A DNA stretch of 64,000 nt. Origin: Akkermansia muciniphila. GTDB taxonomy: Bacteria; Verrucomicrobiota; Verrucomicrobiia; Limisphaerales; BJHT01. Shown here piece by piece: positions 1 through 64,000 of this stretch. Below the pieces are notes generated by a model. It saw only the letters and a program-made list of their open reading frames with translations. It had not been told where the DNA came from and searched no databases. The first letter of the stretch is position 1; every line of letters starts with the position of its first letter. Position numbers and translations under genes: made by a program. The stretch covers positions 62,001-126,000 of the forward strand of contig CAMAUZ010000007.1 in NCBI GenBank assembly GCA_945861535.1, in the 5' to 3' direction.

Positions 1-29
1 GCTGCTGAGGAAGTGAACCTTCGCCCGCC

Positions 30-557
30 ATGGGATGGTTCAAGAAAAAGCTCGATCCCATCGCGGCCCGCGAGCAGGAGCTGGAGAAGAAGCTCGCGGA
101 GTTGCGCTCCCAGATAAAGCAGCTCGACGCCGAGGCGCGCGGCGTTCCCCGTCCCCGCGTGCGCTCGACCGCACGCCCCAACGCTCCGCCCCCGCCCCCG
201 CGCCCCGCCGTCGAATCCCCGCCGCCACCGCCGCCTGCCGATCCGGTTTTTGAGCGGGTGGAACTCGACCACGGCAAACGCAAGGAACCGGTGGTCACCC
301 GCGAGCACTTCAATGAACAGGGCCTGCGCAAATACGATCTGCTCGCCGCCTGGCAGCGGGTCGCGGGCTTTTTCCGCAAGACCGAAACGCCCAGCAGCAA
401 TCCGAAGCTGATCAAGTTTCTCGCCGCCGGCCGCGTGGACGGACTCAAGACATTGCGCGTCGAGAAGCGCGTGGCACGCCGCCGGTTCATCGCGTTTTTC
501 GTGATCTTGCTGCTGCTCCTGCTCGGGATTTTCTCCGCGTTCATGCGGAACCGCTAA
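30..557 (+). CDS. Small coiled-coil protein with C-terminal membrane anchor
   Basis: Unrecognised 175-residue protein. Residues 14-36 are rich in Glu, Lys, Leu and Ala and look like a short coiled coil. Residues 40-72 are a Pro/Arg linker with several runs of prolines. The middle is charged, and residues 152-170 form a single hydrophobic helix (FFVILLLLLLGIFSAF) followed by a short basic tail. The layout fits a tail-anchored inner-membrane protein with its bulk in the cytoplasm. An ATG follows a purine-rich stretch (tgaggaagtgaac) a few bases upstream. No enzymatic motif is visible and no function is assigned. Confidence 0.75.
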   Translation: MGWFKKKLDPIAAREQELEKKLAELRSQIKQLDAEARGVPRPRVRSTARPNAPPPPPRPAVESPPPPPPADPVFERVELDHGKRKEPVVTREHFNEQGLRKYDLLAAWQRVAGFFRKTETPSSNPKLIKFLAAGRVDGLKTLRVEKRVARRRFIAFFVILLLLLLGIFSAFMRNR

Positions 558-592
558 ACTGCCGGGGGTCGCGTTGACGAGCACTGCTGCCA

Positions 593-1321
593 ATGAAAAA
601 GACAACTGAGCACCGCAACGCCACCGCCCGATTTTCGCCGCGGTCCCGCGCGTTGATTGAAACTGCGGACGGCGGTTTCACCGCCGAGTTCTCCCCGCTC
701 GGGTTGGCGCGACTCAGTTTTCCGGGCGGGTCCGGAAACTTGCCGTTGACCGCGGCGGAGCGCCGATCTCCGATCCGGCGCGAGGGTGGCCAAAACTCGC
801 TGCTCGCCGGGTCGGAGACCGGCGCTCCGGAGGCCGCTTCGAGCGGCGTCCCCACCGACGCTCACGTTGTGGCAACCCCGCCGCCGTCCGCGTGGCTGAA
901 ACAAACGCGCGCGGCCATCGAGGCGGTGCTTGCGGGCCGTGCGCCGCGGGTTTTTCCGCCGCTGGATCTTGCGTGCGGCACGCCGTTTCAGCGGTTGGTG
1001 TGGCAGGCGTTGCGGGAGATTCCCGTGGGCGAAACGCGCACCTACGGCGAGATCGCGCGGGACATCGGACGCCCGCGCGCGGTGCGCGCGGTGGGCGCGG
1101 CGTGCGGCGCGAACCCGGTGCCGCTGCTCGTGCCCTGTCACCGCGTGCTGGCCGCCAACGGCAAGCTCGGCGGCTTCTCCGGCGGCCCCGAGTGGAAGCC
1201 CCGGCTGCTGCGCCGCGAGGGGAGCTGGGGCGCGTCCAGAAACCAAAAACCGATTTTCAACCACGGATCGACACGGATGGGCGAGGCGAAGGTGCAGCGC
1301 CCGTTTTCCGTCGGTGAGTGA
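593..1321 (+). CDS. ogt: Methylated-DNA--[protein]-cysteine S-methyltransferase, with repeat-derived insert and tail
   Basis: Suicidal repair of O6-alkylguanine by transfer of the alkyl group to an active-site cysteine. The family signature PCHRV lies at residues 181-185 (acceptor Cys182), preceded by GTPFQRLVWQALREIPVGET and the helix-turn-helix segment (TYGEIA). The protein is 242 residues, longer than the usual 160-180. Two stretches account for this. Residues about 50-84 are encoded by an inverted repeat inserted in frame between the N-terminal strand (LARLSFPG) and the linker helix. The last 30 or so residues (NHGSTRMG...) come from another intergenic repeat read as protein. The catalytic domain itself looks intact. 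Whether the longer protein is active cannot be told from sequence. Confidence 0.9.
   Translation: MKKTTEHRNATARFSPRSRALIETADGGFTAEFSPLGLARLSFPGGSGNLPLTAAERRSPIRREGGQNSLLAGSETGAPEAASSGVPTDAHVVATPPPSAWLKQTRAAIEAVLAGRAPRVFPPLDLACGTPFQRLVWQALREIPVGETRTYGEIARDIGRPRAVRAVGAACGANPVPLLVPCHRVLAANGKLGGFSGGPEWKPRLLRREGSWGASRNQKPIFNHGSTRMGEAKVQRPFSVGE
757..828. repeat. Inverted repeat (family F) inside ogt
   Basis: Two 24-nt arms, 757-780 and 805-828, match as reverse complements at 22 of 24 positions (core ggagcgccg...ccggcg) around a 24-nt spacer. The same family recurs outside any gene at 26255-26326. It is 72 nt long, a multiple of three, and keeps the ogt frame open. Confidence 0.85.
1259..1281. repeat. 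Repeat family D, single copy at the ogt 3' end
   Basis: The motif ccacggatcgacacggatgg overlaps the end of ogt and is read as NHGSTRMG. A nearly identical motif, partly duplicated in tandem, lies at 42958-42992. Confidence 0.7.
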
Positions 1322-1399
1322 AGGAGCAAAACGCTGAATTCAGTCGTGTTTACTGGGGTTTGCACTGATCGCGCGATGCGGACCCAGGAAGCAGTTTAG

Positions 1400-1498
1400 A
1401 ACCACTAACCGGCGCTAACTGGCACTAATGGGAACCAATCCAAGTCATAGCCCGGGAGTGAATTTAGTTTCGGTTTTATTAGTGCCGGTTAGTGGTTT
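1400..1498. repeat. Inverted repeat (family A)
   Basis: Arms with the core aaccactaaccggc (1400-1413) and its exact complement gccggttagtggtt (1484-1497). Each arm is followed inwards by ggcactaat or its complement. It lies between the converging ends of ogt and the flippase-like gene, so it could also end transcription from both sides. It lacks a clear T-tract. Confidence 0.75.
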
Positions 1499-1532
1499 TC
1501 ATTCAGTCGTCCCGGGGAGGGCGGGATTTCGG

Positions 1533-2636
1533 TCAGCTCGCCCCCGGCTCGACCTCGGCGACTTCGCGGAGGTGGTGCGTTTCCTTGTAGCCCAGATACA
1601 CCGCACCGCCGATGAGGCTCCACACGAGGCTAACTGCGAACGCGAGCAGTGACAGCGAGAGCGCCTGCGTGGCCGGGATGTTGATCTCCGGCACGGCGAG
1701 CATCCAGACGAAGAGATTCTCGCGCACGCCCAGGCCGCTCGGGGCCAGCGGCAGCGCCGAGATGCACGAGATGATCGGCACAATGGCGAACAGGGCGGTG
1801 GCGGAAATCTCGAGGTGCAGTCCCTTCACCAGCGCCAGCACGAGGAGCACGCACACGGCGTTCAGCACCATCGACACGAGCAGCGCACGGAGCACAAAGC
1901 CCGGATGCCGGCCGAAGGCGCGGCAGGAATCGAGCGAGCGGCGCAGGTGTTCGGCCTTGGGCAGTTTCTTCAGCCACGCCTCGGCCCCCGGCCAGCGGCG
2001 CGAGACGCCGCCCCAGAACGCCACCCACACGAGCACCGTGCAGGCCGCGAGCATCAGCAGCGTGAACCAGCTCAGCGCCGCGAGCCGCCGATGATCGAAG
2101 AGCAGGCTGAGATTCGGTAGCATCATCAGCCCGCCGAAGAGCAGCATCGCGAACAGGCCGATCAAGCGGTCCACGAAGACCGTGACGACGGCCTCGGTTT
2201 TAAGGTGATGCGTTTCGCGTGCGGCGTAGTAGGCCTTCATCAGATCGCCGCCGCTGGAGCCGAGCATGAAGGAGTTGAAGAAGTGGGCGACGAGGGAAAT
2301 TTCGGCAGCGCGGGAAAACGGCAGCTCCAATCCCTGCACCCGCAGCACCATCCGCCAGCGGAGGATGCCGAGCAGGACGGTCACACCCATCAGCACGAAG
2401 GCGGTGCCCAAGGCCCACGGCTCGGTAAAGCATAGCACCCGCCAGAGTTCGGCCGGCCCGCGGGTCCAGGCGATGCGCCATTGTTCCGGGGTGGAGAGGG
2501 CGTCCCAATCGAGGTTCAGCAACCGATAGGCCTGCCGGCCTTCCTTGACGAAAATCGCGTGGGAAACCCAGAGCAGCAGCAGCCCGCAAATCGCCACGCG
2601 CCAAACCGTTTTCCACGATGGCCGGCGCCCGCTCAC
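1533..2636 (-). CDS. Flippase-like integral membrane protein (LPG synthase TM / UPF0104 family)
   Basis: Integral inner-membrane protein of 367 residues with about eight hydrophobic helices. The family's most conserved region is present: SLVAHFFNSFMLGSSGGDLM followed by FVDRLIGLFAML near residues 130-180. Members of this superfamily (the membrane half of MprF, AglD) move or modify lipid-linked substrates, so a role in flipping a lipid or polyprenyl-linked sugar is likely but the substrate is unknown. It starts with GTG overlapping the stop of the upstream isomerase-like gene by four bases (GTGA), which implies translational coupling. The C-terminal soluble synthase domain of MprF is absent, as is usual for the stand-alone family. 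Confidence 0.8.
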   Translation of the reverse strand: MSGRRPSWKTVWRVAICGLLLLWVSHAIFVKEGRQAYRLLNLDWDALSTPEQWRIAWTRGPAELWRVLCFTEPWALGTAFVLMGVTVLLGILRWRMVLRVQGLELPFSRAAEISLVAHFFNSFMLGSSGGDLMKAYYAARETHHLKTEAVVTVFVDRLIGLFAMLLFGGLMMLPNLSLLFDHRRLAALSWFTLLMLAACTVLVWVAFWGGVSRRWPGAEAWLKKLPKAEHLRRSLDSCRAFGRHPGFVLRALLVSMVLNAVCVLLVLALVKGLHLEISATALFAIVPIISCISALPLAPSGLGVRENLFVWMLAVPEINIPATQALSLSLLAFAVSLVWSLIGGAVYLGYKETHHLREVAEVEPGAS

Positions 2637-3661
2637 TCCGAACCCCAGAGCTTCATGAGGTGGTTGACGCCGAACTTCACGTCCGCCACCGGCACGCGCG
2701 GGCTCATCTCGAAGACTTTGATGTGCCCGGGTTTTACGAACGGCTTGAGCGCGGCGAAATCAATCATGCCCGTACCCGGCGGGCAGTGGTCGCGGCCAGG
2801 AAATTGCACGTCGTGGATGTGAAAACCGTGGAGGCGGTCGGACATCGCCTCGAGGTGTTTGGCGTGGCGGATGAAGCCAATGTTCTCCTTGATCTGGCCG
2901 TGACCGGTGTCGTGCCAGTAACCAACCGTGGGCCCGGGAAACTGTCGGAACAGGCTGCGGAAATCATCCTCGAAAGGAATCTCCTCGACCGCCTCGCGGT
3001 TCTCGATGCCGAGCTTCAGGCCGAGCGCCGTGGCGTTTTCAGCGAGCTTGTGGAGGATGTTGTAGGCGTAGAAAACGTGCCGCTCCTTTTTGGCCTCGCG
3101 CTGTTCGACCACCTCCTGGCAGAGCTTTTCGTATTTGCGGTTCGCCCGTTCTTCGCTCTGGCCCAGGCCGCCGAACAGGCCGGCCAGACCGCCGAGCACG
3201 CCCTTCCCGCCCTTGGTTCCGGATTTCTTCGGGGCGGCATGCGCCGGTTGGCCGTGCGCCTGCGGCCGTTCTCCGACCATCTCGATGAGCGTGTCGGTGT
3301 AGTCCTTCATGTCCACGGCACCCATGTGGAGGACGACCAGCTTGGCCTTGAGGCGCGCGGCCGTCTCGAGGGTTTTGAGCGAATGCTTGAGCGCCAGGTC
3401 GCGCTCGCGCTGTTCGAAGGCGGTGAACTTGTAAATGTTCGGCGCGGCGTGGTTCACGCCCAGCGGCAGCGGGCAGAAATTGTGCAGGGTCGAAATCTTG
3501 ATCTCGCCGGCCTCGACCGCCTCGAAGATGCCGGGCAGCAGGCTCACGCGGATGCCGTGGCTCAACTCGGCATACTCGAAGCCGAGTTCGCGAATCTCGA
3601 GCAGCATCGCGCGCCCGTCTTGGTGACGGTGGGAATTCCAACAGGTGGAGAGAGAGTACAT
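2633..3661 (-). CDS. Sugar phosphate isomerase/epimerase-like TIM-barrel protein
   Basis: Xylose-isomerase-like (AP endonuclease 2 superfamily) TIM barrel of about 342 residues. Likely metal ligands lie along the strands: Glu in LGIENRE, His in GYWHDTGH, His in GFHIHDV and Glu in KVFEMSP. A basic, glycine-rich insert (KKSGTKGGKGVLGGLAGLFG) interrupts the middle of the barrel and is probably a loop. I start it at MYSLSTCWN. An upstream in-frame Met would add 22 residues that do not look like the fold. It is translationally coupled to the flippase-like gene, suggesting a joint role in sugar or glycolipid metabolism. The reaction cannot be told from sequence. Confidence 0.75.
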   Translation of the reverse strand: MYSLSTCWNSHRHQDGRAMLLEIRELGFEYAELSHGIRVSLLPGIFEAVEAGEIKISTLHNFCPLPLGVNHAAPNIYKFTAFEQRERDLALKHSLKTLETAARLKAKLVVLHMGAVDMKDYTDTLIEMVGERPQAHGQPAHAAPKKSGTKGGKGVLGGLAGLFGGLGQSEERANRKYEKLCQEVVEQREAKKERHVFYAYNILHKLAENATALGLKLGIENREAVEEIPFEDDFRSLFRQFPGPTVGYWHDTGHGQIKENIGFIRHAKHLEAMSDRLHGFHIHDVQFPGRDHCPPGTGMIDFAALKPFVKPGHIKVFEMSPRVPVADVKFGVNHLMKLWGSE

Positions 3662-3728
3662 GGCAGAAAAAGCCGGGTGCAGTTTTATGAAAACTATCGC
3701 ACCCGGCTCAGGAAACTCCAAAAACAAA

Positions 3729-3926
3729 TCACATGTCCGCGTAGCGTGCTGACAACATCGCGTTGAAGCGGGCCACTTTCATCTTGCGACGGGAGCGCTC
3801 GCTCGGCTTCTCGTAATGGCGATGGGCGCGCACTTCTTTCAAAGTGCCTTCACGGTCCAACCGCTTCTTGAGTCGGCGCAGCGCCTTGTCGATCGGCTCG
3901 CCTTTTTTCAGCTTAATCTCTGTCAA
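3729..3926 (-). CDS. rpsU: 30S ribosomal protein S21
   Basis: 65-residue, strongly basic protein matching S21 along its length: KKGEPIDKALRRLKKRLDREG near the N terminus, then RAHRHYEKPSERSRRKMKVAR. S21 sits on the 30S platform and helps initiation. The start codon is TTG, preceded by a GAAGGAA ribosome-binding site. It is transcribed toward the isomerase/flippase pair 67 nt downstream but is probably an independent unit. Confidence 0.95.
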   Translation of the reverse strand: MTEIKLKKGEPIDKALRRLKKRLDREGTLKEVRAHRHYEKPSERSRRKMKVARFNAMLSARYADM

Positions 3927-4242
3927 TTTCCTTCACTTCCTTCCGGGGGATCGGACCGGGACGCGCCTTCATGGCGGCCCGCAGGTCGGATCAAAGTGCG
4001 CGGAGCGTACGGACCACCCCCGTGGGTGTCAACGGGCAATCCGGCCGCCAAAACGCCCGCGCCGGGGGGGCGCATCCGCGCTCGCTCGCGGAGCGCGGCT
4101 GTGTCGCCGCGACCAACCGCAGCACGTTCAACCACTGCGCGGGCTGGGATTTCTCCGTATGCGTCACTGCCAGCGCGGCCACTGCGGCTGATCCCGCGCC
4201 GCGCGGGACACCGCCACGCTCCCGCCCGGTTCCCGGCTTGTC
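3927..4242. repeat. Intergenic gap with a degenerate inverted repeat (family G)
   Basis: 316 nt between rpsU and the MNT gene. Near 4094-4132 it carries gagcgcggctgtgtcgccgc plus accaaccgcagc. Near 4173-4217 it carries a decayed complement (actgcggctgatcccgcgcc ... cgctcccgc). Better copies of this family are at 48428-48549 and in the 62.6-63.8 kb element. The S21 promoter must also lie here, but I cannot place it. Confidence 0.5.
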
Positions 4243-4632
4243 GTGCCCCGCGCCACCACCTACTCTGCCGCCGTGAGATTGCTCCTCGAAAATCTTCCGC
4301 CCTCGTTGCAGCCGCAGCGCGAGACGCTGGGCAAGTGTCTTGAAGCCATGCACGCCGCGCTGCCGTTGCGGCGGGTCATCCTCTTCGGCTCGCACGCGCG
4401 CGGCGAGGCCCGGCCGGACAGCGATGTGGACCTGTGCCTCGTGGCCGATGGCGCGGAGCGGCAGTTGGTCGCCGCCGAGCAGTGGCGCGGGGCGATGCGC
4501 GCGGTGGGTTCCAAACCCGCCTTCACCCTCATTCCCATCACGCCCGCGCGGCTCGGAGAGAAGCAGGCGTGCGGCGATTTTTTCTTCAACACCATCCTTC
4601 AGGAAGGAGTGCCGCTTGCCACGGAAAACTGA
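4243..4632 (+). CDS. MNT-domain nucleotidyltransferase (antitoxin-like)
   Basis: Minimal nucleotidyltransferase of 129 residues. The signature GSHARGEARPDSDVDL (residues 49-64) gives the GS turn plus the Asp61-x-Asp63 metal ligands. In characterised MNT/HEPN modules the MNT protein AMPylates and neutralises the HEPN partner. A GTG at 4243 gives this start; a second GTG at 4273, ten codons on, would still include the whole domain. The gene overlaps the HEPN gene by 17 nt, and the pair forms one transcription unit. Confidence 0.85.
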   Translation: MPRATTYSAAVRLLLENLPPSLQPQRETLGKCLEAMHAALPLRRVILFGSHARGEARPDSDVDLCLVADGAERQLVAAEQWRGAMRAVGSKPAFTLIPITPARLGEKQACGDFFFNTILQEGVPLATEN

Positions 4633-5029
4633 CAGCAACAATCCGGGGGACTGGCTGCACATCTGCACCGCCGACCTGGAGGGGATTCAGCGCTTGGTGG
4701 CTGATGAACTGGCCTATGCGATGTGTCGCAGCAAGCTGGCCGAAGTGCTCGAAAAGGTGCTCAAGGCCGAGCTGATCCGTCTCGGCTGGAAGCTGGAGAA
4801 AACCCACGATTTGGAAGTGCTTTTCGAGCGCCTCAAATCGCACGGTTCGGAACTCGCACCTCTGGCTGATCCCCTCTGCACCGGCCTGGCTGAAGCCTAC
4901 TTCACCGACCGCTACCCGGGTTTTGACGAGGATGACTCGGACTGGCCCAAACTGCGCGGACAACTCCAGCAGGTCATGGAATTGCTGGCGAAAGTGCAGG
5001 CCCGCCTGACCGCCAAAATTGGCCCGTAG
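4616..5029 (+). CDS. HEPN-domain protein (partner of the MNT protein)
   Basis: 137-residue all-helical protein with the HEPN (PF05168-type) layout: a first helix with WLHICTADLEGIQRLV, a second with LAEVLEKVLKAELIRLGW, then the conserved KTHDLEVLFERL. It starts with TTG at 4616 behind a strong GGAAGGAG site. An open frame continues upstream through the MNT gene but is only that gene's shadow. The R-x4-6-H motif of HEPN ribonuclease toxins is absent, so it may be a binding subunit rather than an RNase. The acidic segment FDEDDSDWPKL near the C terminus is distinctive. Confidence 0.8.
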   Translation: MPRKTDSNNPGDWLHICTADLEGIQRLVADELAYAMCRSKLAEVLEKVLKAELIRLGWKLEKTHDLEVLFERLKSHGSELAPLADPLCTGLAEAYFTDRYPGFDEDDSDWPKLRGQLQQVMELLAKVQARLTAKIGP

Positions 5030-5074
5030 GATCGCCGCCTGAGACCACGAGGCCGTTGCATTCGTGGTTGTCCC

Positions 5075-8000
5075 TCACGCCAGCAGCTCCTGAATCTCCT
5101 CCCACGTCAGCGCCTCGCTGAGCTGCTCCTCGCTCCCGAGCGTCGCGTGGATCACAGCCCGTTTGCGCTGTTGCAGGCTCAGGATTTTTTCCTCCACCGT
5201 GCCGCGCGTGATCAGCTTGTAGCTCGTCACCACCCGCGTCTGCCCGATGCGATGCGCGCGGTCCGTGGCCTGATCCTCGACCGCCGGATTCCACCACGGA
5301 TCGAAGTGAATTACCGTGTCCGCGCCCGTTAGATTCAGCCCCACGCCGCCCGCCTTGAGGCTGATGAGGAACACCGGAATCTGCGGACTCGCCTGAAATT
5401 TCCCCACCACCTCAGCGCGATTCGTCGTCGAGCCGTCGAGGTAGCAATACTCGATCTCCTCCGCCGCCAGCCGTTCCTTGAGCAATCCGAGCATCGTCGT
5501 GAACTGGCTGAACACGAGCACGCGATGCCCACCGTCGATCACTTCCTCCAGCAGCTCACCGAACATTTCGACCTTGCCCGATGCCGCCGCCGGCTTCGCA
5601 TCTTCACCCGCCCCGAGCTTCAGCAATCGCAAATCACAACACACCTGCCGCAACCGCAGCAGCGCCGTGAGCACGACCATGCGGCTCTTCGCCAAGCCCT
5701 GCTGGCCCACGGCATCGAGCACCTGCTTGCGGCTCGCATCCAGAATCTGCCGATACACCGTCGCCTGCTCGTCGGTCAGGTCGCAGAACGACACCTGCTC
5801 CAGTCGCGCGGGCAGGTCCGCCGCCACGTCCTTTTTCAAACGCCGCAACAGAAACGGTCGCAGCCGCCGCGCCAGCCGTGCCTGCGCCTCGGCGCTCTTC
5901 TCGCGCGTGATCGGCTGCTCGTAGCGCTCGCGAAAATCCGCCGCCGCCCCGAGATACCCCGGCATCAAAAAATCAAAGATCGACCACAGATCGAGCACCG
6001 AGTTCTCCATGGGCGTGCCCGTCAGCACGACGCGGTGCGGCGCGCGAATCGCCTTCACCGCCTGCGCGTTTTGCGTCTGGCGGTTTTTGATGTGCTGCGC
6101 CTCGTCGAGCACCACGGTGTCGAACTCGATCCCCGCGTACCGCTCCGCATCCCGCCGGATCAGCGCGTAGCTCGTCACGACGAGATCGCTCTGCGCGATC
6201 TGCTCGAACAACCCGTGCCGCTGCGGCCCGCTCAACGCCAGCACGCGCAGCCGCGGCGTGAACTTCTTCGCCTCCGCCGCCCAGTTGAACACCAGGCTCG
6301 TCGGACACACGATCAGGCACGGCCCGCGCGTCCCGCCCGCGTCCTTCACCGATTGCAGAAACGCCAGTGTTTGCAGCGTCTTCCCCAGGCCCATCTCATC
6401 CGCCAGCACGCCGCCGAAACCGTGCGCGCGCAGAAAACCCAGCCATGCGACGCCGTGTTTCTGATACGGCCGCAGCACCGTTTCGAGATCGCCCAGCGGC
6501 GGCGGCGTGAGCTTGGCCTCGCCACGCAACTGCGCCGACCGTTCGCGCCACGCGGCGGGCGTTTGCATTTTCCACCCCGCGTTCTGCCGGATTGTCGCCT
6601 CGAGAAAGCCCGCCTGCGCCGCGGCGATGCGATAACCGTTCGCGTGCTGCTGCGGCGCGCAGTCGCGCAGCGCCTCTTGGAAATCCTCCACCGCGCCCGT
6701 GTCGATCAGTGCAATCTTCCCGTTCCGCAACCGCGAGTGGCTCTGCCCCGACAGAATCAGCCGCTGAATGTCCGCCGGGGAAAATTTCTCGCCGCCCGCC
6801 GACTGCACGGTCATCTCCAGATCAAACCACCGCTCGCCCGACGGCGTCACCTCGAAGCGCGGCTCGACCCGTTCCAACTGGCTCGCCGTCGTGCGTTCCA
6901 GCCGCTCCTCCAGCGTCACTTTCCATTCGCGCTGCAGCTTCGGATACAGCCGCGCGAAGAACGCCAGCACTGCATTCTGGCCCGTCAATTCCATGCGGCC
7001 CTGCGCGTCGTTGCCCGCGAAACCCGCGCGCAGCAACCGCAGCAGCGCCGCCTGTTCCGCCGGCAGATCGCGCGTCGTGTAGCGCGTCGGTTGCGTGGGA
7101 TCCGGCAGCCAGCCGGCCTGGTCCGCCGCGCTGCTGCCCGCGACAAACACGCGGCCTCCGTAGGCGCATTCGAGCTTCGCGAGCAGAGTTGTCAGCCCGC
7201 CGCTCAACGACAGCCGGAACTCCGGCGTCATCGCCTCGAAGACAAAATCTTCGAGCCGGAAATGCAGCGTCACATCGCACCCGGCTTCGAGCACCGGCAG
7301 TTCCTGCGTGAGAAACTGCGGCACGCGGCTGCGCGGCAATCGCGCCGCGTTTCGCAACAAATCCTTCCACGCCGCCGGCAAGCCCAGCGGCTCGAACGTC
7401 GTCGCGCTCGCCGCCCACAGCACGCGCCCGGACACCACCGTCGGCGGCTTGAACCCCGGCCCGAGCGCCAGCGTAATCTCGCCATTGCTCCCGAGAAATG
7501 CCTCCAGCGCCACGCGCCGCGGCTCCGCCCGCACCGTCACCGCCGTCGCACGCCCGATGGCGATGCGCGGATGCCCCGCCAGCACTTCGAGCACCTCGCT
7601 GAACTGCGCCGCATCCAGCATCAGCGCGCCCGGCGTGTCGCCCTCGGCCAGCCGTTCGATCACGTCGAGCAGGCGGGCGTCCTCCGAAGAAAAACGGAAC
7701 GCCGTGCTCACCGGCAGGTTCGCCAGTGGACTGCGCCCGCCGCGCCATTTGCCTTCGAAGAACACCATCACCTTCCCCTTCGCCAGCGCGGCTTCGAGAT
7801 TCGGCGGAAGGATGATGAAGATTTCTGCAGGCTCGCCCGCGCTGTCGGCAGACGCGCGTTGCACGCGGCGCACGGAGGGTTTTTGTGCGGTCGGTGAAGG
7901 CGTGTTTTTCGGCGCCGAGGTCGCCGCACTCGCAGAACCCGGTTTTCCCGAAGCCGCCGCCGCCGCCGGATTCGCCGCGCGCAGCCAATGCAAACCCACC

Positions 8001-8257
8001 GCCACCGAGTGCGCGCAGATTTTCCCCCACTGCCGCGAATCGCGGCAGGTGCAGAGATTCTCCATGTCCGACGCGCTCTTTATCACCAGCCCCGAGCGAT
8101 ACGAATTCGCGTCCGCCTGCACCACGCCCTTGAGCACCGGCGCGCCCCAGTGCGAACTCAGCACCTTATCCGCCGCGAGCAACGCCCGCGCCTGCTTCAT
8201 CGCCTCCCAGCCCGCCGCCGTGGCGAACAGGGACTCGCTTAGCTGAATCTCAGACAT
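5075..8257 (-). CDS. SNF2-family DEAD/DEAH helicase with SWIM zinc finger
   Basis: 1060-residue Swi2/Snf2-type ATPase that moves along DNA or remodels protein-DNA complexes. An N-terminal SWIM zinc finger is visible: Cys69-x-Cys71 and Cys81-x-His83. A long middle region without clear motifs follows. The C-terminal half holds the motor: GVLADEMGLGKTLQTLAFL (motif I), DEAQHIKN (motif II), VLTGTPMENS (motif III), SLKAGGVGLNLTGADTVIHF (motif V) and DRAHRIGQTR (motif VI). I start it at MSEIQLSESLF; the frame stays open 37 codons further upstream only by running into an inverted repeat. Such proteins in bacteria are thought to assist transcription or repair. Confidence 0.9.
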   Translation of the reverse strand: MSEIQLSESLFATAAGWEAMKQARALLAADKVLSSHWGAPVLKGVVQADANSYRSGLVIKSASDMENLCTCRDSRQWGKICAHSVAVGLHWLRAANPAAAAASGKPGSASAATSAPKNTPSPTAQKPSVRRVQRASADSAGEPAEIFIILPPNLEAALAKGKVMVFFEGKWRGGRSPLANLPVSTAFRFSSEDARLLDVIERLAEGDTPGALMLDAAQFSEVLEVLAGHPRIAIGRATAVTVRAEPRRVALEAFLGSNGEITLALGPGFKPPTVVSGRVLWAASATTFEPLGLPAAWKDLLRNAARLPRSRVPQFLTQELPVLEAGCDVTLHFRLEDFVFEAMTPEFRLSLSGGLTTLLAKLECAYGGRVFVAGSSAADQAGWLPDPTQPTRYTTRDLPAEQAALLRLLRAGFAGNDAQGRMELTGQNAVLAFFARLYPKLQREWKVTLEERLERTTASQLERVEPRFEVTPSGERWFDLEMTVQSAGGEKFSPADIQRLILSGQSHSRLRNGKIALIDTGAVEDFQEALRDCAPQQHANGYRIAAAQAGFLEATIRQNAGWKMQTPAAWRERSAQLRGEAKLTPPPLGDLETVLRPYQKHGVAWLGFLRAHGFGGVLADEMGLGKTLQTLAFLQSVKDAGGTRGPCLIVCPTSLVFNWAAEAKKFTPRLRVLALSGPQRHGLFEQIAQSDLVVTSYALIRRDAERYAGIEFDTVVLDEAQHIKNRQTQNAQAVKAIRAPHRVVLTGTPMENSVLDLWSIFDFLMPGYLGAAADFRERYEQPITREKSAEAQARLARRLRPFLLRRLKKDVAADLPARLEQVSFCDLTDEQATVYRQILDASRKQVLDAVGQQGLAKSRMVVLTALLRLRQVCCDLRLLKLGAGEDAKPAAASGKVEMFGELLEEVIDGGHRVLVFSQFTTMLGLLKERLAAEEIEYCYLDGSTTNRAEVVGKFQASPQIPVFLISLKAGGVGLNLTGADTVIHFDPWWNPAVEDQATDRAHRIGQTRVVTSYKLITRGTVEEKILSLQQRKRAVIHATLGSEEQLSEALTWEEIQELLA

Positions 8258-8312
8258 AGTGAAAATATTGCCTGCGCGTCCGCCCAGATAGCGTTTGAAA
8301 ATCGCCAAGACC

Positions 8313-8402
8313 CCGTTGGTAGGGCGCGTCTGTCCCCAGCGCGCCGCCGAACCGTACGAACGCCCCACCGGCGCGCTGGGGACAGACGCGCCCTACCAAC
8401 GG
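8313..8402. repeat. Inverted repeat (family B), perfect 34-nt arms
   Basis: Arms 8313-8346 and 8369-8402 are exact reverse complements (core gtagggcgcgtctgtcccca) around a 22-nt spacer. It lies between the divergent-side end of the helicase gene and the next gene. A second copy with the same spacer length is at 14455-14534. Confidence 0.95.
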
Positions 8403-8539
8403 CAGCCCATTCGGAAGCTCTCCGCTCGCGATCATATTTCCGTATCCCGCCCGAGTGGCCAGCGCGTCTCCGCTTCACCGCTTCAACCCATTTCCCCTCC
8501 CGCCTAATCCGTCTCCATTCGGTTGAAACCGGAATTGAA

Positions 8540-8666
8540 ACCACAGAGACACGATGAACACAGAGAAAAATGAGGGATGAAGTCGGCTTCAGGAGGTCAC
8601 CAATCAGTGAACGCAGATCGACCAGCCAATCGCTGGTTTTCTCTGTGTTCATCGTGTCTCTGTGGT
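8540..8666. repeat. Inverted repeat (family C), perfect 30-nt arms
   Basis: Arms 8540-8569 and 8637-8666 are exact complements (core ccacagagacacgatgaaca) around a 67-nt interior. The same termini bound a 0.57-kb composite element at 43079-43651, and degenerate ones bound a 1.2-kb element at 62626-63790. No target-site duplication is evident. The rest of the gap 8258-8698 shows nothing further. Confidence 0.95.
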
Positions 8667-8698
8667 GCAAATGAATCAGCCCGACTGAATGGTTGCGG

Positions 8699-9694
8699 CT
8701 AATTCACCACGTTCCGCAATCGCTCCCCGAGCAACGCCCTTCTTACCGACTGCGCGCCCTTCACCCGCATCTCCATCAGCCCCTGCTCGCAGTAAAACGC
8801 CGCGTGCGGATTCACGAGCACGCGATGATGCGCCGGATGCTTCGGGTCGCGCCACGCCTTGATCAGCGGATTGTCCGGCGACGGCGGTTCGTCCGGCAAC
8901 ACGTCGATCGCCGCGCCCGCGAGCTGCCCCGATTCAATCGCCGGCGGAATGCACGAAACATCAATCAAGCCGCCGCGCGCCGTGTTTACGAGATACGAGC
9001 CGCGCGGCATTTTCGCCACCGTGCCCGCGTTGATTATGCGGCGGTTCTCGTCCGTGAGCGGGCAATGCAGGCTCACCACCCACGACTGCGCGAGGAGATC
9101 ATCGAGCTTCTCGACGCGCCGCACACCCAGCGCCTTGTCGAACCCGTCGTTGCAGTACGGATCGTAATACGCCACGTCCATCCCGAGCGCCTGCGCGCGC
9201 AAGGCCGTCGCCGTGCCGATGCGCCCGAGGCCGATGAGGCCGATGGTCTTGCCGCGATGCCGTTCGAGCGGCACGGCCTGCCAATACATCCACGGACCCT
9301 CCGCGGCGCGCAGCCGCGAGTTCATCAGGGCAATCCCGCGCGTCAGCGAGAGCATCATGCCGATGGCCGAATCCGCGACTTCCTCGGTGCCGTAATCCGG
9401 CACGTTCGTCACCGGAATGCCCATCTGCCGCGCCAGCCGCCAGTCCACGTTGTCGTAGCCCACGCCGCCGCGCACGATGATGCGGCACTGCTTCAGGGCG
9501 CCCACCGTCTTCGCCGACAGCGCGAGGTTGTGATACAAGATCACCGCGTCCGCGTGCTCGATCTGGCCCTCAAGTTCCACTTCGTCGTGCGCATCCAGCG
9601 CCACGATGTCCGCGATGTCCCCGAGCACCTTCTGCTCCGGTTCCAACGCGTCCTTGAGGAAATCCGTGATCACCACCTGAAATTTTTTGCTCAT
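8699..9694 (-). CDS. D-isomer-specific 2-hydroxyacid dehydrogenase (CtBP-like)
   Basis: NAD-dependent dehydrogenase of 331 residues with the two-domain 2-hydroxyacid fold. The Rossmann motif GLIGLGRIG lies near residue 152. Catalytic residues are Arg in NTARGGL, Glu in PDEPPS and His in NPHAAFYCEQG. The last block and the overall length resemble the C-terminal-binding-protein branch more than SerA, and no ACT domain follows. The substrate is unknown. It is transcribed alone. Confidence 0.85.
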   Translation of the reverse strand: MSKKFQVVITDFLKDALEPEQKVLGDIADIVALDAHDEVELEGQIEHADAVILYHNLALSAKTVGALKQCRIIVRGGVGYDNVDWRLARQMGIPVTNVPDYGTEEVADSAIGMMLSLTRGIALMNSRLRAAEGPWMYWQAVPLERHRGKTIGLIGLGRIGTATALRAQALGMDVAYYDPYCNDGFDKALGVRRVEKLDDLLAQSWVVSLHCPLTDENRRIINAGTVAKMPRGSYLVNTARGGLIDVSCIPPAIESGQLAGAAIDVLPDEPPSPDNPLIKAWRDPKHPAHHRVLVNPHAAFYCEQGLMEMRVKGAQSVRRALLGERLRNVVN

Positions 9695-10089
9695 AATAAT
9701 AATCCGCCGCGTGCCGCGCCGTGGCGGCGGACCTTAGCGGGGCGGCGCTTCGTTTCCAGAAAGAGTTTCTTTGGGCGAGGAGGTCAGGAACTCAACGCGG
9801 GGCGCATCCGCGCACCGCCTCGTCGCGCAGGTTTCCAAACTCGCTGTATCGCCGATTTCCCAATCGGCAGGGGCCGCTCGGTTCGGGGCGCGAGCGATGA
9901 GCCGAGGTGTTGTGAGCGGTCGGACCGCCCGGGCCGGCACCGGAACCGCATCCTCCACCAGTCACGGGATGTACCGGTGCCAATCAGTGGGGCCGGTTTT
10001 TCCTTTGAAACGCCTCCGCCTTCCCGCCACAGTCCGCGCTCTTTCGGCGGCCCACTGATCGCGGAAAGCCGACTGCCGTCCCTGCTACC
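9695..10089. other. 395-nt intergenic region upstream of aspS
   Basis: Divergent-gene spacer that must hold the promoters of aspS and the dehydrogenase. The only structure I see is a small palindrome at 9851-9868 (gccgatttcccaatcggc), preceded by gcaggtttccaaactcgctg, which looks repeat-derived. No coding signal. Confidence 0.5.
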
Positions 10090-11892
10090 ATGAAACGCAC
10101 ACACCATTGCAACGAACTTCGTCCCGCGCACGGCGGGCAAACCGTCACGCTCGTCGGCTGGGTCCACTCGCGCCGCGACCTCGGCGGCGTGCTCTTCATC
10201 GACCTGCGCGACCGCGAGGGGCGCACGCAGACGGTGTTTGATCCCTCGGATTTGGCGAAGGAGGTCTTCGAGCGCGCCAGTCATTTGCACAGCGAATCGG
10301 TGATTCAAATCATCGGCAAAGTGCGCGTCCGCCCCTTCGGCACAAACAACGACAAGATCGCCACCGGCGAGGTCGAGGTGCTCGTAAAGGAACTCGAAGT
10401 GCTCAATGACGCCGCCGTGCTGCCGTTCCCCGTCGATGATCCCGAGGTGGCGAACAAGGTGAACGAAGAGCTGCGCCTCCAGTATCGCTATCTCGACCTG
10501 CGCCGCCCCGAGATGGCGCGCAACCTCCGCGTCCGCTCCAAGGTCGCCACCGCCACGCGCGTGTTCATGGATGAACAGGGCTTCCTCGAAGTCGAGACGC
10601 CCACGCTGTTCAAATCCACGCCCGAGGGTGCGCGCGAGTTTCTCGTGCCGAACCGTCGCGAGCCGGGAACATTCTACGCGCTGCCGCAGTCGCCGCAGCA
10701 GTTCAAACAGATCCTCATGGTCGCGGGCGTCGAGCGTTACTTCCAGCTCGCGCGCTGCTATCGCGACGAGGATTTGCGCGCCGACCGCCAGCCCGAGTTC
10801 ACGCAGGTGGATATCGAGATGAGCTTCATCGAGCGCGAGGACATTTACGCGCTGATCGAGGGCCTGCTGAAGCGCGTGTGGCACACCGCGCTGGGCATCG
10901 ACATCCCTACGCCCTTCAAACGCATCAGCTTCGAGGAGGCCCTGAATCGCTATGGCATCGACAAGCCCGACACGCGCTTCGGCATGGAGCTCGTGGATTT
11001 CACCACGGAATTCCGCACGAGCACCTTCAAGGTCTTCAGCGGCGCCATCGCGAATGGCGGCGTGGTGAAAGCCATGAACGCCCGCGGCCTCGCCGGCGCC
11101 ACGCAGGGCCAGATCGAGACGATGACCGAATACGCCAAGAGCTTCGGCGCTAAGGGCCTCGCCTACATCAAGGTCGAAAACGGCGAATGGAAATCGCCCA
11201 TCGTGAAATTCTTCAGCGAGGCCGAGAAGGCCGCGCTCCGCACCAAACTCGAAATCGCCGAGGGCGACCTCATCCTCTTCGCCGCCGACCAGTGGCTCAA
11301 CGCGTGCGAGATTCTCGGTAAGATTCGCCTCTACTGCGCCGAGGTGCTCAAGGCGCAGGGCAAACTCGTGATTCCCGCCGACCGCTTCAACTTCCTGTGG
11401 GTCGTCGAGTTCCCGCTCCTGAGCTACGACAAAGAAATGAACCGCTGGTACTCCAGTCATCACCCGTTCACCGCGCCCGTGACCGAGGACATCCCGCTCC
11501 TCAAGACCGACCCGAAGAAAGTCCGCGGCCAGCACTACGACATCGTCGTCAACGGCGTCGAGCTGGGCGGCGGCTCCATCCGCATCCATCAGCCGGCGGT
11601 GCAGAAAACCATCTTTGAAGACATCCTCGCCATCAGCCCCGAGGAAACCCAACTGCGCTTCGGCTACATGCTCGAGGCCTTCAAATTCGGCGCGCCCCCG
11701 CACGGCGGCATCGCCCTCGGCTTCGACCGCTTGATCGCCATCCTCTGCGCCACGACGAGCATCCGTGACGTCATTGCCTTTCCGAAGACGGCCAAGGGGA
11801 CGTGTCTGATGACTGACTCGCCGTCGGGGGTTTCGGCGCGGCAGTTGCGGGATTTGCACATCGAGGTGAAGGCGGCGGTGAAGAAGGATTGA
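10090..11892 (+). CDS. aspS: Aspartyl-tRNA synthetase
   Basis: Class IIb synthetase charging tRNA-Asp, 600 residues, the bacterial-type length. The N-terminal OB-fold anticodon domain holds GWVHSRRDLGGVLFIDLRDR. Motif 2 is YFQLARCYRDEDLRADRQPE with FTQVDIEMSF. A GAD insertion domain occupies roughly residues 290-420, and motif 3 is PPHGGIALGFDR near the C terminus. The ATG follows an unremarkable site. Monocistronic as far as seen. Whether it also charges tRNA-Asn depends on GatCAB elsewhere in the genome. Confidence 0.97.
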   Translation: MKRTHHCNELRPAHGGQTVTLVGWVHSRRDLGGVLFIDLRDREGRTQTVFDPSDLAKEVFERASHLHSESVIQIIGKVRVRPFGTNNDKIATGEVEVLVKELEVLNDAAVLPFPVDDPEVANKVNEELRLQYRYLDLRRPEMARNLRVRSKVATATRVFMDEQGFLEVETPTLFKSTPEGAREFLVPNRREPGTFYALPQSPQQFKQILMVAGVERYFQLARCYRDEDLRADRQPEFTQVDIEMSFIEREDIYALIEGLLKRVWHTALGIDIPTPFKRISFEEALNRYGIDKPDTRFGMELVDFTTEFRTSTFKVFSGAIANGGVVKAMNARGLAGATQGQIETMTEYAKSFGAKGLAYIKVENGEWKSPIVKFFSEAEKAALRTKLEIAEGDLILFAADQWLNACEILGKIRLYCAEVLKAQGKLVIPADRFNFLWVVEFPLLSYDKEMNRWYSSHHPFTAPVTEDIPLLKTDPKKVRGQHYDIVVNGVELGGGSIRIHQPAVQKTIFEDILAISPEETQLRFGYMLEAFKFGAPPHGGIALGFDRLIAILCATTSIRDVIAFPKTAKGTCLMTDSPSGVSARQLRDLHIEVKAAVKKD

Positions 11893-11941
11893 TGAACTCT
11901 AGCGAACCGATAAAATTCCGATAAGCACCAAGCGTCCAGTT

Positions 11942-12439
11942 ATGGCCGAGAAAACAAAAACATCACCGAGCACGGTCGCGGTTGAATTTTCCTATGTTAA
12001 TTTCGGCAGGCGGATGTTTTTCAACCGCTTCGAGGTCGTACCGGACGGAGATTTCCGCATCGTTCATTTTGGATACGTTCCTTCGACAAATTTAACCGTG
12101 GATCACTTCGCGTGCGCCATACACCGAGAAGTGTTGGAAGCCCAACGGAAAGAGAACGAGGCTTACCTGGGTCGCCTTGGAGAATTGTCTTTTCCTGAAC
12201 CGGAGAAATGGCACCCGCCGGCGAGTTCTTTCCGAGTTGAGCTGGTCAATCACCTTGGGTTTTGTCGTCGAGGTTCCGAGGCGGAAATCGCCCTGCATAA
12301 CTTTTCAGTAAAAGCCTTGTTGGATCTGGCCAAAACTAACCGACCCAACGTCCAAGTTCCTTCGGAAGCCATTGCGCTACTCAGATCTGATGGGGAAATC
12401 CACAAGCATCTCATTTCAGCGTTGTATCCACGGATATGA
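11942..12439 (+). CDS. Unknown protein, first gene of a lower-GC cassette
   Basis: 165-residue soluble protein that I do not recognise. It has a beta-rich N terminus (VAVEFSYVNFGRRMFFNRFE, then FRIVHFGYVPS), a charged helix (REVLEAQRKENEAYLGRLGE) and a helical C terminus. Its base composition is clearly lower in G+C than the flanking genes. Its stop overlaps the next start as ATGA, so it is co-translated with it. It probably belongs to one module with the next two genes. Confidence 0.7.
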   Translation: MAEKTKTSPSTVAVEFSYVNFGRRMFFNRFEVVPDGDFRIVHFGYVPSTNLTVDHFACAIHREVLEAQRKENEAYLGRLGELSFPEPEKWHPPASSFRVELVNHLGFCRRGSEAEIALHNFSVKALLDLAKTNRPNVQVPSEAIALLRSDGEIHKHLISALYPRI

Positions 12440-12891
12440 AAAAAATCCCCTTCCCGGCGGGCGCGATCATGGCGGGTGCGGCACTCGCTCACCTCTCGGT
12501 GAGTGATGCCCCTTCGACCCGAACTACGATTGTTTCGATTACGGTGCCGAGCGCCACGTCGCTTGATAACTCGGAATTTGTGAAGCAGCCGCTCCACGCC
12601 GACGAAAATGGTTGCGAACAGAATGTTTGTATTGGCGACGGACAAGAGTGGACCAAGAAGCAGGAAAGACAATTTCTTCGTTTGGCGGAGCAGGAGGCAC
12701 TGGGCAGGCTGAACAGCCAAGCCAGCTTGGAACTTGAGCGTTTGTCGACTCTGCGTAACGCGTTGAAATCGCCGCGTTCCGGCGAAGAGGTCTTGCGAGA
12801 TTTCGATCATCGCAAGATCACCCGCGATTTGCTGACCGCATTAAGCCGCTATGTCGCCTTTCACAAAACCGCGAATCGTTCGGAAAGCTAA
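12436..12891 (+). CDS. Unknown protein, second gene of the cassette
   Basis: 151 residues. The N terminus MKKIPFPAGAIMAGAALAHL could be a weak signal peptide or membrane-insertion segment. A Ser/Thr-rich stretch and a central pair of cysteines (NGCEQNVCIGDG) follow. Residues 72-150 are a charged helical region (KKQERQFLRLAEQEALGRLN). The start overlaps the preceding stop (ATGA), and its end overlaps the HNH gene by 41 nt. Tight overlap on both sides argues for a functional unit. No family is recognised. Confidence 0.65.
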   Translation: MKKIPFPAGAIMAGAALAHLSVSDAPSTRTTIVSITVPSATSLDNSEFVKQPLHADENGCEQNVCIGDGQEWTKKQERQFLRLAEQEALGRLNSQASLELERLSTLRNALKSPRSGEEVLRDFDHRKITRDLLTALSRYVAFHKTANRSES

Positions 12892-13438
12892 ACCGAGACG
12901 CACGTTTAGCGACAACACGTATCGCAAAGCGCTACCGTCCCTGCTGACGGATTTTGATCGCCGATGCGCATACTCGCTTCAACATGTCGAAAAAGTTGGC
13001 TGGAAGGTAATGGAGGTTGATCACTTCGATCCGACGCTAAAAGGCCACCAACGGAACGCTTACGAAAATCTGTTTCCTTCAACGCGGCATTGTAACGGCT
13101 CAAAGTCAGACATCTGGCCATCGCGCGAAGCCAGAGAACAAGGCGTTCGGTTTTTGAATCCATGCGAGGAGGAGGATTACGGATCACAGATTTTTGAAGA
13201 TTCTCGAACTCATCTTCTCGTAGGAACTACCCCTGCGGCATCTTATCACATCCGGGTTTTGGGCTTAAATGCGCCGTTTTTAGTCAACGAGAGGGCGGAG
13301 AGGGCCGCACTGATCCAATTGCTGAACGAAACAATCGTGACGGTCAGTAATTCGGACCAGGCGCTGCGGAAAGTCGAAGAGGTTCGGGAGATTGTGGCGC
13401 GGATGATTCCCGAGATTCCGCCGCCGCCTATCGGATGA
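12851..13438 (+). CDS. HNH endonuclease-like protein (PtuB/TIGR02646-like core)
   Basis: 195 residues. The core VDHFDPTLKG, then YENLFPSTRHCNGSKSDIWP, reproduces the HNH layout of the PtuB/retron-associated nucleases: Asp-His, then Asn in YEN, then H-C-N-x-S-K. The usual upstream Cys pair is reduced to one (RRCAYS), so the structural zinc site may be altered. The basic N terminus (KPRIVRKAKPRRTF) suits DNA binding. No PtuA-type ATPase is adjacent; two unknown small proteins precede it instead. Nuclease activity is inferred from the motif only. Confidence 0.75.
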   Translation: MSPFTKPRIVRKAKPRRTFSDNTYRKALPSLLTDFDRRCAYSLQHVEKVGWKVMEVDHFDPTLKGHQRNAYENLFPSTRHCNGSKSDIWPSREAREQGVRFLNPCEEEDYGSQIFEDSRTHLLVGTTPAASYHIRVLGLNAPFLVNERAERAALIQLLNETIVTVSNSDQALRKVEEVREIVARMIPEIPPPPIG

Positions 13439-13496
13439 CGACTCCCTTGACGATTTTTAGGACGACATAGGCGGCGTCGTTTCGGGATCGTGACGT

Positions 13497-14339
13497 TTGA
13501 ATTTACCTACCCATTTCAAAGGCTGGGCCAAACCTGGTCCGGTGCCGCCGGGCTTGACGTCGGGCGTGGTCGTGGAGCCGAACGAAACCTTGGATTCGGT
13601 CGGGGGACATTTCCGTTTGTTTCAGTTGCAGGATGGGCACCGATTCTCGACGGATGATGTGCTGACGGCGTGGTATGGGACGACGTGGTGTCCGAGCGCG
13701 CGGACGGCGCTGGATTTGGGGAGCGGCATCGGGACGGTGGGGATGATCGTGGCGTGGCGGTTGCAGGGGGCGCGGTTGGTGACGGTGGAGGCGCAGGCGG
13801 AGAGCGTGGCGCTGGCGCGGAAGTCGGCGCGGTTCAATGGGGTCGAGGAGCGGTATGAGATTCGGGAGGGGGATTTTCGCGAGGCGGGCGTGATTCGGGA
13901 GGAGGAGCGGTTTGATCTGGTGACGGGGAGTCCGCCGTATTTTCCGCCGGGGACGGCGGTGATGAGCGAGCATCCGCAGAAGCTGGCGTGTCGGTTCGAG
14001 CTGCGCGGCTCGGTGGCGGATTATTGCGTGACAGCGGCGAAGCATCTGGCACTGGGCGGTTTTTTTGCGTGTGTGTTTCCGAACGAGCCGGCGCAGCTCG
14101 CGCGGGTGGAGGCGGGGGCGCGGGCGGCTGGATTGGTGATCGTGCGGCGGCGGCCGGTGGTGTTTCGCGAGGGGGATTTGCCGTTGGTGGGATTGTTCGG
14201 GCTGATGCGCGCGACGGATTTGCCGGAGTGGTTTCGCGGGCAGACATGGGTGGAGCCGGCATTGGTGATTCGCACGCGCGACGGGAAGATTCATCCGGAG
14301 TATTCGGCGGTGAAACTGGCGATTGGTTTCCCACCGTGA
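13497..14339 (+). CDS. TrmN6-like SAM-dependent methyltransferase (COG4123)
   Basis: 280-residue Rossmann methyltransferase resembling tRNA1(Val) adenine-N6 methyltransferase. The SAM motif TALDLGSGIGTVGMIVAWRL lies near residues 70-90. The catalytic N6-adenine motif appears as GSPPYFPPGT where NPPY/NPPF is usual, with Ser in place of Asn. The N-terminal DGHRFSTDDVLTAWY block is typical of the YfiC group. The start is TTG at 13497; in-frame GTG codons follow, so the first 20 or so residues are uncertain. The Asn-to-Ser change may shift the specificity. Confidence 0.8.
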   Translation: MNLPTHFKGWAKPGPVPPGLTSGVVVEPNETLDSVGGHFRLFQLQDGHRFSTDDVLTAWYGTTWCPSARTALDLGSGIGTVGMIVAWRLQGARLVTVEAQAESVALARKSARFNGVEERYEIREGDFREAGVIREEERFDLVTGSPPYFPPGTAVMSEHPQKLACRFELRGSVADYCVTAAKHLALGGFFACVFPNEPAQLARVEAGARAAGLVIVRRRPVVFREGDLPLVGLFGLMRATDLPEWFRGQTWVEPALVIRTRDGKIHPEYSAVKLAIGFPP

Positions 14340-14424
14340 GGGGGATGGCCGCAACGAGCGCAAGAAGGCGCAAAAAGGGGAAGGGAACGGGGACGGCTGG
14401 GATGGGTTCCGAAAATCGGGTTCT

Positions 14425-14452
14425 CCGCGGTTCTAAGTGGAAAGAACCGCGG
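14425..14452. terminator. Hairpin after the TrmN6-like gene
   Basis: Perfect 10-bp stem, ccgcggttct (14425-14434) and agaaccgcgg (14443-14452), with an 8-nt loop. No T-tract follows, so it may be repeat-derived rather than a true terminator. It abuts the next inverted repeat. Confidence 0.5.
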
Positions 14453-14454
14453 TA

Positions 14455-14534
14455 GGTAGGGCGCGTCTGTCCGCAGCGCGCCGCGGACGGGTTGGACCAT
14501 CCCACCGGCGCGCTGAGGACAGACGCGCCCTACC
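14455..14534. repeat. Inverted repeat (family B), second copy
   Basis: Arms 14455-14483 and 14506-14534 match at 28 of 29 positions around a 22-nt spacer. The arms are nearly the same sequence as those at 8313-8402, and both spacers end in cccac. Confidence 0.95.
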
Positions 14535-14626
14535 CACCGGCGGGCCTCCCAGTTTCCGACCTTTTTTGGGATTCTCCTTGGCGCGGCGACAGCGGGCGCG
14601 TAGGACAGGCGCAGTTCTTTGTTAGC

Positions 14627-14800
14627 GGAGGATCAGGTGATCCTCCAGAACACCGTCAGATGTCAGGGAACCCCGTGAGAATCGGGGACGGTTGCGCCAC
14701 TGTAACGGGCTACAAACTCCCAGCGCCACTGGGCCGCGAAAGCGGTCCGGGAAGGCGGGAGCGAGGTCAAAACCCGAAGTCAGGATACCGGTCTGTCTGT
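14627..14800 (+). promoter_or_regulatory. Cobalamin (adenosylcobalamin-type) riboswitch
   Basis: Leader RNA that binds a B12 coenzyme. Conserved blocks appear in order: aggggaacccc-type segment ending cagggaaccccgtgagaatc, then gcgccactgtaacggg, then gccactgggccgcg with gggaaggcggga, and finally the B12-box-like gaagtcaggataccggt. It lies on the same strand as the TonB-dependent receptor, about 200 nt before its start. The boundaries are approximate. Confidence 0.9.
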
Positions 14801-14894
14801 GCTCGTCAGGTCCGTCGCGTGTGCGGCGGGCCAACTTCTCCGACAAGAGAAGGATGAGGCCAACCCGCCAGACTGTTTCCGGCGGGATTCGTCG

Positions 14895-14940
14895 AATGCC
14901 TTCATTCCCGTCTTGCGGAGCCTGAAGGCATTTTGTTTTT
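14895..14940 (+). terminator. Rho-independent terminator in the btuB leader (probable attenuator)
   Basis: Perfect 10-bp stem aatgccttca (14895-14904) and tgaaggcatt (14923-14932), directly followed by ttttgttttt. It sits between the riboswitch and the receptor gene, where a B12-dependent terminator would act. I did not find the competing antiterminator. Confidence 0.75.
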
Positions 14941-14948
14941 CCGGCTCC

Positions 14949-15003
14949 CTTTGGTCTCTCAACCAGAATCCCTCCCGCTCGCGGGAGCCTTGAAAGACCA
15001 AAG
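14949..15003 (+). promoter_or_regulatory. Hairpin covering the btuB ribosome-binding region
   Basis: Outer stem ctttggtctctcaa (14949-14962) pairs with ttgaaagaccaaag (14990-15003) at 13 of 14 positions. An inner stem is ctcccgc/gcgggag. It ends two bases before the ATG, so it would hide the translation start when folded. Confidence 0.65.
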
Positions 15004-15005
15004 CC

Positions 15006-16892
15006 ATGATCCGCAAGTCCGTTACCACGTTCTTGTCCCCGTCCCGTTTCCTATCCCTGTCTCTCTCCGTCCCGGCGCTCGCCGGACTCCTCGTCCTTCC
15101 TGCCACCGCGCAGCAAGCCACCAACGCCCCCGCGCATCTGCCGGAAGTCGTCGTCACGGCAACGCGCACTCGTGAACCTGCGGATCAGACCGCCACCACC
15201 GTCTCGGTTGTCACCCGTGAACAAATCGAGGACCGTAAACTCACCACGCTGGCCGAGGCGTTGGAAACCGTCACCGGTTTCACCGTCGTGCGCAACGGCG
15301 CGCCCGGACAGGCGACGGCGCTGTTCAGCCGTGGCACGGCCGGCAAACATACCTTGCTCACCATCGACGGTCGCACGCAGCCGCCGATTCTCACCGGGGG
15401 ATTTGACTACGCCATTCTGTCGCTCGACAACGTGCAGCGGATCGAGGTGGTGCGGACCCCGTCTTCCTCTCTCTACGGCGGTGACTCGATTGGCGGCGTC
15501 ATCAATGTCATCACCCTGAACGGCCGCGGCCTCGCGAAACCGGAGCATGAAGTCTCCTTTGAAGCCGGCTCGTTCGACACCTTCCGCGAAACTGCCGCCA
15601 GTCGCGGGGCCTTTGGCAAGTTCGACTACGCCGTGGCCGCCTCCCAGCTCAATGCCAATTATTCGCGCGACAACAACCGTTATCGCCAGACTACTATTCG
15701 CGTCTCGACCGGATACCAATTAGACAAGGACTTATACCTTGATCTGAAGAGCGCCTACATCCAAGCCGACGGCGGCTCCCCCGGTCCGACCGCCTTCCCA
15801 AGTCTCACCGATCGTCTCAAGCGCGAATATGTGAGTCTCTCGCCCGGAGTAATCTGGCGGGCCGGGGATAAATTCGAGACCAAGGCTTACTACGGCTACG
15901 ACCATCAGTACCTGACCGATCAATCGTTTGGCGCGACCACCGGCCTGACCATCGAGGGTCATCAGGTGGACTGGCAGAATAATCTTCAGGTGATGGAAAA
16001 CTGGCGGCTCACCGCCGGACTGGCCTTTCGCGACACGGGCTTCGAGCGTGTCACCGGTACGGTGCCCAATATCGACACTCACCAGACTACCGTCGGCGGC
16101 TATTTGCAAAGTCACTGGTCGCCCACCGAGCGCGTGGACTTGATTAATTCAGTCCGCTACGACCATTACTCGGCTTTCTCCCCGGGTTTCACCTGGCGGC
16201 AGGGTTTGGCCGGTCGGGTGCCGGTGACCGAGACGTTGCTCTTTGCGAATGTCTCCCGCTCCTATAGTCCGCCCACGGCCGCCCACCTTTACTTCCCCGG
16301 ATTCAACAATCCCAACCTGCGCCCGGAATCCGCGTTCGGTCTCGAGGCGGGGGTCGAACAGAGTTTCTTCAAGAACCAGGTGAAAGTTTCCGCCACGGTC
16401 TTTCAGAACAAGATAGATGACCTTATCCAATCGCCCGCCCCGGCCTTCAGGCCGGTCAATGTCGCCAAGGCCACGACGGAGGGCGCGGAGTTGGGCGTGA
16501 AATATGCGCCGTCGAAGAGCTTCAGCATCGAGTCGAGTTACACCTATCTCACCGCCACGGATGATTTGAACCGCCAGCGTCTCGTGCGCCGGCCCCGCCA
16601 GCAGGTCAACCTCGGTGTCACGCTCAAGCCCGTGGAAAAACTTACGCTGTCATCCGGGGTCTCGTGGGTGATGCAGCGACAGGACGTGGATTTCCCGCCG
16701 CCCTTCTTCGCGGCCACAAATGTTCCCCTCCGTGACTACCTCCTGCTACGCGCCTCGGCGAGTTATCAGGCTACCAAATATCTACAGCTCTGGGTTCGCG
16801 GTGAGAACCTTACTGATTATCGTTACGATCCAGTCATCGGTTATCCCGCCCTGCGCGCGGGCGCTTACGCCGGGATCAAACTCACGTTCTGA
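15006..16892 (+). CDS. btuB: TonB-dependent outer-membrane receptor, BtuB-like
   Basis: Outer-membrane transporter of 628 residues that imports vitamin B12 or another corrinoid using TonB energy. A signal peptide ends near the ATAQQATN segment. A TonB-box-like LPEVVVTATRT follows, then the plug domain (FSRGTAGKHTLLTIDGRTQP, VQRIEVVRTPSSSLYGGDSI GGVINV). A beta barrel of about 450 residues ends in LRAGAYAGIKLTF, with a terminal aromatic residue. Size and plug match BtuB. The upstream cobalamin riboswitch and the downstream BtuF-like and DUF71 genes support the substrate. Confidence 0.9.
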   Translation: MIRKSVTTFLSPSRFLSLSLSVPALAGLLVLPATAQQATNAPAHLPEVVVTATRTREPADQTATTVSVVTREQIEDRKLTTLAEALETVTGFTVVRNGAPGQATALFSRGTAGKHTLLTIDGRTQPPILTGGFDYAILSLDNVQRIEVVRTPSSSLYGGDSIGGVINVITLNGRGLAKPEHEVSFEAGSFDTFRETAASRGAFGKFDYAVAASQLNANYSRDNNRYRQTTIRVSTGYQLDKDLYLDLKSAYIQADGGSPGPTAFPSLTDRLKREYVSLSPGVIWRAGDKFETKAYYGYDHQYLTDQSFGATTGLTIEGHQVDWQNNLQVMENWRLTAGLAFRDTGFERVTGTVPNIDTHQTTVGGYLQSHWSPTERVDLINSVRYDHYSAFSPGFTWRQGLAGRVPVTETLLFANVSRSYSPPTAAHLYFPGFNNPNLRPESAFGLEAGVEQSFFKNQVKVSATVFQNKIDDLIQSPAPAFRPVNVAKATTEGAELGVKYAPSKSFSIESSYTYLTATDDLNRQRLVRRPRQQVNLGVTLKPVEKLTLSSGVSWVMQRQDVDFPPPFFAATNVPLRDYLLLRASASYQATKYLQLWVRGENLTDYRYDPVIGYPALRAGAYAGIKLTF

Positions 16893-16932
16893 AAGCAACA
16901 ACTCTACTCTGAAGTGACTTAGTTAATTTCAG

Positions 16933-16968
16933 CGGCGGCGGTTCCTGATCGGACCGCCGCCGATTTTT
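16933..16968 (+). terminator. Rho-independent terminator after btuB
   Basis: Perfect 10-bp stem cggcggcggt (16933-16942) and accgccgccg (16953-16962) with a 10-nt loop, followed by attttt. It separates btuB from the BtuF-like gene, so the latter probably has its own promoter or relies on read-through. Confidence 0.85.
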
Positions 16969-17018
16969 GCTTTAAGCGATCCTCGTCCTTCACCGCTCAC
17001 ACCCTAGTTTCCCGCCCC

Positions 17019-17921
17019 ATGAAAATCATCTCCCTGCTCCCCAGCGCCACGGAGATGATCTATCTGCTCGGGCTGGGCGACCAGCTCGTGGCCACGTCGC
17101 ACGAGTGCGATTTTCCGCCCGAGGCTCGGAGCAAACCGCGGGTTACTCGCAGTGTGCTCCACAACGGCATGGACAGCGGCGAGATTGACCGGCTCGTGCG
17201 TGAGCGCCTGCGGGCGGGGCTGCCGCTCTACGAACTCGACCACGACCTCTGGTGCCGGGCGGCTCCCGATCTCGTCATCACCCAAAAGCTGTGCGATGTC
17301 TGCGCGGTGTCGTTCGACAACGTTGCGCGCGCCGTGACATTGCTCGATCCGCCGCCCAAAATTCTCACGCTCGAACCGCAGTCGCTCGATGATATTTTCG
17401 CCAACCTTCGCGCCATCGGCACGGCCACGGGTGCTGAGGTGCGTGCGGCGGCGGTCGTCGGTGAATTGGAAGTGCGAGTGCGTCACGTCCGCGACCGCGC
17501 ACCATGCACCACGCGGAAAGTGCTCTGCCTCGAATGGCTCGACCCGCCGTTCTGCGCCGGACATTGGCTGCCGCAGCTCGTGAGTTATGCGGGCGGGGTG
17601 GATGGTCTGGGCAGGCCCGCCGCTGATTCGGTGCTGGTCGAGTGGGAGACCCTCCGGCACTACGATCCCGAAGTGATCGTGGTGATGTGCTGCGGCTTCG
17701 GCATTCCGCGCACGCTGGAGGATTTGGCGAAGCTGAAGAACCACGATGTTTGGAGACGCCTGCGGGCCGTGCAGAACGGCAGCGTCTTTGTCACCGATGG
17801 CAACCAACATTTCAGCCGACCGGGGCCACGCTTAGTGGACAGCCTCGAAATCCTGGCGGGCATTTTGCATCCGGGGATTTTCCCTGAATTCGCCGGGAAA
17901 CAATTCGTGAGGTGCGTGTGA
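17019..17921 (+). CDS. Cobalamin-binding protein, BtuF-like, without signal peptide
   Basis: 300-residue protein of the COG0614 periplasmic-binding fold. It opens MKIISLLPSATEMIYLLGLG, the typical start of BtuF-like proteins once a signal peptide is removed. Internal blocks include DLVITQKLCDVCAVS and VLCLEWLDPPFCAGHWLPQL, the latter carrying the conserved Glu-Trp and Cys-Ala-Gly. No export signal is seen, so it is predicted to be cytoplasmic, as in other BtuF relatives encoded beside DUF71 ATPases. No BtuC or BtuD gene is in the window. Its stop overlaps the DUF71 start (GTGA). Confidence 0.8.
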   Translation: MKIISLLPSATEMIYLLGLGDQLVATSHECDFPPEARSKPRVTRSVLHNGMDSGEIDRLVRERLRAGLPLYELDHDLWCRAAPDLVITQKLCDVCAVSFDNVARAVTLLDPPPKILTLEPQSLDDIFANLRAIGTATGAEVRAAAVVGELEVRVRHVRDRAPCTTRKVLCLEWLDPPFCAGHWLPQLVSYAGGVDGLGRPAADSVLVEWETLRHYDPEVIVVMCCGFGIPRTLEDLAKLKNHDVWRRLRAVQNGSVFVTDGNQHFSRPGPRLVDSLEILAGILHPGIFPEFAGKQFVRCV

Positions 17922-18586
17922 GCCGAAAACTCGTGGTGTCGTGGAGCACGGGGAAGGACGCGGCGTGGGCGTTGCAGGTCTTGCGCACGTCGTCGGATTT
18001 CGAGGTGGTTGGTTTGGTGACGTCCGTGGTGCCCAAATTCGGGCGAGTCGCGATGCACGGCGTGCGCGAGAGCCTGGCCCTGGCGCAGGCCAAGGCGGCC
18101 GGGCTGCCGCTCTACAACATCTACCTCGACTGGCCGTGCTCGAACGAACGCTACGAGGAAAGCACCCGGACCGCGCTGGAATGGCTGAAGCGCGAGCGCG
18201 GGGTCGAGGTGATGGCGTTTGGCGACCTGTTCCTACAGGACGTGCGGAACTATCGCGAACGCCTGCTAGCGACGGCAGGCATCGAGCCGCTGTTCCCTCT
18301 GTGGGGACGCAACACGCGGGAGCTGGCGACCGAGATGCTCGCGGCGGGCTTGCGTGCGCGGGTCGTGTGTCTCGATCCGAAACGGGTGCCGCGTCACCAC
18401 GCCGGGGCGGACTACACGGCGGATTTTCTCGCGAGCCTGCCGGCAGACGTCGATCCCTGCGCCGAGGCGGGTGAATTCCACACCTTCTGTTACGCCGGCC
18501 CCATGTTCACCGGGCCGATTCCCATTTCCGTCGGTGAGACGGTGGAACGCGATGGTTTTGTGTTTACCGATCTGATTCCTAGGTGA
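17918..18586 (+). CDS. DUF71/COG2102 PP-loop ATPase, B12-associated subgroup
   Basis: 222-residue ATP pyrophosphatase. The PP-loop SWSTGKDAAWA is near residues 8-18, and the family hallmark GEFHTFCYAGPMF near residues 185-197. The eukaryotic and archaeal relative Dph6 amidates diphthine. Bacteria lack diphthamide, and comparative genomics has linked this bacterial subgroup to B12 salvage. The context here (riboswitch-controlled receptor and BtuF-like protein) agrees. I start it at the GTG at 17918, overlapping the upstream stop by four bases; another GTG two codons earlier is possible. The exact reaction is unknown. Confidence 0.85.
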   Translation: MSRKLVVSWSTGKDAAWALQVLRTSSDFEVVGLVTSVVPKFGRVAMHGVRESLALAQAKAAGLPLYNIYLDWPCSNERYEESTRTALEWLKRERGVEVMAFGDLFLQDVRNYRERLLATAGIEPLFPLWGRNTRELATEMLAAGLRARVVCLDPKRVPRHHAGADYTADFLASLPADVDPCAEAGEFHTFCYAGPMFTGPIPISVGETVERDGFVFTDLIPR

Positions 18587-18682
18587 ACGGATGCTGCGGG
18601 TTTCAGAACTGATTCGTGATTCGGTAGGCGTGAGGCCGCCTTGCTGATCGTTGATCCTTTCCAACTGATTACTCATTACAAT

Positions 18683-20044
18683 TCACTTCCCCCGCTCCCC
18701 GACCCGCCGCCGCGCATACTCTCGCGCTGCCTCCGCGGTCGTGATCTCCTCGAGCAACTGCTTCTCGCGAATCTCCGCCAGCAACTCTCCAAGCTCGCGG
18801 CCTTCGGACAAACCCATCGCGATCATTTCGGCTCCGGTGATCAGGGGCGGACGCAGCGGCGGTTTGCGGGCCAGCTCGGCGGTTTGTGCGACGAGGAATT
18901 GGTGATGGGTCAGGTCGCCGTTGGAGGCCAGGCAGTCGAGGCGGTGTAGCTCCAGTTCCAGCGGAAAGGTGGGGCGCAGCAGCAGGCGGTTGAGCGTGGA
19001 TTTGCGCATCTGCTGCACGTCCTTGAACTGCATGTGCAGGCGGACGCAGGTGACGATCTCGTCGATCTGCCGGCGCGGAAAACGCAGGCGCTGGAGCAAC
19101 GCCTCGCTCATGGTCGCGCCGACGGTTTCGTGGCCGTAGAAATGAATGGCACCCGTCACCGGATCCAGCGTGGCGGTGGGCGGTTTGGCCACGTCGTGCA
19201 GCAGCGCGGCCCACGGCAGGCTCGGCGGCGCGTCGGGCGGTAGATGCTCGAGCAGGAGCAGGATGTGCCGGAAAACATTGCCTTCGGGATGGTACTCGGG
19301 CGATTGCTCGCAGGCTTCGGTGGCGGCGATTTCCGGGAGGATTTCCGCCAGCAGCCCGCTGTCGCGCAGAAGTTGGAGACCGCGCGCGGCGTGCGGGGGA
19401 CGCAGGAGTTTCAGCAGTTCGTCGCGGATGCGTTCGGCGCTGACGGTGCGGATGGTCGCGGCGTTTTCGCGCACGGCCGCGTGCGTTGCCGGATCAATGG
19501 TGAAGCCAAGCTGCGCGGCGAAGCGCACGGCGCGCAGCATTCGCAAATGATCCTCGGCAAAACGCTCCCGCGGATCGCCGATGGCGCGAAGGACGCGCAG
19601 CGCGAGGTCGGCGCGGCCGCCCACCCAGTCGTGGAGTTCCTGCGTCGTGGGATCGAAGAAAAGTCCGTTGACGGTGAAATCGCGGCGCACGGCGTCGGCC
19701 CGCGCGTCGGCGAACTCGACGTGTTCGGGCCGCCGTCCGTCGCGGTAATCGGATTCGGTGCGGAACGTGGCGACTTGCAGGTTGTGCCCGCCCTCGATCA
19801 CCACGACGACGCCGAACTGCCGGCCCACCGGCACCGTGTGCGGAAACAGCGCCTCGACCTCCGGCGGCCGGGCGGACGTGGCGATGTCGTAGTCCTGCGG
19901 TTCTTTGCCGAGCAATTGATCACGCACACAGCCGCCGACCCAGAACGCCGCGTGCCCGCCCGCGCGCAGGCGCTGAACGACGCGAAGCGCGACCTCGCGC
20001 AAGAGCGGCGCGGATTTTGGAGGATGTTGGTCGGTGTCGGACAT
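18683..20044 (-). CDS. cca: CCA tRNA nucleotidyltransferase / poly(A) polymerase family protein
   Basis: Class II nucleotidyltransferase of 453 residues. The head domain carries FWVGGCVRDQLLG and the metal ligands in DYDIAT (Asp51, Asp53). RRDFTVNGLFFDP and EDHLRMLRAVRFAAQLGF are the tRNA-NT neck blocks. An HD domain follows (WAALLHDVAKP). The HD domain is typical of bacterial CCA enzymes of this group, which add or repair the tRNA 3' end. I start it at MSDTDQHP because the preceding in-frame Met falls in an inverted repeat. Confidence 0.9.
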   Translation of the reverse strand: MSDTDQHPPKSAPLLREVALRVVQRLRAGGHAAFWVGGCVRDQLLGKEPQDYDIATSARPPEVEALFPHTVPVGRQFGVVVVIEGGHNLQVATFRTESDYRDGRRPEHVEFADARADAVRRDFTVNGLFFDPTTQELHDWVGGRADLALRVLRAIGDPRERFAEDHLRMLRAVRFAAQLGFTIDPATHAAVRENAATIRTVSAERIRDELLKLLRPPHAARGLQLLRDSGLLAEILPEIAATEACEQSPEYHPEGNVFRHILLLLEHLPPDAPPSLPWAALLHDVAKPPTATLDPVTGAIHFYGHETVGATMSEALLQRLRFPRRQIDEIVTCVRLHMQFKDVQQMRKSTLNRLLLRPTFPLELELHRLDCLASNGDLTHHQFLVAQTAELARKPPLRPPLITGAEMIAMGLSEGRELGELLAEIREKQLLEEITTAEAAREYARRRVGERGK

Positions 20045-20049
20045 GGGTG

Positions 20050-20260
20050 GGAAAGTTCCAAGGCTAAAGCTCAAAGCTCAAGGGAAGGACCAAACCGGGC
20101 CAAGCACCAAGGACGCTGGTGCGATGCAGCATTTCCCGCTGAGAGGCGCGCCAAGCTCGCACCGGCGAAGTGTGTTTTCAGAATGCCGCTGGGATTTGCT
20201 TGGTGATTGGAGCTTGGCCATTCCCTTGAGCTTTGAGCTTTGAGCTTTGAGCTTTTTCCC
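20050..20260. repeat. Inverted repeat (family E), arms rich in 'agctcaaagctc'
   Basis: Left arm 20050-20086 and right arm 20221-20260. The innermost 19 nt (agctcaaagctcaagggaa) are an exact complement. The arms are built of a 9-nt unit (agctcaaag) repeated two to four times, so length differs between arms. The family recurs at 26371-26430 (one arm) and 55127-55450. Confidence 0.9.
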
Positions 20261-20274
20261 TCGCTCCCCTCGGC

Positions 20275-21306
20275 TCAAAACCCGTTCAACGCATCGATCA
20301 ACTGCCGCAGCCGACCGTATTGGCGGCGGTCGAAGCCGAAGGCGACGCGTGCGAGGTGCGGCACGTCGTTGTCCTCGAGTTCGTCGGGCAGGGCGTTGAC
20401 GACGGTGAAGGGCTGGCCCTCGATGATGTCGGCGAAGTCGCTGTTCAACGCGGCGAGCGTGCCGGGCGAGGGCGCGCGTTGCAGGCGGATGACGAGGAGT
20501 TCCTTCACGAAGCGGGTTGAGTGGAAGTTGCGGTAGAAGCGCGTGATGCACCTCACCGCGTCATCCACTGTGTCCGCGATGGTGTAGAGGCCGAGGTCTT
20601 CCGCTGAGATCAGGCGGTTGCGCAGGAGATGTTCGCGGAGGGTCTTGTCCCAGGATTTCCAATAGGTGCCGCCGGGCTTGTCGATGAGCACGAGCGGGCG
20701 CAGGCGGCCCTTGCCAGTCTGCATCAAGGTGAGGGCCTCGTAGCCTTCGTCGAGCGTGCCGAAGCCGCCGGGGAACAGCGCCAGCGCGTCGGAATTGCGC
20801 AGGAACGTGAGCTTGCGCGTGAAGAAATATTTGAAGGTGATGAGCTTCTTGTCCTGCGCGATGACGGGGTTGGCGCTCTGTTCCCACGGCAGCCGGATGT
20901 TCGCGCCAAAGCTGCGCTCCGGCCCCGCGCCTTCGTGTCCGGCCTGCATGATGCCCGGCCCCGCACCGGTGATGACCATGAAGCCGGCGTCCGCAATCTT
21001 GCGCGCGAACTCGACCGCCTGCTGATATTCGACCTGGTTGGGTTGCGTGCGCGCCGAGCCGAAGATCGTGACTTTGCGCGTGGCGGCATACGGCTCGAAG
21101 AGGCGGAAGGCGTAGCGCAACTCGCGCACGGCCGTCTGGATCACGCGCACGTCGCCGCGGTCCTCGACGTCGGTGAGCAGCTTCAGCGCGCTCTCGATGA
21201 TGTCCGCGACGAGGTCGGGATTGTGCCCGCCGCCTTTGAGCGCGATGAGTTCATCAATGCGCCGCCGCAATTCCGAGGGCGCCGGTGGTCTGTCCCGTGT
21301 TTCCAT
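20275..21306 (-). CDS. LOG-family (TIGR00730-like) Rossmann protein
   Basis: 343-residue protein of the LOG / 'lysine decarboxylase-like' superfamily. KVTIFGSARTQP and FMVITGAGPGIMQAGHEGA form the nucleotide-binding part. The signature PGGFGTLDEGYEALTLMQTG follows. The family includes cytokinin-nucleotide phosphoribohydrolases, and most bacterial members probably cleave nucleoside monophosphates. About 70 extra residues at the N terminus and 80 at the C terminus mark this as a longer subgroup. The Glu of PGGxGTxxE is replaced: Asp-Glu follow directly as TLDE, which fits the consensus. Confidence 0.8.
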   Translation of the reverse strand: METRDRPPAPSELRRRIDELIALKGGGHNPDLVADIIESALKLLTDVEDRGDVRVIQTAVRELRYAFRLFEPYAATRKVTIFGSARTQPNQVEYQQAVEFARKIADAGFMVITGAGPGIMQAGHEGAGPERSFGANIRLPWEQSANPVIAQDKKLITFKYFFTRKLTFLRNSDALALFPGGFGTLDEGYEALTLMQTGKGRLRPLVLIDKPGGTYWKSWDKTLREHLLRNRLISAEDLGLYTIADTVDDAVRCITRFYRNFHSTRFVKELLVIRLQRAPSPGTLAALNSDFADIIEGQPFTVVNALPDELEDNDVPHLARVAFGFDRRQYGRLRQLIDALNGF

Positions 21307-21368
21307 TGCGCGAGGCTACCGGTTTGGGCGACGAATACAACGGTCCGGCGCGACGATGCAGCCAACGT

Positions 21369-21538
21369 GACAGGAGCGCGGCCTTCAGGCCGCAGAAACG
21401 TGCCTCCTGCATGGGGCGAACGAATTTGCCGGACTACTTTTTAGACTCACCACACACTGAGTCGAGGTCCCCGTTCGGATTGTTCGGAGCAGTCGCTGCG
21501 GGCGGGCGTTTCTGCGGCCTGAAGGCCGCGCTCCTGTC
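21369..21538. repeat. Inverted repeat (family J), perfect 32-nt arms
   Basis: Arms 21369-21400 and 21507-21538 are exact complements around a 106-nt interior. Each arm contains its own small palindrome (gcggccttcaggccgc). It lies between two minus-strand genes. Confidence 0.95.
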
Positions 21539-21553
21539 GCCCTCACTGCAGAG

Positions 21554-22210
21554 TTACGGCGGAAGCGGGACGGCGGCGAGGCGGGCTTGGAATTGCTGAC
21601 AAGCCTTGGCGATGTCCGGGGCGTTGAGGATGGCGGAGACGACGCAGATGCGGCGCGCGCCGGCGGCAAGGACGGCGTCGAGGTTTTCCAGCGTAATGCC
21701 GCCGATGGCGAACCACGGGAGGCGGAGATGGGCCGCGGCCCAGCAGACGTACTCGAGGGTGACAGCGGGGCGTCCGGGCTTGGTGGGTGTGGGAAAAATC
21801 GGGCCGATGGCGAGGTAGTCGGGGCTGGCGCGGAGGGCGCGCCGGGCCTGCTCGGGAGCGTGGGTGCTGAGGCCGAGGAGCAGTTGCTTGGGACAGCCGG
21901 TGACTTGCGCGGCGACAGTGTAGCCGGCTTCGTAGAAATCTTCCTGGCCCAGGTGGCAGATGGGCGCGCCGACGTGGAGGGCGATCGTGGGATGGTCGTT
22001 GATGACGAGGGCGATGCCGGCGCGTTCGGTGATGGGCAGGAGGGATTCGGCGAGGCGCTGGATTTCGTCTGGGGCGGTGTTTTTCGCCCGCAATTGGATC
22101 AGGTCGGAGCCGCCATCGCAGAGCTGCTGCGCCACCGCGGCGGGGGATCGGCCGTGGAGATAAGCCGTATCGACAAACGTGTAGAGGCGGCAGGCGGCGA
22201 GGGGCTTCAT
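21554..22210 (-). CDS. thiE: Thiamine-phosphate synthase
   Basis: 218-residue TIM-barrel enzyme joining HMP pyrophosphate and the thiazole phosphate. Blocks match ThiE: LIQLRAKN (pyrophosphate-binding Arg/Lys), LVINDHPTIALHVGAPICHL, YLAIGPIFPTPTKPG and WFAIGGITLENLDAVLAAGA. The block in which E. coli ThiE has VHLGQED is ICHLGQEDF here. No other thiamine gene and no TPP riboswitch is visible nearby. Confidence 0.92.
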   Translation of the reverse strand: MKPLAACRLYTFVDTAYLHGRSPAAVAQQLCDGGSDLIQLRAKNTAPDEIQRLAESLLPITERAGIALVINDHPTIALHVGAPICHLGQEDFYEAGYTVAAQVTGCPKQLLLGLSTHAPEQARRALRASPDYLAIGPIFPTPTKPGRPAVTLEYVCWAAAHLRLPWFAIGGITLENLDAVLAAGARRICVVSAILNAPDIAKACQQFQARLAAVPLPP

Positions 22211-22250
22211 CTGCGGGGAAGGACTGACCGGCGCCGCGCCGGTCGGTGAC

Positions 22251-23633
22251 TCAGGCCTTTTCTTGGAGCAACTCGCGCCGTCCGCCGGTCAGGAGTTCTT
22301 CGATGAAGTTGGTCGAGTAAACCCCGCGGCGGAAGTTGGGGTCCTGGAGGATGGCTTGCTCGAAGGCGATGGTGCTCTTGACGCCGGTGATCATGTATTC
22401 GCCCAGTGCGCGGCTCATGATCTCCATGGCTTCGCGGCGGTCTTTGCCATAGGTGATGAGCTTGCCGATCATCGAGTCGTAATACGGGGGGATCGTGTAG
22501 CCGGCGTAGGCGTGGCTGTCGACGCGGACGCCGCGACCGCCGGGCGCGTAATACATCTCGATCCGACCGGGGCTGGGGCGGAAGTCGTCGAAGGGGTCTT
22601 CGGCGTTGATGCGGCATTCAATGGCGTGGCCGCGGAAGTGGACGTCGTTTTGGGAGATGCGCAGCGGTTCGCCCATGGCGATGAGAATCTGCTGCTTGAC
22701 GAGGTCGATCCCGGTGACTTCTTCGGTGATGGGATGCTCGACCTGGATGCGCTTGTTGACCTCGAGGAAATAGAAATTGCCCTGGTCATCGACGACAAAC
22801 TCGACGGTGCCGGCGTTGCTGTAGTTGGCGAGTTCGGCAATGCGGACGGCGGCCTTGCCCATCTTTTTTCGGAGGTCCTTGAATTTGCGTTCAAACAGCG
22901 GCGACGGAGTTTCTTCGATAACTTTCTGGTGCCGCCGTTGGATCGAGCAATCGCGTTCGCCGAGGTGGATAATGTTGCCGCGGTTGTCGCCGAGGATCTG
23001 AAACTCGATGTGGTGGGGGTTTTCGATGTACTTTTCGATATAGACACCGGAATTGCTGAAGGACTTCTCGGCTTCGGTGCGCGAGGTGTGATAGCCCTTG
23101 ATCATCGAGATGTCGTTGTGCGCGATGCGCATGCCCCGCCCGCCGCCTCCGGCGACGGCCTTTATCATTACCGGATACCCGATTTTCTTGGCCACCACGA
23201 GTGCTTCTTGCTCGTTCTCGACTAGGCCGTCAGAACCCGGGGGAGTCGGAACACCCGCTTTTTTGGCCAAAGTCCGGCTCACCTGTTTGTCTTCGAGTGC
23301 TTTCATCGCCCGCGAACTGGGACCAATGAAACGGATGTTGCAGCTCTCACAGACATCCGCGAAATGGGCGTTCTCCGAGAGGAATCCGTAGCCGGGATGG
23401 ATGGCGTCCACGTCCGCGATCTCCGCCGCACTAATGAGCCGGTCGATGCGTAGATAGCTCTCGGAACTTTGTCCTTTACCGATGCAAATAGCCTCGTCGG
23501 CCAGTTGGACGTGCATGGAATTGGCATCGGCCTCCGAATAGACCGCGACCGTGCGGACGTTCAATTCCTTGCAGGCGCGGATGATGCGAATGGCAATCTC
23601 GCCCCGATTGGCGACCAAAATCTTTTCAAACAT
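22251..23633 (-). CDS. accC: Acetyl-CoA carboxylase, biotin carboxylase subunit
   Basis: 460-residue ATP-grasp enzyme that carboxylates the biotin on AccB, the first step of fatty-acid synthesis. It begins [20 protein letters not shown]. It has [14 protein letters not shown] (ATP lid), the substrate block [19 protein letters not shown], and [20 protein letters not shown]. In that last block, other enzymes have FIEMNTRIQVEHPVTE. It lies 87 nt downstream of accB on the same strand, the common accBC order. Confidence 0.95.
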
Positions 23634-23720
23634 GATGGATTGCTCCGGTGCCCGCCCGCACGGCTCGCTGGCTGGTGAGCCGCCGGGGTGCCGGGAAATT
23701 TGGCAACGTTAAGGTGGAAG

Positions 23721-24191
23721 TCAGGTGGGCCGGATGCGGAAGAGCGGCTGGCCAAATTCCACCGGCTTGGTGTTCTCGGCCACGACCTGAGTGATCACGC
23801 CTTTGACCTCCGCTTTGATTTCGTTCATCACCTTCATGGCTTCAATGATGCACACGACGGTGTCGGGTCCGACTTCCGTGCCGACAGCGACGTAGGGCGC
23901 CGACTCCGGGGACGGGGAGAGATAAAAGGTTCCGATCATCGGAGATTTGATTTCGGCGTCGCCGACGCTCTTGGCCGCCGGGGCCAGCAAGGCGGGGGCT
24001 GCCGCAACCGCAGCCGCCTGAATCACGGGAACTCCCGCCGATTGCGGGGCGTCTTCGAGGACGGCACCGCCGCCACCGCCTTGGAGTCCGCGTTTGAGCC
24101 GGACTTTGAAACCTTCCTTCTCCAGCTCGAACTCCGCGATGGAGTTCTTCCGCATCAGATCAATGATCGCTTTGATGTCTTTCAGGTCCAC
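23721..24191 (-). CDS. accB: Acetyl-CoA carboxylase biotin carboxyl carrier protein
   Basis: 156 residues. The N terminus MDLKDIKAIIDLMRKNSIAE is typical of BCCP. An Ala/Pro-rich linker follows. The C-terminal biotinyl domain has SPMIGTFYLSPSPESAPYVA and the attachment motif CIIEAMKVMNEIKAE (biotinylated Lys in AMKVM). It is the first gene of the accBC pair. Confidence 0.95.
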   Translation of the reverse strand: MDLKDIKAIIDLMRKNSIAEFELEKEGFKVRLKRGLQGGGGGAVLEDAPQSAGVPVIQAAAVAAAPALLAPAAKSVGDAEIKSPMIGTFYLSPSPESAPYVAVGTEVGPDTVVCIIEAMKVMNEIKAEVKGVITQVVAENTKPVEFGQPLFRIRPT

Positions 24192-24401
24192 AAATGCTCT
24201 CCCATGGGTTGGAATTGATCGGGCCGATAAATCGGGAAGTGGTGAAACTGCGAGCTAAAAAATTCCGATTGGCTGCTGAGGCCGGCCACGGATTTATCGC
24301 ATATTTCAAACACGTCGGCACGCTAGGGATGTTACGAAAATGCGTCAAGCGAAGTTTCCCGCGTCGCGGAGAGAATAACTGCGCAAAGGCGGGCTACAGG
24401 C

Positions 24402-24842
24402 TCAAGCGGCCGGCTTTATTAGCGATAAAGCCGCCTCCAATCCAAGGACATAGGAGTGCGGCCCGAACCCGCAGATCTGCCCGCGGCACACGGCAGCGAT
24501 CATTGAATGGTGCCGGAATTCCTCGCGAGCGTGGATGTTGGAGAGATGGATTTCCACGGTGGGAATTCCCGTCGCTGAGATGGCATCGCGGAGGGCGATG
24601 CTGGTGTGGGTATAGGCCCCGGCGTTCAGCACGACCGCCCCGAACTCACCGACCGCTTGCTGAATCCAAGTGACGAGTTCGCCCTCGGAATTGCTCTGCC
24701 GAAAATCCACCGCGACGCCGAGTTCGCCGGCACGTTGGCACACCGTCGTCTCGATTTCCGCCAGCGTGGTCTTCCCGTAAATCCCCGGCTCACGCTTCCC
24801 GAGCAGGTTGAGATTCGGACCGTTCAAGAACAAGAGTTTCAT
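24402..24842 (-). CDS. aroQ: 3-dehydroquinate dehydratase, type II
   Basis: 146 residues catalysing dehydration of 3-dehydroquinate in the shikimate pathway. Type II blocks are clear: [20 protein letters not shown] (with catalytic Arg/Tyr), [50 protein letters not shown] (catalytic His) and [11 protein letters not shown]. The start MKLLFLNG lies 13 nt after the stop of the O-antigen-ligase-like gene, so the two are probably co-transcribed. Confidence 0.95.
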
Positions 24843-24855
24843 GGCAACAAGGGTT

Positions 24856-26196
24856 CTAACGAGCGGCCACCGGGGTGTCGATTTGATTTCCTCGCACCGC
24901 GTTCCCCCACAGCCAGCCAAGGAGCGCAAACCCCGGCCAAGCAATGGCGGGCACATACAGTCCAAATTCGATGAAACTCTGCAAACACCAACCGGCCAGG
25001 CCGAGCCAGACGAGAAAGACAAACGTGGAGTTTCTGACCTGACTATTGCGATACAGTAAGAAAATCGACCCGAAGAAAAACGCCGCAAACGCCAGCGCAC
25101 CTACCACCCCGGAATCGGAAGCCTGCTGGAGAAAATCATTATGCGTCAGCCGGGCCATCTCGGCCTCGGGAGGTTTGATCTTCTGATAGGCCGCCAGAAA
25201 GGTCCCCGGTCCGGTTCCCAGGACCGGATTGGCCAGGAAGGTCTTGGCCGCCGCGCGCCAGTAATCAAAGCGCGCGCCGACACTCGTCGCGCCCTTGGCG
25301 AAGTAACCTTGAAAACGCAGGCCAAAACCGAGCAACCCGAGCACCGTTACCGCCACCGCGACGCCCAGTTTCATCCGGCGCGGCACCCGCGTCCGCCCCA
25401 ACGCCACCAGCAGCATGACGACCGCAATCAGCCAGCCCCCCTTCGACCCGGTCCAGTACAGGCACCCCAAGCCTCCCACCAGCAACGCCGCCGGGAGTCC
25501 GACGCGCACCGGCGGCGGCAGTTCCCGCCCGCCAAACCACGCCGCCCCAACCACCGCCGGCAGCAGGAGGAGGAGCACGCCCGCCAGCGCATTGGGATAA
25601 ACCAACGTCGAAAAAATCCGGTTGCTTTGGATCTTTTTCAGGAACTCCGGCGACATCGGTTTGTCCGCCATTTGCTCCAAGATGTACTTCCGCGTCTCCT
25701 CCAAGCCACCGAAATGCTGCTGCCATCCCTGCACCAAGACCACCGCCAGACAGCCGCCGAGAAAAAACCAGAACAGCCGCAACCGCTCGACCTTGGCCAG
25801 CGCGAACATCCCGAGATAAAAGCACGCCAGACACGCGCCGAAATGCAGCAGCGTCGCCCGCGTCAGGTCGGGTCGGATGCTTTGCGCGCCGGACAGGAGC
25901 TGCCAGCCGAACCACACGACCGGGAGCGCCACGATCCACGTCGGTGCTGCCGTTTGGAATTTTCCCAACCGCAGCCCCAGGCCGACCAGTCCCGCCAGCA
26001 AGACATACCCCCATTCCACCGGCCACGGTTGAATGATGAACTCGATGCGATTTTGCGGCGCGGCGACCGCATCGTTCAACACGATGGGATTCCCGAACTT
26101 GAGCAGACTGATACCCAGCATCAGGCCGAACCCCGCCACGAACAAAACCTCCCACACCGATTCCGGACCGGACGATTTCTGCGGCGGCGGTGACAT
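24856..26196 (-). CDS. O-antigen ligase / WzyC-like polytopic membrane protein
   Basis: 446-residue membrane protein with about ten to twelve hydrophobic helices and one large periplasmic loop. The Wzy_C signature is visible: [15 protein letters not shown]-like segment ([20 protein letters not shown]), GSKGGWL, and the C-terminal loop [11 protein letters not shown]-type ([20 protein letters not shown]) with GTGPGTF and [18 protein letters not shown]. Such proteins ligate or polymerise lipid-linked sugars at the periplasmic face. I start it at [10 protein letters not shown]; the frame is open for 92 codons further upstream only through repeat-derived sequence. Confidence 0.85.
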
Positions 26197-26254
26197 GCCG
26201 CGCACCGTACCGAAACCTCCCGCGACAATCCAGACATACGGCGACCAGCCCCCC

Positions 26255-26326
26255 GGAGCGCCGACCTTCGGTCCGGCGTGCCCCGCCACGTTGCCACCAA
26301 CGCGCCGGAGCGGAAATCGGCGCTCC
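26255..26326. repeat. Inverted repeat (family F), intergenic copy
   Basis: Arms 26255-26278 and 26303-26326 match at 20 of 24 positions. They have the same total length (72 nt) and arm length as the copy inside ogt. Confidence 0.8.
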
Positions 26327-26370
26327 ACCCGAGCCGTCGGCGGTGCCGGCCAAGCGCGGCCTCGACCGCT

Positions 26371-26430
26371 TGCTGCTTGGTGCTTGGATCTTTTTTTGAG
26401 TCTTTGAACTTTGAGCTTTGAGCTTTTCCT
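26371..26430. repeat. Repeat family E, solitary arm
   Basis: tgcttggtgcttgg followed by ttttttgagtctttgaac and tttgagctttgagctttt matches one arm of the family E elements. No complementary partner is seen nearby. Its T-rich stretch could end the small transcript reading toward it. Confidence 0.7.
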
Positions 26431-26494
26431 CCAGTCTTTCCCCGACGCGATCCGTCCTTGAGCCTGCGCCAAACCGCGTTATCCTCCGGCCACC

Positions 26495-27181
26495 ATGAAA
26501 CAGTTCTGCACCCCGCTATTGCGCCGCGTTTACGTGGTCTTCGCGCTGATTTCGGCGATCCATTTTGCCTGGCCCGTCGCGATGTCTTCGGCGTGGAACC
26601 GGCAGCGCCTCCTGCAGGCGCTGATCACGACGGACAAAACCCCCGTCCGCGAGCGTGCCGCCGCCGATCTCGCGGCGTATGACGGTGAGGAACAACTCAT
26701 GACGGCGCTCCGCGAACCGTCCGCCGCCGTGCAGGAAGCCGCCACCGGCGCCTTGCTGCAAATGTGGTTCAGCCGCGGCGACGCGGACGAGGTGGCTTTG
26801 CTCGCCCGCGCGCAGCAATTCGCTGGGAAAAATGATCTGCGCCGCGCCCTTGTCGTGCTCAATTTCCTGACGCGGCAGCACCCGTTTTACGCCCCCGGTT
26901 GGGATTGCCGCGCGACGGTTCACTGGAAACTCGGCCACCTGCGGAAGGCCGAGAGCGCCTGCCGCAACGTGGTGTTGCTGAACCCCAATCATTTCGCCGC
27001 CTGGCGCAGTCTCGGCGTCTGCCAACTGGGCCAGGGCCGCCTGGCCGAAGCCAGCGAATCGCTGCGCCGCGCCCTGTTCATCGCGCCGGAAGACCGCGTC
27101 TCACGCGCCTATTTCCGCCGCTGCGGCGAATTGAAGGGGCGCATCCGCAATGGTCCCGGTATCGGCCTCCTTCAGATATGA
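26495..27181 (+). CDS. HEAT/TPR-type secreted or membrane-anchored protein
   Basis: 228 residues. Residues 9-30 (RRVYVVFALISAIHFAWPVA) form a signal peptide or membrane anchor. Residues 40-90 resemble HEAT repeats (RERAAADLAAYDGEEQLMTA). The C-terminal half holds tetratricopeptide-like helices (YAPGWDCRATVHWKLGHLRK, then AAWRSLGVCQLGQGRLAEAS). It is probably a protein-binding scaffold on the periplasmic side. The partner is unknown. It lies 86 nt before ald on the same strand. Confidence 0.75.
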   Translation: MKQFCTPLLRRVYVVFALISAIHFAWPVAMSSAWNRQRLLQALITTDKTPVRERAAADLAAYDGEEQLMTALREPSAAVQEAATGALLQMWFSRGDADEVALLARAQQFAGKNDLRRALVVLNFLTRQHPFYAPGWDCRATVHWKLGHLRKAESACRNVVLLNPNHFAAWRSLGVCQLGQGRLAEASESLRRALFIAPEDRVSRAYFRRCGELKGRIRNGPGIGLLQI

Positions 27182-27267
27182 ACGCGCCGACCAAGAGCGC
27201 TCTCGGCCCGTCCTCAGCAGCTCCCGGCATCCGTCTGTGTCGGTAATTTCGGAGCAGAAAAATTCCC

Positions 27268-28371
27268 ATGACCATCGGCGTCCCCAAGGAAATCAAAGCC
27301 CAGGAATTCCGCGTCGGCCTCCTGCCCTCGGCCGCGTACCAACTGATCCGCCGCGGCCACAGCGTCGTCGTCGAGCGCGGCGCGGGCGTCGGCGCGGGCT
27401 ACCCTGACCGCGATTACGAGCACGCCGGCGCGCGCCTCGTGGACACCCACGAAGCCGTCTTCGCGTCGGCCGACCTCATCGTGAAGGTCAAGGAACCGCT
27501 CCCCGCCGAACTCCCCCTCCTCCGCCCCGGCCAGCTTCTCTTCACCTACCTCCATCTCGCCGCGAGCAAGCCGCTGACCGAAGCCCTGCTGCAATCCGGC
27601 GTCACCGCGCTCGCCTACGAAACCGTCGAGGTCAACCGCCACCTCCCCTTGCTCGAACCGATGAGCGAAATCGCCGGGCGCATGGCGGTCTTCGTCGGCG
27701 GCTATTTTCTCGCCAAACATTTCGGCGGCAGCGGCGTGCTGCTCGGCGGCGTGCCCGGCGTGCTCCCCGGCAAGGTCATCGTCCTCGGCGGCGGCGTCTC
27801 CGGCATCAACGCCGCGCGCGTCGCCACCGGCGTCGGCGCGGACGTCACCATCCTCGAGGTCGATGTCGAGCGGATGCGCTTCCTCGACATCACGCTGCAC
27901 ACCGCGCACACGCTCTATTCGAGCGAGGCGCATCTCCTCGAATTGCTCCCCACCGTCGATCTCCTCATCGGTGCCGTGCTCGTCCCCGGCGCGAAGGCCC
28001 CGAAGCTGATCAACCGCGAAATGCTCCGTCGCATGCGCCCCGGCAGCGTGCTCGTGGACATCGCCATCGATCAGGGCGGTTGCGCCGAAACCTCGCGCCC
28101 CACCACGCACCACGATCCGGTGTTTGTCGAAGAAGGCGTCACGCATTATTGCGTCGCCAACATGCCCGCCGCCTATGCGCGCACGGCGACGCAGGCCCTC
28201 ACCAACGTCACCTACCGCTACCTCGAAACCCTCGCCGACCACGGCCTCGCCGAAGCCTGCCAGCGCCAGCCCGCCCTCCGCCACGGCATCAACCTCCACG
28301 CCGGCCGCCTCACCAACCGCGCCGTCGCCGACGCCCACGGCCTGCCCTTCACCGCGCTCGACGGCGTGTGA
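27268..28371 (+). CDS. ald: Alanine dehydrogenase
   Basis: 367-residue NAD-dependent enzyme interconverting L-alanine and pyruvate plus ammonia. It has the family N terminus MTIGVPKEIKAQEFRVGLLP, LIVKVKEPLPAEL, the catalytic-region block LFTYLHLAAS, and the Rossmann motif VIVLGGGVSGINAARVATG. The C-terminal NMPAAYARTATQALTN holds the conserved block near the second signature. Length is normal. It serves alanine catabolism or reductive ammonia assimilation. Confidence 0.95.
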   Translation: MTIGVPKEIKAQEFRVGLLPSAAYQLIRRGHSVVVERGAGVGAGYPDRDYEHAGARLVDTHEAVFASADLIVKVKEPLPAELPLLRPGQLLFTYLHLAASKPLTEALLQSGVTALAYETVEVNRHLPLLEPMSEIAGRMAVFVGGYFLAKHFGGSGVLLGGVPGVLPGKVIVLGGGVSGINAARVATGVGADVTILEVDVERMRFLDITLHTAHTLYSSEAHLLELLPTVDLLIGAVLVPGAKAPKLINREMLRRMRPGSVLVDIAIDQGGCAETSRPTTHHDPVFVEEGVTHYCVANMPAAYARTATQALTNVTYRYLETLADHGLAEACQRQPALRHGINLHAGRLTNRAVADAHGLPFTALDGV

Positions 28372-28529
28372 TCTGTGGCTTGGTGCGATTAACTCCCCCG
28401 GAAGGCCGGGCAGTTTCCGACAGCTTTCCACCGGTTCACCATTGCCAGGATTTCAGTGGCAATGAAAACGCCGCTGTTCCCGACGCCCCGCCGCGGCGAC
28501 CCGGCCGGCCTCACCTTGATCAAACCGCC
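28372..28529. other. Intergenic sequence after ald
   Basis: 158 nt with no conserved gene or clear inverted repeat that I can identify. The low-complexity reading frames that cross it have no recognisable protein. Confidence 0.4.
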
Positions 28530-28694
28530 GCGCCTTGCCATCGCTGGGCATTTCGCGCGGAGTGGCTCGAGCGCGGCGGCCGCCTGCGGGGAACGGCCTT
28601 CACCGGCGGCCAGCACCACGCTCCAGTGCGTCGTGACCAACGGCGAAGCACACGCGGCGGAGGAATTGGCGGAGGAGTTGTTGGTTTCAGTCAT
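28530..28694 (-). pseudogene. N-terminal remnant of an ECF-type RNA polymerase sigma factor
   Basis: On the minus strand a 101-codon frame begins MTETNNSS and then reads LVTTHWSVVLAAGEGRSPQA AAALEPL. THWSVVLAA with SPQAAAALE is the conserved opening of a large sigma-factor group in Verrucomicrobia and Planctomycetes. After about residue 50, where YWYPLYAYVRRRG-type sequence should follow, similarity stops (CPAMARRG). The sigma2 and sigma4 regions are missing. I read it as a truncated gene, with the remaining frame not meaningful. Confidence 0.65.
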
Positions 28695-28811
28695 GCCGAA
28701 GATTCACGCCGGACGCCCCGGCCAAAAACGACAAAATCCCCGACAAGCTGACCTCCTCTTCCGCGTCGATCCGTGCTCCCACGCCGCTGCCGAATCTCCT
28801 CCCCGCACCTG

Positions 28812-29213
28812 CTATTGCTTCTTCTCCACCGCCGGCTTCCCCGGCTTGCCGGCCAGCTCCGTCTTCAACACCTCAGCACCATTGGCCATCACCAAGAGCG
28901 TGCTGTTGGTGAATACCACATGAAACCGCGTGGAGGTGGCCGGGAACGTCCCGCGCTCTTCGGCATCCACGAGCAGCCGGTCCTTCCGGATGATGACCAG
29001 ATGCCCCGGCAGAATAACCGAGAGATAATCCTCCTGCGGCCGGACCGAAACCGGCCCATCGGCCAGGACCGCGACCTCGCGCCCATGGGCACTGCCGAGC
29101 GCCTCGGTGTAGGGGCTGGGTTGCTCCTGTTTGCAGCCGCCAACGGCGGCGAGCAGGACACCTGCGATCAGGGGGAATAGAAATTTCAAATGGCGCATGG
29201 CTTTTGCTCTCAT
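28812..29213 (-). CDS. Small lipoprotein
   Basis: 133 residues. The signal peptide MRAKAMRHLKFLFPLIAGVL ends in a lipobox, AAVGGC, giving a lipidated Cys near residue 27. The mature part has a mostly beta character (VAVLADGPVSVRPQEDYLSV, then FHVVFTNSTLLVMANGAEVL) and a Lys-rich tail. A second Met at residue 6 is an alternative start. No family is recognised; it is likely held at the outer membrane. Confidence 0.75.
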   Translation of the reverse strand: MRAKAMRHLKFLFPLIAGVLLAAVGGCKQEQPSPYTEALGSAHGREVAVLADGPVSVRPQEDYLSVILPGHLVIIRKDRLLVDAEERGTFPATSTRFHVVFTNSTLLVMANGAEVLKTELAGKPGKPAVEKKQ

Positions 29214-29369
29214 GGTGGTGGCTCAGTGGGAAGATAGTTTGCGCAATCGGCCGCGGCAGGCGAGCAGGAAAATGATCCGTGCTCTGTGCGAGACCACGGT
29301 CACCACATTGCAGCGCGGCCCAAGGGGTTCGTGACATGGCCGGCTGCCTGTCCACGCCAGCATTGCAGC

Positions 29370-29960
29370 TCAAGCACTCCCGGCCATGTCAACCCGCCAC
29401 CTCCGCCGGGCTGCAGCGAAATCTTCGGGGGTATTGACGTTGAACAGTTGCGTCGCCTGCGCCGAGCCGAGTTTCAATCGACGCGCGCGCAGCGCCGCGG
29501 CCAGCGCCTGGAGCGAGAAGCGTTGGGCCGTCATCTGCGCCTCGACGCCGGGCAGCGCGACGCGCGGAAGCAGAAAGGGAAAGCCGACGATGCCCGCTGC
29601 TTCGACGAAGATCGCGGCGGGCCGCGCGGCCCGGCGGGCGAGCACGCTTTCAATCAGGCCGACCGAGACGAACGGCATGTCGCAGGAGAGAAAGAGCACG
29701 GCCTCCGCGCGGGTGGTTCTCAGGGCGGTATAGATACCTCCCAGCGGACCGCAGCGCGGAACGAGATCGCGGCGGATGACGCGCACGGGGAGGTCCAGCT
29801 CCCCGGCGAGCGCGCGCACATGCCCCAGCAATGTCCGCCGCCCCAGCCGCAGCCGCGCCTTGTCGCGTCCCATGCGCGAGCTGAGGCCGCCCGCGAGGAT
29901 GCAGACTTCGCACGCGGGGGCGGGGTGCCGGACGGAGACTTGGGGGACAGGAGATTTCAT
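29370..29960 (-). CDS. mobA: Molybdenum cofactor guanylyltransferase
   Basis: 196-residue nucleotidyltransferase that attaches GMP to molybdopterin. The MobA signature LAGGLSSRMGRDKARL opens the protein. GPLGGIYTALRTT and VLFLSCDMPFVS (metal-binding Asp) follow, then the late NVNTPEDFA. I start it at MKSPVPQ because the upstream Met overlaps an inverted repeat. Other Mo-cofactor genes are not in the window. Confidence 0.88.
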   Translation of the reverse strand: MKSPVPQVSVRHPAPACEVCILAGGLSSRMGRDKARLRLGRRTLLGHVRALAGELDLPVRVIRRDLVPRCGPLGGIYTALRTTRAEAVLFLSCDMPFVSVGLIESVLARRAARPAAIFVEAAGIVGFPFLLPRVALPGVEAQMTAQRFSLQALAAALRARRLKLGSAQATQLFNVNTPEDFAAARRRWRVDMAGSA

Positions 29961-29977
29961 AACTCGCAAAGTCCGCA

Positions 29978-30100
29978 AATGGCCTCACGCAAAGGGCGCG
30001 AAGGACGCAAAGGGCAGAAAGCAGAACAGCGAAACAAAGAGCCGCATGGTTGTTTGCTTGCCCCCCTTTGCGTCCTTTGCGCCCTTTGCGTGAGGCCATT
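29978..30100. repeat. Inverted repeat (family L), 36 of 37 nt paired
   Basis: Arms 29978-30014 and 30064-30100 match at 36 of 37 positions (core ggcctcacgcaaagggcg) around a 49-nt spacer. It fills the gap between mobA and the downstream end of the DUF4175-like gene. A degraded single arm of similar sequence is at 14345-14378. Confidence 0.95.
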
Positions 30101-30144
30101 CGTGCTGGTCCCCACCGTCCACGAAACCAGGGAAGCGCCGCCGC

Positions 30145-33100
30145 CTACTTCGTCCCGCCGAGTTGCTCGTAGTAGCGGCGGACGAGATCGGAGAAGCGGT
30201 TGGGCACGGGATCGCGGTCGATGGGCACGAGGGCGTCCTTGGATTCGCGGCGGGCGAGTTCGTCGCTGATCTTCGAGCGCACCTCGGCGAGGGGACGTGA
30301 CACTTCGGTCTTCACCTGCGCCCAGTCGGGTTTCTTGCCGTGCTTTTTGTATTCGGCGCGGATGGCGCGCATGCGGTCGCGCGCGACGGCGACCTGGTTG
30401 CGGAGGTCCGGCGCGTCGAGCATCTCCTCGACGTTGCGGAGGCGGTCGGAAAACTCGACGAAGCCGCCGCCCAGCACCGGCGCGTTCTCTTCGCCGATCA
30501 AACCGCCGTTGTCCCCGCCGAAGAAATTGCCGCCGTCGGAATTAGCCCCGCCGCGCTGTCCGCCACGGTTCGCCTGATTCTGATTTCCGCCGCCCCGCTG
30601 CGTCCCGCCAGTCTGCTGACCAGCCTCGCTCTTGCCTTCACCCTTCTGCCCTTCGCCCTTCCCCTCGCCGTCGCCTTTGCCTTGGCCCTCCCCTTTCCCT
30701 TCGCCCTTATCGCCGGGCTTTCCCTCACCCTTGCCCGCGCCCTTACCATCGCCCTTCCCCTCGCCTTTTTCCGCGTCAGCCTTCGCGCCTTCGCCTTTGC
30801 CTTCACCTTTGCCCTCACCTTTTTCACCGGGCTTGCGATCGCCTTTGCCCTCGCCCTTCTGAGCCTCCGGCTTCGGCGCGTCGCCTTCACCTGTGCCAGC
30901 ACCCTTGCCCTCGCCTTTGCCTTCGCCCTTTTCCGCGTCGCCTTTTTTGTCGCCCTTGCCCTCACCAGACTTGGCGTCGGCCGGTTGCCCCGGCTTTTCG
31001 CCTTCACCTTTGCCGCCGTCCTTCTCGCCCTTGCCGGCGTCCGCGCGCTGGCCTGGTTTCTCGCCGTCGCCTTTCGCTCCGTCCCGCTTGCCCGCCTTCT
31101 CTCCGTCTCCCTTCTGCCCGGTGGCGGCGGCGATTTCTTTTTCCACTTTGTTGAGCAGATCATCCAATTCGCGCCGCGCCGTTTTGAGCGACTCGGTCTC
31201 GTCGCCGAGCACGCTCTCCGCGGCTTTCTCGACGCCCTGCTTCAATTCATTGATGCCTTTGCGCGCCTGCTTCTCCGGCTCGCCGGCCTGCGGGACGAAG
31301 CCGCGTTTCACCAGTTCCGCCGTGATGTCGAGGTTGCGGTCGAGATTCTCCTGACCCGTCTTGCGCAGCGTGTCGTAAAGCTGCTTGGACAAAAGCGGCT
31401 CGGCCGTCTCCGCCTGTTCGGTGACCTGCCGCATGTTCTGCGTGAGATTCGTCAGCGCGTTCTTCTGCTGCGCGAGCTGCGTCTGCAATTCCTGCCGCTC
31501 ACCGGTATCAGTGAGGCTGCGCCGCTTGGGTTCGCCGACCGACTGGAGCTTCTGCGCGATGTCTTCCTGGTTCTGCGCAAGCTGGCGGGCCTCGTTGCGC
31601 ATCTGGCGCATCTCCTCGGAGAACTGCTTGGAATTCTTTTTGCGGAACTCCTCGCGCAACTCCTGCAGCTCACGCTGCGCGCGCGTGCCGGCGCTGAGCG
31701 CCTGCGCGGTCTTGCCTTCGTCGAGCTGCTGCGAGGCCTTCTGCGCCTGGTCGCGCGTCTGGTCGAGCTGCTTGCGCGCGTCGGCCATGGTGGCCTGGTT
31801 CTCCTGCTTTTCCATGCGCTGCTTCAGCTCGTCGATGTCCTTGACCATCTCCTGCTGCTCCTCGCGCAGGCGCTTGAGCCGCCGCTGCATTTCCTCGCGC
31901 TCGGCCTCGGTCTTGGCCTCCTGCAACGCGGTCTGCAATTCCTTCACCTTTTCATTGATGTCCTCCTGCCGGCGGGCGAGTTCGCGGAGGCGGTTCAACA
32001 CCTGCAACTGCTCCTGCTTGCCGGGGTCCTCAGGCTGCGCGCTCGCCTGCTTCTGCGTCTCGTAACGGTTCTCCGCCTGCTTGAGGTCAAGCTGGTCGAT
32101 CTGGCTTTGCGCGCCCGCCTTGCCCTTGCCTTTGCCGGCGCTGCGCTGGCCTTTGGAAACCGTGTATTCGTGCGCCTGCAATTTGAGCAACGCCTGATAC
32201 GCCGCGGTCTCGGACGTCACGGCGGGGACAAGCGGCTGGGCGGCGTTTTTCGTGGTCGCTTCGTTGAGCAGATCGACCGCCTTCTCCATCGCTTCCTGCG
32301 CGCTGTCGGCGAGCTTCTTGGTCTTCTCGTCGCGCGCCTTTTCCTTCAACGCCTCGACCAACCCGATGGCCTTTTCCTGCGATTCGCGCACGACGGTGAC
32401 GTCGTTCGAGAACGCGCCCGAGACTCGCGCGGCGGACTCGCGCCCCTGAATTTTCCAAGTCGCGGCGATGATCTGTTTCTGCAATTCGGCGAGCTTCTCG
32501 GCCTCTTCGCCCTGACCGCCGGCGCCCTCTTTCGGCGGCTTCGCGCCTGATTCATCCTCGCGGAAGATTTCCTCGAACGGCCGGATTTCGCCGAAATAAA
32601 TGTCGCTCGCCGTGCGCCGCACCTGGCCGTCCGGCCCGACGTCATCGGCCCACAGGTAAAACGTGACGAGCTGGTCGGGTTGCAGGCCGAGGCCCTCGAG
32701 CGCGAGCAGATGCGTGAAGGGCTTCTTGTCCCCCGCGGCCGAGTTGGTGCCGAGGCTGACGACCTTGGTCTCCTGCCCGGCAACGGTGTAGGCGAGACCG
32801 AAATTTTTCAGGCCGAAATCATCCCACGCCTCGCCTTGGAAACTGACTTCCTGAATCGGCGAGAAGCGCGAATCGCCCCGCGGCGACGCGAGTTTCAACT
32901 GCGGCGGGCGGTTGCGCGTGACCTCGAGCACAAGATCGGCGGGCACCTTGTTCGTGCGCCCGGCGGCGTCGACGAGCTGCAATTCGTAGCGCTGGCTCTG
33001 GTCGAGCGTGGTCTTGAGCTGCAGCGTCGCCGCGCCGCCTGTCGCGGGCTGAAGGTCGATCACCGATTTGTCCCGCGCGATCAGCCGTGCCGCGGCCACG

Positions 33101-34041
33101 GGCTTGTTCAGCTTGAACGTGTATTCCAGCGTCGTGCCCTCGACCGCCGTGACGCGGCGCGTGTCGGCGATCTGTTTTTGCGCCAGCCCGGTGTAGGTTG
33201 GGTAAGTGAGTTGCGCATCAGCGCGCTCGAGCCGGGGGAAATCGAAGACGCTGATTTTGAAATCGCGCGTCTTCTCGTCGCCATATTCGACACGGTAGGA
33301 AAGGTCGGCGGCCACCTCGGGCAGCGTGCCGCCGAAGACCGGGTCGGCGAGATTCTTCGCGAGCGGAATGCGGCGTTGCTGACCCTGCGCCGTGGTCACC
33401 ACCAGCGTCGCGTCCGTGGGCACGACACCCTTGAATTGCGCCAGCACCACCAACCCGCTGCCGCGCTCGACCGCGGCGTCACCGGGCGTCACCGTCACGC
33501 CGGACTTCACCGTGCTGATCAGCGGCGGCACGGCCGTGGCCATCGCGACCGGGCGGCCGGCAAAGGAAAACAGCCCGACGCACAGACCGAACACCGCGAG
33601 ACACGCGCACTGGATGCGGAGCAACCGCTCGTTGAGCCGCGCGCCCCACCGCGCCCGCTGGCTGTGGGCGACCGCTTCGAGCACGACGCGCTCCTGCAAA
33701 AAGCCGAGTTCCGTGCCGCCGTTCTCCGGTGTCTGCTCGACGGCCGCGAGCAACAGCGAGCGCAAATCGGGATGCTCCTCCTCGATCGACCGCGCGACCG
33801 CCTGATAATCCGTGGGCATCTGTCGCGCGCGCCAACGCAACACCCAGCACGCGGTAGCGGCCAGCATTACCACGAGCAACACCGCGGTGGCCACGGGCCA
33901 GCCGTTGGTTTTCTGCGCCACGAGCAGCGCGATCACGGTGACGGTGGCGACCACCCAGCACGCCACCCAGTTGCGCCAATAGGCAAGCTGGCGCTGCATT
34001 TCGGCGATGGGTTCGAGACGCTGTTTGAGTTGCGCGTTCAT
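30145..34041 (-). CDS. Large DUF4175-like membrane protein with Gly-Glu-Gly-Lys repeat tail
   Basis: 1298 residues. Two or three hydrophobic helices lie in the first 75 residues (WVACWVVATVTVIALLVAQ, AVLLVVMLAATACWVLRW), and another lies near residue 150. A beta-rich ectodomain follows, then a very long helical stretch rich in Gln, Glu and Lys (about residues 530-950). Residues about 1000-1190 are low complexity, built from GEGKG, KGDGEK and similar repeats. The final 100 residues are a helical, conserved-looking domain (DRLRNVEEMLDAPDLRNQVA). Layout and N terminus match DUF4175-type proteins. It is probably an envelope protein, and its function is unknown. Confidence 0.75.
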   Translation of the reverse strand: MNAQLKQRLEPIAEMQRQLAYWRNWVACWVVATVTVIALLVAQKTNGWPVATAVLLVVMLAATACWVLRWRARQMPTDYQAVARSIEEEHPDLRSLLLAAVEQTPENGGTELGFLQERVVLEAVAHSQRARWGARLNERLLRIQCACLAVFGLCVGLFSFAGRPVAMATAVPPLISTVKSGVTVTPGDAAVERGSGLVVLAQFKGVVPTDATLVVTTAQGQQRRIPLAKNLADPVFGGTLPEVAADLSYRVEYGDEKTRDFKISVFDFPRLERADAQLTYPTYTGLAQKQIADTRRVTAVEGTTLEYTFKLNKPVAAARLIARDKSVIDLQPATGGAATLQLKTTLDQSQRYELQLVDAAGRTNKVPADLVLEVTRNRPPQLKLASPRGDSRFSPIQEVSFQGEAWDDFGLKNFGLAYTVAGQETKVVSLGTNSAAGDKKPFTHLLALEGLGLQPDQLVTFYLWADDVGPDGQVRRTASDIYFGEIRPFEEIFREDESGAKPPKEGAGGQGEEAEKLAELQKQIIAATWKIQGRESAARVSGAFSNDVTVVRESQEKAIGLVEALKEKARDEKTKKLADSAQEAMEKAVDLLNEATTKNAAQPLVPAVTSETAAYQALLKLQAHEYTVSKGQRSAGKGKGKAGAQSQIDQLDLKQAENRYETQKQASAQPEDPGKQEQLQVLNRLRELARRQEDINEKVKELQTALQEAKTEAEREEMQRRLKRLREEQQEMVKDIDELKQRMEKQENQATMADARKQLDQTRDQAQKASQQLDEGKTAQALSAGTRAQRELQELREEFRKKNSKQFSEEMRQMRNEARQLAQNQEDIAQKLQSVGEPKRRSLTDTGERQELQTQLAQQKNALTNLTQNMRQVTEQAETAEPLLSKQLYDTLRKTGQENLDRNLDITAELVKRGFVPQAGEPEKQARKGINELKQGVEKAAESVLGDETESLKTARRELDDLLNKVEKEIAAATGQKGDGEKAGKRDGAKGDGEKPGQRADAGKGEKDGGKGEGEKPGQPADAKSGEGKGDKKGDAEKGEGKGEGKGAGTGEGDAPKPEAQKGEGKGDRKPGEKGEGKGEGKGEGAKADAEKGEGKGDGKGAGKGEGKPGDKGEGKGEGQGKGDGEGKGEGQKGEGKSEAGQQTGGTQRGGGNQNQANRGGQRGGANSDGGNFFGGDNGGLIGEENAPVLGGGFVEFSDRLRNVEEMLDAPDLRNQVAVARDRMRAIRAEYKKHGKKPDWAQVKTEVSRPLAEVRSKISDELARRESKDALVPIDRDPVPNRFSDLVRRYYEQLGGTK

Positions 34042-34339
34042 AATGGGAGGGCGAGTTCACCGGTGTCATACACGCGCCGGAGGCGAAAGCAATCAGGTTG
34101 GCGACGCGCGAGGACCGCGGCTTCCGGATGGGAATGGTGAACGACCCCCACCGAGTGCGCAGCCGCGCTGGCGGCGGCGTATTGAATCAAGGGCGAGAGG
34201 CAGCCGGGGCTGCCCCGGGGTGCGGCTGTCCGCGACCACCGCGAAATGCGCACGTCCGGGTGCGCGGGACCAAGCAGCGTCCCCTTGCGCGCCATCCGGC
34301 TGCGCCCGGGGACACTGCGCGCGATCCGCAGCAAAGCCG
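34042..34339. other. Intergenic region upstream of the DUF4175-like gene
   Basis: 298 nt separating two minus-strand genes, presumably holding the promoter of the downstream one. It contains short G/C palindromes such as cagccggggctg and ccggggtgcggctg but no repeat family that recurs clearly. Confidence 0.4.
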
Positions 34340-36166
34340 CTAGGGGCCGCCGGACGGGGTGGCCACCGTTCGGGGGGTGTCGAGCGATTTGGTGGGGAGC
34401 AGTGTAAATGTCCCAGGGCTGGGGCCGGTCGGCGGCACCGGCGGCAGCGGCGAAGTCAAAGCCCCGCGGGCAACCTTTTCAGCGCCCCGGCTGACGCCTC
34501 CACGGCCAAAGGCCTCCACGCAGAAGCAGTCCGTGCCCAGCAACAGTTCTTTGTTGTAGTTCGCATCGGCGGTGCCTGCGAAGACGCGGTAGAGATTCAC
34601 GCCACCCGCGGGCGCCGAAGCCCCGATTCGCAATTTCTGGTTGCCGGTTTCATCGGCCGGTCCGTCGGAGGGCGAATAGGAAAACGTGGCGTTGGGGTTG
34701 ACCGAGGCATAGAAGCCGGACTGCGGCCCTTCGACAAAGTAGCTGCTGTAGGGCGCGATATCCTTGGCCAGGTCCACCATGATGACGCTGTTGGCGCTCC
34801 GCGGACTGGCCGCGGTGGTGTTCTTCAGCTCTAGGGTGGGCGGAACGACCAGCTTGTCCCACCGAAGGGTGCCGGACTGTTCGGTGAGCGCGGTAGCGCG
34901 CCAAAGGCGGAACGCTTCACCGTCCAACCGCAGGCGGAAATAGCCTTTGCTGACCCGCCACGCGAGCGCCGCAGTGGTCTGGTCCAGCGTGAATTCAATC
35001 GCCGAGCCATTCGCCAGGGTCACTGAGTCGGACGTCTTGGCGGAGTTCAATTCCACCGTGCGATCACCCACGGTCACGCTCAATCCGGTCGCAAACGACC
35101 CCGAGATCAGGACGTCAGTGATCGGTGCGAAAACCAGCTCGGACTTCCCGGCGGCGGCGTTGATCGGCGGGAGCGGTCCCGACGGCAGCGGCGGGCGCGG
35201 TGCCTCGCCGATGGATCGCTCCATGGTCTGGGACTGCAGCTTGGTCGCGGACAGCGGCGCCTGGTGCGAGAGAAAAACGAACTGTCCGTCGGGCGTCTGG
35301 GCTTTGACGAGGCCGGCGCCGGAGACGTAGTAGGACTGATCCTTGAAGAAATCCACCCGGCAGCTGGAATCGGCGCCCAACTCAGCCATGCCGGCATCAG
35401 GGAAGCGGACGATCACCGACTCGGTGTTGTTGTTGGGGGTCAGCACATCGGCGTACATCTTTGTGGTGTTGAACCGAAAGGCTGCCTGATTTTTCGCGGC
35501 AATCCGTGCGGCCCAATGCGGGATCCCGGTGACCTCGACCAAAATTTCCCGGGTCCTGGACGAGACGTTCACCGCCTTGCCTTCCGCGTAGGATAGCGCC
35601 ACGCCGTAAGCCGTGACCACCGACTGTTCGCCGAGCAGGCCCTGCAGTTCACCGAGGGGCCGGCCGTCAATGCTGATACGCGTCTGGCCCGGGAGTTCCG
35701 TGTCAAACACCACCTTGGCGCGGGACGTGAGCGTCTCGCCAGCCCTCCCGGTGACGTCTGGATTCACCGGCACCAGCGGTTCGATTTTGGCTTCGATTTT
35801 TGGGGCATCCAGCGGCACCGCGTCCACCTTTGGACGGTTGTCCAACAGGGGGATTGGATCCACGGACAAGCGGGGTGTGGGGGTTCCCGGGAGTGATTCG
35901 AGCGTGGACCGGGGAGCGGGCACGGCCACCGAGGGAACGAACGGCGCGACGGGCGCGACGGGCGCGGAGTCGAGCGGCGGTGGCAGCGCGGGCACCGACG
36001 TCGGCGCGGCGGGCGCGGCAGGCTTCAGATCAATGAGCGGCTTCAAATCGACCTTGGTGCCATCGTCGCCGCGGACGACGCCGATTCCGAGCGACCAGGC
36101 AACCAAGCCGGTCAAGACCATGCGGGACAAAATAGGCGGGCGCATATTGGGGTGGGCGTTATTCAT
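34340..36166 (-). CDS. Secreted beta-rich protein of unknown function
   Basis: 608 residues. A signal peptide lies within MRPPILSRMVLTGLVAWSLG IGVVRG. The next 110 residues are Pro/Ala/Val-rich and probably extended. From residue 140 on, two similar beta-rich regions appear: TSRAKVVFDTELPGQTRISI with VTAYGVALSYAEGKAVNVSS, and later NGSAIEFTLDQTTAALAWRV with GYFRLRLDGEAFRLW. The second resembles FecR-like beta segments, but I cannot claim homology. The stretch ESVIVRFPDAGMAELGADSS reads like a surface domain. No function is proposed. Confidence 0.65.
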   Translation of the reverse strand: MNNAHPNMRPPILSRMVLTGLVAWSLGIGVVRGDDGTKVDLKPLIDLKPAAPAAPTSVPALPPPLDSAPVAPVAPFVPSVAVPAPRSTLESLPGTPTPRLSVDPIPLLDNRPKVDAVPLDAPKIEAKIEPLVPVNPDVTGRAGETLTSRAKVVFDTELPGQTRISIDGRPLGELQGLLGEQSVVTAYGVALSYAEGKAVNVSSRTREILVEVTGIPHWAARIAAKNQAAFRFNTTKMYADVLTPNNNTESVIVRFPDAGMAELGADSSCRVDFFKDQSYYVSGAGLVKAQTPDGQFVFLSHQAPLSATKLQSQTMERSIGEAPRPPLPSGPLPPINAAAGKSELVFAPITDVLISGSFATGLSVTVGDRTVELNSAKTSDSVTLANGSAIEFTLDQTTAALAWRVSKGYFRLRLDGEAFRLWRATALTEQSGTLRWDKLVVPPTLELKNTTAASPRSANSVIMVDLAKDIAPYSSYFVEGPQSGFYASVNPNATFSYSPSDGPADETGNQKLRIGASAPAGGVNLYRVFAGTADANYNKELLLGTDCFCVEAFGRGGVSRGAEKVARGALTSPLPPVPPTGPSPGTFTLLPTKSLDTPRTVATPSGGP

Positions 36167-36272
36167 TTCTGTGATCCTTACAAATCCTCGCGAAGCGTTA
36201 CCTCAGATTCTGGGTTTTACCAAACAATTTTCGCACCGGCGCCACGGGAGCCGGACGATCCGCGGCGGGATA

Positions 36273-37430
36273 CTACCACAGTCGGCCTGCAATTTCCGGC
36301 GCGGATCTGAACGCCGCGCCCAGTTCCTTCAACCTGGCTCGCCGAACCTCTGGCGGGAACTCTCCCACCCGCGCGGCCTCGGCGTAAAACTGGGGGAGAT
36401 CCCCGCCGCACGCCTGCAACAAAGCCTGAAAACCCGGCACCAGCTCGTGATAGGTCGCCACGGTGTTCAATCGGGCGTTGTTCAATGGCAGCGCAAACCA
36501 CCGGTCATAGCCCGCGTACCCGCCCCACGAGGATTTCAGCGCCGCATAATCCCGGCGCAGTTGCGCGATGACTTCCACTTTGCCCGCCCGTCGCTCGGTG
36601 ACGGTCGCTGCATTTTCTTGCGGCGGGGCCACGGTCGCCTCGCCACCGGCATCACTCTCCCCATAAACGCGCCGCAACTGTTCCCGCGCCCCCTGCACCA
36701 GGCGCACGAACTGCCCCTGCCGATCCAGCGCGGTGCGATAATTCTCCCGGTCCGCCGCCCGCCCCACCGCCGGCAGCCATCGCCGCACTCCCTCCTCGCC
36801 GACCGCCGTGGCAAAAGCCTCGTTAAAATCCGTGTCCCCCTTCACGAACAGCCGCTGATGCCCCAACTCGTGAAACAACAACTGCGCCAGGTCGATCTCC
36901 GCGTGTTCCACAAACGTGTTCAACACCGGGTCCGCAAACCACCCCAGCGTCGAGTAGGCCCGCACGCCCTCCACATGCACATCCTGCCCCGCCAGCGTCG
37001 CCGCGTAGGCCCGCGCGTCGGCCTCGGCGAAAAACCCGCGATACTTCAGCCGCCCGACAATCGGATACCACCACGTCACCGGCTTCAGTGACAGTTCCGG
37101 CGTCGCATGTACATTCCACACCACGAACGGCCGCCCCACATCCACATACCGCTCGTAATGCCCGTTCACCGGCAGCTTCAACTCGCGCTCCGCGAATTCC
37201 CGCAAGCTCAACACCAGCCGCAGTTGGGTCTTCAGCTTTTCCGGCGTCTCCTCACCCACGAGCAATTTCCCGATCGGCTCCCGGTTTCTTAGAATCTGCC
37301 ACTGCCCCTTCGCCGCCTGTCGATAATACGCCGCAGTCTGGCAGCCCGCCGAAAGCGCGACGCCCGCCAGCAGCCCCGTCAACGCCAGCCAGCGCCGCGC
37401 CCACGCCGCAAAAGGACGCCGCTCCTTCAT
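36273..37430 (-). CDS. Putative zinc aminopeptidase lipoprotein (COG4324/PF10023-like)
   Basis: 385 residues. The signal peptide ends in a lipobox-like ALSAGC (position -3 is Ser, not the usual Leu). The zinc-binding motif HELGHQRLFVKGDTDFNEAF lies near residue 185 and supplies HExxH plus a downstream Glu. The upstream AYSTLGWFADPVL is the second family hallmark. The family is called 'predicted aminopeptidase' on motif grounds; peptidase activity has not been shown to my knowledge. It is probably anchored in the outer membrane facing the periplasm. Confidence 0.85.
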   Translation of the reverse strand: MKERRPFAAWARRWLALTGLLAGVALSAGCQTAAYYRQAAKGQWQILRNREPIGKLLVGEETPEKLKTQLRLVLSLREFAERELKLPVNGHYERYVDVGRPFVVWNVHATPELSLKPVTWWYPIVGRLKYRGFFAEADARAYAATLAGQDVHVEGVRAYSTLGWFADPVLNTFVEHAEIDLAQLLFHELGHQRLFVKGDTDFNEAFATAVGEEGVRRWLPAVGRAADRENYRTALDRQGQFVRLVQGAREQLRRVYGESDAGGEATVAPPQENAATVTERRAGKVEVIAQLRRDYAALKSSWGGYAGYDRWFALPLNNARLNTVATYHELVPGFQALLQACGGDLPQFYAEAARVGEFPPEVRRARLKELGAAFRSAPEIAGRLW

Positions 37431-37657
37431 TCATCACCCGCTTTCATTGTTCGCTTTCCGCAGTTCTCCCGCGCCCACCGCGCCGTTCAAGGGAGGCTTG
37501 GAATCGCAGCCCTTGTCAATGCCGGCCGCGTCGCACCATGCAATCCGGACGCATCGTTACACCGCCGGGGGACAGGAGGCGCCACGGACGGCGAGTGCGG
37601 TCGGCGTCTCCGCACAGCGAAAATACCGCCGCACTCCGGCGCGCGCGCACGGGGCTG

Positions 37658-37678
37658 TGGCGACGGGCCGTCGCCACC
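37658..37678. other. Short palindrome in the AsmA-like/aminopeptidase gap
   Basis: gtggcgacgg and ccgtcgccac are exact complements with one base between. It could be a weak terminator or a decayed repeat; there is no T-tract. The rest of 37431-37694 shows no gene. Confidence 0.4.
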
Positions 37679-37694
37679 GCAAGGAGTCGGCGGC

Positions 37695-40600
37695 TCAGGG
37701 GGTGGCGGGCGGCGTTGGTTCGTCGCTGCGCTGAAACATTTCCTTGAGGGTCTTGAAGGGGCGGAGAGGGAAGAGGAGGAATTTCGGAATGTACATTGGC
37801 TCGCTCTTGGGGTCGCCGAGGGTGCCGGTGACTTTGTACTCGAAGAGCTTGGTGAAGGGGGTGAGGACGAAGCCGACGAGGCGCGGAATGAGCGAGGCGT
37901 CGCGGAAGAGCTGGGCCTCGACGCCGGCGTTGATGCGGCCGTCGAAATCGACGGTGCCGTGGTACTGGAGGCGCACGGGCGCGGCGCGGATTTCGAGGTC
38001 CTTGGTGTTGATGACGCTGTTGGTCATGAAGTAGGTGCCGGCGGCCTCCTTGGCGCGGCTGGTGCCGAGGCCGGGGGCGATGCTGTTGAGGATGGGCGAG
38101 AAGATTCCAAAAATCGGGGCCTGCCAGATGAGGCCGTCGTGGAGTTGGGCGGTGCCGAAGCCCTGCCAGCTTTTCAGGTCGAGGGTGTTGGCGTTGGTGA
38201 CGTGGATGTTGGCGGAGAGCCGGCCTTCGAATTTGTTGGTCGGGTTGACGAGGTCGCCCATGAGGAGGTGGAAGTTGCAGTTGGTGACGAGCGTGGTGAA
38301 GCGGAAGGGCGTGCTGCCGCGCGGCTCGAAACGGAAGAAGGCGTCACCGTGCAGCGTGCCCTGATAAAAATCGCCGAGGATGTTGGTGATCGCGAGGGTG
38401 TTGGTGACCCAGTGGGCGTGGGCTTTGACGCGGGTGAGGTTGAACCAGCGCCAGTTGAAACGGCCGCCGTCGATCTCGAAGTGCATGTCGGTGTCGTCGC
38501 TGTGCCGGGTGTTGAGCGAGCCGTTGAGGCGGACGGTGGGCGGGTCGAGGAAGTGATAATCTTCGACGGCGCGCGTGGTCTCGGGGCCGATCATGGTGGT
38601 GACGGCCAGCGGCGGGAGCGTGGAGAAGAGGTTCGAGAGATAGAGGCGGTCGGTTTTGAAATCGAGCGAGATGGCGTCGGCGGAGCCGTAACGTTCGCCG
38701 CGCGCGATGTGGACCTGGGTGAGGTGGAGCGCCTGGTTGGTGACAAGGATATGGGCGCGGGCGTTGGTAAAAGCCTCGCCGCGATAGCTAAAGTTGCTGA
38801 TCGCGCCGCGGGCGGAGACGGCGGTGTTTTCGAGGTTGGTCCAGTTGCCGCTGAAGGCCGCGTCGAGGGTGGGCGGCTCCGGGATTCTGGCGAACTGGAG
38901 GAAATCCCGCGCGCCCTTGCCGAGCAGGGGCGCGAGGTCGAGCGGCTGAATCTGGCTGCGGGCATGGCCGCGAAATTCCTGCGTGACGAGGTGCGTGGCG
39001 ATGTTCCCGGTGACGCTGCCCTCGCTGCGGCGGACGGCGAAGGCGGGGAGGCTGAGGAGCTGGTTGGTGATCGCGAGCGTGGTGGTGAAGGCTTGGAACG
39101 CGAGGCCGCGCACGCTGCCGGGGCCGAGGGCGAAGGCGCCGTCGCCGCGCAGGGACGCGAGGAGCGTGGGCGAGGCATTCGCCGCGCTGGTGGCGGTGTT
39201 GGTGACATTGGCCGAGGCGGTGGTGGGCGCGGCGGGCGCGGTGTTGGTGGTCCACGGCGGGAGCACGACGGCGGCGGCGACGCGGAGGGCGGGCGGTTTT
39301 TCCCACGAGAAATCGTTCAGATACGGCTGGTGATTGGTGGCGAGCAGCGGGCCGAGGGAGCGGAGTTCAAAGTTGGATTCGAGCGCGCCACGCAGTTCGC
39401 GCGTGGCGACGTCGAGGCGGCCGGTGGCGGTGAGCGCGCCGCCGTAGAGATCGAGCTTGAGATGATTGACGGTCAGCTCGGGGGCCTGCCACTGGCCGGA
39501 GCAGTTGATTTTCTCGACGACGAGATTGGTGCGGCGGAGGTCGGTGAAGAGCCACTCCCAGTCGATCGAGAACGGCTCGAGGTCAGCCCACAAACCCCAG
39601 TCCCGGGTGGCGGTGCGCGGTTTGTCAGAGCGCTGCGAGATGTGGCCGCTGAGGAGGGCGTTGGTGGCGGTGCCCCACGGCGTGACGGGGCGCTGGAGGC
39701 TGGCCTGGAACGAGGCGAGTTCGGGTTGGAAGCTGTCGGTGGCGGGATGGGTGAGCTGGCCGCTGGCCATGAATTCCGGGGCTTGGATCCATTTCGTCGC
39801 GAGACCGGCGCCTTTCACGGTGATGGCGGATTGGTAGAAGTTCGTGCGCGTCGCAGCGGGGACGCTGTCGCCGTTGATCTGGAGCGCGGCGGCGTTGCCC
39901 CAGCGGGAGCGGGTGTCTTTGAGCGTGAGATTCCAATCGGCGCGGAAGGCGGCGTCGTTGGTGAAGCCGGGGATCTGGACGTGGAGGCTGGCCTGGCTGG
40001 CACCGGCCCATTCGGTCTTGAAGCCATCGACGACCGCGCGGAGTTCGGCGGCGAAGGCGGTGTTGGTGCCGGGCACGGGGAGGCGCTGGAGATCGCCGGA
40101 GAGCTGCCAGTTGCGGCCGTGGCCCCAGCGGTTGGTGGCGTCGGAGAGGCTGATCTGCCAGTGCGATTTGAAGTCGGCGAGGTTGGTGAGGTTGCCGCTG
40201 TATTGCAGGTTCATGCGGGCCATCTGCACCTGGCCCCAGGCGGGGCCGTGCGCGTGGTCGGCCTTGAGGACGAGGCTGGCGGCGAGCTGGTTGTTGGTGC
40301 CGCGCACGCGCTGGACCTCGCCGAGGATCGTGAGGTTGCGCCAGTCGGCGTGCGGCGAACGGGCGGCGGGAGCCTGGATTTTCAACTCGGCGATGATGTC
40401 CTCGTGCGGCTGCGCGTCCCCGTGGATCGTCAGTTGAATTTCCGGCGGTTGCGAGAATTGGAAGCGCTGCACTTCGCCCAAAATCTGGCTGAGCTGCTGT
40501 TCGGTGTTCTGGCTGGCGGGCGAGGTGCGGGCGAGGGCGATGCGTTCGCCGAGGCGCGAGGCGTTGGTGAGAACACCGGAGACGAGGAGTTTGCTGCCGA

Positions 40601-41093
40601 GACTTTCGGCCTGCAACTGGGTGAGCCGCCACAGGTCGCCGGCCTCGAAGGCGAGGTGGCCGTGGAGATGCTCGACGACGAATTCGCGCGGGGGCTGGTT
40701 GGTGGCGCGGAGCGGCCAGACGAGGCGGGCTTCGTGGAGCGTGACGGAGTCGAGATGGAACTGGCGGTGCCGGACGGCGGACCAGTCCACGCCGAGCGTG
40801 ACCTCGGCGATGGTCATCTGGACGGTGCTCGCGGGATCGGCGCGGGCGACGACGACGTTCTGCCCGACGATGCCGCGGAACCAGCGCAGGCGCAGGGTCT
40901 CGAAGCGCAGTTCGAGGCCGTGTTCGCGTAGTTCGGCGACCACGCGGCGCTTGGCGAAATCGGGCAGGCCGACGCGGTCCAAATAAATGAGGGCGCAGAG
41001 AACGACGAGAACGAGGAGCCAGACACAGATGCGCACCCAGCGAAACGCGCGCGCGAATTTCTGGCGGGACGTTCTGGGTTTGCGCGGCGGCAT
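37695..41093 (-). CDS. AsmA-like protein (AsmA C-terminal family)
   Basis: 1132 residues. An N-terminal membrane helix (WVRICVWLLVLVVLCALIYL) is followed by a long beta-rich periplasmic body and an Ala/Thr-rich linker near residue 640 (TTASANVTNTATSAANA). The C-terminal 300 residues fit the AsmA_2 domain: GLGTSRAKEAAGTYFMTNSV, LEIRAAPVRLQYHGTVDFDG and LFEYKVTGTLGDPKSEPMYI. AsmA-type proteins are thought to form bridges that carry phospholipids between membranes. It follows the DUF4340 gene by 3 nt and belongs to the same operon as the ABC exporter upstream. Confidence 0.8.
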   Translation of the reverse strand: MPPRKPRTSRQKFARAFRWVRICVWLLVLVVLCALIYLDRVGLPDFAKRRVVAELREHGLELRFETLRLRWFRGIVGQNVVVARADPASTVQMTIAEVTLGVDWSAVRHRQFHLDSVTLHEARLVWPLRATNQPPREFVVEHLHGHLAFEAGDLWRLTQLQAESLGSKLLVSGVLTNASRLGERIALARTSPASQNTEQQLSQILGEVQRFQFSQPPEIQLTIHGDAQPHEDIIAELKIQAPAARSPHADWRNLTILGEVQRVRGTNNQLAASLVLKADHAHGPAWGQVQMARMNLQYSGNLTNLADFKSHWQISLSDATNRWGHGRNWQLSGDLQRLPVPGTNTAFAAELRAVVDGFKTEWAGASQASLHVQIPGFTNDAAFRADWNLTLKDTRSRWGNAAALQINGDSVPAATRTNFYQSAITVKGAGLATKWIQAPEFMASGQLTHPATDSFQPELASFQASLQRPVTPWGTATNALLSGHISQRSDKPRTATRDWGLWADLEPFSIDWEWLFTDLRRTNLVVEKINCSGQWQAPELTVNHLKLDLYGGALTATGRLDVATRELRGALESNFELRSLGPLLATNHQPYLNDFSWEKPPALRVAAAVVLPPWTTNTAPAAPTTASANVTNTATSAANASPTLLASLRGDGAFALGPGSVRGLAFQAFTTTLAITNQLLSLPAFAVRRSEGSVTGNIATHLVTQEFRGHARSQIQPLDLAPLLGKGARDFLQFARIPEPPTLDAAFSGNWTNLENTAVSARGAISNFSYRGEAFTNARAHILVTNQALHLTQVHIARGERYGSADAISLDFKTDRLYLSNLFSTLPPLAVTTMIGPETTRAVEDYHFLDPPTVRLNGSLNTRHSDDTDMHFEIDGGRFNWRWFNLTRVKAHAHWVTNTLAITNILGDFYQGTLHGDAFFRFEPRGSTPFRFTTLVTNCNFHLLMGDLVNPTNKFEGRLSANIHVTNANTLDLKSWQGFGTAQLHDGLIWQAPIFGIFSPILNSIAPGLGTSRAKEAAGTYFMTNSVINTKDLEIRAAPVRLQYHGTVDFDGRINAGVEAQLFRDASLIPRLVGFVLTPFTKLFEYKVTGTLGDPKSEPMYIPKFLLFPLRPFKTLKEMFQRSDEPTPPATP

Positions 41094-41096
41094 GGG

Positions 41097-42920
41097 TCAG
41101 GGCGGCGGCGTAGGAATGCTGAGATACGGGGCGACGAAATCCACGTAGAGCCGGGGCGGACACTCGAAGATGACGGGCTGGCCGTCGAACACGACGGTCG
41201 CGTAGGGCCGGCGCGCCGGGGACCAGCGGCCGAACTCGACGGTGTGGGTGCGCGGGGCGCCGCCGCCGCTGACCTGGACGGAAATTTTGTGCGCGACGTT
41301 AGTGAAGCCGTACATGGCCAGGCGGTTGGTGCCTTGTGAAACCCACGACTCGGCGCGGAGCTGGCCGAGGCGGTGCAGGGATTCCTCGAGGGCGGCGGCG
41401 GTGACTAGATCAAGCGGGCCGTTGGTGTTGGCCCATTCGCCGGCGGAGTTGCGGGCGATTTTTTTCTCGCGCCCCTGCTGCGTGATGGTGACGGCGTGGG
41501 CGTTGGTGCCGGCGAAGTTCCAGATCTGGCGGTCGCGCAATTGATACAGCGCCGTCGGGAGCCTTTCGGCGTCGCCGCGCGGGACGACATAGACGGAGGA
41601 CTCGTCGTGCCGGCGCGCGTAGATGCGGTCTTTCTCGCGGGTGCCGAAATCGAGCTGCGCGAGAATCTGGTTGGTGGGCACGCCGGCGGCGTTGGTGCGC
41701 GCGGTGAGGAGCGTGTAGCGGCGCAGCGGCGAGGCGAGGCCGTAGGCGGCGAAATCGGTGACGACTTCCTTGGCCAGCTCGACGGCCTCCAACTGCGCGA
41801 GGCCGCGAAGGAGATCGGAGACGATGTTGGTGTCGGCGGCGAAGTTGAGCGGCTCGACAACGCGCCAGGTGTCGTTGGTCTGGCGGCGCAGGGCGAAATG
41901 GTCGTCGCCCTGGATTTCAATCACGTCCGGGCCGGTGGCGGGCAGCGGGTCGAGGAGGTGATGTTCCGCAAAATCCCAGTAGGGCGCGCGCAGGGGATCG
42001 AGCCAGGCGCGTGGCACGGCGACGATGTTCGTGTGGCTGAGGCGGCGGGCGAAAACGAGCGTCGCGTCGTTGGTGGGGCTTTTGCCGAATTGCACGGCGA
42101 GCAGGCGGTTGGTGCCGGCGGCAAAGCTCAGCTCGGCTTCGGGCGTGAGCAGGCCGAAGGGATCGGGATCAATCTGCGGATCGTCGCTGACGAACTGCTG
42201 CACGGGCCAGCGCTGGAGGTGTTCGAGGAGCTGCCCGAAGCGCGGGTTGTCGGCGCGCTTGGTGGGCTGCGGCAGGGTGAGGCGCCAGAGCTGGTTGGTG
42301 GCGTCACGTTGCAGCTCGAGCTGGCGCGGGCCGATGCGGATGTTGACCCGGTTGAAGTTCACGCCGGCCAAGTCGAGGAACGCGGGGCTGCGCCAGTCGG
42401 TGCTCGTGCGCGGGAGCTGGTCGAGCAGCGCGGCCTCGACAACGTGGATGGCGTTGGAGTCGCCGAGGCGCGCGTAGAATTCGTTGCCGATGGCGGTGCG
42501 GGCGCCGAGGCGCAGTTCGGTGCGGTCGTTGCCGAGTTGCAGGCGGATGACGGCGCGCGGGGGATTCAGGCCGTAGTTGGTGAGCCCGCCGGGCTGGGCC
42601 TGCCAGGTGGCCTCGGGGATGAGCGTACGCCAGCGCAATTCCGCGGTGGCGCGGGCGAGGGCTTCGATGGGCGTGGCGAGCGCGGGGTAGTTGAGCGGCG
42701 CGGTGAGGAGCCAGGCCTCGTTGGTGCGCTGGGCGCGGAGGGTGAGTTTGTCGAAGGCGACCTCGACCTGCGTGACGAGCGCGGGTTTCAGGTCGGGGAA
42801 CAGGCGCGCGAGTTTCGCGGGCGCGGTCGAGGTTTCCTCAGTGCGGCGCTCGAAGAACACGATGAAGAGGAACAGCGCCACCGCGGTGAGCACGAGCCAT
42901 TGGGTCGTCTTGGTGTTCAT
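41097..42920 (-). CDS. DUF4340 domain protein
   Basis: 607 residues. A membrane helix lies at the N terminus (MNTKTTQWLVLTAVALFLFI), followed by the DUF4340 repeats. Each begins with a block such as YGLNPPRAVIRLQLGNDRTE or GLASPLRRYTLLTARTNAAG, followed by FYARLGDSNAIHVVEAALLD or IYARRHDESSVYVVPRGDAE. These proteins are regularly encoded next to Gld-type ABC exporters, as here, and are taken to be periplasmic partners. Upstream of this Met the open frame runs 30 codons into repeat family D, which I exclude. Confidence 0.85.
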   Translation of the reverse strand: MNTKTTQWLVLTAVALFLFIVFFERRTEETSTAPAKLARLFPDLKPALVTQVEVAFDKLTLRAQRTNEAWLLTAPLNYPALATPIEALARATAELRWRTLIPEATWQAQPGGLTNYGLNPPRAVIRLQLGNDRTELRLGARTAIGNEFYARLGDSNAIHVVEAALLDQLPRTSTDWRSPAFLDLAGVNFNRVNIRIGPRQLELQRDATNQLWRLTLPQPTKRADNPRFGQLLEHLQRWPVQQFVSDDPQIDPDPFGLLTPEAELSFAAGTNRLLAVQFGKSPTNDATLVFARRLSHTNIVAVPRAWLDPLRAPYWDFAEHHLLDPLPATGPDVIEIQGDDHFALRRQTNDTWRVVEPLNFAADTNIVSDLLRGLAQLEAVELAKEVVTDFAAYGLASPLRRYTLLTARTNAAGVPTNQILAQLDFGTREKDRIYARRHDESSVYVVPRGDAERLPTALYQLRDRQIWNFAGTNAHAVTITQQGREKKIARNSAGEWANTNGPLDLVTAAALEESLHRLGQLRAESWVSQGTNRLAMYGFTNVAHKISVQVSGGGAPRTHTVEFGRWSPARRPYATVVFDGQPVIFECPPRLYVDFVAPYLSIPTPPP

Positions 42921-42957
42921 GCGGCGGGGTGGTGCGGGACCGACGGAGAGGGGAAAT

Positions 42958-42992
42958 TGAAACCACGGATGGACACGGATGGACACGGATAG
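42958..42992. repeat. Repeat family D, tandem
   Basis: accacggatggacacggatg followed directly by a second gacacggat unit. A related single unit ends ogt at 1259-1281. It lies between the real DUF4340 start and a second, dead copy of that start. Confidence 0.75.
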
Positions 42993-43006
42993 GGGACGGG
43001 CCGCAG

Positions 43007-43030
43007 CCATTTGGGCGTTTTGGTGTTCAT
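43007..43030 (-). pseudogene. Duplicated start of the DUF4340 gene
   Basis: On the minus strand these 24 nt read MNTKTPKW and match the real gene start (MNTKTTQW, 42897-42920) at 21 of 24 positions. Similarity continues about 15 nt upstream of both ATGs. The frame from here stops after about 37 codons. The two starts are exactly 110 nt apart, with repeat family D between them. Confidence 0.7.
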
Positions 43031-43078
43031 GCGGCAGGGCGGTGGTGGAATTGGAACGCCAGACCGACTGACTGAATT

Positions 43079-43651
43079 GACCACAGAGACACGATGAACA
43101 CAGAGGAGGGCAGCCGGAATCGAACGGGTTTGGAGCGCCATTCCCGCGCCGATGGTTTCCCTGTGCCAGTGCGCGGGGCGCCCGGTTCCAGTCCCGGAGG
43201 GACGCCGGAGGAGATTAGCCGGGGGCAAGTCCGCCCCAGCGGACGCCGCCCCCGGACACCGTGCCAGGTGGCTCCGTGCCCCAGCGGGGCATCGAAGAAA
43301 TGGGCCGGGTTCCACGCCACTCACTGGCGACGCGATCTGCCCGAGGCGACGAGCGGGGGCGGAGAAGCTGCGGTCCGCGCGAGGCCAATAAATTCTCCGA
43401 TGCCCCGCTGGGGCATGTCTTGTTCGGCGTGGTAACCGGGGGCTGCGCCCGCTGACGCGGACTTGCCCCCGGCTAATATCCTGCGGTGTCCCTCCGGGAC
43501 GAAGAGCCAAGCGTCGGCGACAATCCTCCGCTGATCTCACGGTCGCCAGCGCGAAGGAAAAAACGTCGCGTTGCGCAGGGACACCCCAGAGATGCAGCAC
43601 CGAGATCTCCCTCCTTTGCTTCTTCTCTGTGTTCATCGCGTCTCTGTGGTC
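43079..43651. repeat. Composite inverted-repeat element (family C termini, family M interior)
   Basis: Termini 43079-43105 and 43625-43651 are complements at 26 of 27 positions and equal the arms at 8540-8666. Inside, a second inverted repeat (43191-43234 with 43457-43500, 41 of 44 paired; core tagccgggggcaagtccgc) surrounds a third (tgccccagcggggcatcgaa near 43273, complement near 43397). It sits between the GldG-like and DUF4340 genes of one operon. No coding sequence is recognisable. Confidence 0.9.
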
Positions 43652-43671
43652 AAATTTCCCCGGCCGTGGAT

Positions 43672-45156
43672 TCAGTAGCGGCGGCGGAACCAGACCAGCG
43701 CGCCGAGCAGCAGGACGCCGCCGGGCAGGCCGGCCAGCACGAGCCAGCGGAGGTTGCGCATCTGGCCCTGGGTGACGGTGAGCGTGTATTCGGTGATCTT
43801 GCGCGGGCCGATTCCGCCGAGGAGCTGCGAGCGGTCGAGGAGCCAGTTGACGGCGTGCCAGGCGAAGTCGCGGTTGGCGGCGGCCTCAAGGAGTTTGTTG
43901 CCGAGAAAAAAGGAGTCGCCGGTGATGACCATGCGGGTCGAGCCGCGGTCGAGGTTCACGTCTTTGATGCTGCCTTTCTCGACGGCCACCATGAGCGGGA
44001 TCGCGCCGACCGGATCGGTGGCGGGGTTCGGGCGGGGCACGCCGTCGCGGACGTCGTTGACCGCGATGCCCTCGGGGCTGGAGGTGGCGAGTTCAACGAC
44101 CTGCGGGGCGTCGGCGCCCTGCGGCCCGGCGCGCTTGAGGACCGGGCGGGGCAGGATCAACTGGAGCGGAAGCTGCGCCTGCGCGAGCGCGCCGACGACC
44201 GGATGCGCGCCGTAACTGCCGACGATGACCGAGCTGTTGCTGCGGGATTTCTTTTCATCGACGACGACGCCTTCGCCGAAGTCCACGCCCCATTTGGAGA
44301 GCAGGCGTTCGAGGCCGGTGCGGGACTGGTAATTGAGCAGGAGAAAGAGGCGGCCGCCCTTGTTGAGGAAGCGGTCGAGCTTGTCGATTTCGCCGAGGTC
44401 GAAGGCGCGCGTGGGACCGGCGATGATGAGCAGTTGGGTGTCGGCGGGGACGTCGTTGGTTTCGGCGAGGCTGAGCGGGGAAATCTGGATGCCGTTTTCG
44501 CGCAGCAGGCTGGTGAAGCGGCCGTAGCCGTAGTCGCTGAGCGAGTTGGTGCGATCGTGTTCGCCGTGCCCGACGAGGAAGGCGGCGCGCAGGGTCTGAG
44601 GGTCTGCGACGGTGCGGATGGCGGAGGTGAAGAGACGCTCGCCGAGGAAGGCCTTGCGTTTGACCTCGTTGCTTTCGCCGCTGATGACCTTCGAGATGTC
44701 GTAATCGGAGAGGTCGGATTGCGCGACGATCTTGGTCTTGCCGCGGCACTCGAAGATGACGAGGTCCTTGGCCTGCGGCGGGAGCTTGTATTGGTTTTTG
44801 ATCAACTCGGCCTTGGCGGGTTCGACGACGTAGTTGACGACGTCGAGTGAGAGCCTGGTCGGGTTGAGGAGCGTGTATTCCTTGAGCAACTGCGACACGG
44901 GCCCGTAGAGCGTTTCGTCGGGATCGTAGTAGAGGATGATTTTCACCGGCTCGGGCAGCGACTGGAGCACCTGGACGGTGAGGGTGGAGAGTTGCTCCTT
45001 GGCGGCGAACGACAGCGGCAGGCGCGTGAAATGGCGGCTCGCGAGATAATTCAGCATGGTCATCACCGCGAGGAAGGCGATGACCGAGACGAGCGTGTTG
45101 GTGCCCACGCCCCATTTGCGGCCCGGCGAAAAGCTGTTGGGTGAATCGGCGTCCAT
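43672..45156 (-). CDS. GldG-like ABC-exporter auxiliary protein
   Basis: 494 residues with a membrane helix at each end (TLVSVIAFLAVMTMLNYLAS near the N terminus, and NLRWLVLAGLPGGVLLLGAL before a final WFRRRY). The region between matches the ABC_transp_aux / GldG fold: VKIILYYDPDETLYGPVSQL, AAFLVGHGEHDRTNSLSDYG and LIIAGPTRAFDLGEIDKLDR. In gliding Bacteroidetes GldG works with GldA and GldF; outside them the role is unknown. I start it at MDADSPNSF; the upstream open frame is a shadow of the permease gene. It follows the permease by 5 nt. Confidence 0.88.
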   Translation of the reverse strand: MDADSPNSFSPGRKWGVGTNTLVSVIAFLAVMTMLNYLASRHFTRLPLSFAAKEQLSTLTVQVLQSLPEPVKIILYYDPDETLYGPVSQLLKEYTLLNPTRLSLDVVNYVVEPAKAELIKNQYKLPPQAKDLVIFECRGKTKIVAQSDLSDYDISKVISGESNEVKRKAFLGERLFTSAIRTVADPQTLRAAFLVGHGEHDRTNSLSDYGYGRFTSLLRENGIQISPLSLAETNDVPADTQLLIIAGPTRAFDLGEIDKLDRFLNKGGRLFLLLNYQSRTGLERLLSKWGVDFGEGVVVDEKKSRSNSSVIVGSYGAHPVVGALAQAQLPLQLILPRPVLKRAGPQGADAPQVVELATSSPEGIAVNDVRDGVPRPNPATDPVGAIPLMVAVEKGSIKDVNLDRGSTRMVITGDSFFLGNKLLEAAANRDFAWHAVNWLLDRSQLLGGIGPRKITEYTLTVTQGQMRNLRWLVLAGLPGGVLLLGALVWFRRRY

Positions 45157-45161
45157 GGCGG

Positions 45162-45914
45162 TTATTTCCAGCGCCGGCTTTCGACGACCTTCAAGGTGAG
45201 GAACAGGAAGATCAGCGTGAGGCTCAGGTAAAACACGACGAAGCGCGTGTCCACCATGCCGCGGGTGAAGTCGCGCATGTGCTCGACCATCGAGATGTGC
45301 GCGTAGAGCTTCGACTGCCAGCCGGGCGTCGCGGGCACGATGATCGAGAGGAAGCTCAGCAGAAAGAGGCCGAGACCGAGCGCAAACGTGATCATCGCGG
45401 CGACGACCTGCGCGCGGGTGAGCGACGACGCGAAGCAACCCATCGCGAGGTAAAACGCGCCGAAGAGGAAGATGCCGAGGAAGGTGCTGACGATGGTGCC
45501 GGGGTCGATGGGCGGGAGATTGATCGAGTTGTAACGGAGCAGATACGGGTAGGCCAGCGTGGGCAGCCACGCGAGGAGATAGAACAACAGCGAGCCGGTG
45601 AACTTCGCCAGCACGACCTGCAGATCGCTGACGGGCGTGGTCATCAGGGTCTCGAAGGTGCCGGAGAATTTCTCAAGCGCGAAGGTGCGCATGGTGATGA
45701 CCGGCGCGCCGAGCAGCAGGATCAGCCAGAAAAAGCCGGTCATGAAAAACTTCTCGGTGACGGGCATGTCCAGCGGCTGACCGTCGGCGGATTTCAGCAG
45801 CAGCACGAAGCTCAGGCCGAGCAGCAACTGGAAGCTGGCGATGATCACATAGCCGAGGAACGAGTTGAAGTAGCCGGTGAGTTCGCGGCGCACGAGCGTG
45901 AGGTACGGTTGCAT
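45162..45914 (-). CDS. ABC-2 type permease (GldF-like)
   Basis: 250-residue inner-membrane protein with six hydrophobic helices, for example YFNSFLGYVIIASFQLLLGL, FFWLILLLGAPVITMRTFAL and FLGIFLFGAFYLAMGCFASS. The segment TFALEKFSGTFETLMTTPVS is the characteristic cytoplasmic block of GldF/NosY-type permeases. It overlaps the ATPase stop by one base (TGATG), so translation is coupled. The upstream reading-frame extension belongs to the ATPase gene. Confidence 0.9.
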   Translation of the reverse strand: MQPYLTLVRRELTGYFNSFLGYVIIASFQLLLGLSFVLLLKSADGQPLDMPVTEKFFMTGFFWLILLLGAPVITMRTFALEKFSGTFETLMTTPVSDLQVVLAKFTGSLLFYLLAWLPTLAYPYLLRYNSINLPPIDPGTIVSTFLGIFLFGAFYLAMGCFASSLTRAQVVAAMITFALGLGLFLLSFLSIIVPATPGWQSKLYAHISMVEHMRDFTRGMVDTRFVVFYLSLTLIFLFLTLKVVESRRWK

Positions 45915-46876
45915 CAGAGATTCTCCTCGCGATCCTTGCGGGTGAGGTGGACGAAAATTTCTTCGAGCGAATGGCGGCCGTGGGTGAGCTCGCGCAGCCG
46001 CCAGTTGTTGTCCTTGGCCAGCGTGAAGATCTGCGGCCGCAGGTCCACGCCGGGGCGCGGCGTGAGGGCGCAGCGGAAGTAATCGCCGTCGCACGGGGCG
46101 ATGTCGAAGTGTTCCACCTCGGGCGCGTGTTCCCACGCGTGCCGGAGCTGTTCGAGCGGCGCGGCGATTTCGGCAATGACCTGGTCGCCGGTGCTGAGCG
46201 AATCGACCAGCTTGGCCGTGGTGTCGGCGGCGACGATGCGACCCTCGTGCAGGATCAGCACGCGGCTGCACGTCATCTCGACCTCGGGCAGGATGTGCGT
46301 GGAAATGAGGATGGTGTGGAGCTTGCCGAGGTCTTTGATGAGCTGGCGCACGCTGCGAATCTGGTGCGGGTCCAGGCCGATGGTCGGCTCGTCGAGAATG
46401 ATGAGGTCGGGCTCATGCACGAGTGCGTCCGCGAGTCCGACGCGCTGGCGGAAGCCTTTCGAGAGCTGGCCGATGACCTTGCGGCTCACGTCGGTCAGGC
46501 CGCATTGCTCGAGCACGCGGTCCACGCGGTCGCGGCTGCGACCGATGCTCAGGCCCTTCAAGCGCGCGCGGAATTTCAGGTATTCGCGCACGCGCATGTC
46601 GAGGTGCAGCGGGTTGCTCTCGGGCAGGTAGCCGATGCGGCGGCGGACCTCCTCGGACTCGGTGAAAACATCGTGGCCGGCGACGCGCGCGGTGCCGGAC
46701 GTGGCCGGCAGGTAGCACGAGAGAATGCGCATGGTCGTGCTCTTGCCCGCGCCGTTGGGGCCGAGCAGGCCGACGATTTCCCCTTTGCCGACGGAAAAGG
46801 TGAGGCCGTGGATGGCGGTGCGGCCGGGGTACCGCTTGGTCAGGTTCTCAACTTCGATGACGGGCGTGGGGTTCAT
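45914..46876 (-). CDS. ABC transporter ATP-binding protein (GldA-like)
   Basis: 320 residues powering the GldF-like permease. Walker A LLGPNGAGKST lies near residue 38, the signature is QLSKGFRQRVGLADAL, Walker B is PDLIILDEPTIGLD, and the switch His is in ISTHIL. A C-terminal extension of about 80 residues (LRPQIFTLAKDNNWRLREL) is typical of the ABC-2 drug/gliding-type ATPases. It starts 15 nt after the HtrA stop. Confidence 0.92.
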   Translation of the reverse strand: MNPTPVIEVENLTKRYPGRTAIHGLTFSVGKGEIVGLLGPNGAGKSTTMRILSCYLPATSGTARVAGHDVFTESEEVRRRIGYLPESNPLHLDMRVREYLKFRARLKGLSIGRSRDRVDRVLEQCGLTDVSRKVIGQLSKGFRQRVGLADALVHEPDLIILDEPTIGLDPHQIRSVRQLIKDLGKLHTILISTHILPEVEMTCSRVLILHEGRIVAADTTAKLVDSLSTGDQVIAEIAAPLEQLRHAWEHAPEVEHFDIAPCDGDYFRCALTPRPGVDLRPQIFTLAKDNNWRLRELTHGRHSLEEIFVHLTRKDREENL

Positions 46877-46891
46877 CAGCGCGGGCGCGGT

Positions 46892-48310
46892 TCAGCGGAC
46901 CTTCAGTTCGATCGCGCCCTCGCGGTAGCCGGTGAGGTTGCCCCGCCGCCACGGCACGATCAGGTCGAGCCGGACGGTGGCGTCGGTTTTCTTGGCGTGC
47001 AGCAGCTTGGCCGCCTCGACGAGATTGGGCGGCACCAGGCCGTCGATGCCCTGCACGAGAAAATAAGGCTGCAGCTCGGCGAGCGCGGCGGGGCTGCCCT
47101 TCTCGACGGCGATGATGACAAATCCGCTCGCGGTGCGCAGGCCGTATTGCGCGGCAATTTCCGCGGTCATTTCCTGCAGCGTGATGCCGGTCTTCTGGCG
47201 GATCAGGGCGGCGTTGAAGAAGTCGCGTTCCTGCAACAGCCGCACGGTCACGGTGCGGCGGTCGTAGCCGCGCTGGACGACGAGCGTGACGTCCTTCCGG
47301 TCGGCGTTGGCGGTCAGCTCGCGGTTGAACTCGATGAGGTTTTTGGGCGCGTGGCCGTTGACTTGGAGGATGACTTCATTCGTGCGCAATCCGGCGCGGT
47401 GGGCGGGGCTGCCGTCCTGCACCTGCTGGATGATGAGCGGGCCGCCGCCGCTTTTCACGCGCGCGCCGAACCACAGCGCGCGCATCGCCTCGGGCGTGAA
47501 AAATTCCGAGAGCGCCTCGTTGACGCGCTTGATCGGGATCGCGAACCCGATGCCCTGCGCCTCGCGATAGACGGCGACGTTGATGCCGATAAGCTCGCCG
47601 CGGAGGTTCACGAGCGGGCCGCCGCTGTTGCCGGGGTTGATGGCGGCGTCGGTCTGGAGCCAGTTGGAAACGTCGAGCGCCTCGCCATCTTTCGGCGCGC
47701 GGCGTTCCTTCGAGCTGAGAATGCCGCGGCTGACGGAGCCGCCGAGGCCGAAGGGATTGCCGAGGGCGATGACGGTTTCGCCGAGCAGCAGGTCGTCGTC
47801 GGTGGCGAATTTCACGGGCTTAAATTTCTCGCCGTTCTTGGAGACGATCTTCAGCAACGCGACATCGGTGCTGGTCTTGCCTTTGACCGGCTGGGCCTCG
47901 AGTTCGCGGCCGTCGGCGAGCTTCACCCAGACGCGGCTGGCGCGGCGGACGACGTGGAGATTGGTCAGAACGTAGCCGTCCTCGTCGATGATGACGCCGG
48001 AGCCGAGGCTGTACTGGCGGTCCGGGGGACGACGGCGGTAATAGGGCCCCCAGAATTCGCGGAGTAAATCATCGAAGGCGTCGCGCGTCTCGACGATGGT
48101 CTCGGTGCCGATGTTGACGACGGCGGGGAGGACTTGCTCGATGGCGACGACGACGGCGTCGCGGCGGAGGTCGGCCTCGGGTGCGGGCTTGGTGGGGGCG
48201 GCGGCCGCGTGCGTCTGTGCAGCGGAGGTCAGCAAGCTGACGAGAAGGAGCAGCAGCGGGCGGAGGAAGGGGGACGTCCCGAGGTGACGCGGGCGCGCGC
48301 TGGCCCCGGT
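46892..48310 (-). CDS. Periplasmic HtrA/Deg-type serine protease, start unresolved
   Basis: About 470 residues including a clear signal peptide (FLRPLLLLLVSLLTSAAQTH). The trypsin-like domain has GSGVIIDEDGYVLTNLHVV (catalytic His), STDVALLK (Asp) and INPGNSGGPLVNLRGEL (Ser). A PDZ domain follows (PLIIQQVQDGSPAHRAGLRT), and a weaker second one is near the C terminus (GSPAALAELQPYFLVQGI). No in-frame ATG, and no GTG or TTG at a sensible place, precedes the signal peptide before an inverted repeat begins at 48308. The true start may be unusual or may have been altered by that repeat. The coordinates end at the repeat edge. Confidence 0.85.
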   Translation of the reverse strand, partial: TGASARPRHLGTSPFLRPLLLLLVSLLTSAAQTHAAAAPTKPAPEADLRRDAVVVAIEQVLPAVVNIGTETIVETRDAFDDLLREFWGPYYRRRPPDRQYSLGSGVIIDEDGYVLTNLHVVRRASRVWVKLADGRELEAQPVKGKTSTDVALLKIVSKNGEKFKPVKFATDDDLLLGETVIALGNPFGLGGSVSRGILSSKERRAPKDGEALDVSNWLQTDAAINPGNSGGPLVNLRGELIGINVAVYREAQGIGFAIPIKRVNEALSEFFTPEAMRALWFGARVKSGGGPLIIQQVQDGSPAHRAGLRTNEVILQVNGHAPKNLIEFNRELTANADRKDVTLVVQRGYDRRTVTVRLLQERDFFNAALIRQKTGITLQEMTAEIAAQYGLRTASGFVIIAVEKGSPAALAELQPYFLVQGIDGLVPPNLVEAAKLLHAKKTDATVRLDLIVPWRRGNLTGYREGAIELKVR

Positions 48311-48416
48311 ACCGCAGGCGTCCTCGCCTGCGAGTTCGCGCGGCGTCTCGCCGCGCGAACCGATGCTGGGGGCGGGGACGCCCCCGCAACTCGCAGGCGG
48401 GGACGCCTGCGGTACC
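48308..48416. repeat. Inverted repeat (family I) with inner palindromes
   Basis: Arms 48308-48334 and 48390-48416 match at 26 of 27 positions (core ggtaccgcaggcgtcc). The inside holds a perfect 11-bp hairpin (ttcgcgcggcg with cgccgcgcgaa, 48335-48359) and gggggcggggacgccccc. It adjoins the htrA signal-peptide coding region. Confidence 0.9.
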
Positions 48417-48427
48417 GCGACATTCCC

Positions 48428-48549
48428 GGAGCGCGGCTGTGTGCGCAGCACCAGCCGCAGCGCGTTCACCAACTGGACGGCGACCGACTCATTCCAGCGC
48501 CCCAGCAGATTGCCGCTGCTGCGGCTGGTCTGCGACACAGCCGCGCTCC
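48428..48549. repeat. Inverted repeat (family G)
   Basis: The left arm 48428-48461 (ggagcgcggctgtgtgcgca then accagccgcagc) pairs with the right arm 48518-48549, with small gaps. Related copies are in the 62.6-63.8 kb element, and a decayed one is at 4094-4217. The remaining gap to 48751 shows no gene and should hold the DUF2851 promoter. Confidence 0.85.
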
Positions 48550-48751
48550 GGGGCTGGTGCCCGGCTGCGCCGACCGCGAGGTGTTGTGTGAATCGCAAAT
48601 TGACAACCACGTTTAAGGACCGTTTACAGTGCCGCCCGCCTCCCGCCGCTGACCGCACCGACTCGGAGGGAAGCTTTGTCTCGCAAGGTGTTTGCGGGCA
48701 CTGGCGGACGGGCGGGATGTTCGTCGGGCACAACGTCAAAAGCAATCTCAA

Positions 48752-50233
48752 GTGAATTTTTCCAGCACCAATCTTTACGCCCGCTGGCGGCAGACCGCGC
48801 TGGGCGTGCCGTTGGTGGGCGAGACCGTTGGCGCGCCGCCGCCAGAGCGCCTGCTGCAACACGTGTGGCAACACCAGCGGTTGGTGCGCGACCGGTTGCA
48901 TCTGGTCGATGGCTCGCCGGTGCAGGTGTTGCATCCGGGCTTTTGGAATCACGAGGCGGGGCCGGATTTTCGCGGAGCCGTGGTGCAGTTCGGCAACAGC
49001 CCCGCGCGCACGGGCGACATCGAGATCGACCTCGCTCCGGCGCAATGGCACGCGCACGGGCACGACCGGAACCCCTCGTATCGCGGCGTTTTATTGCATG
49101 TGGTCTGGGAGCCGGGCCGGGCCGGCGACCCGCTGCCGACGCTCGTGCTGGCGAACCAGTTGGACGCGTCGCTGGCGGACCTGGCGGGGTGGTTTGGCGG
49201 CGAAGGAGCGAGCGCGGTCGCCCCGTCGCTTGCGGGTCAGTGTTGTGCGCCGCTGCGCGAACTCGCACCCGAGCGGCTGGTGGATTTGCTCAATCAAGCG
49301 GCGCTGGTGCGGCTCGCAGGCAAGGCCGCGCAGATGACCGCGCGGGCGCGCACGGGCGGCTGGGAGCAGGCGCTGTGGGAGGGAATGTTCCGCGCGCTGG
49401 GCTACAAACAGAACGTGTGGCCGATGCTGCGGCTGGCGGAATTGCTGCCGCAACTCGTGCCCGCGGGCGGCGTGGTCGCGCCGGCGCTGTTGCAGGCGCG
49501 GCTGCTGGGCGTGGGCGGATTGCTGCCGCTGGAACTAACGCGGCGCAAACTCGAGCCGGACGCCGAGCTGCGGCGCATCTGGGATCAATGGTGGCGCGAG
49601 CGGGCGCAGTTCGCCGCACTGGCGCTGCCGCGCGACGTGTGGCGTTTCCATGGGCTGCGACCGGCGAATCATCCACAGCGCCGCCTCGCGCTGGCGACGC
49701 ACTGGATCGGGGACCGGAATTTTGTGGCGCGCCTGGAGCGGTGGTTCGCCGCGGCGACGGAAGGGACGGGCATCGGCGCGACTTCGCGAACGGGCACCGA
49801 TCCCGCAACCTCGCTGCTCGCCGCGCTGCAAGTGGTGCATGATGACTTCTGGTCGTGGCATTGGACCTTTCAATCCGCGCGCATGACCAAGCCGCAGCCG
49901 CTCCTCGGCGCGGCGCGCGTGACCGATCTGGCGATGAATGTCCTGCTCCCGTGGGTCTGGGGCCGCGCGGTCGCGGACGCCGACGATGCTCGCCGCGACG
50001 CCGTCGAGCGTCTGTTCCTGCGCTGGCCCGCGGGCGAGGACAACTCCGTGCTGCGCCTCGCGCGGCAGCGCCTGCTCGCGGGCGGCGCGCGGCGTTTCCC
50101 GCGCACCGCGGCGGCGCAACAGGGACTGCTCCAGATCGTGCGCGATTTCTGCGAGCACTCGAACGCCCTCTGCACCGGCTGCCGCTTCCCCGAACTCGTC
50201 CGCCAGATCGAACCGGAGATGCCCGCAGCTTAG
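48752..50233 (+). CDS. DUF2851 family protein
   Basis: 493 residues in this reading. DUF2851 blocks are visible: LHLVDGSPVQVLHPGFWNHE, AGPDFRGAVVQFGN, GDIEIDLAPAQWHAHGHDRN and YRGVLLHVVWEPG. The C-terminal Cys cluster FCEHSNALCTGCRFPELVRQ may hold a metal. The GTG at 48752 gives VNFSSTNLYARW. A TTG 20 codons earlier is possible but adds basic, repeat-like residues. The family's function is unknown; Verrucomicrobia and Bacteroidetes carry one copy each. Confidence 0.85.
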   Translation: MNFSSTNLYARWRQTALGVPLVGETVGAPPPERLLQHVWQHQRLVRDRLHLVDGSPVQVLHPGFWNHEAGPDFRGAVVQFGNSPARTGDIEIDLAPAQWHAHGHDRNPSYRGVLLHVVWEPGRAGDPLPTLVLANQLDASLADLAGWFGGEGASAVAPSLAGQCCAPLRELAPERLVDLLNQAALVRLAGKAAQMTARARTGGWEQALWEGMFRALGYKQNVWPMLRLAELLPQLVPAGGVVAPALLQARLLGVGGLLPLELTRRKLEPDAELRRIWDQWWRERAQFAALALPRDVWRFHGLRPANHPQRRLALATHWIGDRNFVARLERWFAAATEGTGIGATSRTGTDPATSLLAALQVVHDDFWSWHWTFQSARMTKPQPLLGAARVTDLAMNVLLPWVWGRAVADADDARRDAVERLFLRWPAGEDNSVLRLARQRLLAGGARRFPRTAAAQQGLLQIVRDFCEHSNALCTGCRFPELVRQIEPEMPAA

Positions 50234-50314
50234 CCCGCATCCGGGAGTAGTTGGTAAACGAGCGCGTGGGCCGGGGTGCAGATAGGAGGGATGTACCACT
50301 GGCGCAGCGGGAAC

Positions 50315-50402
50315 GCAGCGTTTACGCCGCTTCAGCGTCCGCACGGCCCACCTGGTTTGCACCTGCCCGGACCTTGGGACCTTGAAGCGGCATAAATGCC
50401 GC
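50315..50402. repeat. Inverted repeat (family K), first copy
   Basis: Arms 50315-50340 and 50377-50402 match at 21 of 26 positions (gcgtttacgccgcttcag and ccttgaagcggcataaatgc). A second copy is at 60350-60437. It sits between converging genes and may also stop transcription. Confidence 0.75.
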
Positions 50403-50440
50403 ACTCCGGTTGGCCGGACCGCACAGGAAACCCGGCCAGC

Positions 50441-51475
50441 TTACTTCCCGGCCGAGCCGCGAGCCGCGGTGCTCGGCGGCGCAGTGCTCGCGCGGATGAC
50501 GATCTCCGCCGGGAGCCGCTTCGAGGCCGGGCGCTCGCCGCGCATGAGGCGCACGAGGGAATCCACCGCCGCCGTGCCCAGCCGCATCTTCGGCTGGCGC
50601 ACCGTGGTGAGCGGCACGCGAAAATGTTCGCTGACCAGCACGTTGCCGAAGCCCGCGAGGGAAATGTCGCCGGGAATTTTCACGCCCTGGTTGATGAGCA
50701 CCGTGCCCGCGCCGATGGCGACGAGGTCGTTGACGGCGATGATGGCCGTGGGCCGCGCGGATTCGTTGAGCATTTCGAGCGCGGCCTTTTCGCCCTCCTC
50801 GATGGTCGAGCCGGCGTTGAACACCATGTTGTCGTCCGCTTCCAGGCGCGCCTCGCGGAGCGCGCGACGGTAGCCCTCGAAGCGTTCCGCGGCCCACGGG
50901 TTGAATTGCGGCCCGCAGAAAAACGCGATCCGCCGGTGCCCGAGGTCCACGAGATGCCGCGTGAGCGCCATGCTGGCCGCGACGTCGTCGGTCTCGACGC
51001 TCACAAATTTTCCGCAGAAAGGCGCGCGCTGGCCGAGGATGACCGTGGGCAGACCGCGCCGCAGCAGTTCCTCGTAGATCGGCGCGGTGGCGGCCTGTCG
51101 GTACACGGGCACCACGAACAGCCCGTCCACGCGCCGCGAGAGCAGGCGGCGGATGCATTGCTCCTCGCGCTCCGAATTGTTCAGCGAATGCGCGAGCAGA
51201 ATCTCGTAGCCCAGCTCGTGCGCCTGCTGCTCGATGGCCATCACCACGCGCGCGAAAATCGGATTGGTCATCGCCGGAATCACCAGCCCAAACATGCGCG
51301 ACGTGCGCGAGCGCAGGCCCTGCGCGGCGGTGTCCGGGAGATAGCCCATCTGGTCGGCCAGCGCGCGGATGCGGCCCTTGGTCGCGGCGGAAATGTCCGG
51401 CGCGTCGTGCATCACCTTGGAAACCGTCATCACGGAAACTCCGGCGACCGCGGCAATATCTTTGAGGCGAACCAT
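50441..51475 (-). CDS. LacI-family transcriptional regulator
   Basis: 344 residues. The N-terminal helix-turn-helix is MVRLKDIAAVAGVSVMTVSK VMHDAP with the hinge YLPDTAAQGLRSRTSRMFGL. The periplasmic-binding-like effector domain holds GLVIPAMTNPIFARVVMAIE and VDGLFVVPVY, and later PTAIIAVNDLVAIGAGTVL and ISLAGFGNV. The last part is typical of LacI/PurR. No sugar-uptake or catabolic gene is beside it, so its target is not evident. It most likely acts as a repressor. Confidence 0.92.
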   Translation of the reverse strand: MVRLKDIAAVAGVSVMTVSKVMHDAPDISAATKGRIRALADQMGYLPDTAAQGLRSRTSRMFGLVIPAMTNPIFARVVMAIEQQAHELGYEILLAHSLNNSEREEQCIRRLLSRRVDGLFVVPVYRQAATAPIYEELLRRGLPTVILGQRAPFCGKFVSVETDDVAASMALTRHLVDLGHRRIAFFCGPQFNPWAAERFEGYRRALREARLEADDNMVFNAGSTIEEGEKAALEMLNESARPTAIIAVNDLVAIGAGTVLINQGVKIPGDISLAGFGNVLVSEHFRVPLTTVRQPKMRLGTAAVDSLVRLMRGERPASKRLPAEIVIRASTAPPSTAARGSAGK

Positions 51476-51605
51476 GGCGAAAGTTTACCGGCGAACCGCG
51501 GCGGACGTCACGCCTCGCTTGCGTTGGGGTTCAGATTTCCACGCACCTCGGAATTGTCTTGAGGGTAAGACCCGCTTCCCGCCGCGGATGCCACGGCAGC
51601 GCACT

Positions 51606-51632
51606 GGAGTGCGGCCGGGACGGCCGCACTCC
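51606..51632. terminator. Hairpin after nadK
   Basis: Perfect 11-bp stem ggagtgcggcc (51606-51616) and ggccgcactcc (51622-51632) with the loop gggac. It directly follows the nadK stop on the minus strand. No T-tract follows, so it may be a repeat doing the job of a terminator. Confidence 0.55.
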
Positions 51633-51635
51633 GTT

Positions 51636-52532
51636 TCAGGAAGTTCCGTTCAGATTCGACCCGCTCCAGTTGAGCTTGCGGCGGAGCGTTTCAAAAAAGG
51701 AGCTCCCTGCCAGATGCACCAGCCGGACGCACTGGCGGCTGCGGCGGATGCGGATGACCTCGCCGGGCGCGAGCCGCGTGTGGCAGTCGCCGTCCGCGCT
51801 GAGCATCGCCTCGAGCTTCTCGCTGGCGACGCGCACTTCGATGGTGGCATCCAGATTTACGACGACGGAACGGTTCGACAACGTGTGCGGGCAGATCGGC
51901 GTGATGGTGAGGACCGCGGCGTCCGGGCTGACGATGGCCCCGCCGGCGGACAGCGAATACGCGGTCGAACCGGTCGGCGTACTGATGATCAGGCCGTCGC
52001 AGCGGAAGCGCGTGAGCATCGCGCCATCGACCGTCACCTCCAGTTCGATCAGCCGCGGGATCGCGCCGCGCGAGATGACGAAATCGTTGCACGCCGTCTG
52101 CCGCAGGACACCGCCCGCGACGCGGCCGGTGGCGGCGATCAGCGGCCGCGCCTCGACGGAAAATTCGCCCGCCCACAACCGCGGCAGCGCCGCCGCCAGA
52201 TCCTGCGTGGAAACCGCCGTGAGAAAACCCAGCCCGCCAATGTTGATGCCCAGCACCGGCGTGCGCGCCCCGCCGATCTCGCGCGCAACGCGCAGCATCG
52301 TGCCGTCGCCGCCGAAGACCATCACGAGTTCGCTCGCCGCGGCGAGCGCCGCCGTGTCCGCGACGACGGGCACGGACAGGCCGGCCATGCGCGCCGTGGC
52401 GGGTTCGGTGATGACCTCGCGGCCGCTGGCGGTGATGAGCTTCACGGCCTCGCGCACGGCGGCGCGGCCCGCGGTTTTCTCGGCGTTGGCGACGACGCCG
52501 ACGCGGCGGAATTTTTCAGCCAGTTTTTTCAA
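51636..52532 (-). CDS. nadK: NAD kinase
   Basis: 298 residues, phosphorylating NAD to NADP. The diacylglycerol-kinase-like signature VFGGDGTMLRVAR comes first, then GINIGGLGFLTAV, CNDFVISRG, and the long motif DGLIISTPTGSTAYSLSAGG. The late block SPDAAVLTITPICPHTLSNR has the conserved PICPHTL. The start overlaps tlyA by 17 nt. tlyA followed by nadK is a common pairing in bacteria. Confidence 0.95.
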   Translation of the reverse strand: MKKLAEKFRRVGVVANAEKTAGRAAVREAVKLITASGREVITEPATARMAGLSVPVVADTAALAAASELVMVFGGDGTMLRVAREIGGARTPVLGINIGGLGFLTAVSTQDLAAALPRLWAGEFSVEARPLIAATGRVAGGVLRQTACNDFVISRGAIPRLIELEVTVDGAMLTRFRCDGLIISTPTGSTAYSLSAGGAIVSPDAAVLTITPICPHTLSNRSVVVNLDATIEVRVASEKLEAMLSADGDCHTRLAPGEVIRIRRSRQCVRLVHLAGSSFFETLRRKLNWSGSNLNGTS

Positions 52533-53319
52533 GCAATGCCAGGAACTCTTTGTTGCCCGCCGGTCCGAGGAGGGGCGATTCGGTGACGCCCCGCCACGCG
52601 AGGCCGGGTGTTTGTCGCACGAAGGCCTCGAGTTCCGCCAGCACGCGCGCGTGGATGGCCGGGTCGGTGATCACGCCGTGGCCGCGGTCGGCCTCGGCTT
52701 TGCCCGCCTCGAACTGCGGTTTGATGAGCGCGACGATCTTACCGGGGGTCGCGAGCAAAGCAACGGCGGCGGGCAGGATGATGCGCAGCGAGATGAACGA
52801 GCAGTCGATCACCGCGAGCTCAAACGGCTGGAATGAAGCGGACGGCGCGGACGGTGCGGGCGGCGCCGGCAGCGCGGACGAGGTGGGAAAATTTTGCGGC
52901 GTGAGCGTGCGGGCGTTGGTTTTCTCGAGCACCATCACGCGCGGATCGCGCCGCAGTTTCCACGCGAGCTGGCCCTGGCCGACATCGACCGCATGAACGC
53001 TGGCCGCGCCGTGCTGGAGCAGGCAGTCGGTGAAGCCGCCGGTCGAAGCCCCGAGGTCGATGGCGCGCAGGCCCGTCACGCTGAGTTGAAAATGTTCGAG
53101 CGCGTGTTCGAGCTTGTGACCGCCGCGGCTGACGAATTTTTCCGGCGCAGTGAGATCAACAATATCCTCGAAGCGCACGGCGTCGCTGGCTTTGCGGGCG
53201 GGATGGCCGTTGATGCGGACCTGGCCGGCCATGATCGCGCGTTTGGCTTTTTCGCGGCTGTCGCAAAAGCCGCGTTCGACCAAGGCCTGGTCCAGTCGGG
53301 TGGAGGAGGGGTCGGACAA
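52516..53319 (-). CDS. tlyA: TlyA-family rRNA methyltransferase
   Basis: 267 residues. An S4 RNA-binding domain occupies residues 8-65 (LDQALVERGFCDSREKAKRA), followed by SRGGHKLEHALEHF. The FtsJ-like methyltransferase domain has AIDLGASTGGFTDCLLQHGA and ELAVIDCSFISLRIILPA. A Pro/Ala/Ser insert (PTSSALPAPPAPSAPSASFQ) breaks the methyltransferase domain near residue 150; its DNA is a short tandem repeat (gcggacggcgcggacg). In characterised members TlyA 2'-O-methylates 16S and 23S rRNA. Confidence 0.92.
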   Translation of the reverse strand: MSDPSSTRLDQALVERGFCDSREKAKRAIMAGQVRINGHPARKASDAVRFEDIVDLTAPEKFVSRGGHKLEHALEHFQLSVTGLRAIDLGASTGGFTDCLLQHGAASVHAVDVGQGQLAWKLRRDPRVMVLEKTNARTLTPQNFPTSSALPAPPAPSAPSASFQPFELAVIDCSFISLRIILPAAVALLATPGKIVALIKPQFEAGKAEADRGHGVITDPAIHARVLAELEAFVRQTPGLAWRGVTESPLLGPAGNKEFLALLEKTG

Positions 53320-53328
53320 CAGCGGGCG

Positions 53329-53811
53329 TCAGGTTTTGCCCTGGGCGATGCGGTGCTGCAGATCGCGATAGACGAGGAGGAACTGGGTGTTGTCCGCCAC
53401 CGCCCGTTGCACAATCGGTCCGAGGGTCTCCGGCCCGAGCAGGGCGAGTTCCTGGCGGTTCACCACCGCATGCACGCTGTGCTGCAGGGCCTGCATCGGC
53501 GAGAACGTCTGGTAGCCGTCGCCGAGGAGCACGAGCGTGGTGTGCCGGCGCAGGGCCATCGGCATTTCCTGCAAACGCTGGAGGCTCGGGTTGGCGGAGG
53601 CCGGGGCGGAATCGAAGGTGTCGGTCAAGATCAGCAACTGGTAATGCACCGCGCCAAAGCGGTTGTTGAATTCATCGTGGTCACGCGCCACATGGACCTT
53701 GTACCCGAGGCCGGAGACAATGGCACGCGTCTTCTCCAGCAATTGCGGCGGGTCCATCGCCAGCAGCGCGGGCTTGTCGGAATCGCGGATGAATTCGGTG
53801 TCAAAGGCCAT
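53329..53811 (-). CDS. Unknown 160-residue protein between pilT and tlyA
   Basis: The alternation of hydrophobic strands and helices (IVSGLGYKVHVARDHDEFNN, YQLLILTDTFDS, TTLVLLGDGYQTFSPMQALQ, AVVNRQELALLGPETLGPIV) looks like a CheY-type receiver fold. However, the phosphorylated Asp and the acidic pocket are not convincing. The gene lies 6 nt after the pilT stop and 9 nt before the tlyA start, so it is co-transcribed with both. A part in regulating the pilus motor is only a guess from position. Confidence 0.7.
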   Translation of the reverse strand: MAFDTEFIRDSDKPALLAMDPPQLLEKTRAIVSGLGYKVHVARDHDEFNNRFGAVHYQLLILTDTFDSAPASANPSLQRLQEMPMALRRHTTLVLLGDGYQTFSPMQALQHSVHAVVNRQELALLGPETLGPIVQRAVADNTQFLLVYRDLQHRIAQGKT

Positions 53812-53817
53812 GGCGGA

Positions 53818-55074
53818 TCACCTCAGTTTGAGCGCGGGCGCGGCGGACTGCGCGGGCGTGAACTTGGGGCCGGCTGCGCTGGCCGACCGCGGGACGCCGG
53901 GCGAAGCGGGACCGGCCGCGCCGTCGGCCCGTTTCATCGAGAGATTGGGCAGCGTGGTCGTGCTTTCGCCGCGCTTCTTTTTGATGTTGTCGATGCCGCG
54001 CGAGACGATGCCGCGCTTGGTGCAGTAGAGCAGCGCGTTTTCCTCCGTGATCAGGTTTTGTTCGTAGGCGTCCTGCGTCGCGCTGTCGAACGTGCGCCAG
54101 CCCGCGATGCTCGCGGCGGAGATGATTTCGTAATAGGTCTTGCCCTCGCCTTCGCCGCCGATGATCGACTCCTTCACGCGCATGTTCGACCCCATGATCT
54201 CGAGCAACGCATGCCGCCCGCCGCCGATTTTTGGGGACAACCGCTGGCTCACCACCCAGCGCAACGTGTCGGCGAGTCGATGCCGCACCTGCTCTTCCTC
54301 CGCCGGATCGAACAGGCCGAGGATGCGGTTGATGGTCTGGCCGGCGTCGATCGTGTGCAGGGTACTCAGCACGAGATGGCCCGTCTCGGCGGCGCTCAGG
54401 CCGATCTCGACGGTTTCGCGGTCGCGCATTTCGCCGACGAGAATGACCTTCGGCGCCTGGCGCAACGCGGCGCGCAGGCCGCTGGAGAAGCGGTCGAAGT
54501 CCGTGCCCATCTCGCGCTGGTTGAACGTCCCCTTCTTGTGCGGATGCACGAACTCGACCGGGTCCTCGAGCGTGATGATGTGAACGCTCTTGGTTTCGTT
54601 GATCTCATTGAGCAGCGCCGCCAGCGTCGTGGATTTGCCCGAGCCGGTCGCGCCGGTGACGAGAATGAGGCCGGTCTTTTCCTTGGCGATGTCGCGGAAC
54701 ACGGGCGGCAAACTCAAATCGCCGAGCGTGGGAATGCGGGTGTTGAGCTTGCGCAGGACGATCGAGTAATGACCGCGCTGCGAGAAGATGTTCACGCGGA
54801 AGCGCGCCCGCCCGTGCAGCGCGTACGAGCAGTCGCACGAACCGGTGCGCAAGAGGTCTTCCATCAGGCGGCGGTTGTCGCCGATGAGATTGAGCGCGAT
54901 GCGCTCGGCCTGGAACGGCGTGATCTGCGGGATCGGCGGGTTCATCACCACCGGCACCAGCTCGCCCGAGGACTCGGCTTGCAGGGGCTTGTTGACCGTG
55001 ATGTTCAGGTCCGAGACATCCGGGTTCGAGTCGAGCATCGTGGTGAGGATGTAATCGAGTTCGTTGCGGCGCAT
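53818..55074 (-). CDS. pilT: PilT-like twitching-motility ATPase
   Basis: 418 residues, a hexameric ATPase that pulls back type IV pili. Walker A is VTGATGSGKSTTLAALL (near residue 140), with the Asp box IITLEDPVEFVHPHKKG, Walker B APKVILVGEMRDRETVE and the His box GHLVLSTLHTIDAGQTINR. The PilT/PilU C-terminal region is followed by a 50-residue Ala/Pro/Ser-rich tail. The N-terminal 30 residues differ from the second copy at 55457-56554. No PilB or pilin gene is in the window. Confidence 0.93.
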   Translation of the reverse strand: MRRNELDYILTTMLDSNPDVSDLNITVNKPLQAESSGELVPVVMNPPIPQITPFQAERIALNLIGDNRRLMEDLLRTGSCDCSYALHGRARFRVNIFSQRGHYSIVLRKLNTRIPTLGDLSLPPVFRDIAKEKTGLILVTGATGSGKSTTLAALLNEINETKSVHIITLEDPVEFVHPHKKGTFNQREMGTDFDRFSSGLRAALRQAPKVILVGEMRDRETVEIGLSAAETGHLVLSTLHTIDAGQTINRILGLFDPAEEEQVRHRLADTLRWVVSQRLSPKIGGGRHALLEIMGSNMRVKESIIGGEGEGKTYYEIISAASIAGWRTFDSATQDAYEQNLITEENALLYCTKRGIVSRGIDNIKKKRGESTTTLPNLSMKRADGAAGPASPGVPRSASAAGPKFTPAQSAAPALKLR

Positions 55075-55126
55075 GACTGTTAGTTCAACGGCAGAATCGC
55101 GGGAGTGCTCAAGGGCGGGGATGGAG

Positions 55127-55450
55127 AAAAAAGCTCAAAGCTCAAAGTTCAAAGCTCAAGGGAAGGTTCAAGCAGCAAGCTCCACCGGTGTTGCTCGTCG
55201 TCGCCATATCGGTCGTTGCACACGTTTGTGCCGTCCGCATCGAGGCCGCCATCTCTCTCACCTCCGTTCGGAACTGAGGAGAGGGTCGGGGAGAGGAGGC
55301 GCTCCGCGTTGCGACGGCTGCCGCACAAAAGTTCGCAATGATTTATCCTGTTCACGGATCGAATCTCGCCGAGCTGCTCCCCAATGAACCTTGGCCCTTG
55401 GCCCATGGTGCTTCCCTTGAGCTTTGAACTTTGACCTTGGAGCTTTTTTT
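55127..55450. repeat. Inverted repeat (family E), long copy
   Basis: Arms 55127-55165 and 55411-55450 pair over almost their full length (ttcaaagctcaagggaa innermost). The 245-nt interior includes ctctcctc/gaggagag-type palindromes near 55250-55300 and no gene. It separates the two pilT-like genes. Confidence 0.9.
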
Positions 55451-55456
55451 CCGCCC

Positions 55457-56554
55457 TCACAGCCCATCCTCGTCATCCGGCGGCGTCGTCAGGAACGGCC
55501 GGAATTTCTTTTTGTCGATGCACTTGTCGTAGGCTTCCTCGGGGGTGATCCGTTTCATGCGCACATGCTCGAGGATGGCGTCGTCGAGCGGCTGGTTGCC
55601 GAGGCGTTTACCGACCTGGATCATGCCGGGGATCTGATGGGTTTTGCCCTCGCGCACGAGGTTCGAGATGGCGCTGGTGAAGACGAGAATCTCGAGCGCC
55701 GCGACGCGGCCGCGGCGATCGATGCGCTTGAAGAGGTTTTGAGAAACCACGCCGCGCAGCGCCTCGGCGAGTGTCGCGCGAATCTTGTTCTGCTGTTCGG
55801 CGGGGAAGACGTCGATGATGCGGTCCACGGTCTTGGCCGCGCTGGGCGTGTGGAGCGTGCCGAAGACCAGATGGCCGGTGTTGGCCGCGGTGAGCGCCAG
55901 TTCGATGGTCTCGAGGTCGCGCATTTCCCCGATCAGGATGATGTCCGGGTCTTCACGCAGCGCGCCCTTGAGCGCGGCGGCGAAAGACTGCGAGTGCATC
56001 CCGACCTCGCGATGGTTCACGAGACAGTTCTTGCTCTCATGCACGAACTCGATGGGGTCCTCGATGGTCAGGATGTGGTCGCGGCGGTTGCGGTTGCAGT
56101 AGTCGATCATCGCCGCGAGCGTCGTGGACTTGCCCGAGCCGGTCGGTCCCGTGACGAGCACCAGCCCCTTGTGCAGCATGGAAAACTTCTTCAGCACCGC
56201 CGGCAGCGGCGCCTCGATTTTCTCGAACTCCTCGAAGGACATGACGTGCGAGGGAATCTGCCGGAACACTGCGGCGACGCCGTATTTGTGGTTGAAGAAG
56301 TTCGCGCGGAACCGTGACACCGTCGGGATTTCGTAGCCGAAATCGACATCCCCCGTTTCCTCGTATTTTTTGATCTTAATTTCGGGGGTGATCTCGTAGA
56401 GCATCATCTTGAGACTTTCACTGTCCAACGGCGGGTAATCGACCCGGTGCAGTTCGCCATTGATCCGCAAGATGGGCGGATTGCTCGAGGAGAGGTGCAG
56501 GTCGGAAGCCTTTTGCTCCAACATCAAATTGAAAAACGCGTCGATCTTGGCCAC
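55457..56554 (-). CDS. Second PilT/PilU-like ATPase
   Basis: 365 residues, close to the standard PilT length. Starting at GTG (VAKIDAFFNLMLEQKASDLH) it has SDLHLSSSNPPILRINGELH, Walker A VTGPTGSGKSTTLAAMI, the Asp box ILTIEDPIEFVHESKN, Walker B PDIILIGEMRDLETIELALT and the His box GHLVFGTLHTPSAAKTVDRI. The open frame extends a further 450 codons upstream through the divergent methyltransferase gene, which is a shadow. Its own start is 27 nt from that gene's ATG, so the two promoters face apart in a very short space. Confidence 0.92.
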   Translation of the reverse strand: MAKIDAFFNLMLEQKASDLHLSSSNPPILRINGELHRVDYPPLDSESLKMMLYEITPEIKIKKYEETGDVDFGYEIPTVSRFRANFFNHKYGVAAVFRQIPSHVMSFEEFEKIEAPLPAVLKKFSMLHKGLVLVTGPTGSGKSTTLAAMIDYCNRNRRDHILTIEDPIEFVHESKNCLVNHREVGMHSQSFAAALKGALREDPDIILIGEMRDLETIELALTAANTGHLVFGTLHTPSAAKTVDRIIDVFPAEQQNKIRATLAEALRGVVSQNLFKRIDRRGRVAALEILVFTSAISNLVREGKTHQIPGMIQVGKRLGNQPLDDAILEHVRMKRITPEEAYDKCIDKKKFRPFLTTPPDDEDGL

Positions 56555-56581
56555 AGGAAAATCTTTCAGCGGCCGCCCGTA

Positions 56582-57727
56582 ATGCCCACCGACCCCGCAC
56601 CGCCAGCCCGCGAACTCGCCGCCATCATCCGCGACGAAATCGCCCGCACCGGGGCCATGCCCTGGGCGCGCTTCATGGAACTGGCGCTCTACCAGCCGGA
56701 GCACGGTTACTACGAGAGAGCCACGCAGAACATCGGCAGGCGCGGCGATTTCTTTACGAGCGTCAGCGTCGGCCCGCTCTTCGGCGAACTGCTCGCCAGC
56801 CAGTTCGCGGACTGGCTCGACGAGCTTCCGCCGCCGCCCGCCGGAGGTGATCTGCAACTCGTCGAAGCCGGCGCGCACAACGGCCAGCTCGCGCACGACG
56901 TGCTCGCGTGGTTTCAACTCGAACGTCCCGACCAGTTCGCCGCGCTCGAATACTGCGTCCTCGAACCCTCGCCGCGGCGACAAGCCTGGCAGGCGGAAAT
57001 GCTCGGCGCGTTCGCGGGCAAGGTGCGATGGTTTCGCGGATGGGAAGAAATCGCAGCGACGGGCATTGCTGGAATCATCTTCTCCAACGAACTCCTCGAC
57101 GCCTTCCCCGTCCGCCGCCTCGGCTGGGACGCGGCGGCGGCGACATGGTTTGAATGGGCCGTCCGCTCCGACGGCGACGCCTTCGCGTGGACGCGCCTGC
57201 CGCTCACCGACCATCCGCGCGACCTTTTTCATCCGCTCGTGCTCAAGCCCGAACTCACCGCGGTGCTCCCCGATGGATTCACCACCGAGGTCAGTCCCGC
57301 CGCCGTGGCGTGGTGGCGACAAGCCGCCGGAGCGTTGCGCCACGGCAAACTCCTCACGCTCGACTATGGCCTGAGCGCCCTCGATTTCTTCTCGCCGAGC
57401 CGCGCCAGCGGGACCTTGCGGGCTTACGCGCAACACCGTTCCAGCACCGATTTGCTCGCCACGCCCGGCCAGCAGGACCTCACGGCGCACGTTAATTTTA
57501 CCGCACTCCAAGCCGCCGGCGAAACCGCCGGCCTGGAAACCGGTGGCCGCAACACGCAATCCCGTTTCCTCACCGCCATCGCCGCGCACGCCTGGAGCGT
57601 CACCGGCCCGCCGACCGATCCCGCCGTCCCGCGCCAGTTCCAAACTCTCACCCACCCCGACCATCTCGGCCGCAGCTTCTCGGTCTTGCTGCAATCCCGT
57701 CGTCCACCGCCGCCAGCGCCCGCATGA
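56582..57727 (+). CDS. MidA/NDUFAF7-like SAM-dependent methyltransferase (PF02636)
   Basis: 381 residues. Family blocks are present: MPWARFMELALYQPEHGYYE, RRGDFFTSVSVGPLFGELLA, LQLVEAGAHNGQLAHDVLAW (the SAM site, with Ala-His where GxGxG usually lies), GIIFSNELLDAFPVRRL and GKLLTLDYGLSALDFFSPSR. Mitochondrial NDUFAF7 methylates a complex I arginine; bacterial targets are unknown. It starts with ATG and is divergent from the PilT-like gene. Confidence 0.88.
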   Translation: MPTDPAPPARELAAIIRDEIARTGAMPWARFMELALYQPEHGYYERATQNIGRRGDFFTSVSVGPLFGELLASQFADWLDELPPPPAGGDLQLVEAGAHNGQLAHDVLAWFQLERPDQFAALEYCVLEPSPRRQAWQAEMLGAFAGKVRWFRGWEEIAATGIAGIIFSNELLDAFPVRRLGWDAAAATWFEWAVRSDGDAFAWTRLPLTDHPRDLFHPLVLKPELTAVLPDGFTTEVSPAAVAWWRQAAGALRHGKLLTLDYGLSALDFFSPSRASGTLRAYAQHRSSTDLLATPGQQDLTAHVNFTALQAAGETAGLETGGRNTQSRFLTAIAAHAWSVTGPPTDPAVPRQFQTLTHPDHLGRSFSVLLQSRRPPPPAPA

Positions 57728-57739
57728 CGTGATGGCGTA

Positions 57740-57795
57740 GACTCGCCCAAGTTTCGCAGCCGCGTACTGCGAACCTTGGGCTAAGGAGCCGAGTC
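57740..57795. terminator. Hairpin downstream of the MidA-like gene
   Basis: The inner stem gcccaagtttcgcag (57745-57759) pairs with ctgcgaaccttgggc (57767-57781) at 14 of 15 positions. An outer stem gactcg/cgagtc extends it. A gttttt run starts near 57801. It could be a terminator for the plus-strand gene or another short repeat. Confidence 0.55.
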
Positions 57796-57942
57796 CTCCG
57801 GCGTTTTTCCGTAATGCGACCGCTGAGATTACAGGCAGTTCTTTCACGCCGTTCGGCGCGGCGGATCGCGCGGGCGAAATTCGCAAAGGTTCCCCGAACT
57901 TTTCCGCGCCACCCTCCGTCGAAGGCCGCACAAATTTTCATC

Positions 57943-58962
57943 ATGCACCACCTCACCCCCCTCACCCGCCGCTGTTTCTCCCTCGTCGCCTCCAGCCTCT
58001 TTCTGAGCGCCGCGCTTGCCGCCCACGCGGCCGGCAAAGGTTTCACCGCCGATCAATCCGCCACCGGCGTGGTCATCAAGTACGACGGCCAGCCGTTCGC
58101 CACCTACGTCATCGGCGACGCCAACAAGTCCTACCTTTTCCCCGTGTTTGGCCCGACCGGCAAGGCCATGACCCGCGCCTATCCGATGCAAAAAATTGAG
58201 GGCGAACAATACGACCATCCGCATCATCGCGGCATCTGCTTTGGCCATCAGGACATCAACGGCTTCGATTCGTGGATGGAGCGCCTAAGCGTTTCCCCGC
58301 TGCCGGATGACAAGCTGACCGAGAAACAAAAGACCACGCTCGCCCGCATGGGCAGCACCAAACACGTCGCCTTCAAGGAAGTCGTCGCCGACGCCAACCG
58401 CGCCGTCCTTGTCAGCGAGAATGTTTACGTCGGCGGCGATGGCAAAAAGTCCGTCACCGAAATCCGCACTGTCACCTTCCGCGTTGAAGGCGACACGCGG
58501 CTCATCGACTGGGATCAGGAGTTCATCGCGACCGAGGGCGACGTCACCTTCGGCGACAAGAAAGACGCCGGCCTGAGCATCCGCGTGCCGACTTCGATGG
58601 CGGTGGACACGAAGAAAGGCGGTCGCATCGTCACCAGCACGGGCATCACGGACAAGGACGCGTGGAGCAAGCGCGCGCCGTGGGTGGATTACTCCGGCCC
58701 GGTGGAAGGCGAGACGGTCGGCGTGGCGATGCTCAACCACCCCAGCAGCTTCCGCTACCCGACCAGTTGGCACGTCCGCACCTACGGCCTCTTCACCGCG
58801 AACTGCTTCGGCACGCTCGACAAGAACGATCCCAACGGCCCGCACACGTTGAAGAAGGGCGAGAAGCTCGTCCTCCGCCACCGTTTCCTGTTCCACAAAG
58901 GCGACGAGAAAACCGGTGCCATCGCCGCCGCGTTCGAGAAATATTCCAAGGAGAAGAAGTAG
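57943..58962 (+). CDS. Secreted DUF6807 ('PmoA') family protein
   Basis: 339 residues in this reading. A signal peptide (RCFSLVASSLFLSAALAAHA) precedes the mature part. Family blocks are YPMQKIEGEQYDHPHHRGIC with FGHQDINGFDSWME. The cluster HPHH and the later His residues could bind a metal. The Pfam name 'methane oxygenase PmoA' is misleading, and no link to methane oxidation is implied. It is a common secreted protein of Verrucomicrobia and Planctomycetes, of unknown function. I chose MHHLTPLTRR as start; the longer frame adds 43 residues that do not look like a signal. Confidence 0.85.
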   Translation: MHHLTPLTRRCFSLVASSLFLSAALAAHAAGKGFTADQSATGVVIKYDGQPFATYVIGDANKSYLFPVFGPTGKAMTRAYPMQKIEGEQYDHPHHRGICFGHQDINGFDSWMERLSVSPLPDDKLTEKQKTTLARMGSTKHVAFKEVVADANRAVLVSENVYVGGDGKKSVTEIRTVTFRVEGDTRLIDWDQEFIATEGDVTFGDKKDAGLSIRVPTSMAVDTKKGGRIVTSTGITDKDAWSKRAPWVDYSGPVEGETVGVAMLNHPSSFRYPTSWHVRTYGLFTANCFGTLDKNDPNGPHTLKKGEKLVLRHRFLFHKGDEKTGAIAAAFEKYSKEKK

Positions 58963-59046
58963 CCGGCGCGGGTTCCTCCCGCGCTGCGGTTCGAGGCCGA
59001 ACGGCGTGCGGCTTCCGCGCGGCCGGATGCAAGACTCCCGGCCCGG

Positions 59047-60231
59047 TCAGAACACTTCGCCCTGGTTCAACGCGGTGAGGAACTCGGCCACCGGCAGAAC
59101 TCGCAGCCCGTCGTATTCGTAGGAGCGCGTGCCGGTATAAATACCGAAAGCACGCTCCACTTTGAGACCGGTCTGGGTGGCGAGTTCGCGCATCGGTTTT
59201 TCCCACGAACGATCCCATTTCTCGGCCAGCTTGACCTCGATGGCCACGACCTGAGCCGGCTGACCGGACTGGCGTTTGCGGGTTTCGATCACGAAATCCA
59301 CCTCGACGCCGGAGGAAGTGCGGTAGTGGGCGATGGGCCGGTGCTGGCGGCTGTTCTCGTTATGAACGCGTAGTTCGTGATAGATTAGGGTTTCGAGGGC
59401 CGTGCCCAGCCACACGCGGTCCACCGGGTCACGCAACAGTCCGGCGGCGGCGCGGGCCACGCCGGGATCGAACCAATAAAACTTCGGATGCGCCGTCTCG
59501 CGCACCTTCAGCCCCGGACGCCAGGGCGGCAGGAAATGCCCGAGCAGCGTGTCCGTGAGAATGGTGAAATAGGTGTCCACCGTGGTCCGGGGGACGGCGG
59601 CTTCGCGGGCAATGTTGTGACCGTTGACCGCCTGGCCGTTGAGCTGGCCCGCGACGCCGAGGAAGCGAACAAACGGCGGCACCTGCCGGATCAGCCCCTC
59701 CTCGCGGATCTCCTCCTTCAGGTAGGTGTTCACATACGCAGCCAGAATGTCCGGGGCTTCGGTTCCCGCCAGCGCCACGAAGGGCAGCGTCCCCCATTCG
59801 AGGGCGACCGACAGATCGAACTGGGCGCCCAGTTCCGCCGCATTGAATCCCTCGATGCCCAGCGTCAAGGCCCGGCCCGCCAGCAGGTTCGCGCCGCCCC
59901 GCCGGAGCTTGCGGGCGGACGAGCCGCACAGGGCAAACCGCCAGCGCCGCGCCTCGATCAGCCGATGCACCTCGTCGAGCAAGGCCGGCACCTTCTGGAT
60001 TTCATCGAGCACCACCCAGGTGCCCGCCGGACGCGGGCCGACGATGGCCTCCAAGCGGTGCGGATCACGGGTGAGTTCCAGATACAACGAGGCGTCGAGC
60101 AGATCGAGCCGATGGGCGTCGGCCAGCGCCTGCCGCAGCCAGGTGCTCTTGCCCGTGCCCCGCGGCCCGAACAGGAAAAAGGAACGCTCCGGGCAGACCA
60201 GATTTCGCGGCAGGACGGAATGGAAGTTCAT
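59047..60231 (-). CDS. AAA-14 / DUF4143 ATPase
   Basis: 394 residues. Walker A FGPRGTGKSTWLRQAL is at residues 21-36, Walker B appears in WVVLDEIQKVPALLDEVHRL, and the sensor region is ALCGSSARKLRR. The DUF4143 C-terminal half has AYVNTYLKEEIREEGLIRQV and a nuclease-like block near the end (YRTSSGVEVDFVIETRKRQS with VVAIEVKLAEKWD). The D-x-n-E-x-K arrangement there is a PD-(D/E)xK-like core. Such genes are widespread, mobile and without a firm role. A near-perfect palindrome lies just upstream at 60241-60291. I start it at MNFHSVLPRN. Confidence 0.85.
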   Translation of the reverse strand: MNFHSVLPRNLVCPERSFFLFGPRGTGKSTWLRQALADAHRLDLLDASLYLELTRDPHRLEAIVGPRPAGTWVVLDEIQKVPALLDEVHRLIEARRWRFALCGSSARKLRRGGANLLAGRALTLGIEGFNAAELGAQFDLSVALEWGTLPFVALAGTEAPDILAAYVNTYLKEEIREEGLIRQVPPFVRFLGVAGQLNGQAVNGHNIAREAAVPRTTVDTYFTILTDTLLGHFLPPWRPGLKVRETAHPKFYWFDPGVARAAAGLLRDPVDRVWLGTALETLIYHELRVHNENSRQHRPIAHYRTSSGVEVDFVIETRKRQSGQPAQVVAIEVKLAEKWDRSWEKPMRELATQTGLKVERAFGIYTGTRSYEYDGLRVLPVAEFLTALNQGEVF

Positions 60232-60240
60232 GGGAGCCTT

Positions 60241-60291
60241 TGTCCCGCGTTGTTGTACATTTGCAATGCAAATATCCAACAGCGCGGGACA
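60241..60291. promoter_or_regulatory. Palindrome upstream of the AAA/DUF4143 gene
   Basis: The outer arms tgtcccgcgttgttg (60241-60255) and caacagcgcgggaca (60277-60291) pair at 14 of 15. The centre atttgcaatgcaaat is itself a perfect palindrome and is AT-rich in a GC-rich context. Ten bases from the start codon, it may be an operator or part of the promoter, or a mobile repeat. Confidence 0.6.
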
Positions 60292-60349
60292 CGGACGCCG
60301 GGCCGGGTGTAAGTTGCGGCAGCACTCCGGGCGACGCTTCGGCAGGCGT

Positions 60350-60437
60350 GCGGCGTTTACGCCACTTCACCGTCCGCACGCCGCACCGCGTTCGGACCTG
60401 CCTGGGGCGCTCCACACTGAAGCGGCATCAATGCCGC
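60350..60437. repeat. Inverted repeat (family K), second copy
   Basis: Arms 60350-60373 and 60414-60437 (gcggcgtttacgccacttca and actgaagcggcatcaatgcc) correspond to the copy at 50315-50402, with more mismatches. Confidence 0.75.
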
Positions 60438-60454
60438 GCACCGACCGCGCCCGC

Positions 60455-61060
60455 TCAAACGGGCGGCGGCGCTTTTCGTTCGACCTCGGCACCGGGCGCC
60501 GCGGGCTGGATTTGCAGGCTCTCCCAACCCGCGTGCCCGAGCGCCTGCAGGGTCGCGATGTTCCGCTCGTAAATGAGTGCGGCGTCGGGAAAGGCTTGCA
60601 CCGCGCGGTCGAGGCTCGCCTCGCGCAGCAGATGCAGCGTCGGATACGGCGCGCGATTGGTGTAGTTGGCGAGGTCATCCGGTTCGCTGTCGGCGAACTG
60701 ATATTGCGGGTGAAAGTTGGCGATCTGGATTTCGCCGACCAGTCCGGTCCGGCGCAACGCCGCGTCGGCGCGGGGGAGAAAGGTTTTGAACTCTGTGAAT
60801 TCCGTCAGCACCTGCGGATGGATGAGCAGCGTGTTGTCCGCCTGCTCCGCAGAGGTGGCGTGAAGAAACTGCAGCTCGGATTTCAAATCCGCCAGCAACG
60901 CGTCCGGCGTTCGCGCCTCGCTCACGACATAGCGCACCTGCCCCTTGAGATGCACCGCTTTGGCAAACGGACACAGGTTCAACCCGATGACCGCGCGCTC
61001 CACCCAATGGCGCATGGCGGCGATGATGGCGGTGCTGGAAACGGGTTGGGACTCGGACAT
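60455..61060 (-). CDS. DUF1415 family protein
   Basis: 201 residues. It carries the family opening AMRHWVERAVIGLNLCPFAK (a conserved Cys-Pro-Phe), QVRYVVSEARTPDALLADL, NTLLIHPQVLTEFTEF and FHPQYQFADSEPDDLANYTN, where the last block is the strongest DUF1415 signature. RAPYPTLHLLREASLDRAV follows. It is cytosolic with no known function. Length is normal. Confidence 0.9.
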   Translation of the reverse strand: MSESQPVSSTAIIAAMRHWVERAVIGLNLCPFAKAVHLKGQVRYVVSEARTPDALLADLKSELQFLHATSAEQADNTLLIHPQVLTEFTEFKTFLPRADAALRRTGLVGEIQIANFHPQYQFADSEPDDLANYTNRAPYPTLHLLREASLDRAVQAFPDAALIYERNIATLQALGHAGWESLQIQPAAPGAEVERKAPPPV

Positions 61061-61159
61061 TCTGCGAGACTAGGGTCGGCGGCCCGATCGATTCAATGAG
61101 AACGCTCCTCGCCAGCCACCGCGGAGTTTGCTGCAATCAAATCCACACCAACGACCCCT

Positions 61160-62593
61160 ATGAAACTTAACACCTCCCAACTCACCCGCCGCGACTGGTT
61201 GAAAACCACCGGCCTCCTCGGCGCGACCACCGCGCTCACCGCCTGGCCGCCCGCCGCCGCGCCGGCCGCAGAATCTGCGCCTCCGCCAGCCGCCGCGGCC
61301 GTGTGGAAAGCCGGCATCGCGCGGAAAATCATCACGCCAGAAAAGGCCGTGTGGCTCGCCGGCTACGGCTCCAAGCGCGCCCCCGACGGCAAGCTGCACG
61401 ACCTCTGGATGAAGGCGCTGGTGCTCGAAGACACCGCCGGCCGGCGCGTGGTTTTGATCACCAGCGATTTTCAAGGCGTGCCCAAGGGCATGAGCGACCG
61501 GGCCTTCGAGCTGATTCGCCAAGAGCACAAGCTCGAGCGCGAACAGATCATGTTCACCTTCTCGCACAATCACTGCGGCCCGCGGCTCGGCGACGATCTC
61601 GTGGATTATTACCCGGTCGAAGACGAGCAGGTCGCGCTGGTCAACGAATACACCGCGCTGATGGTGACGCAGCTCGTGGCGCTCGTCGGCGAGGCGCTGG
61701 CGCAGCTCGCCCCCGCGCGGCTGCAACACGGCGAGGGCCGGGCGACCTTCGCCGTGAACCGCCGCAACAACCGCGAGGCCGACGTGCCCGCGTTGCTCGC
61801 CAGCGGCACGCCGCTCAAAGGCCCCGTCGATCACACCGTGCCGGTCCTCACCGTGACGCGCCCAGATGGCAAGCTGGCCGCGATTTTGTTCGGCTACGCG
61901 TGTCATCCCACGACGCTGAGTTTCCGCACCTGGTGCGGCGATTACCCGGGTTTCGCGCAATTGGAACTGGAGAAGAATCATCCCGGCACCGCGGCGATGT
62001 TCGTCAACACCTGCGGCGGCGACCAGAACCCACTGCCGCGCCGCAGTGTCGAGCTGTGCGAGAAGTACGGAAAAATGCTGGCGACCGGAGTCGAGGAGGC
62101 GCTGAAGCAACCGTTGCAGCCCGTGTCCGCGGGCCTGCGCACCGCGTTCGACCTGATCGAGCTGCCCTATCTCACAGTCGTCACGCGCGAGGAACTGATG
62201 CCGCTGCTGACCGACACGAACGCCATCCGCGCCCGCTGGGCCGCGCGAATGCTGCAAAAACTCGATGCGCTCGAAAACTTTTCCGACTCCTATCCCTATC
62301 CCGTCCACGCGTGGCGACTGGGCAAGGAACTGCTCTTCATCGGTCAGGGAGCCGAGACGGTGGTGGACTACGCGCTGCGTTTCAAACGCGAGTTCGGTCC
62401 CGGCACCTGGGTGTTGGGCTACGCGGACGACATGATCTCCTACATCCCCTCACGCCGCGTCTGGGAGGAAGGCGGTTACGAAGGCGGCGCGAACCTTTAC
62501 GAGTACGGACGCCCCGCCTTCCGCTGGACCGGCGACATCGAGGACCGCATCGCCGCCTCGGTCCACAAGCTCGTGAAACAGGTGCGGCCGTAA
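61160..62593 (+). CDS. Tat-exported neutral/alkaline ceramidase-like protein
   Basis: 477 residues. A twin-arginine signal (TRRDWLKTTGLLGATTALTA) is followed by an Ala/Pro linker and the ceramidase N-terminal fold. GIARKIITPEKAVWLAGYGS lies at the start, LITSDFQGVPKGMSDRAF follows, and SHNHCGPRLGDD gives the paired His of the zinc site. Later blocks are FGYACHPTTLSFRTWCGDYP and FVNTCGGDQNPLPR. It has about 480 residues where full ceramidases have 650 or more, so the C-terminal domain is short. Substrate is unknown; ceramide is only one possibility. Confidence 0.85.
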   Translation: MKLNTSQLTRRDWLKTTGLLGATTALTAWPPAAAPAAESAPPPAAAAVWKAGIARKIITPEKAVWLAGYGSKRAPDGKLHDLWMKALVLEDTAGRRVVLITSDFQGVPKGMSDRAFELIRQEHKLEREQIMFTFSHNHCGPRLGDDLVDYYPVEDEQVALVNEYTALMVTQLVALVGEALAQLAPARLQHGEGRATFAVNRRNNREADVPALLASGTPLKGPVDHTVPVLTVTRPDGKLAAILFGYACHPTTLSFRTWCGDYPGFAQLELEKNHPGTAAMFVNTCGGDQNPLPRRSVELCEKYGKMLATGVEEALKQPLQPVSAGLRTAFDLIELPYLTVVTREELMPLLTDTNAIRARWAARMLQKLDALENFSDSYPYPVHAWRLGKELLFIGQGAETVVDYALRFKREFGPGTWVLGYADDMISYIPSRRVWEEGGYEGGANLYEYGRPAFRWTGDIEDRIAASVHKLVKQVRP

Positions 62594-63832
62594 GCCGTGT
62601 CTATGCAGGGGAAACTGCCGAGAGGACCCCAGAGACGCGAAGAACACAGAGCGGCGAAGCCGCTACCCACGGTGCGCGGCTGTGTCCGCCGAGGACCAGC
62701 CGCAGCAGCCCCGAAAGCTCGCACGCGCCCGTTGAAATCAGAGGCGTCCCCTGCGGCCAACCCGCTGCGGCTGGTGCGCCGCGCACACAGCCGCGCTCCG
62801 GGAAAAATCCTCGTGGCGCGCGAGGATTTTGCAGAGAGGTAGTACAGAGCGGCGAAGCCGCAACCAAAAGCGGAGCGCGACCGGTCCCCGGTCGCAGCGG
62901 CATCGTTGGAGCCGGGGCGCTGGGAATTTCCAGCACCTTGGCGGGTGCGGGGCCGCTGCGGGCGGGGACCGCCCGCGCGCCGAAAACGTGCGGCCCGCGA
63001 GGCTTTTGCCGCTGCCCTGGCCGCCAGCCGGCCACCAAAGAATTGTCGCCAACGCTTTGCTCTGTGTCCCGGAGGGACCCCGTAGGAAATTAGCCGGGGG
63101 CAAGCCCGCGCCCGCGGGCGCGGCCCCCGGTTACCTCGCCGAACGGGCCATGCCCCAGCGGGGCATCGAAGAAGTTTTTGGCGGCGCACTCGCGGCAACA
63201 TCACGCCGCCGCTCGTCGCCTCCGGCAGATCGGTTCGCCAGCGATCAGCTCTCCACGCGAGCCATTTCTTCGATGCCCCGCTGGGGCATGGAGTTACTCG
63301 GCACGATTTCCGGGGGCGGCGTCCGCTGGCGCGGACTTGCCCCCGGCTAATCTCCTCCGGCGTCCCTCCGGGACGGGACGGCCGCGCACTGACCAAGGGA
63401 AACCACCGGTGCGGGAATGGCGTTCCAAACTCCTGTGGTTGCGGCTGCGCCGCCCTGTACGACGACTCTGCAAAATCCTCGCGCGTCGCGAGAATTTCGG
63501 CGCGCGGGCGGTCCCCGCCCGCCGCGCGTACGCATGGCGAAAGTCGTCCGAGAATTCCAACGCTCCACTCACTCTTCACACGCTGCGACCGGGGACCGGT
63601 CGCGCTCCGCGAGGATATTTCACGGAGCGCGGCTGTGTGCGCGGAGCACCAGCCGCAGCAGGTTGTTCGCACGGGACGCCCCTGATTTCTTCGGGCGCCT
63701 GCGCGGTTTCGGGGCCGCTGCGGCTGGTCCTCGGCGGACACAGCCGCGCTCCGCTTGGGTGGCGGCTCCGCCGCTCTGCGTTCTACGCGCCGCGACCGCG
63801 TAGGCCGGCACGGGCCGCAAGCTCCGACACTA
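62594..63832. repeat. Large nested inverted-repeat element (62626-63790) and flanks
   Basis: Over 1.2 kb without a recognisable gene. The outer ends (62626-62660 and about 63765-63790) are degenerate family C termini. Next inside, 62647-62762 and 63669-63783 are complementary over more than 100 nt and include family G arms. A module with gcgaggattttgcagag occurs on each side. Near the centre a 44-nt pair of family M (63066-63109 with 63331-63374) encloses tgccccagcggggcatcgaa and its complement (near 63150 and 63266). The interior order parallels the element at 43079-43651. Confidence 0.85.
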
Positions 63833-64000
63833 TCACTTCGGCGCTCGCACACGCTGAGGCGGGAAGAACTCATCCCGCACCTTCCACACCGCCTCCATGT
63901 CGAGCTTCTCGCCGGCGAAGACGATCTGGCGGCTCTTCTTGTCCTTCCGGTTCTTAAGGTAGCGCGTCACGTTCATCCAACGGATGACCTGCTGGCCGCT
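63833..64000 (-). CDS. C-terminal part of a protein running off the window
   Basis: The last 55 codons of a minus-strand gene, ending TGA at 63833-63835: VIRWMNVTRYLKNRKDKKSR then QIVFAGEKLDMEAVWKVRDE and FFPPQRVRAPK. The composition is basic and helical. Too little remains to name the family. Confidence 0.5.
   Translation of the reverse strand, partial: SGQQVIRWMNVTRYLKNRKDKKSRQIVFAGEKLDMEAVWKVRDEFFPPQRVRAPK

Follow-up and report, generated by a model that had tools for sequence, protein, structure and literature searches.

Modular, nested palindromic elements in a Verrucomicrobiota genome and their probable relation to IS1380-type MITEs

We analyzed a stretch of 64,000 nucleotides (hereafter, the window) from a draft genome assigned to Akkermansia muciniphila (7.94 Mb in 169 contigs), in which three elements of very different size are associated with copies of a 26-nt inverted repeat, the arm. 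Their features are listed below (TIR, terminal inverted repeat; M2 and M3, nested modules).

8504-8508, no strand: left 5-bp target-site duplication CTAAT, exact repeat of the right copy
8509-8698, no strand: complete 190-bp element, probably an IS1380-type MITE (TIR, spacer, arm, 75-nt interior, arm, spacer, TIR), with a TIR pair and an exact target-site duplication
8509-8523, plus strand: left outer TIR, CCGTCTCCATTCGGT
8540-8565, plus strand: left 26-nt arm, consensus
8641-8666, minus strand: right 26-nt arm, consensus
8684-8698, minus strand: right outer TIR
8699-8703, no strand: right 5-bp target-site duplication CTAAT, exact repeat of the left copy
43080-43650, no strand: arms-only element with nested cargo, between the ORFs 41097-43010 and 43672-45570
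43080-43105, plus strand: left arm
43191-43500, no strand: nested palindromic module M3 (TCCCGGAGGGAC ... GCCCCAGCGGGGC ... TCCCTCCGGGAC), similar to clusters that flank a RAYT gene at locus L113
43625-43650, minus strand: right arm, 1 mismatch
62595-62609, plus strand: left outer TIR (CCGTGTCTATGCAGG) of the third element, 31 bp beyond its arm
62626-62651, plus strand: left arm of the third element, 3 mismatches
62652-62849, plus strand: M2 module immediately following this arm (CGGCGAAGCCGC ... GCAGAGAGGTAGTACAGAG)
62850-63773, no strand: additional M2-like modules on either side of a second M3 (63066-63374), in mirror-image order

The window also contains a cobalamin riboswitch (Rfam RF00174, 14641-14810, plus strand) and other palindromic repeats. 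A further family, GGTAGGGCGCGTCTGTCC, occurs at 8313-8402 and 14452-14537, the first copy having perfect 34-nt arms, and an inverted TTTGAGCTTTGAGC repeat family is present at 20052-20257 and 55127-55449.

Arm repeats and the outer ends of the base element

The arms of the smallest element are identical at 26 of 26 positions, with 75 nt between the 26-mers, and those of the 43080 element enclose 519 nt, which bears out the earlier note, made from the sequence of the window, that arms bound elements at 8540-8666 and 43079-43651. A search of the whole genome with 25 of the 26 arm bases and up to 3 mismatches gave 212 matches (107 forward and 105 reverse) and none for the reversed-pattern control. 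Within 1.2 Mb of stretches, the majority of them picked around listed arm matches, most arms were paired inward (50 inverted pairs vs 15 singles) at widely varying spacing: the gaps span 20-582 nt, and 75-76 nt is by far the most frequent value (23/50). Some of the repetitive DNA between the genes of this genome consists of such arm-bearing elements, and a same-genus genome, G001, contained 141 arms. An artefact of draft assembly at inverted repeats can hardly explain them: some contigs do end within these palindromes, but the same families occur between the same single-copy flanks in the separately assembled same-genus genome.

Alignment of the flanks revealed a weaker inverted repeat, CCGTAACNATKCAGT, located ~31 bp (mostly 30-32 bp) outside the arms and resembling CCGTAACNATTCAGTC. 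Among 36 arm elements with recognizable ends, 17 had an exact 5-bp direct repeat at the edge of this outer TIR, compared with 2.7 expected from shuffled partners and a maximum of 8 in 2000 shuffles; no duplications of 6-8 bp were found at the outer ends of these 36 elements. The earlier note had suggested looking for target-site duplications, and they are thus present as exact 5-bp repeats. Their consensus is CTHAG, and the outer positions vary between elements and match within one (for example, TTTAG/TTTAG and CTAAT/CTAAT); this covariation ruled out a 3-bp TNA duplication combined with a G/C-ended TIR. The 190-bp element in the window (8509-8698) has CTAAT on both sides and a TIR pair with 3 and 1 mismatches. 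In the majority class the arms are therefore subterminal rather than the terminal inverted repeats that the earlier note took them for, and the true ends are CCGTAACNATKCAGT with 5-bp duplications. The base unit, which is multicopy and lacks coding capacity, comprises ~190 bp, with a TIR of 15-17 bp, a ~16-bp spacer, the strongly conserved 26-nt arm and a ~75-nt interior, followed by the mirror image. At L089 (7095-7290 and 4693-4910), other elements lie back to back with arm elements at the same CTNAG site.

Orthologous sites in G001, ~90% identical to the window's genome where aligned, provided examples of mobility. A 191-bp element with duplicated CTCAG (L068:10250-10440) is absent from G001, where the empty site aligns without a gap to the joined flanks of the element, differing at 8 of 131 positions. 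The reverse case, filled in G001 and empty in the window's genome, was found at L162 and is less clean. Empty and size-polymorphic sites agree with the earlier proposal of a single family of mobile elements that are non-autonomous and carry nested modules inside.

Could the 26-nt arms nevertheless be the termini of an unknown transposon, as first proposed? Among paralogs they appear much better conserved than the spacer or the outer TIR, a comparison that mixes left and right halves without gaps, and hairpins consisting of arms only, without an outer TIR, occur in the window's genome (72-93 bp) and, patchily, in a few other Verrucomicrobiota assemblies (~70-84 bp). However, ends that can be judged carry the 5-bp duplication at the outer TIR, which excludes the arms as termini of the main class, and the clean empty site breaks there as well. 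No consistent duplication was seen at the arm edges in the 1.2-Mb sample, and no arm-bounded transposase gene came to light. We regard this alternative as improbable.

The 43079 copy belongs to the arms-only class. It is not classed as an IS1380 MITE because the best fits to the outer TIR have 9 and 7 mismatches of 16; no recognizable outer TIR or target-site duplication accompanies 43080-43650, and this copy and several others without an outer TIR do not conform to the base unit described above. By the criterion used, outer ends were not recognizable on both sides in 14 of the 50 pairs, including 43080, some of which are merely diverged, such as L068:10281, which has a duplication. The site of the 43080 element in G001 has different cargo, beside a 72-bp arm hairpin. 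No empty site was obtained for three other arms-only copies in G001, as L059 was filled in both genomes, L063 lay at contig ends, and the flanks of L064 matched via short repeats only. A tandem CACGGATGGA repeat (42964-42990) is located ~90 bp upstream of the 43080 element, and M2 modules of G001 are also found within tandem repeats of the CACGGATGGA kind (L156 and L157).

The third element and nested modules

The ~1.17-kb third element was confirmed on one side only: its left arm is accompanied by an outer TIR, whereas the right arm assigned to ~63774 has 11 mismatches of 26, the background level of that region. The related palindromes noted in the interiors of the two larger elements are present in both, the segments 43191-43500 and 63066-63374 having the same order and 84-86% identity.

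Additional size differences were seen in the comparison with G001. At L074, a 585-bp element in the window's genome corresponds to 126 bp in the relative, and the comparison revealed a nested composite of ~459 bp beside an arm. Another example involved L068 (~3720-4043), where a left-arm copy with a 199-bp M2 corresponds to 127 bp in G001, and at L086 a 577-bp element is matched by one of 424 bp with a different interior. Between these two genomes, the sizes likely changed by insertion rather than by precise loss. The start of the 199-bp M2 abuts an arm in 36 of 61 copies; the module is flanked by CAGNG on the left and terminates in GTACAG. A REP would be expected to bear a GTAG or CGTC tag on a palindrome of 20-40 bp; M2 ends in TTGTAGTACAG, a GTAG-containing tag that lies some way after the hairpin and not at its foot, and M3 sits inside M2-like sequence.

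Judging from these boundaries, other palindromic repeats would preferentially land at the arm. M2 would insert just beside the ACACAG of the arm, M3 modules of the RAYT-flanking kind would come to sit within M2-like sequence, and repeated nesting would give rise to the different element sizes.

The modules belong to distinct repeat families, and one of these borders a RAYT gene at another genomic locus. At L113:1486-1932 (G000:C29), a gene for a 148-aa Y1 (RAYT) protein has M3-like palindromic clusters on both sides, forming a REPtron-like unit. The link to a RAYT or IS200-like transposase that the earlier note raised for these ends thus holds for M3-type clusters and not for the arm or M2; no convincing RAYT gene flanked by either was found. 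These observations bear on a further alternative, namely that all of this DNA, the base unit included, is of the REP/BIME type and is moved by an IS200-like RAYT transposase. In addition to the L113 unit, the genome has 9 Y1 transposase matches, and the 3′ end of M2 contains GTAG. However, the base unit has TIRs, a 5-bp duplication and ends in common with IS1380. Single-strand Y1 transposition (IS200/IS605) does not produce TIRs with a 5-bp duplication. We consider the alternative very unlikely for the system as a whole; it is a better match for M2 and M3 than for the base unit.

Ends common to IS1380-family transposase genes

We searched for the outer TIR across the order and found YTNAGCCGTAACNATKCAGT in 101 of 245 sampled genomes, with a control near zero. 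The TIR-bounded elements are ~164-242 bp in length and have 5-bp duplications (exact in 13 of 22 TIR pairs) and several unrelated hairpin-rich interiors. An Rfam search of element interiors gave weak miRNA-type matches only. One genome of another family, G223, had 456 TIR matches. Its contig C131 encodes a 463-aa IS1380-family transposase (NF033539, E=6.6e-72; PF13701), in an element whose right end is the exact TIR and whose left TIR is truncated where the contig begins; two further contig ends of this genome have a complete TIR followed by an N-terminus identical to that of the C131 transposase. A second example is a 1649-bp element in G084 (C1189), flanked by CTCAG on both sides, that contains a 40% identical IS1380 transposase with a broken ORF.

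Because the outer ends bound IS1380-family transposase genes in these two other families of the order, we interpret the base elements as IS1380-type MITEs whose larger sizes arose from nested palindromic insertions beside the arms, a reading to which we assign a probability of roughly 85%. The earlier note saw no transposase; one that shares the outer ends exists in relatives. In this 169-contig draft, no autonomous IS1380 copy with these ends was seen, which counts against the reading, as do the 43079 copy and several others without an outer TIR; such a partner in the same genome is not strictly required of a MITE. As the only IS1380-like gene of the genome is a distant one (29% identical, below the family cut-off) and lacks such ends, mobilization would probably have occurred in trans, with an IS1380-family transposase moving the base unit into CTHAG sites and generating the 5-bp duplication.

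An 895-bp TIR pair at L180 was considered as a candidate autonomous element and proved to be a MITE interrupted by a group II intron without an ORF (L180:3454-4140, G000:C17; RF02001 and RF00029). The intron lies within the TIR element, immediately 3′ of the hairpin GCGGCCTGAAGGCCGC. In G223, a snap-back half element (L263:1424-1516), in which one TIR end is copied as a near-perfect hairpin, shares CTAAG with the next element.

Arm conservation and comparison with known elements

Once inserted, the elements seem to accumulate changes more slowly in their arms than elsewhere, at about half the expected rate, which is suggestive only. This estimate relies on orthologs rather than on the paralog identities: in 7 orthologous pairs, a small sample picked by the arms in one genome so that only the other, unselected branch is testable, we counted 12 arm changes vs 26 expected (p=0.003). 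Such slow change could indicate domesticated hairpins, with the arms having a host role (protein binding or RNA end formation) or being subject to gene conversion, which would be compatible with an IS1380 origin. Given the size and selection of the sample, and since none of 288 other sampled genomes in the phylum contained the arm (≤2 mismatches), which argues against a general host need, we see this as a minor possibility. In a few other Verrucomicrobiota assemblies, arms were found with TIR variants such as CCGGAAC. It is also conceivable, if doubtful, that the arm spreads on its own as a hairpin module and is subject to sequence constraint or active homogenization after insertion. In that case IS1380 MITEs differing in their TIR variants would have acquired it, and it would persist in arms-only form in scattered Verrucomicrobiota and dock other elements or a host factor.

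With regard to known systems, the base elements resemble the IS1380 family in TIR length, the 5-bp duplication and the transposase family. IS1247, a member of this family, is 1672 bp long with an IR of 16/13 and a DR of 5 bp (PMC3281130). The autonomous relatives found here are about 1.5-1.65 kb in length, whereas the elements of the window are ~190 bp, lack a transposase and have a conserved subterminal arm. Bacterial MITEs such as RUP, NEMIS, Bcr1, ERIC and Nezha (listed in PMC3733652) are similar in size (70-300 bp), TIRs, target duplication, absence of an ORF and strong hairpins (z of about -9 to -13 for the elements described here). However, they differ from the present elements, whose interiors are exchangeable across the order while ends and length (164-242 bp) are constant, and whose arms may serve as a landing site. 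The likeness to GTAG/CGTC REPs, BIMEs and RAYTs (described in PMC3733652) concerns the M3-type clusters around the RAYT gene and the GTAG near the 3′ end of M2; unlike in those systems, the REP-like parts are cargo here and not the base element. Neither bacterial matches to the arm and its relatives nor an IS1380 MITE family in Verrucomicrobiota turned up in the literature covered, mostly outside subscription journals.

The base elements are probably MITEs, a known kind, but unusually modular and nested. They represent a transposon system without genes of its own that extends across the order and has a likely enzyme; beyond REPs, the open literature searched offers little for this group. Their narrow length range, exchangeable interiors and palindrome-collecting arm let the mutual recruitment of small elements be tested, and the system allows tests of how layered palindromes in bacterial genomes arise.
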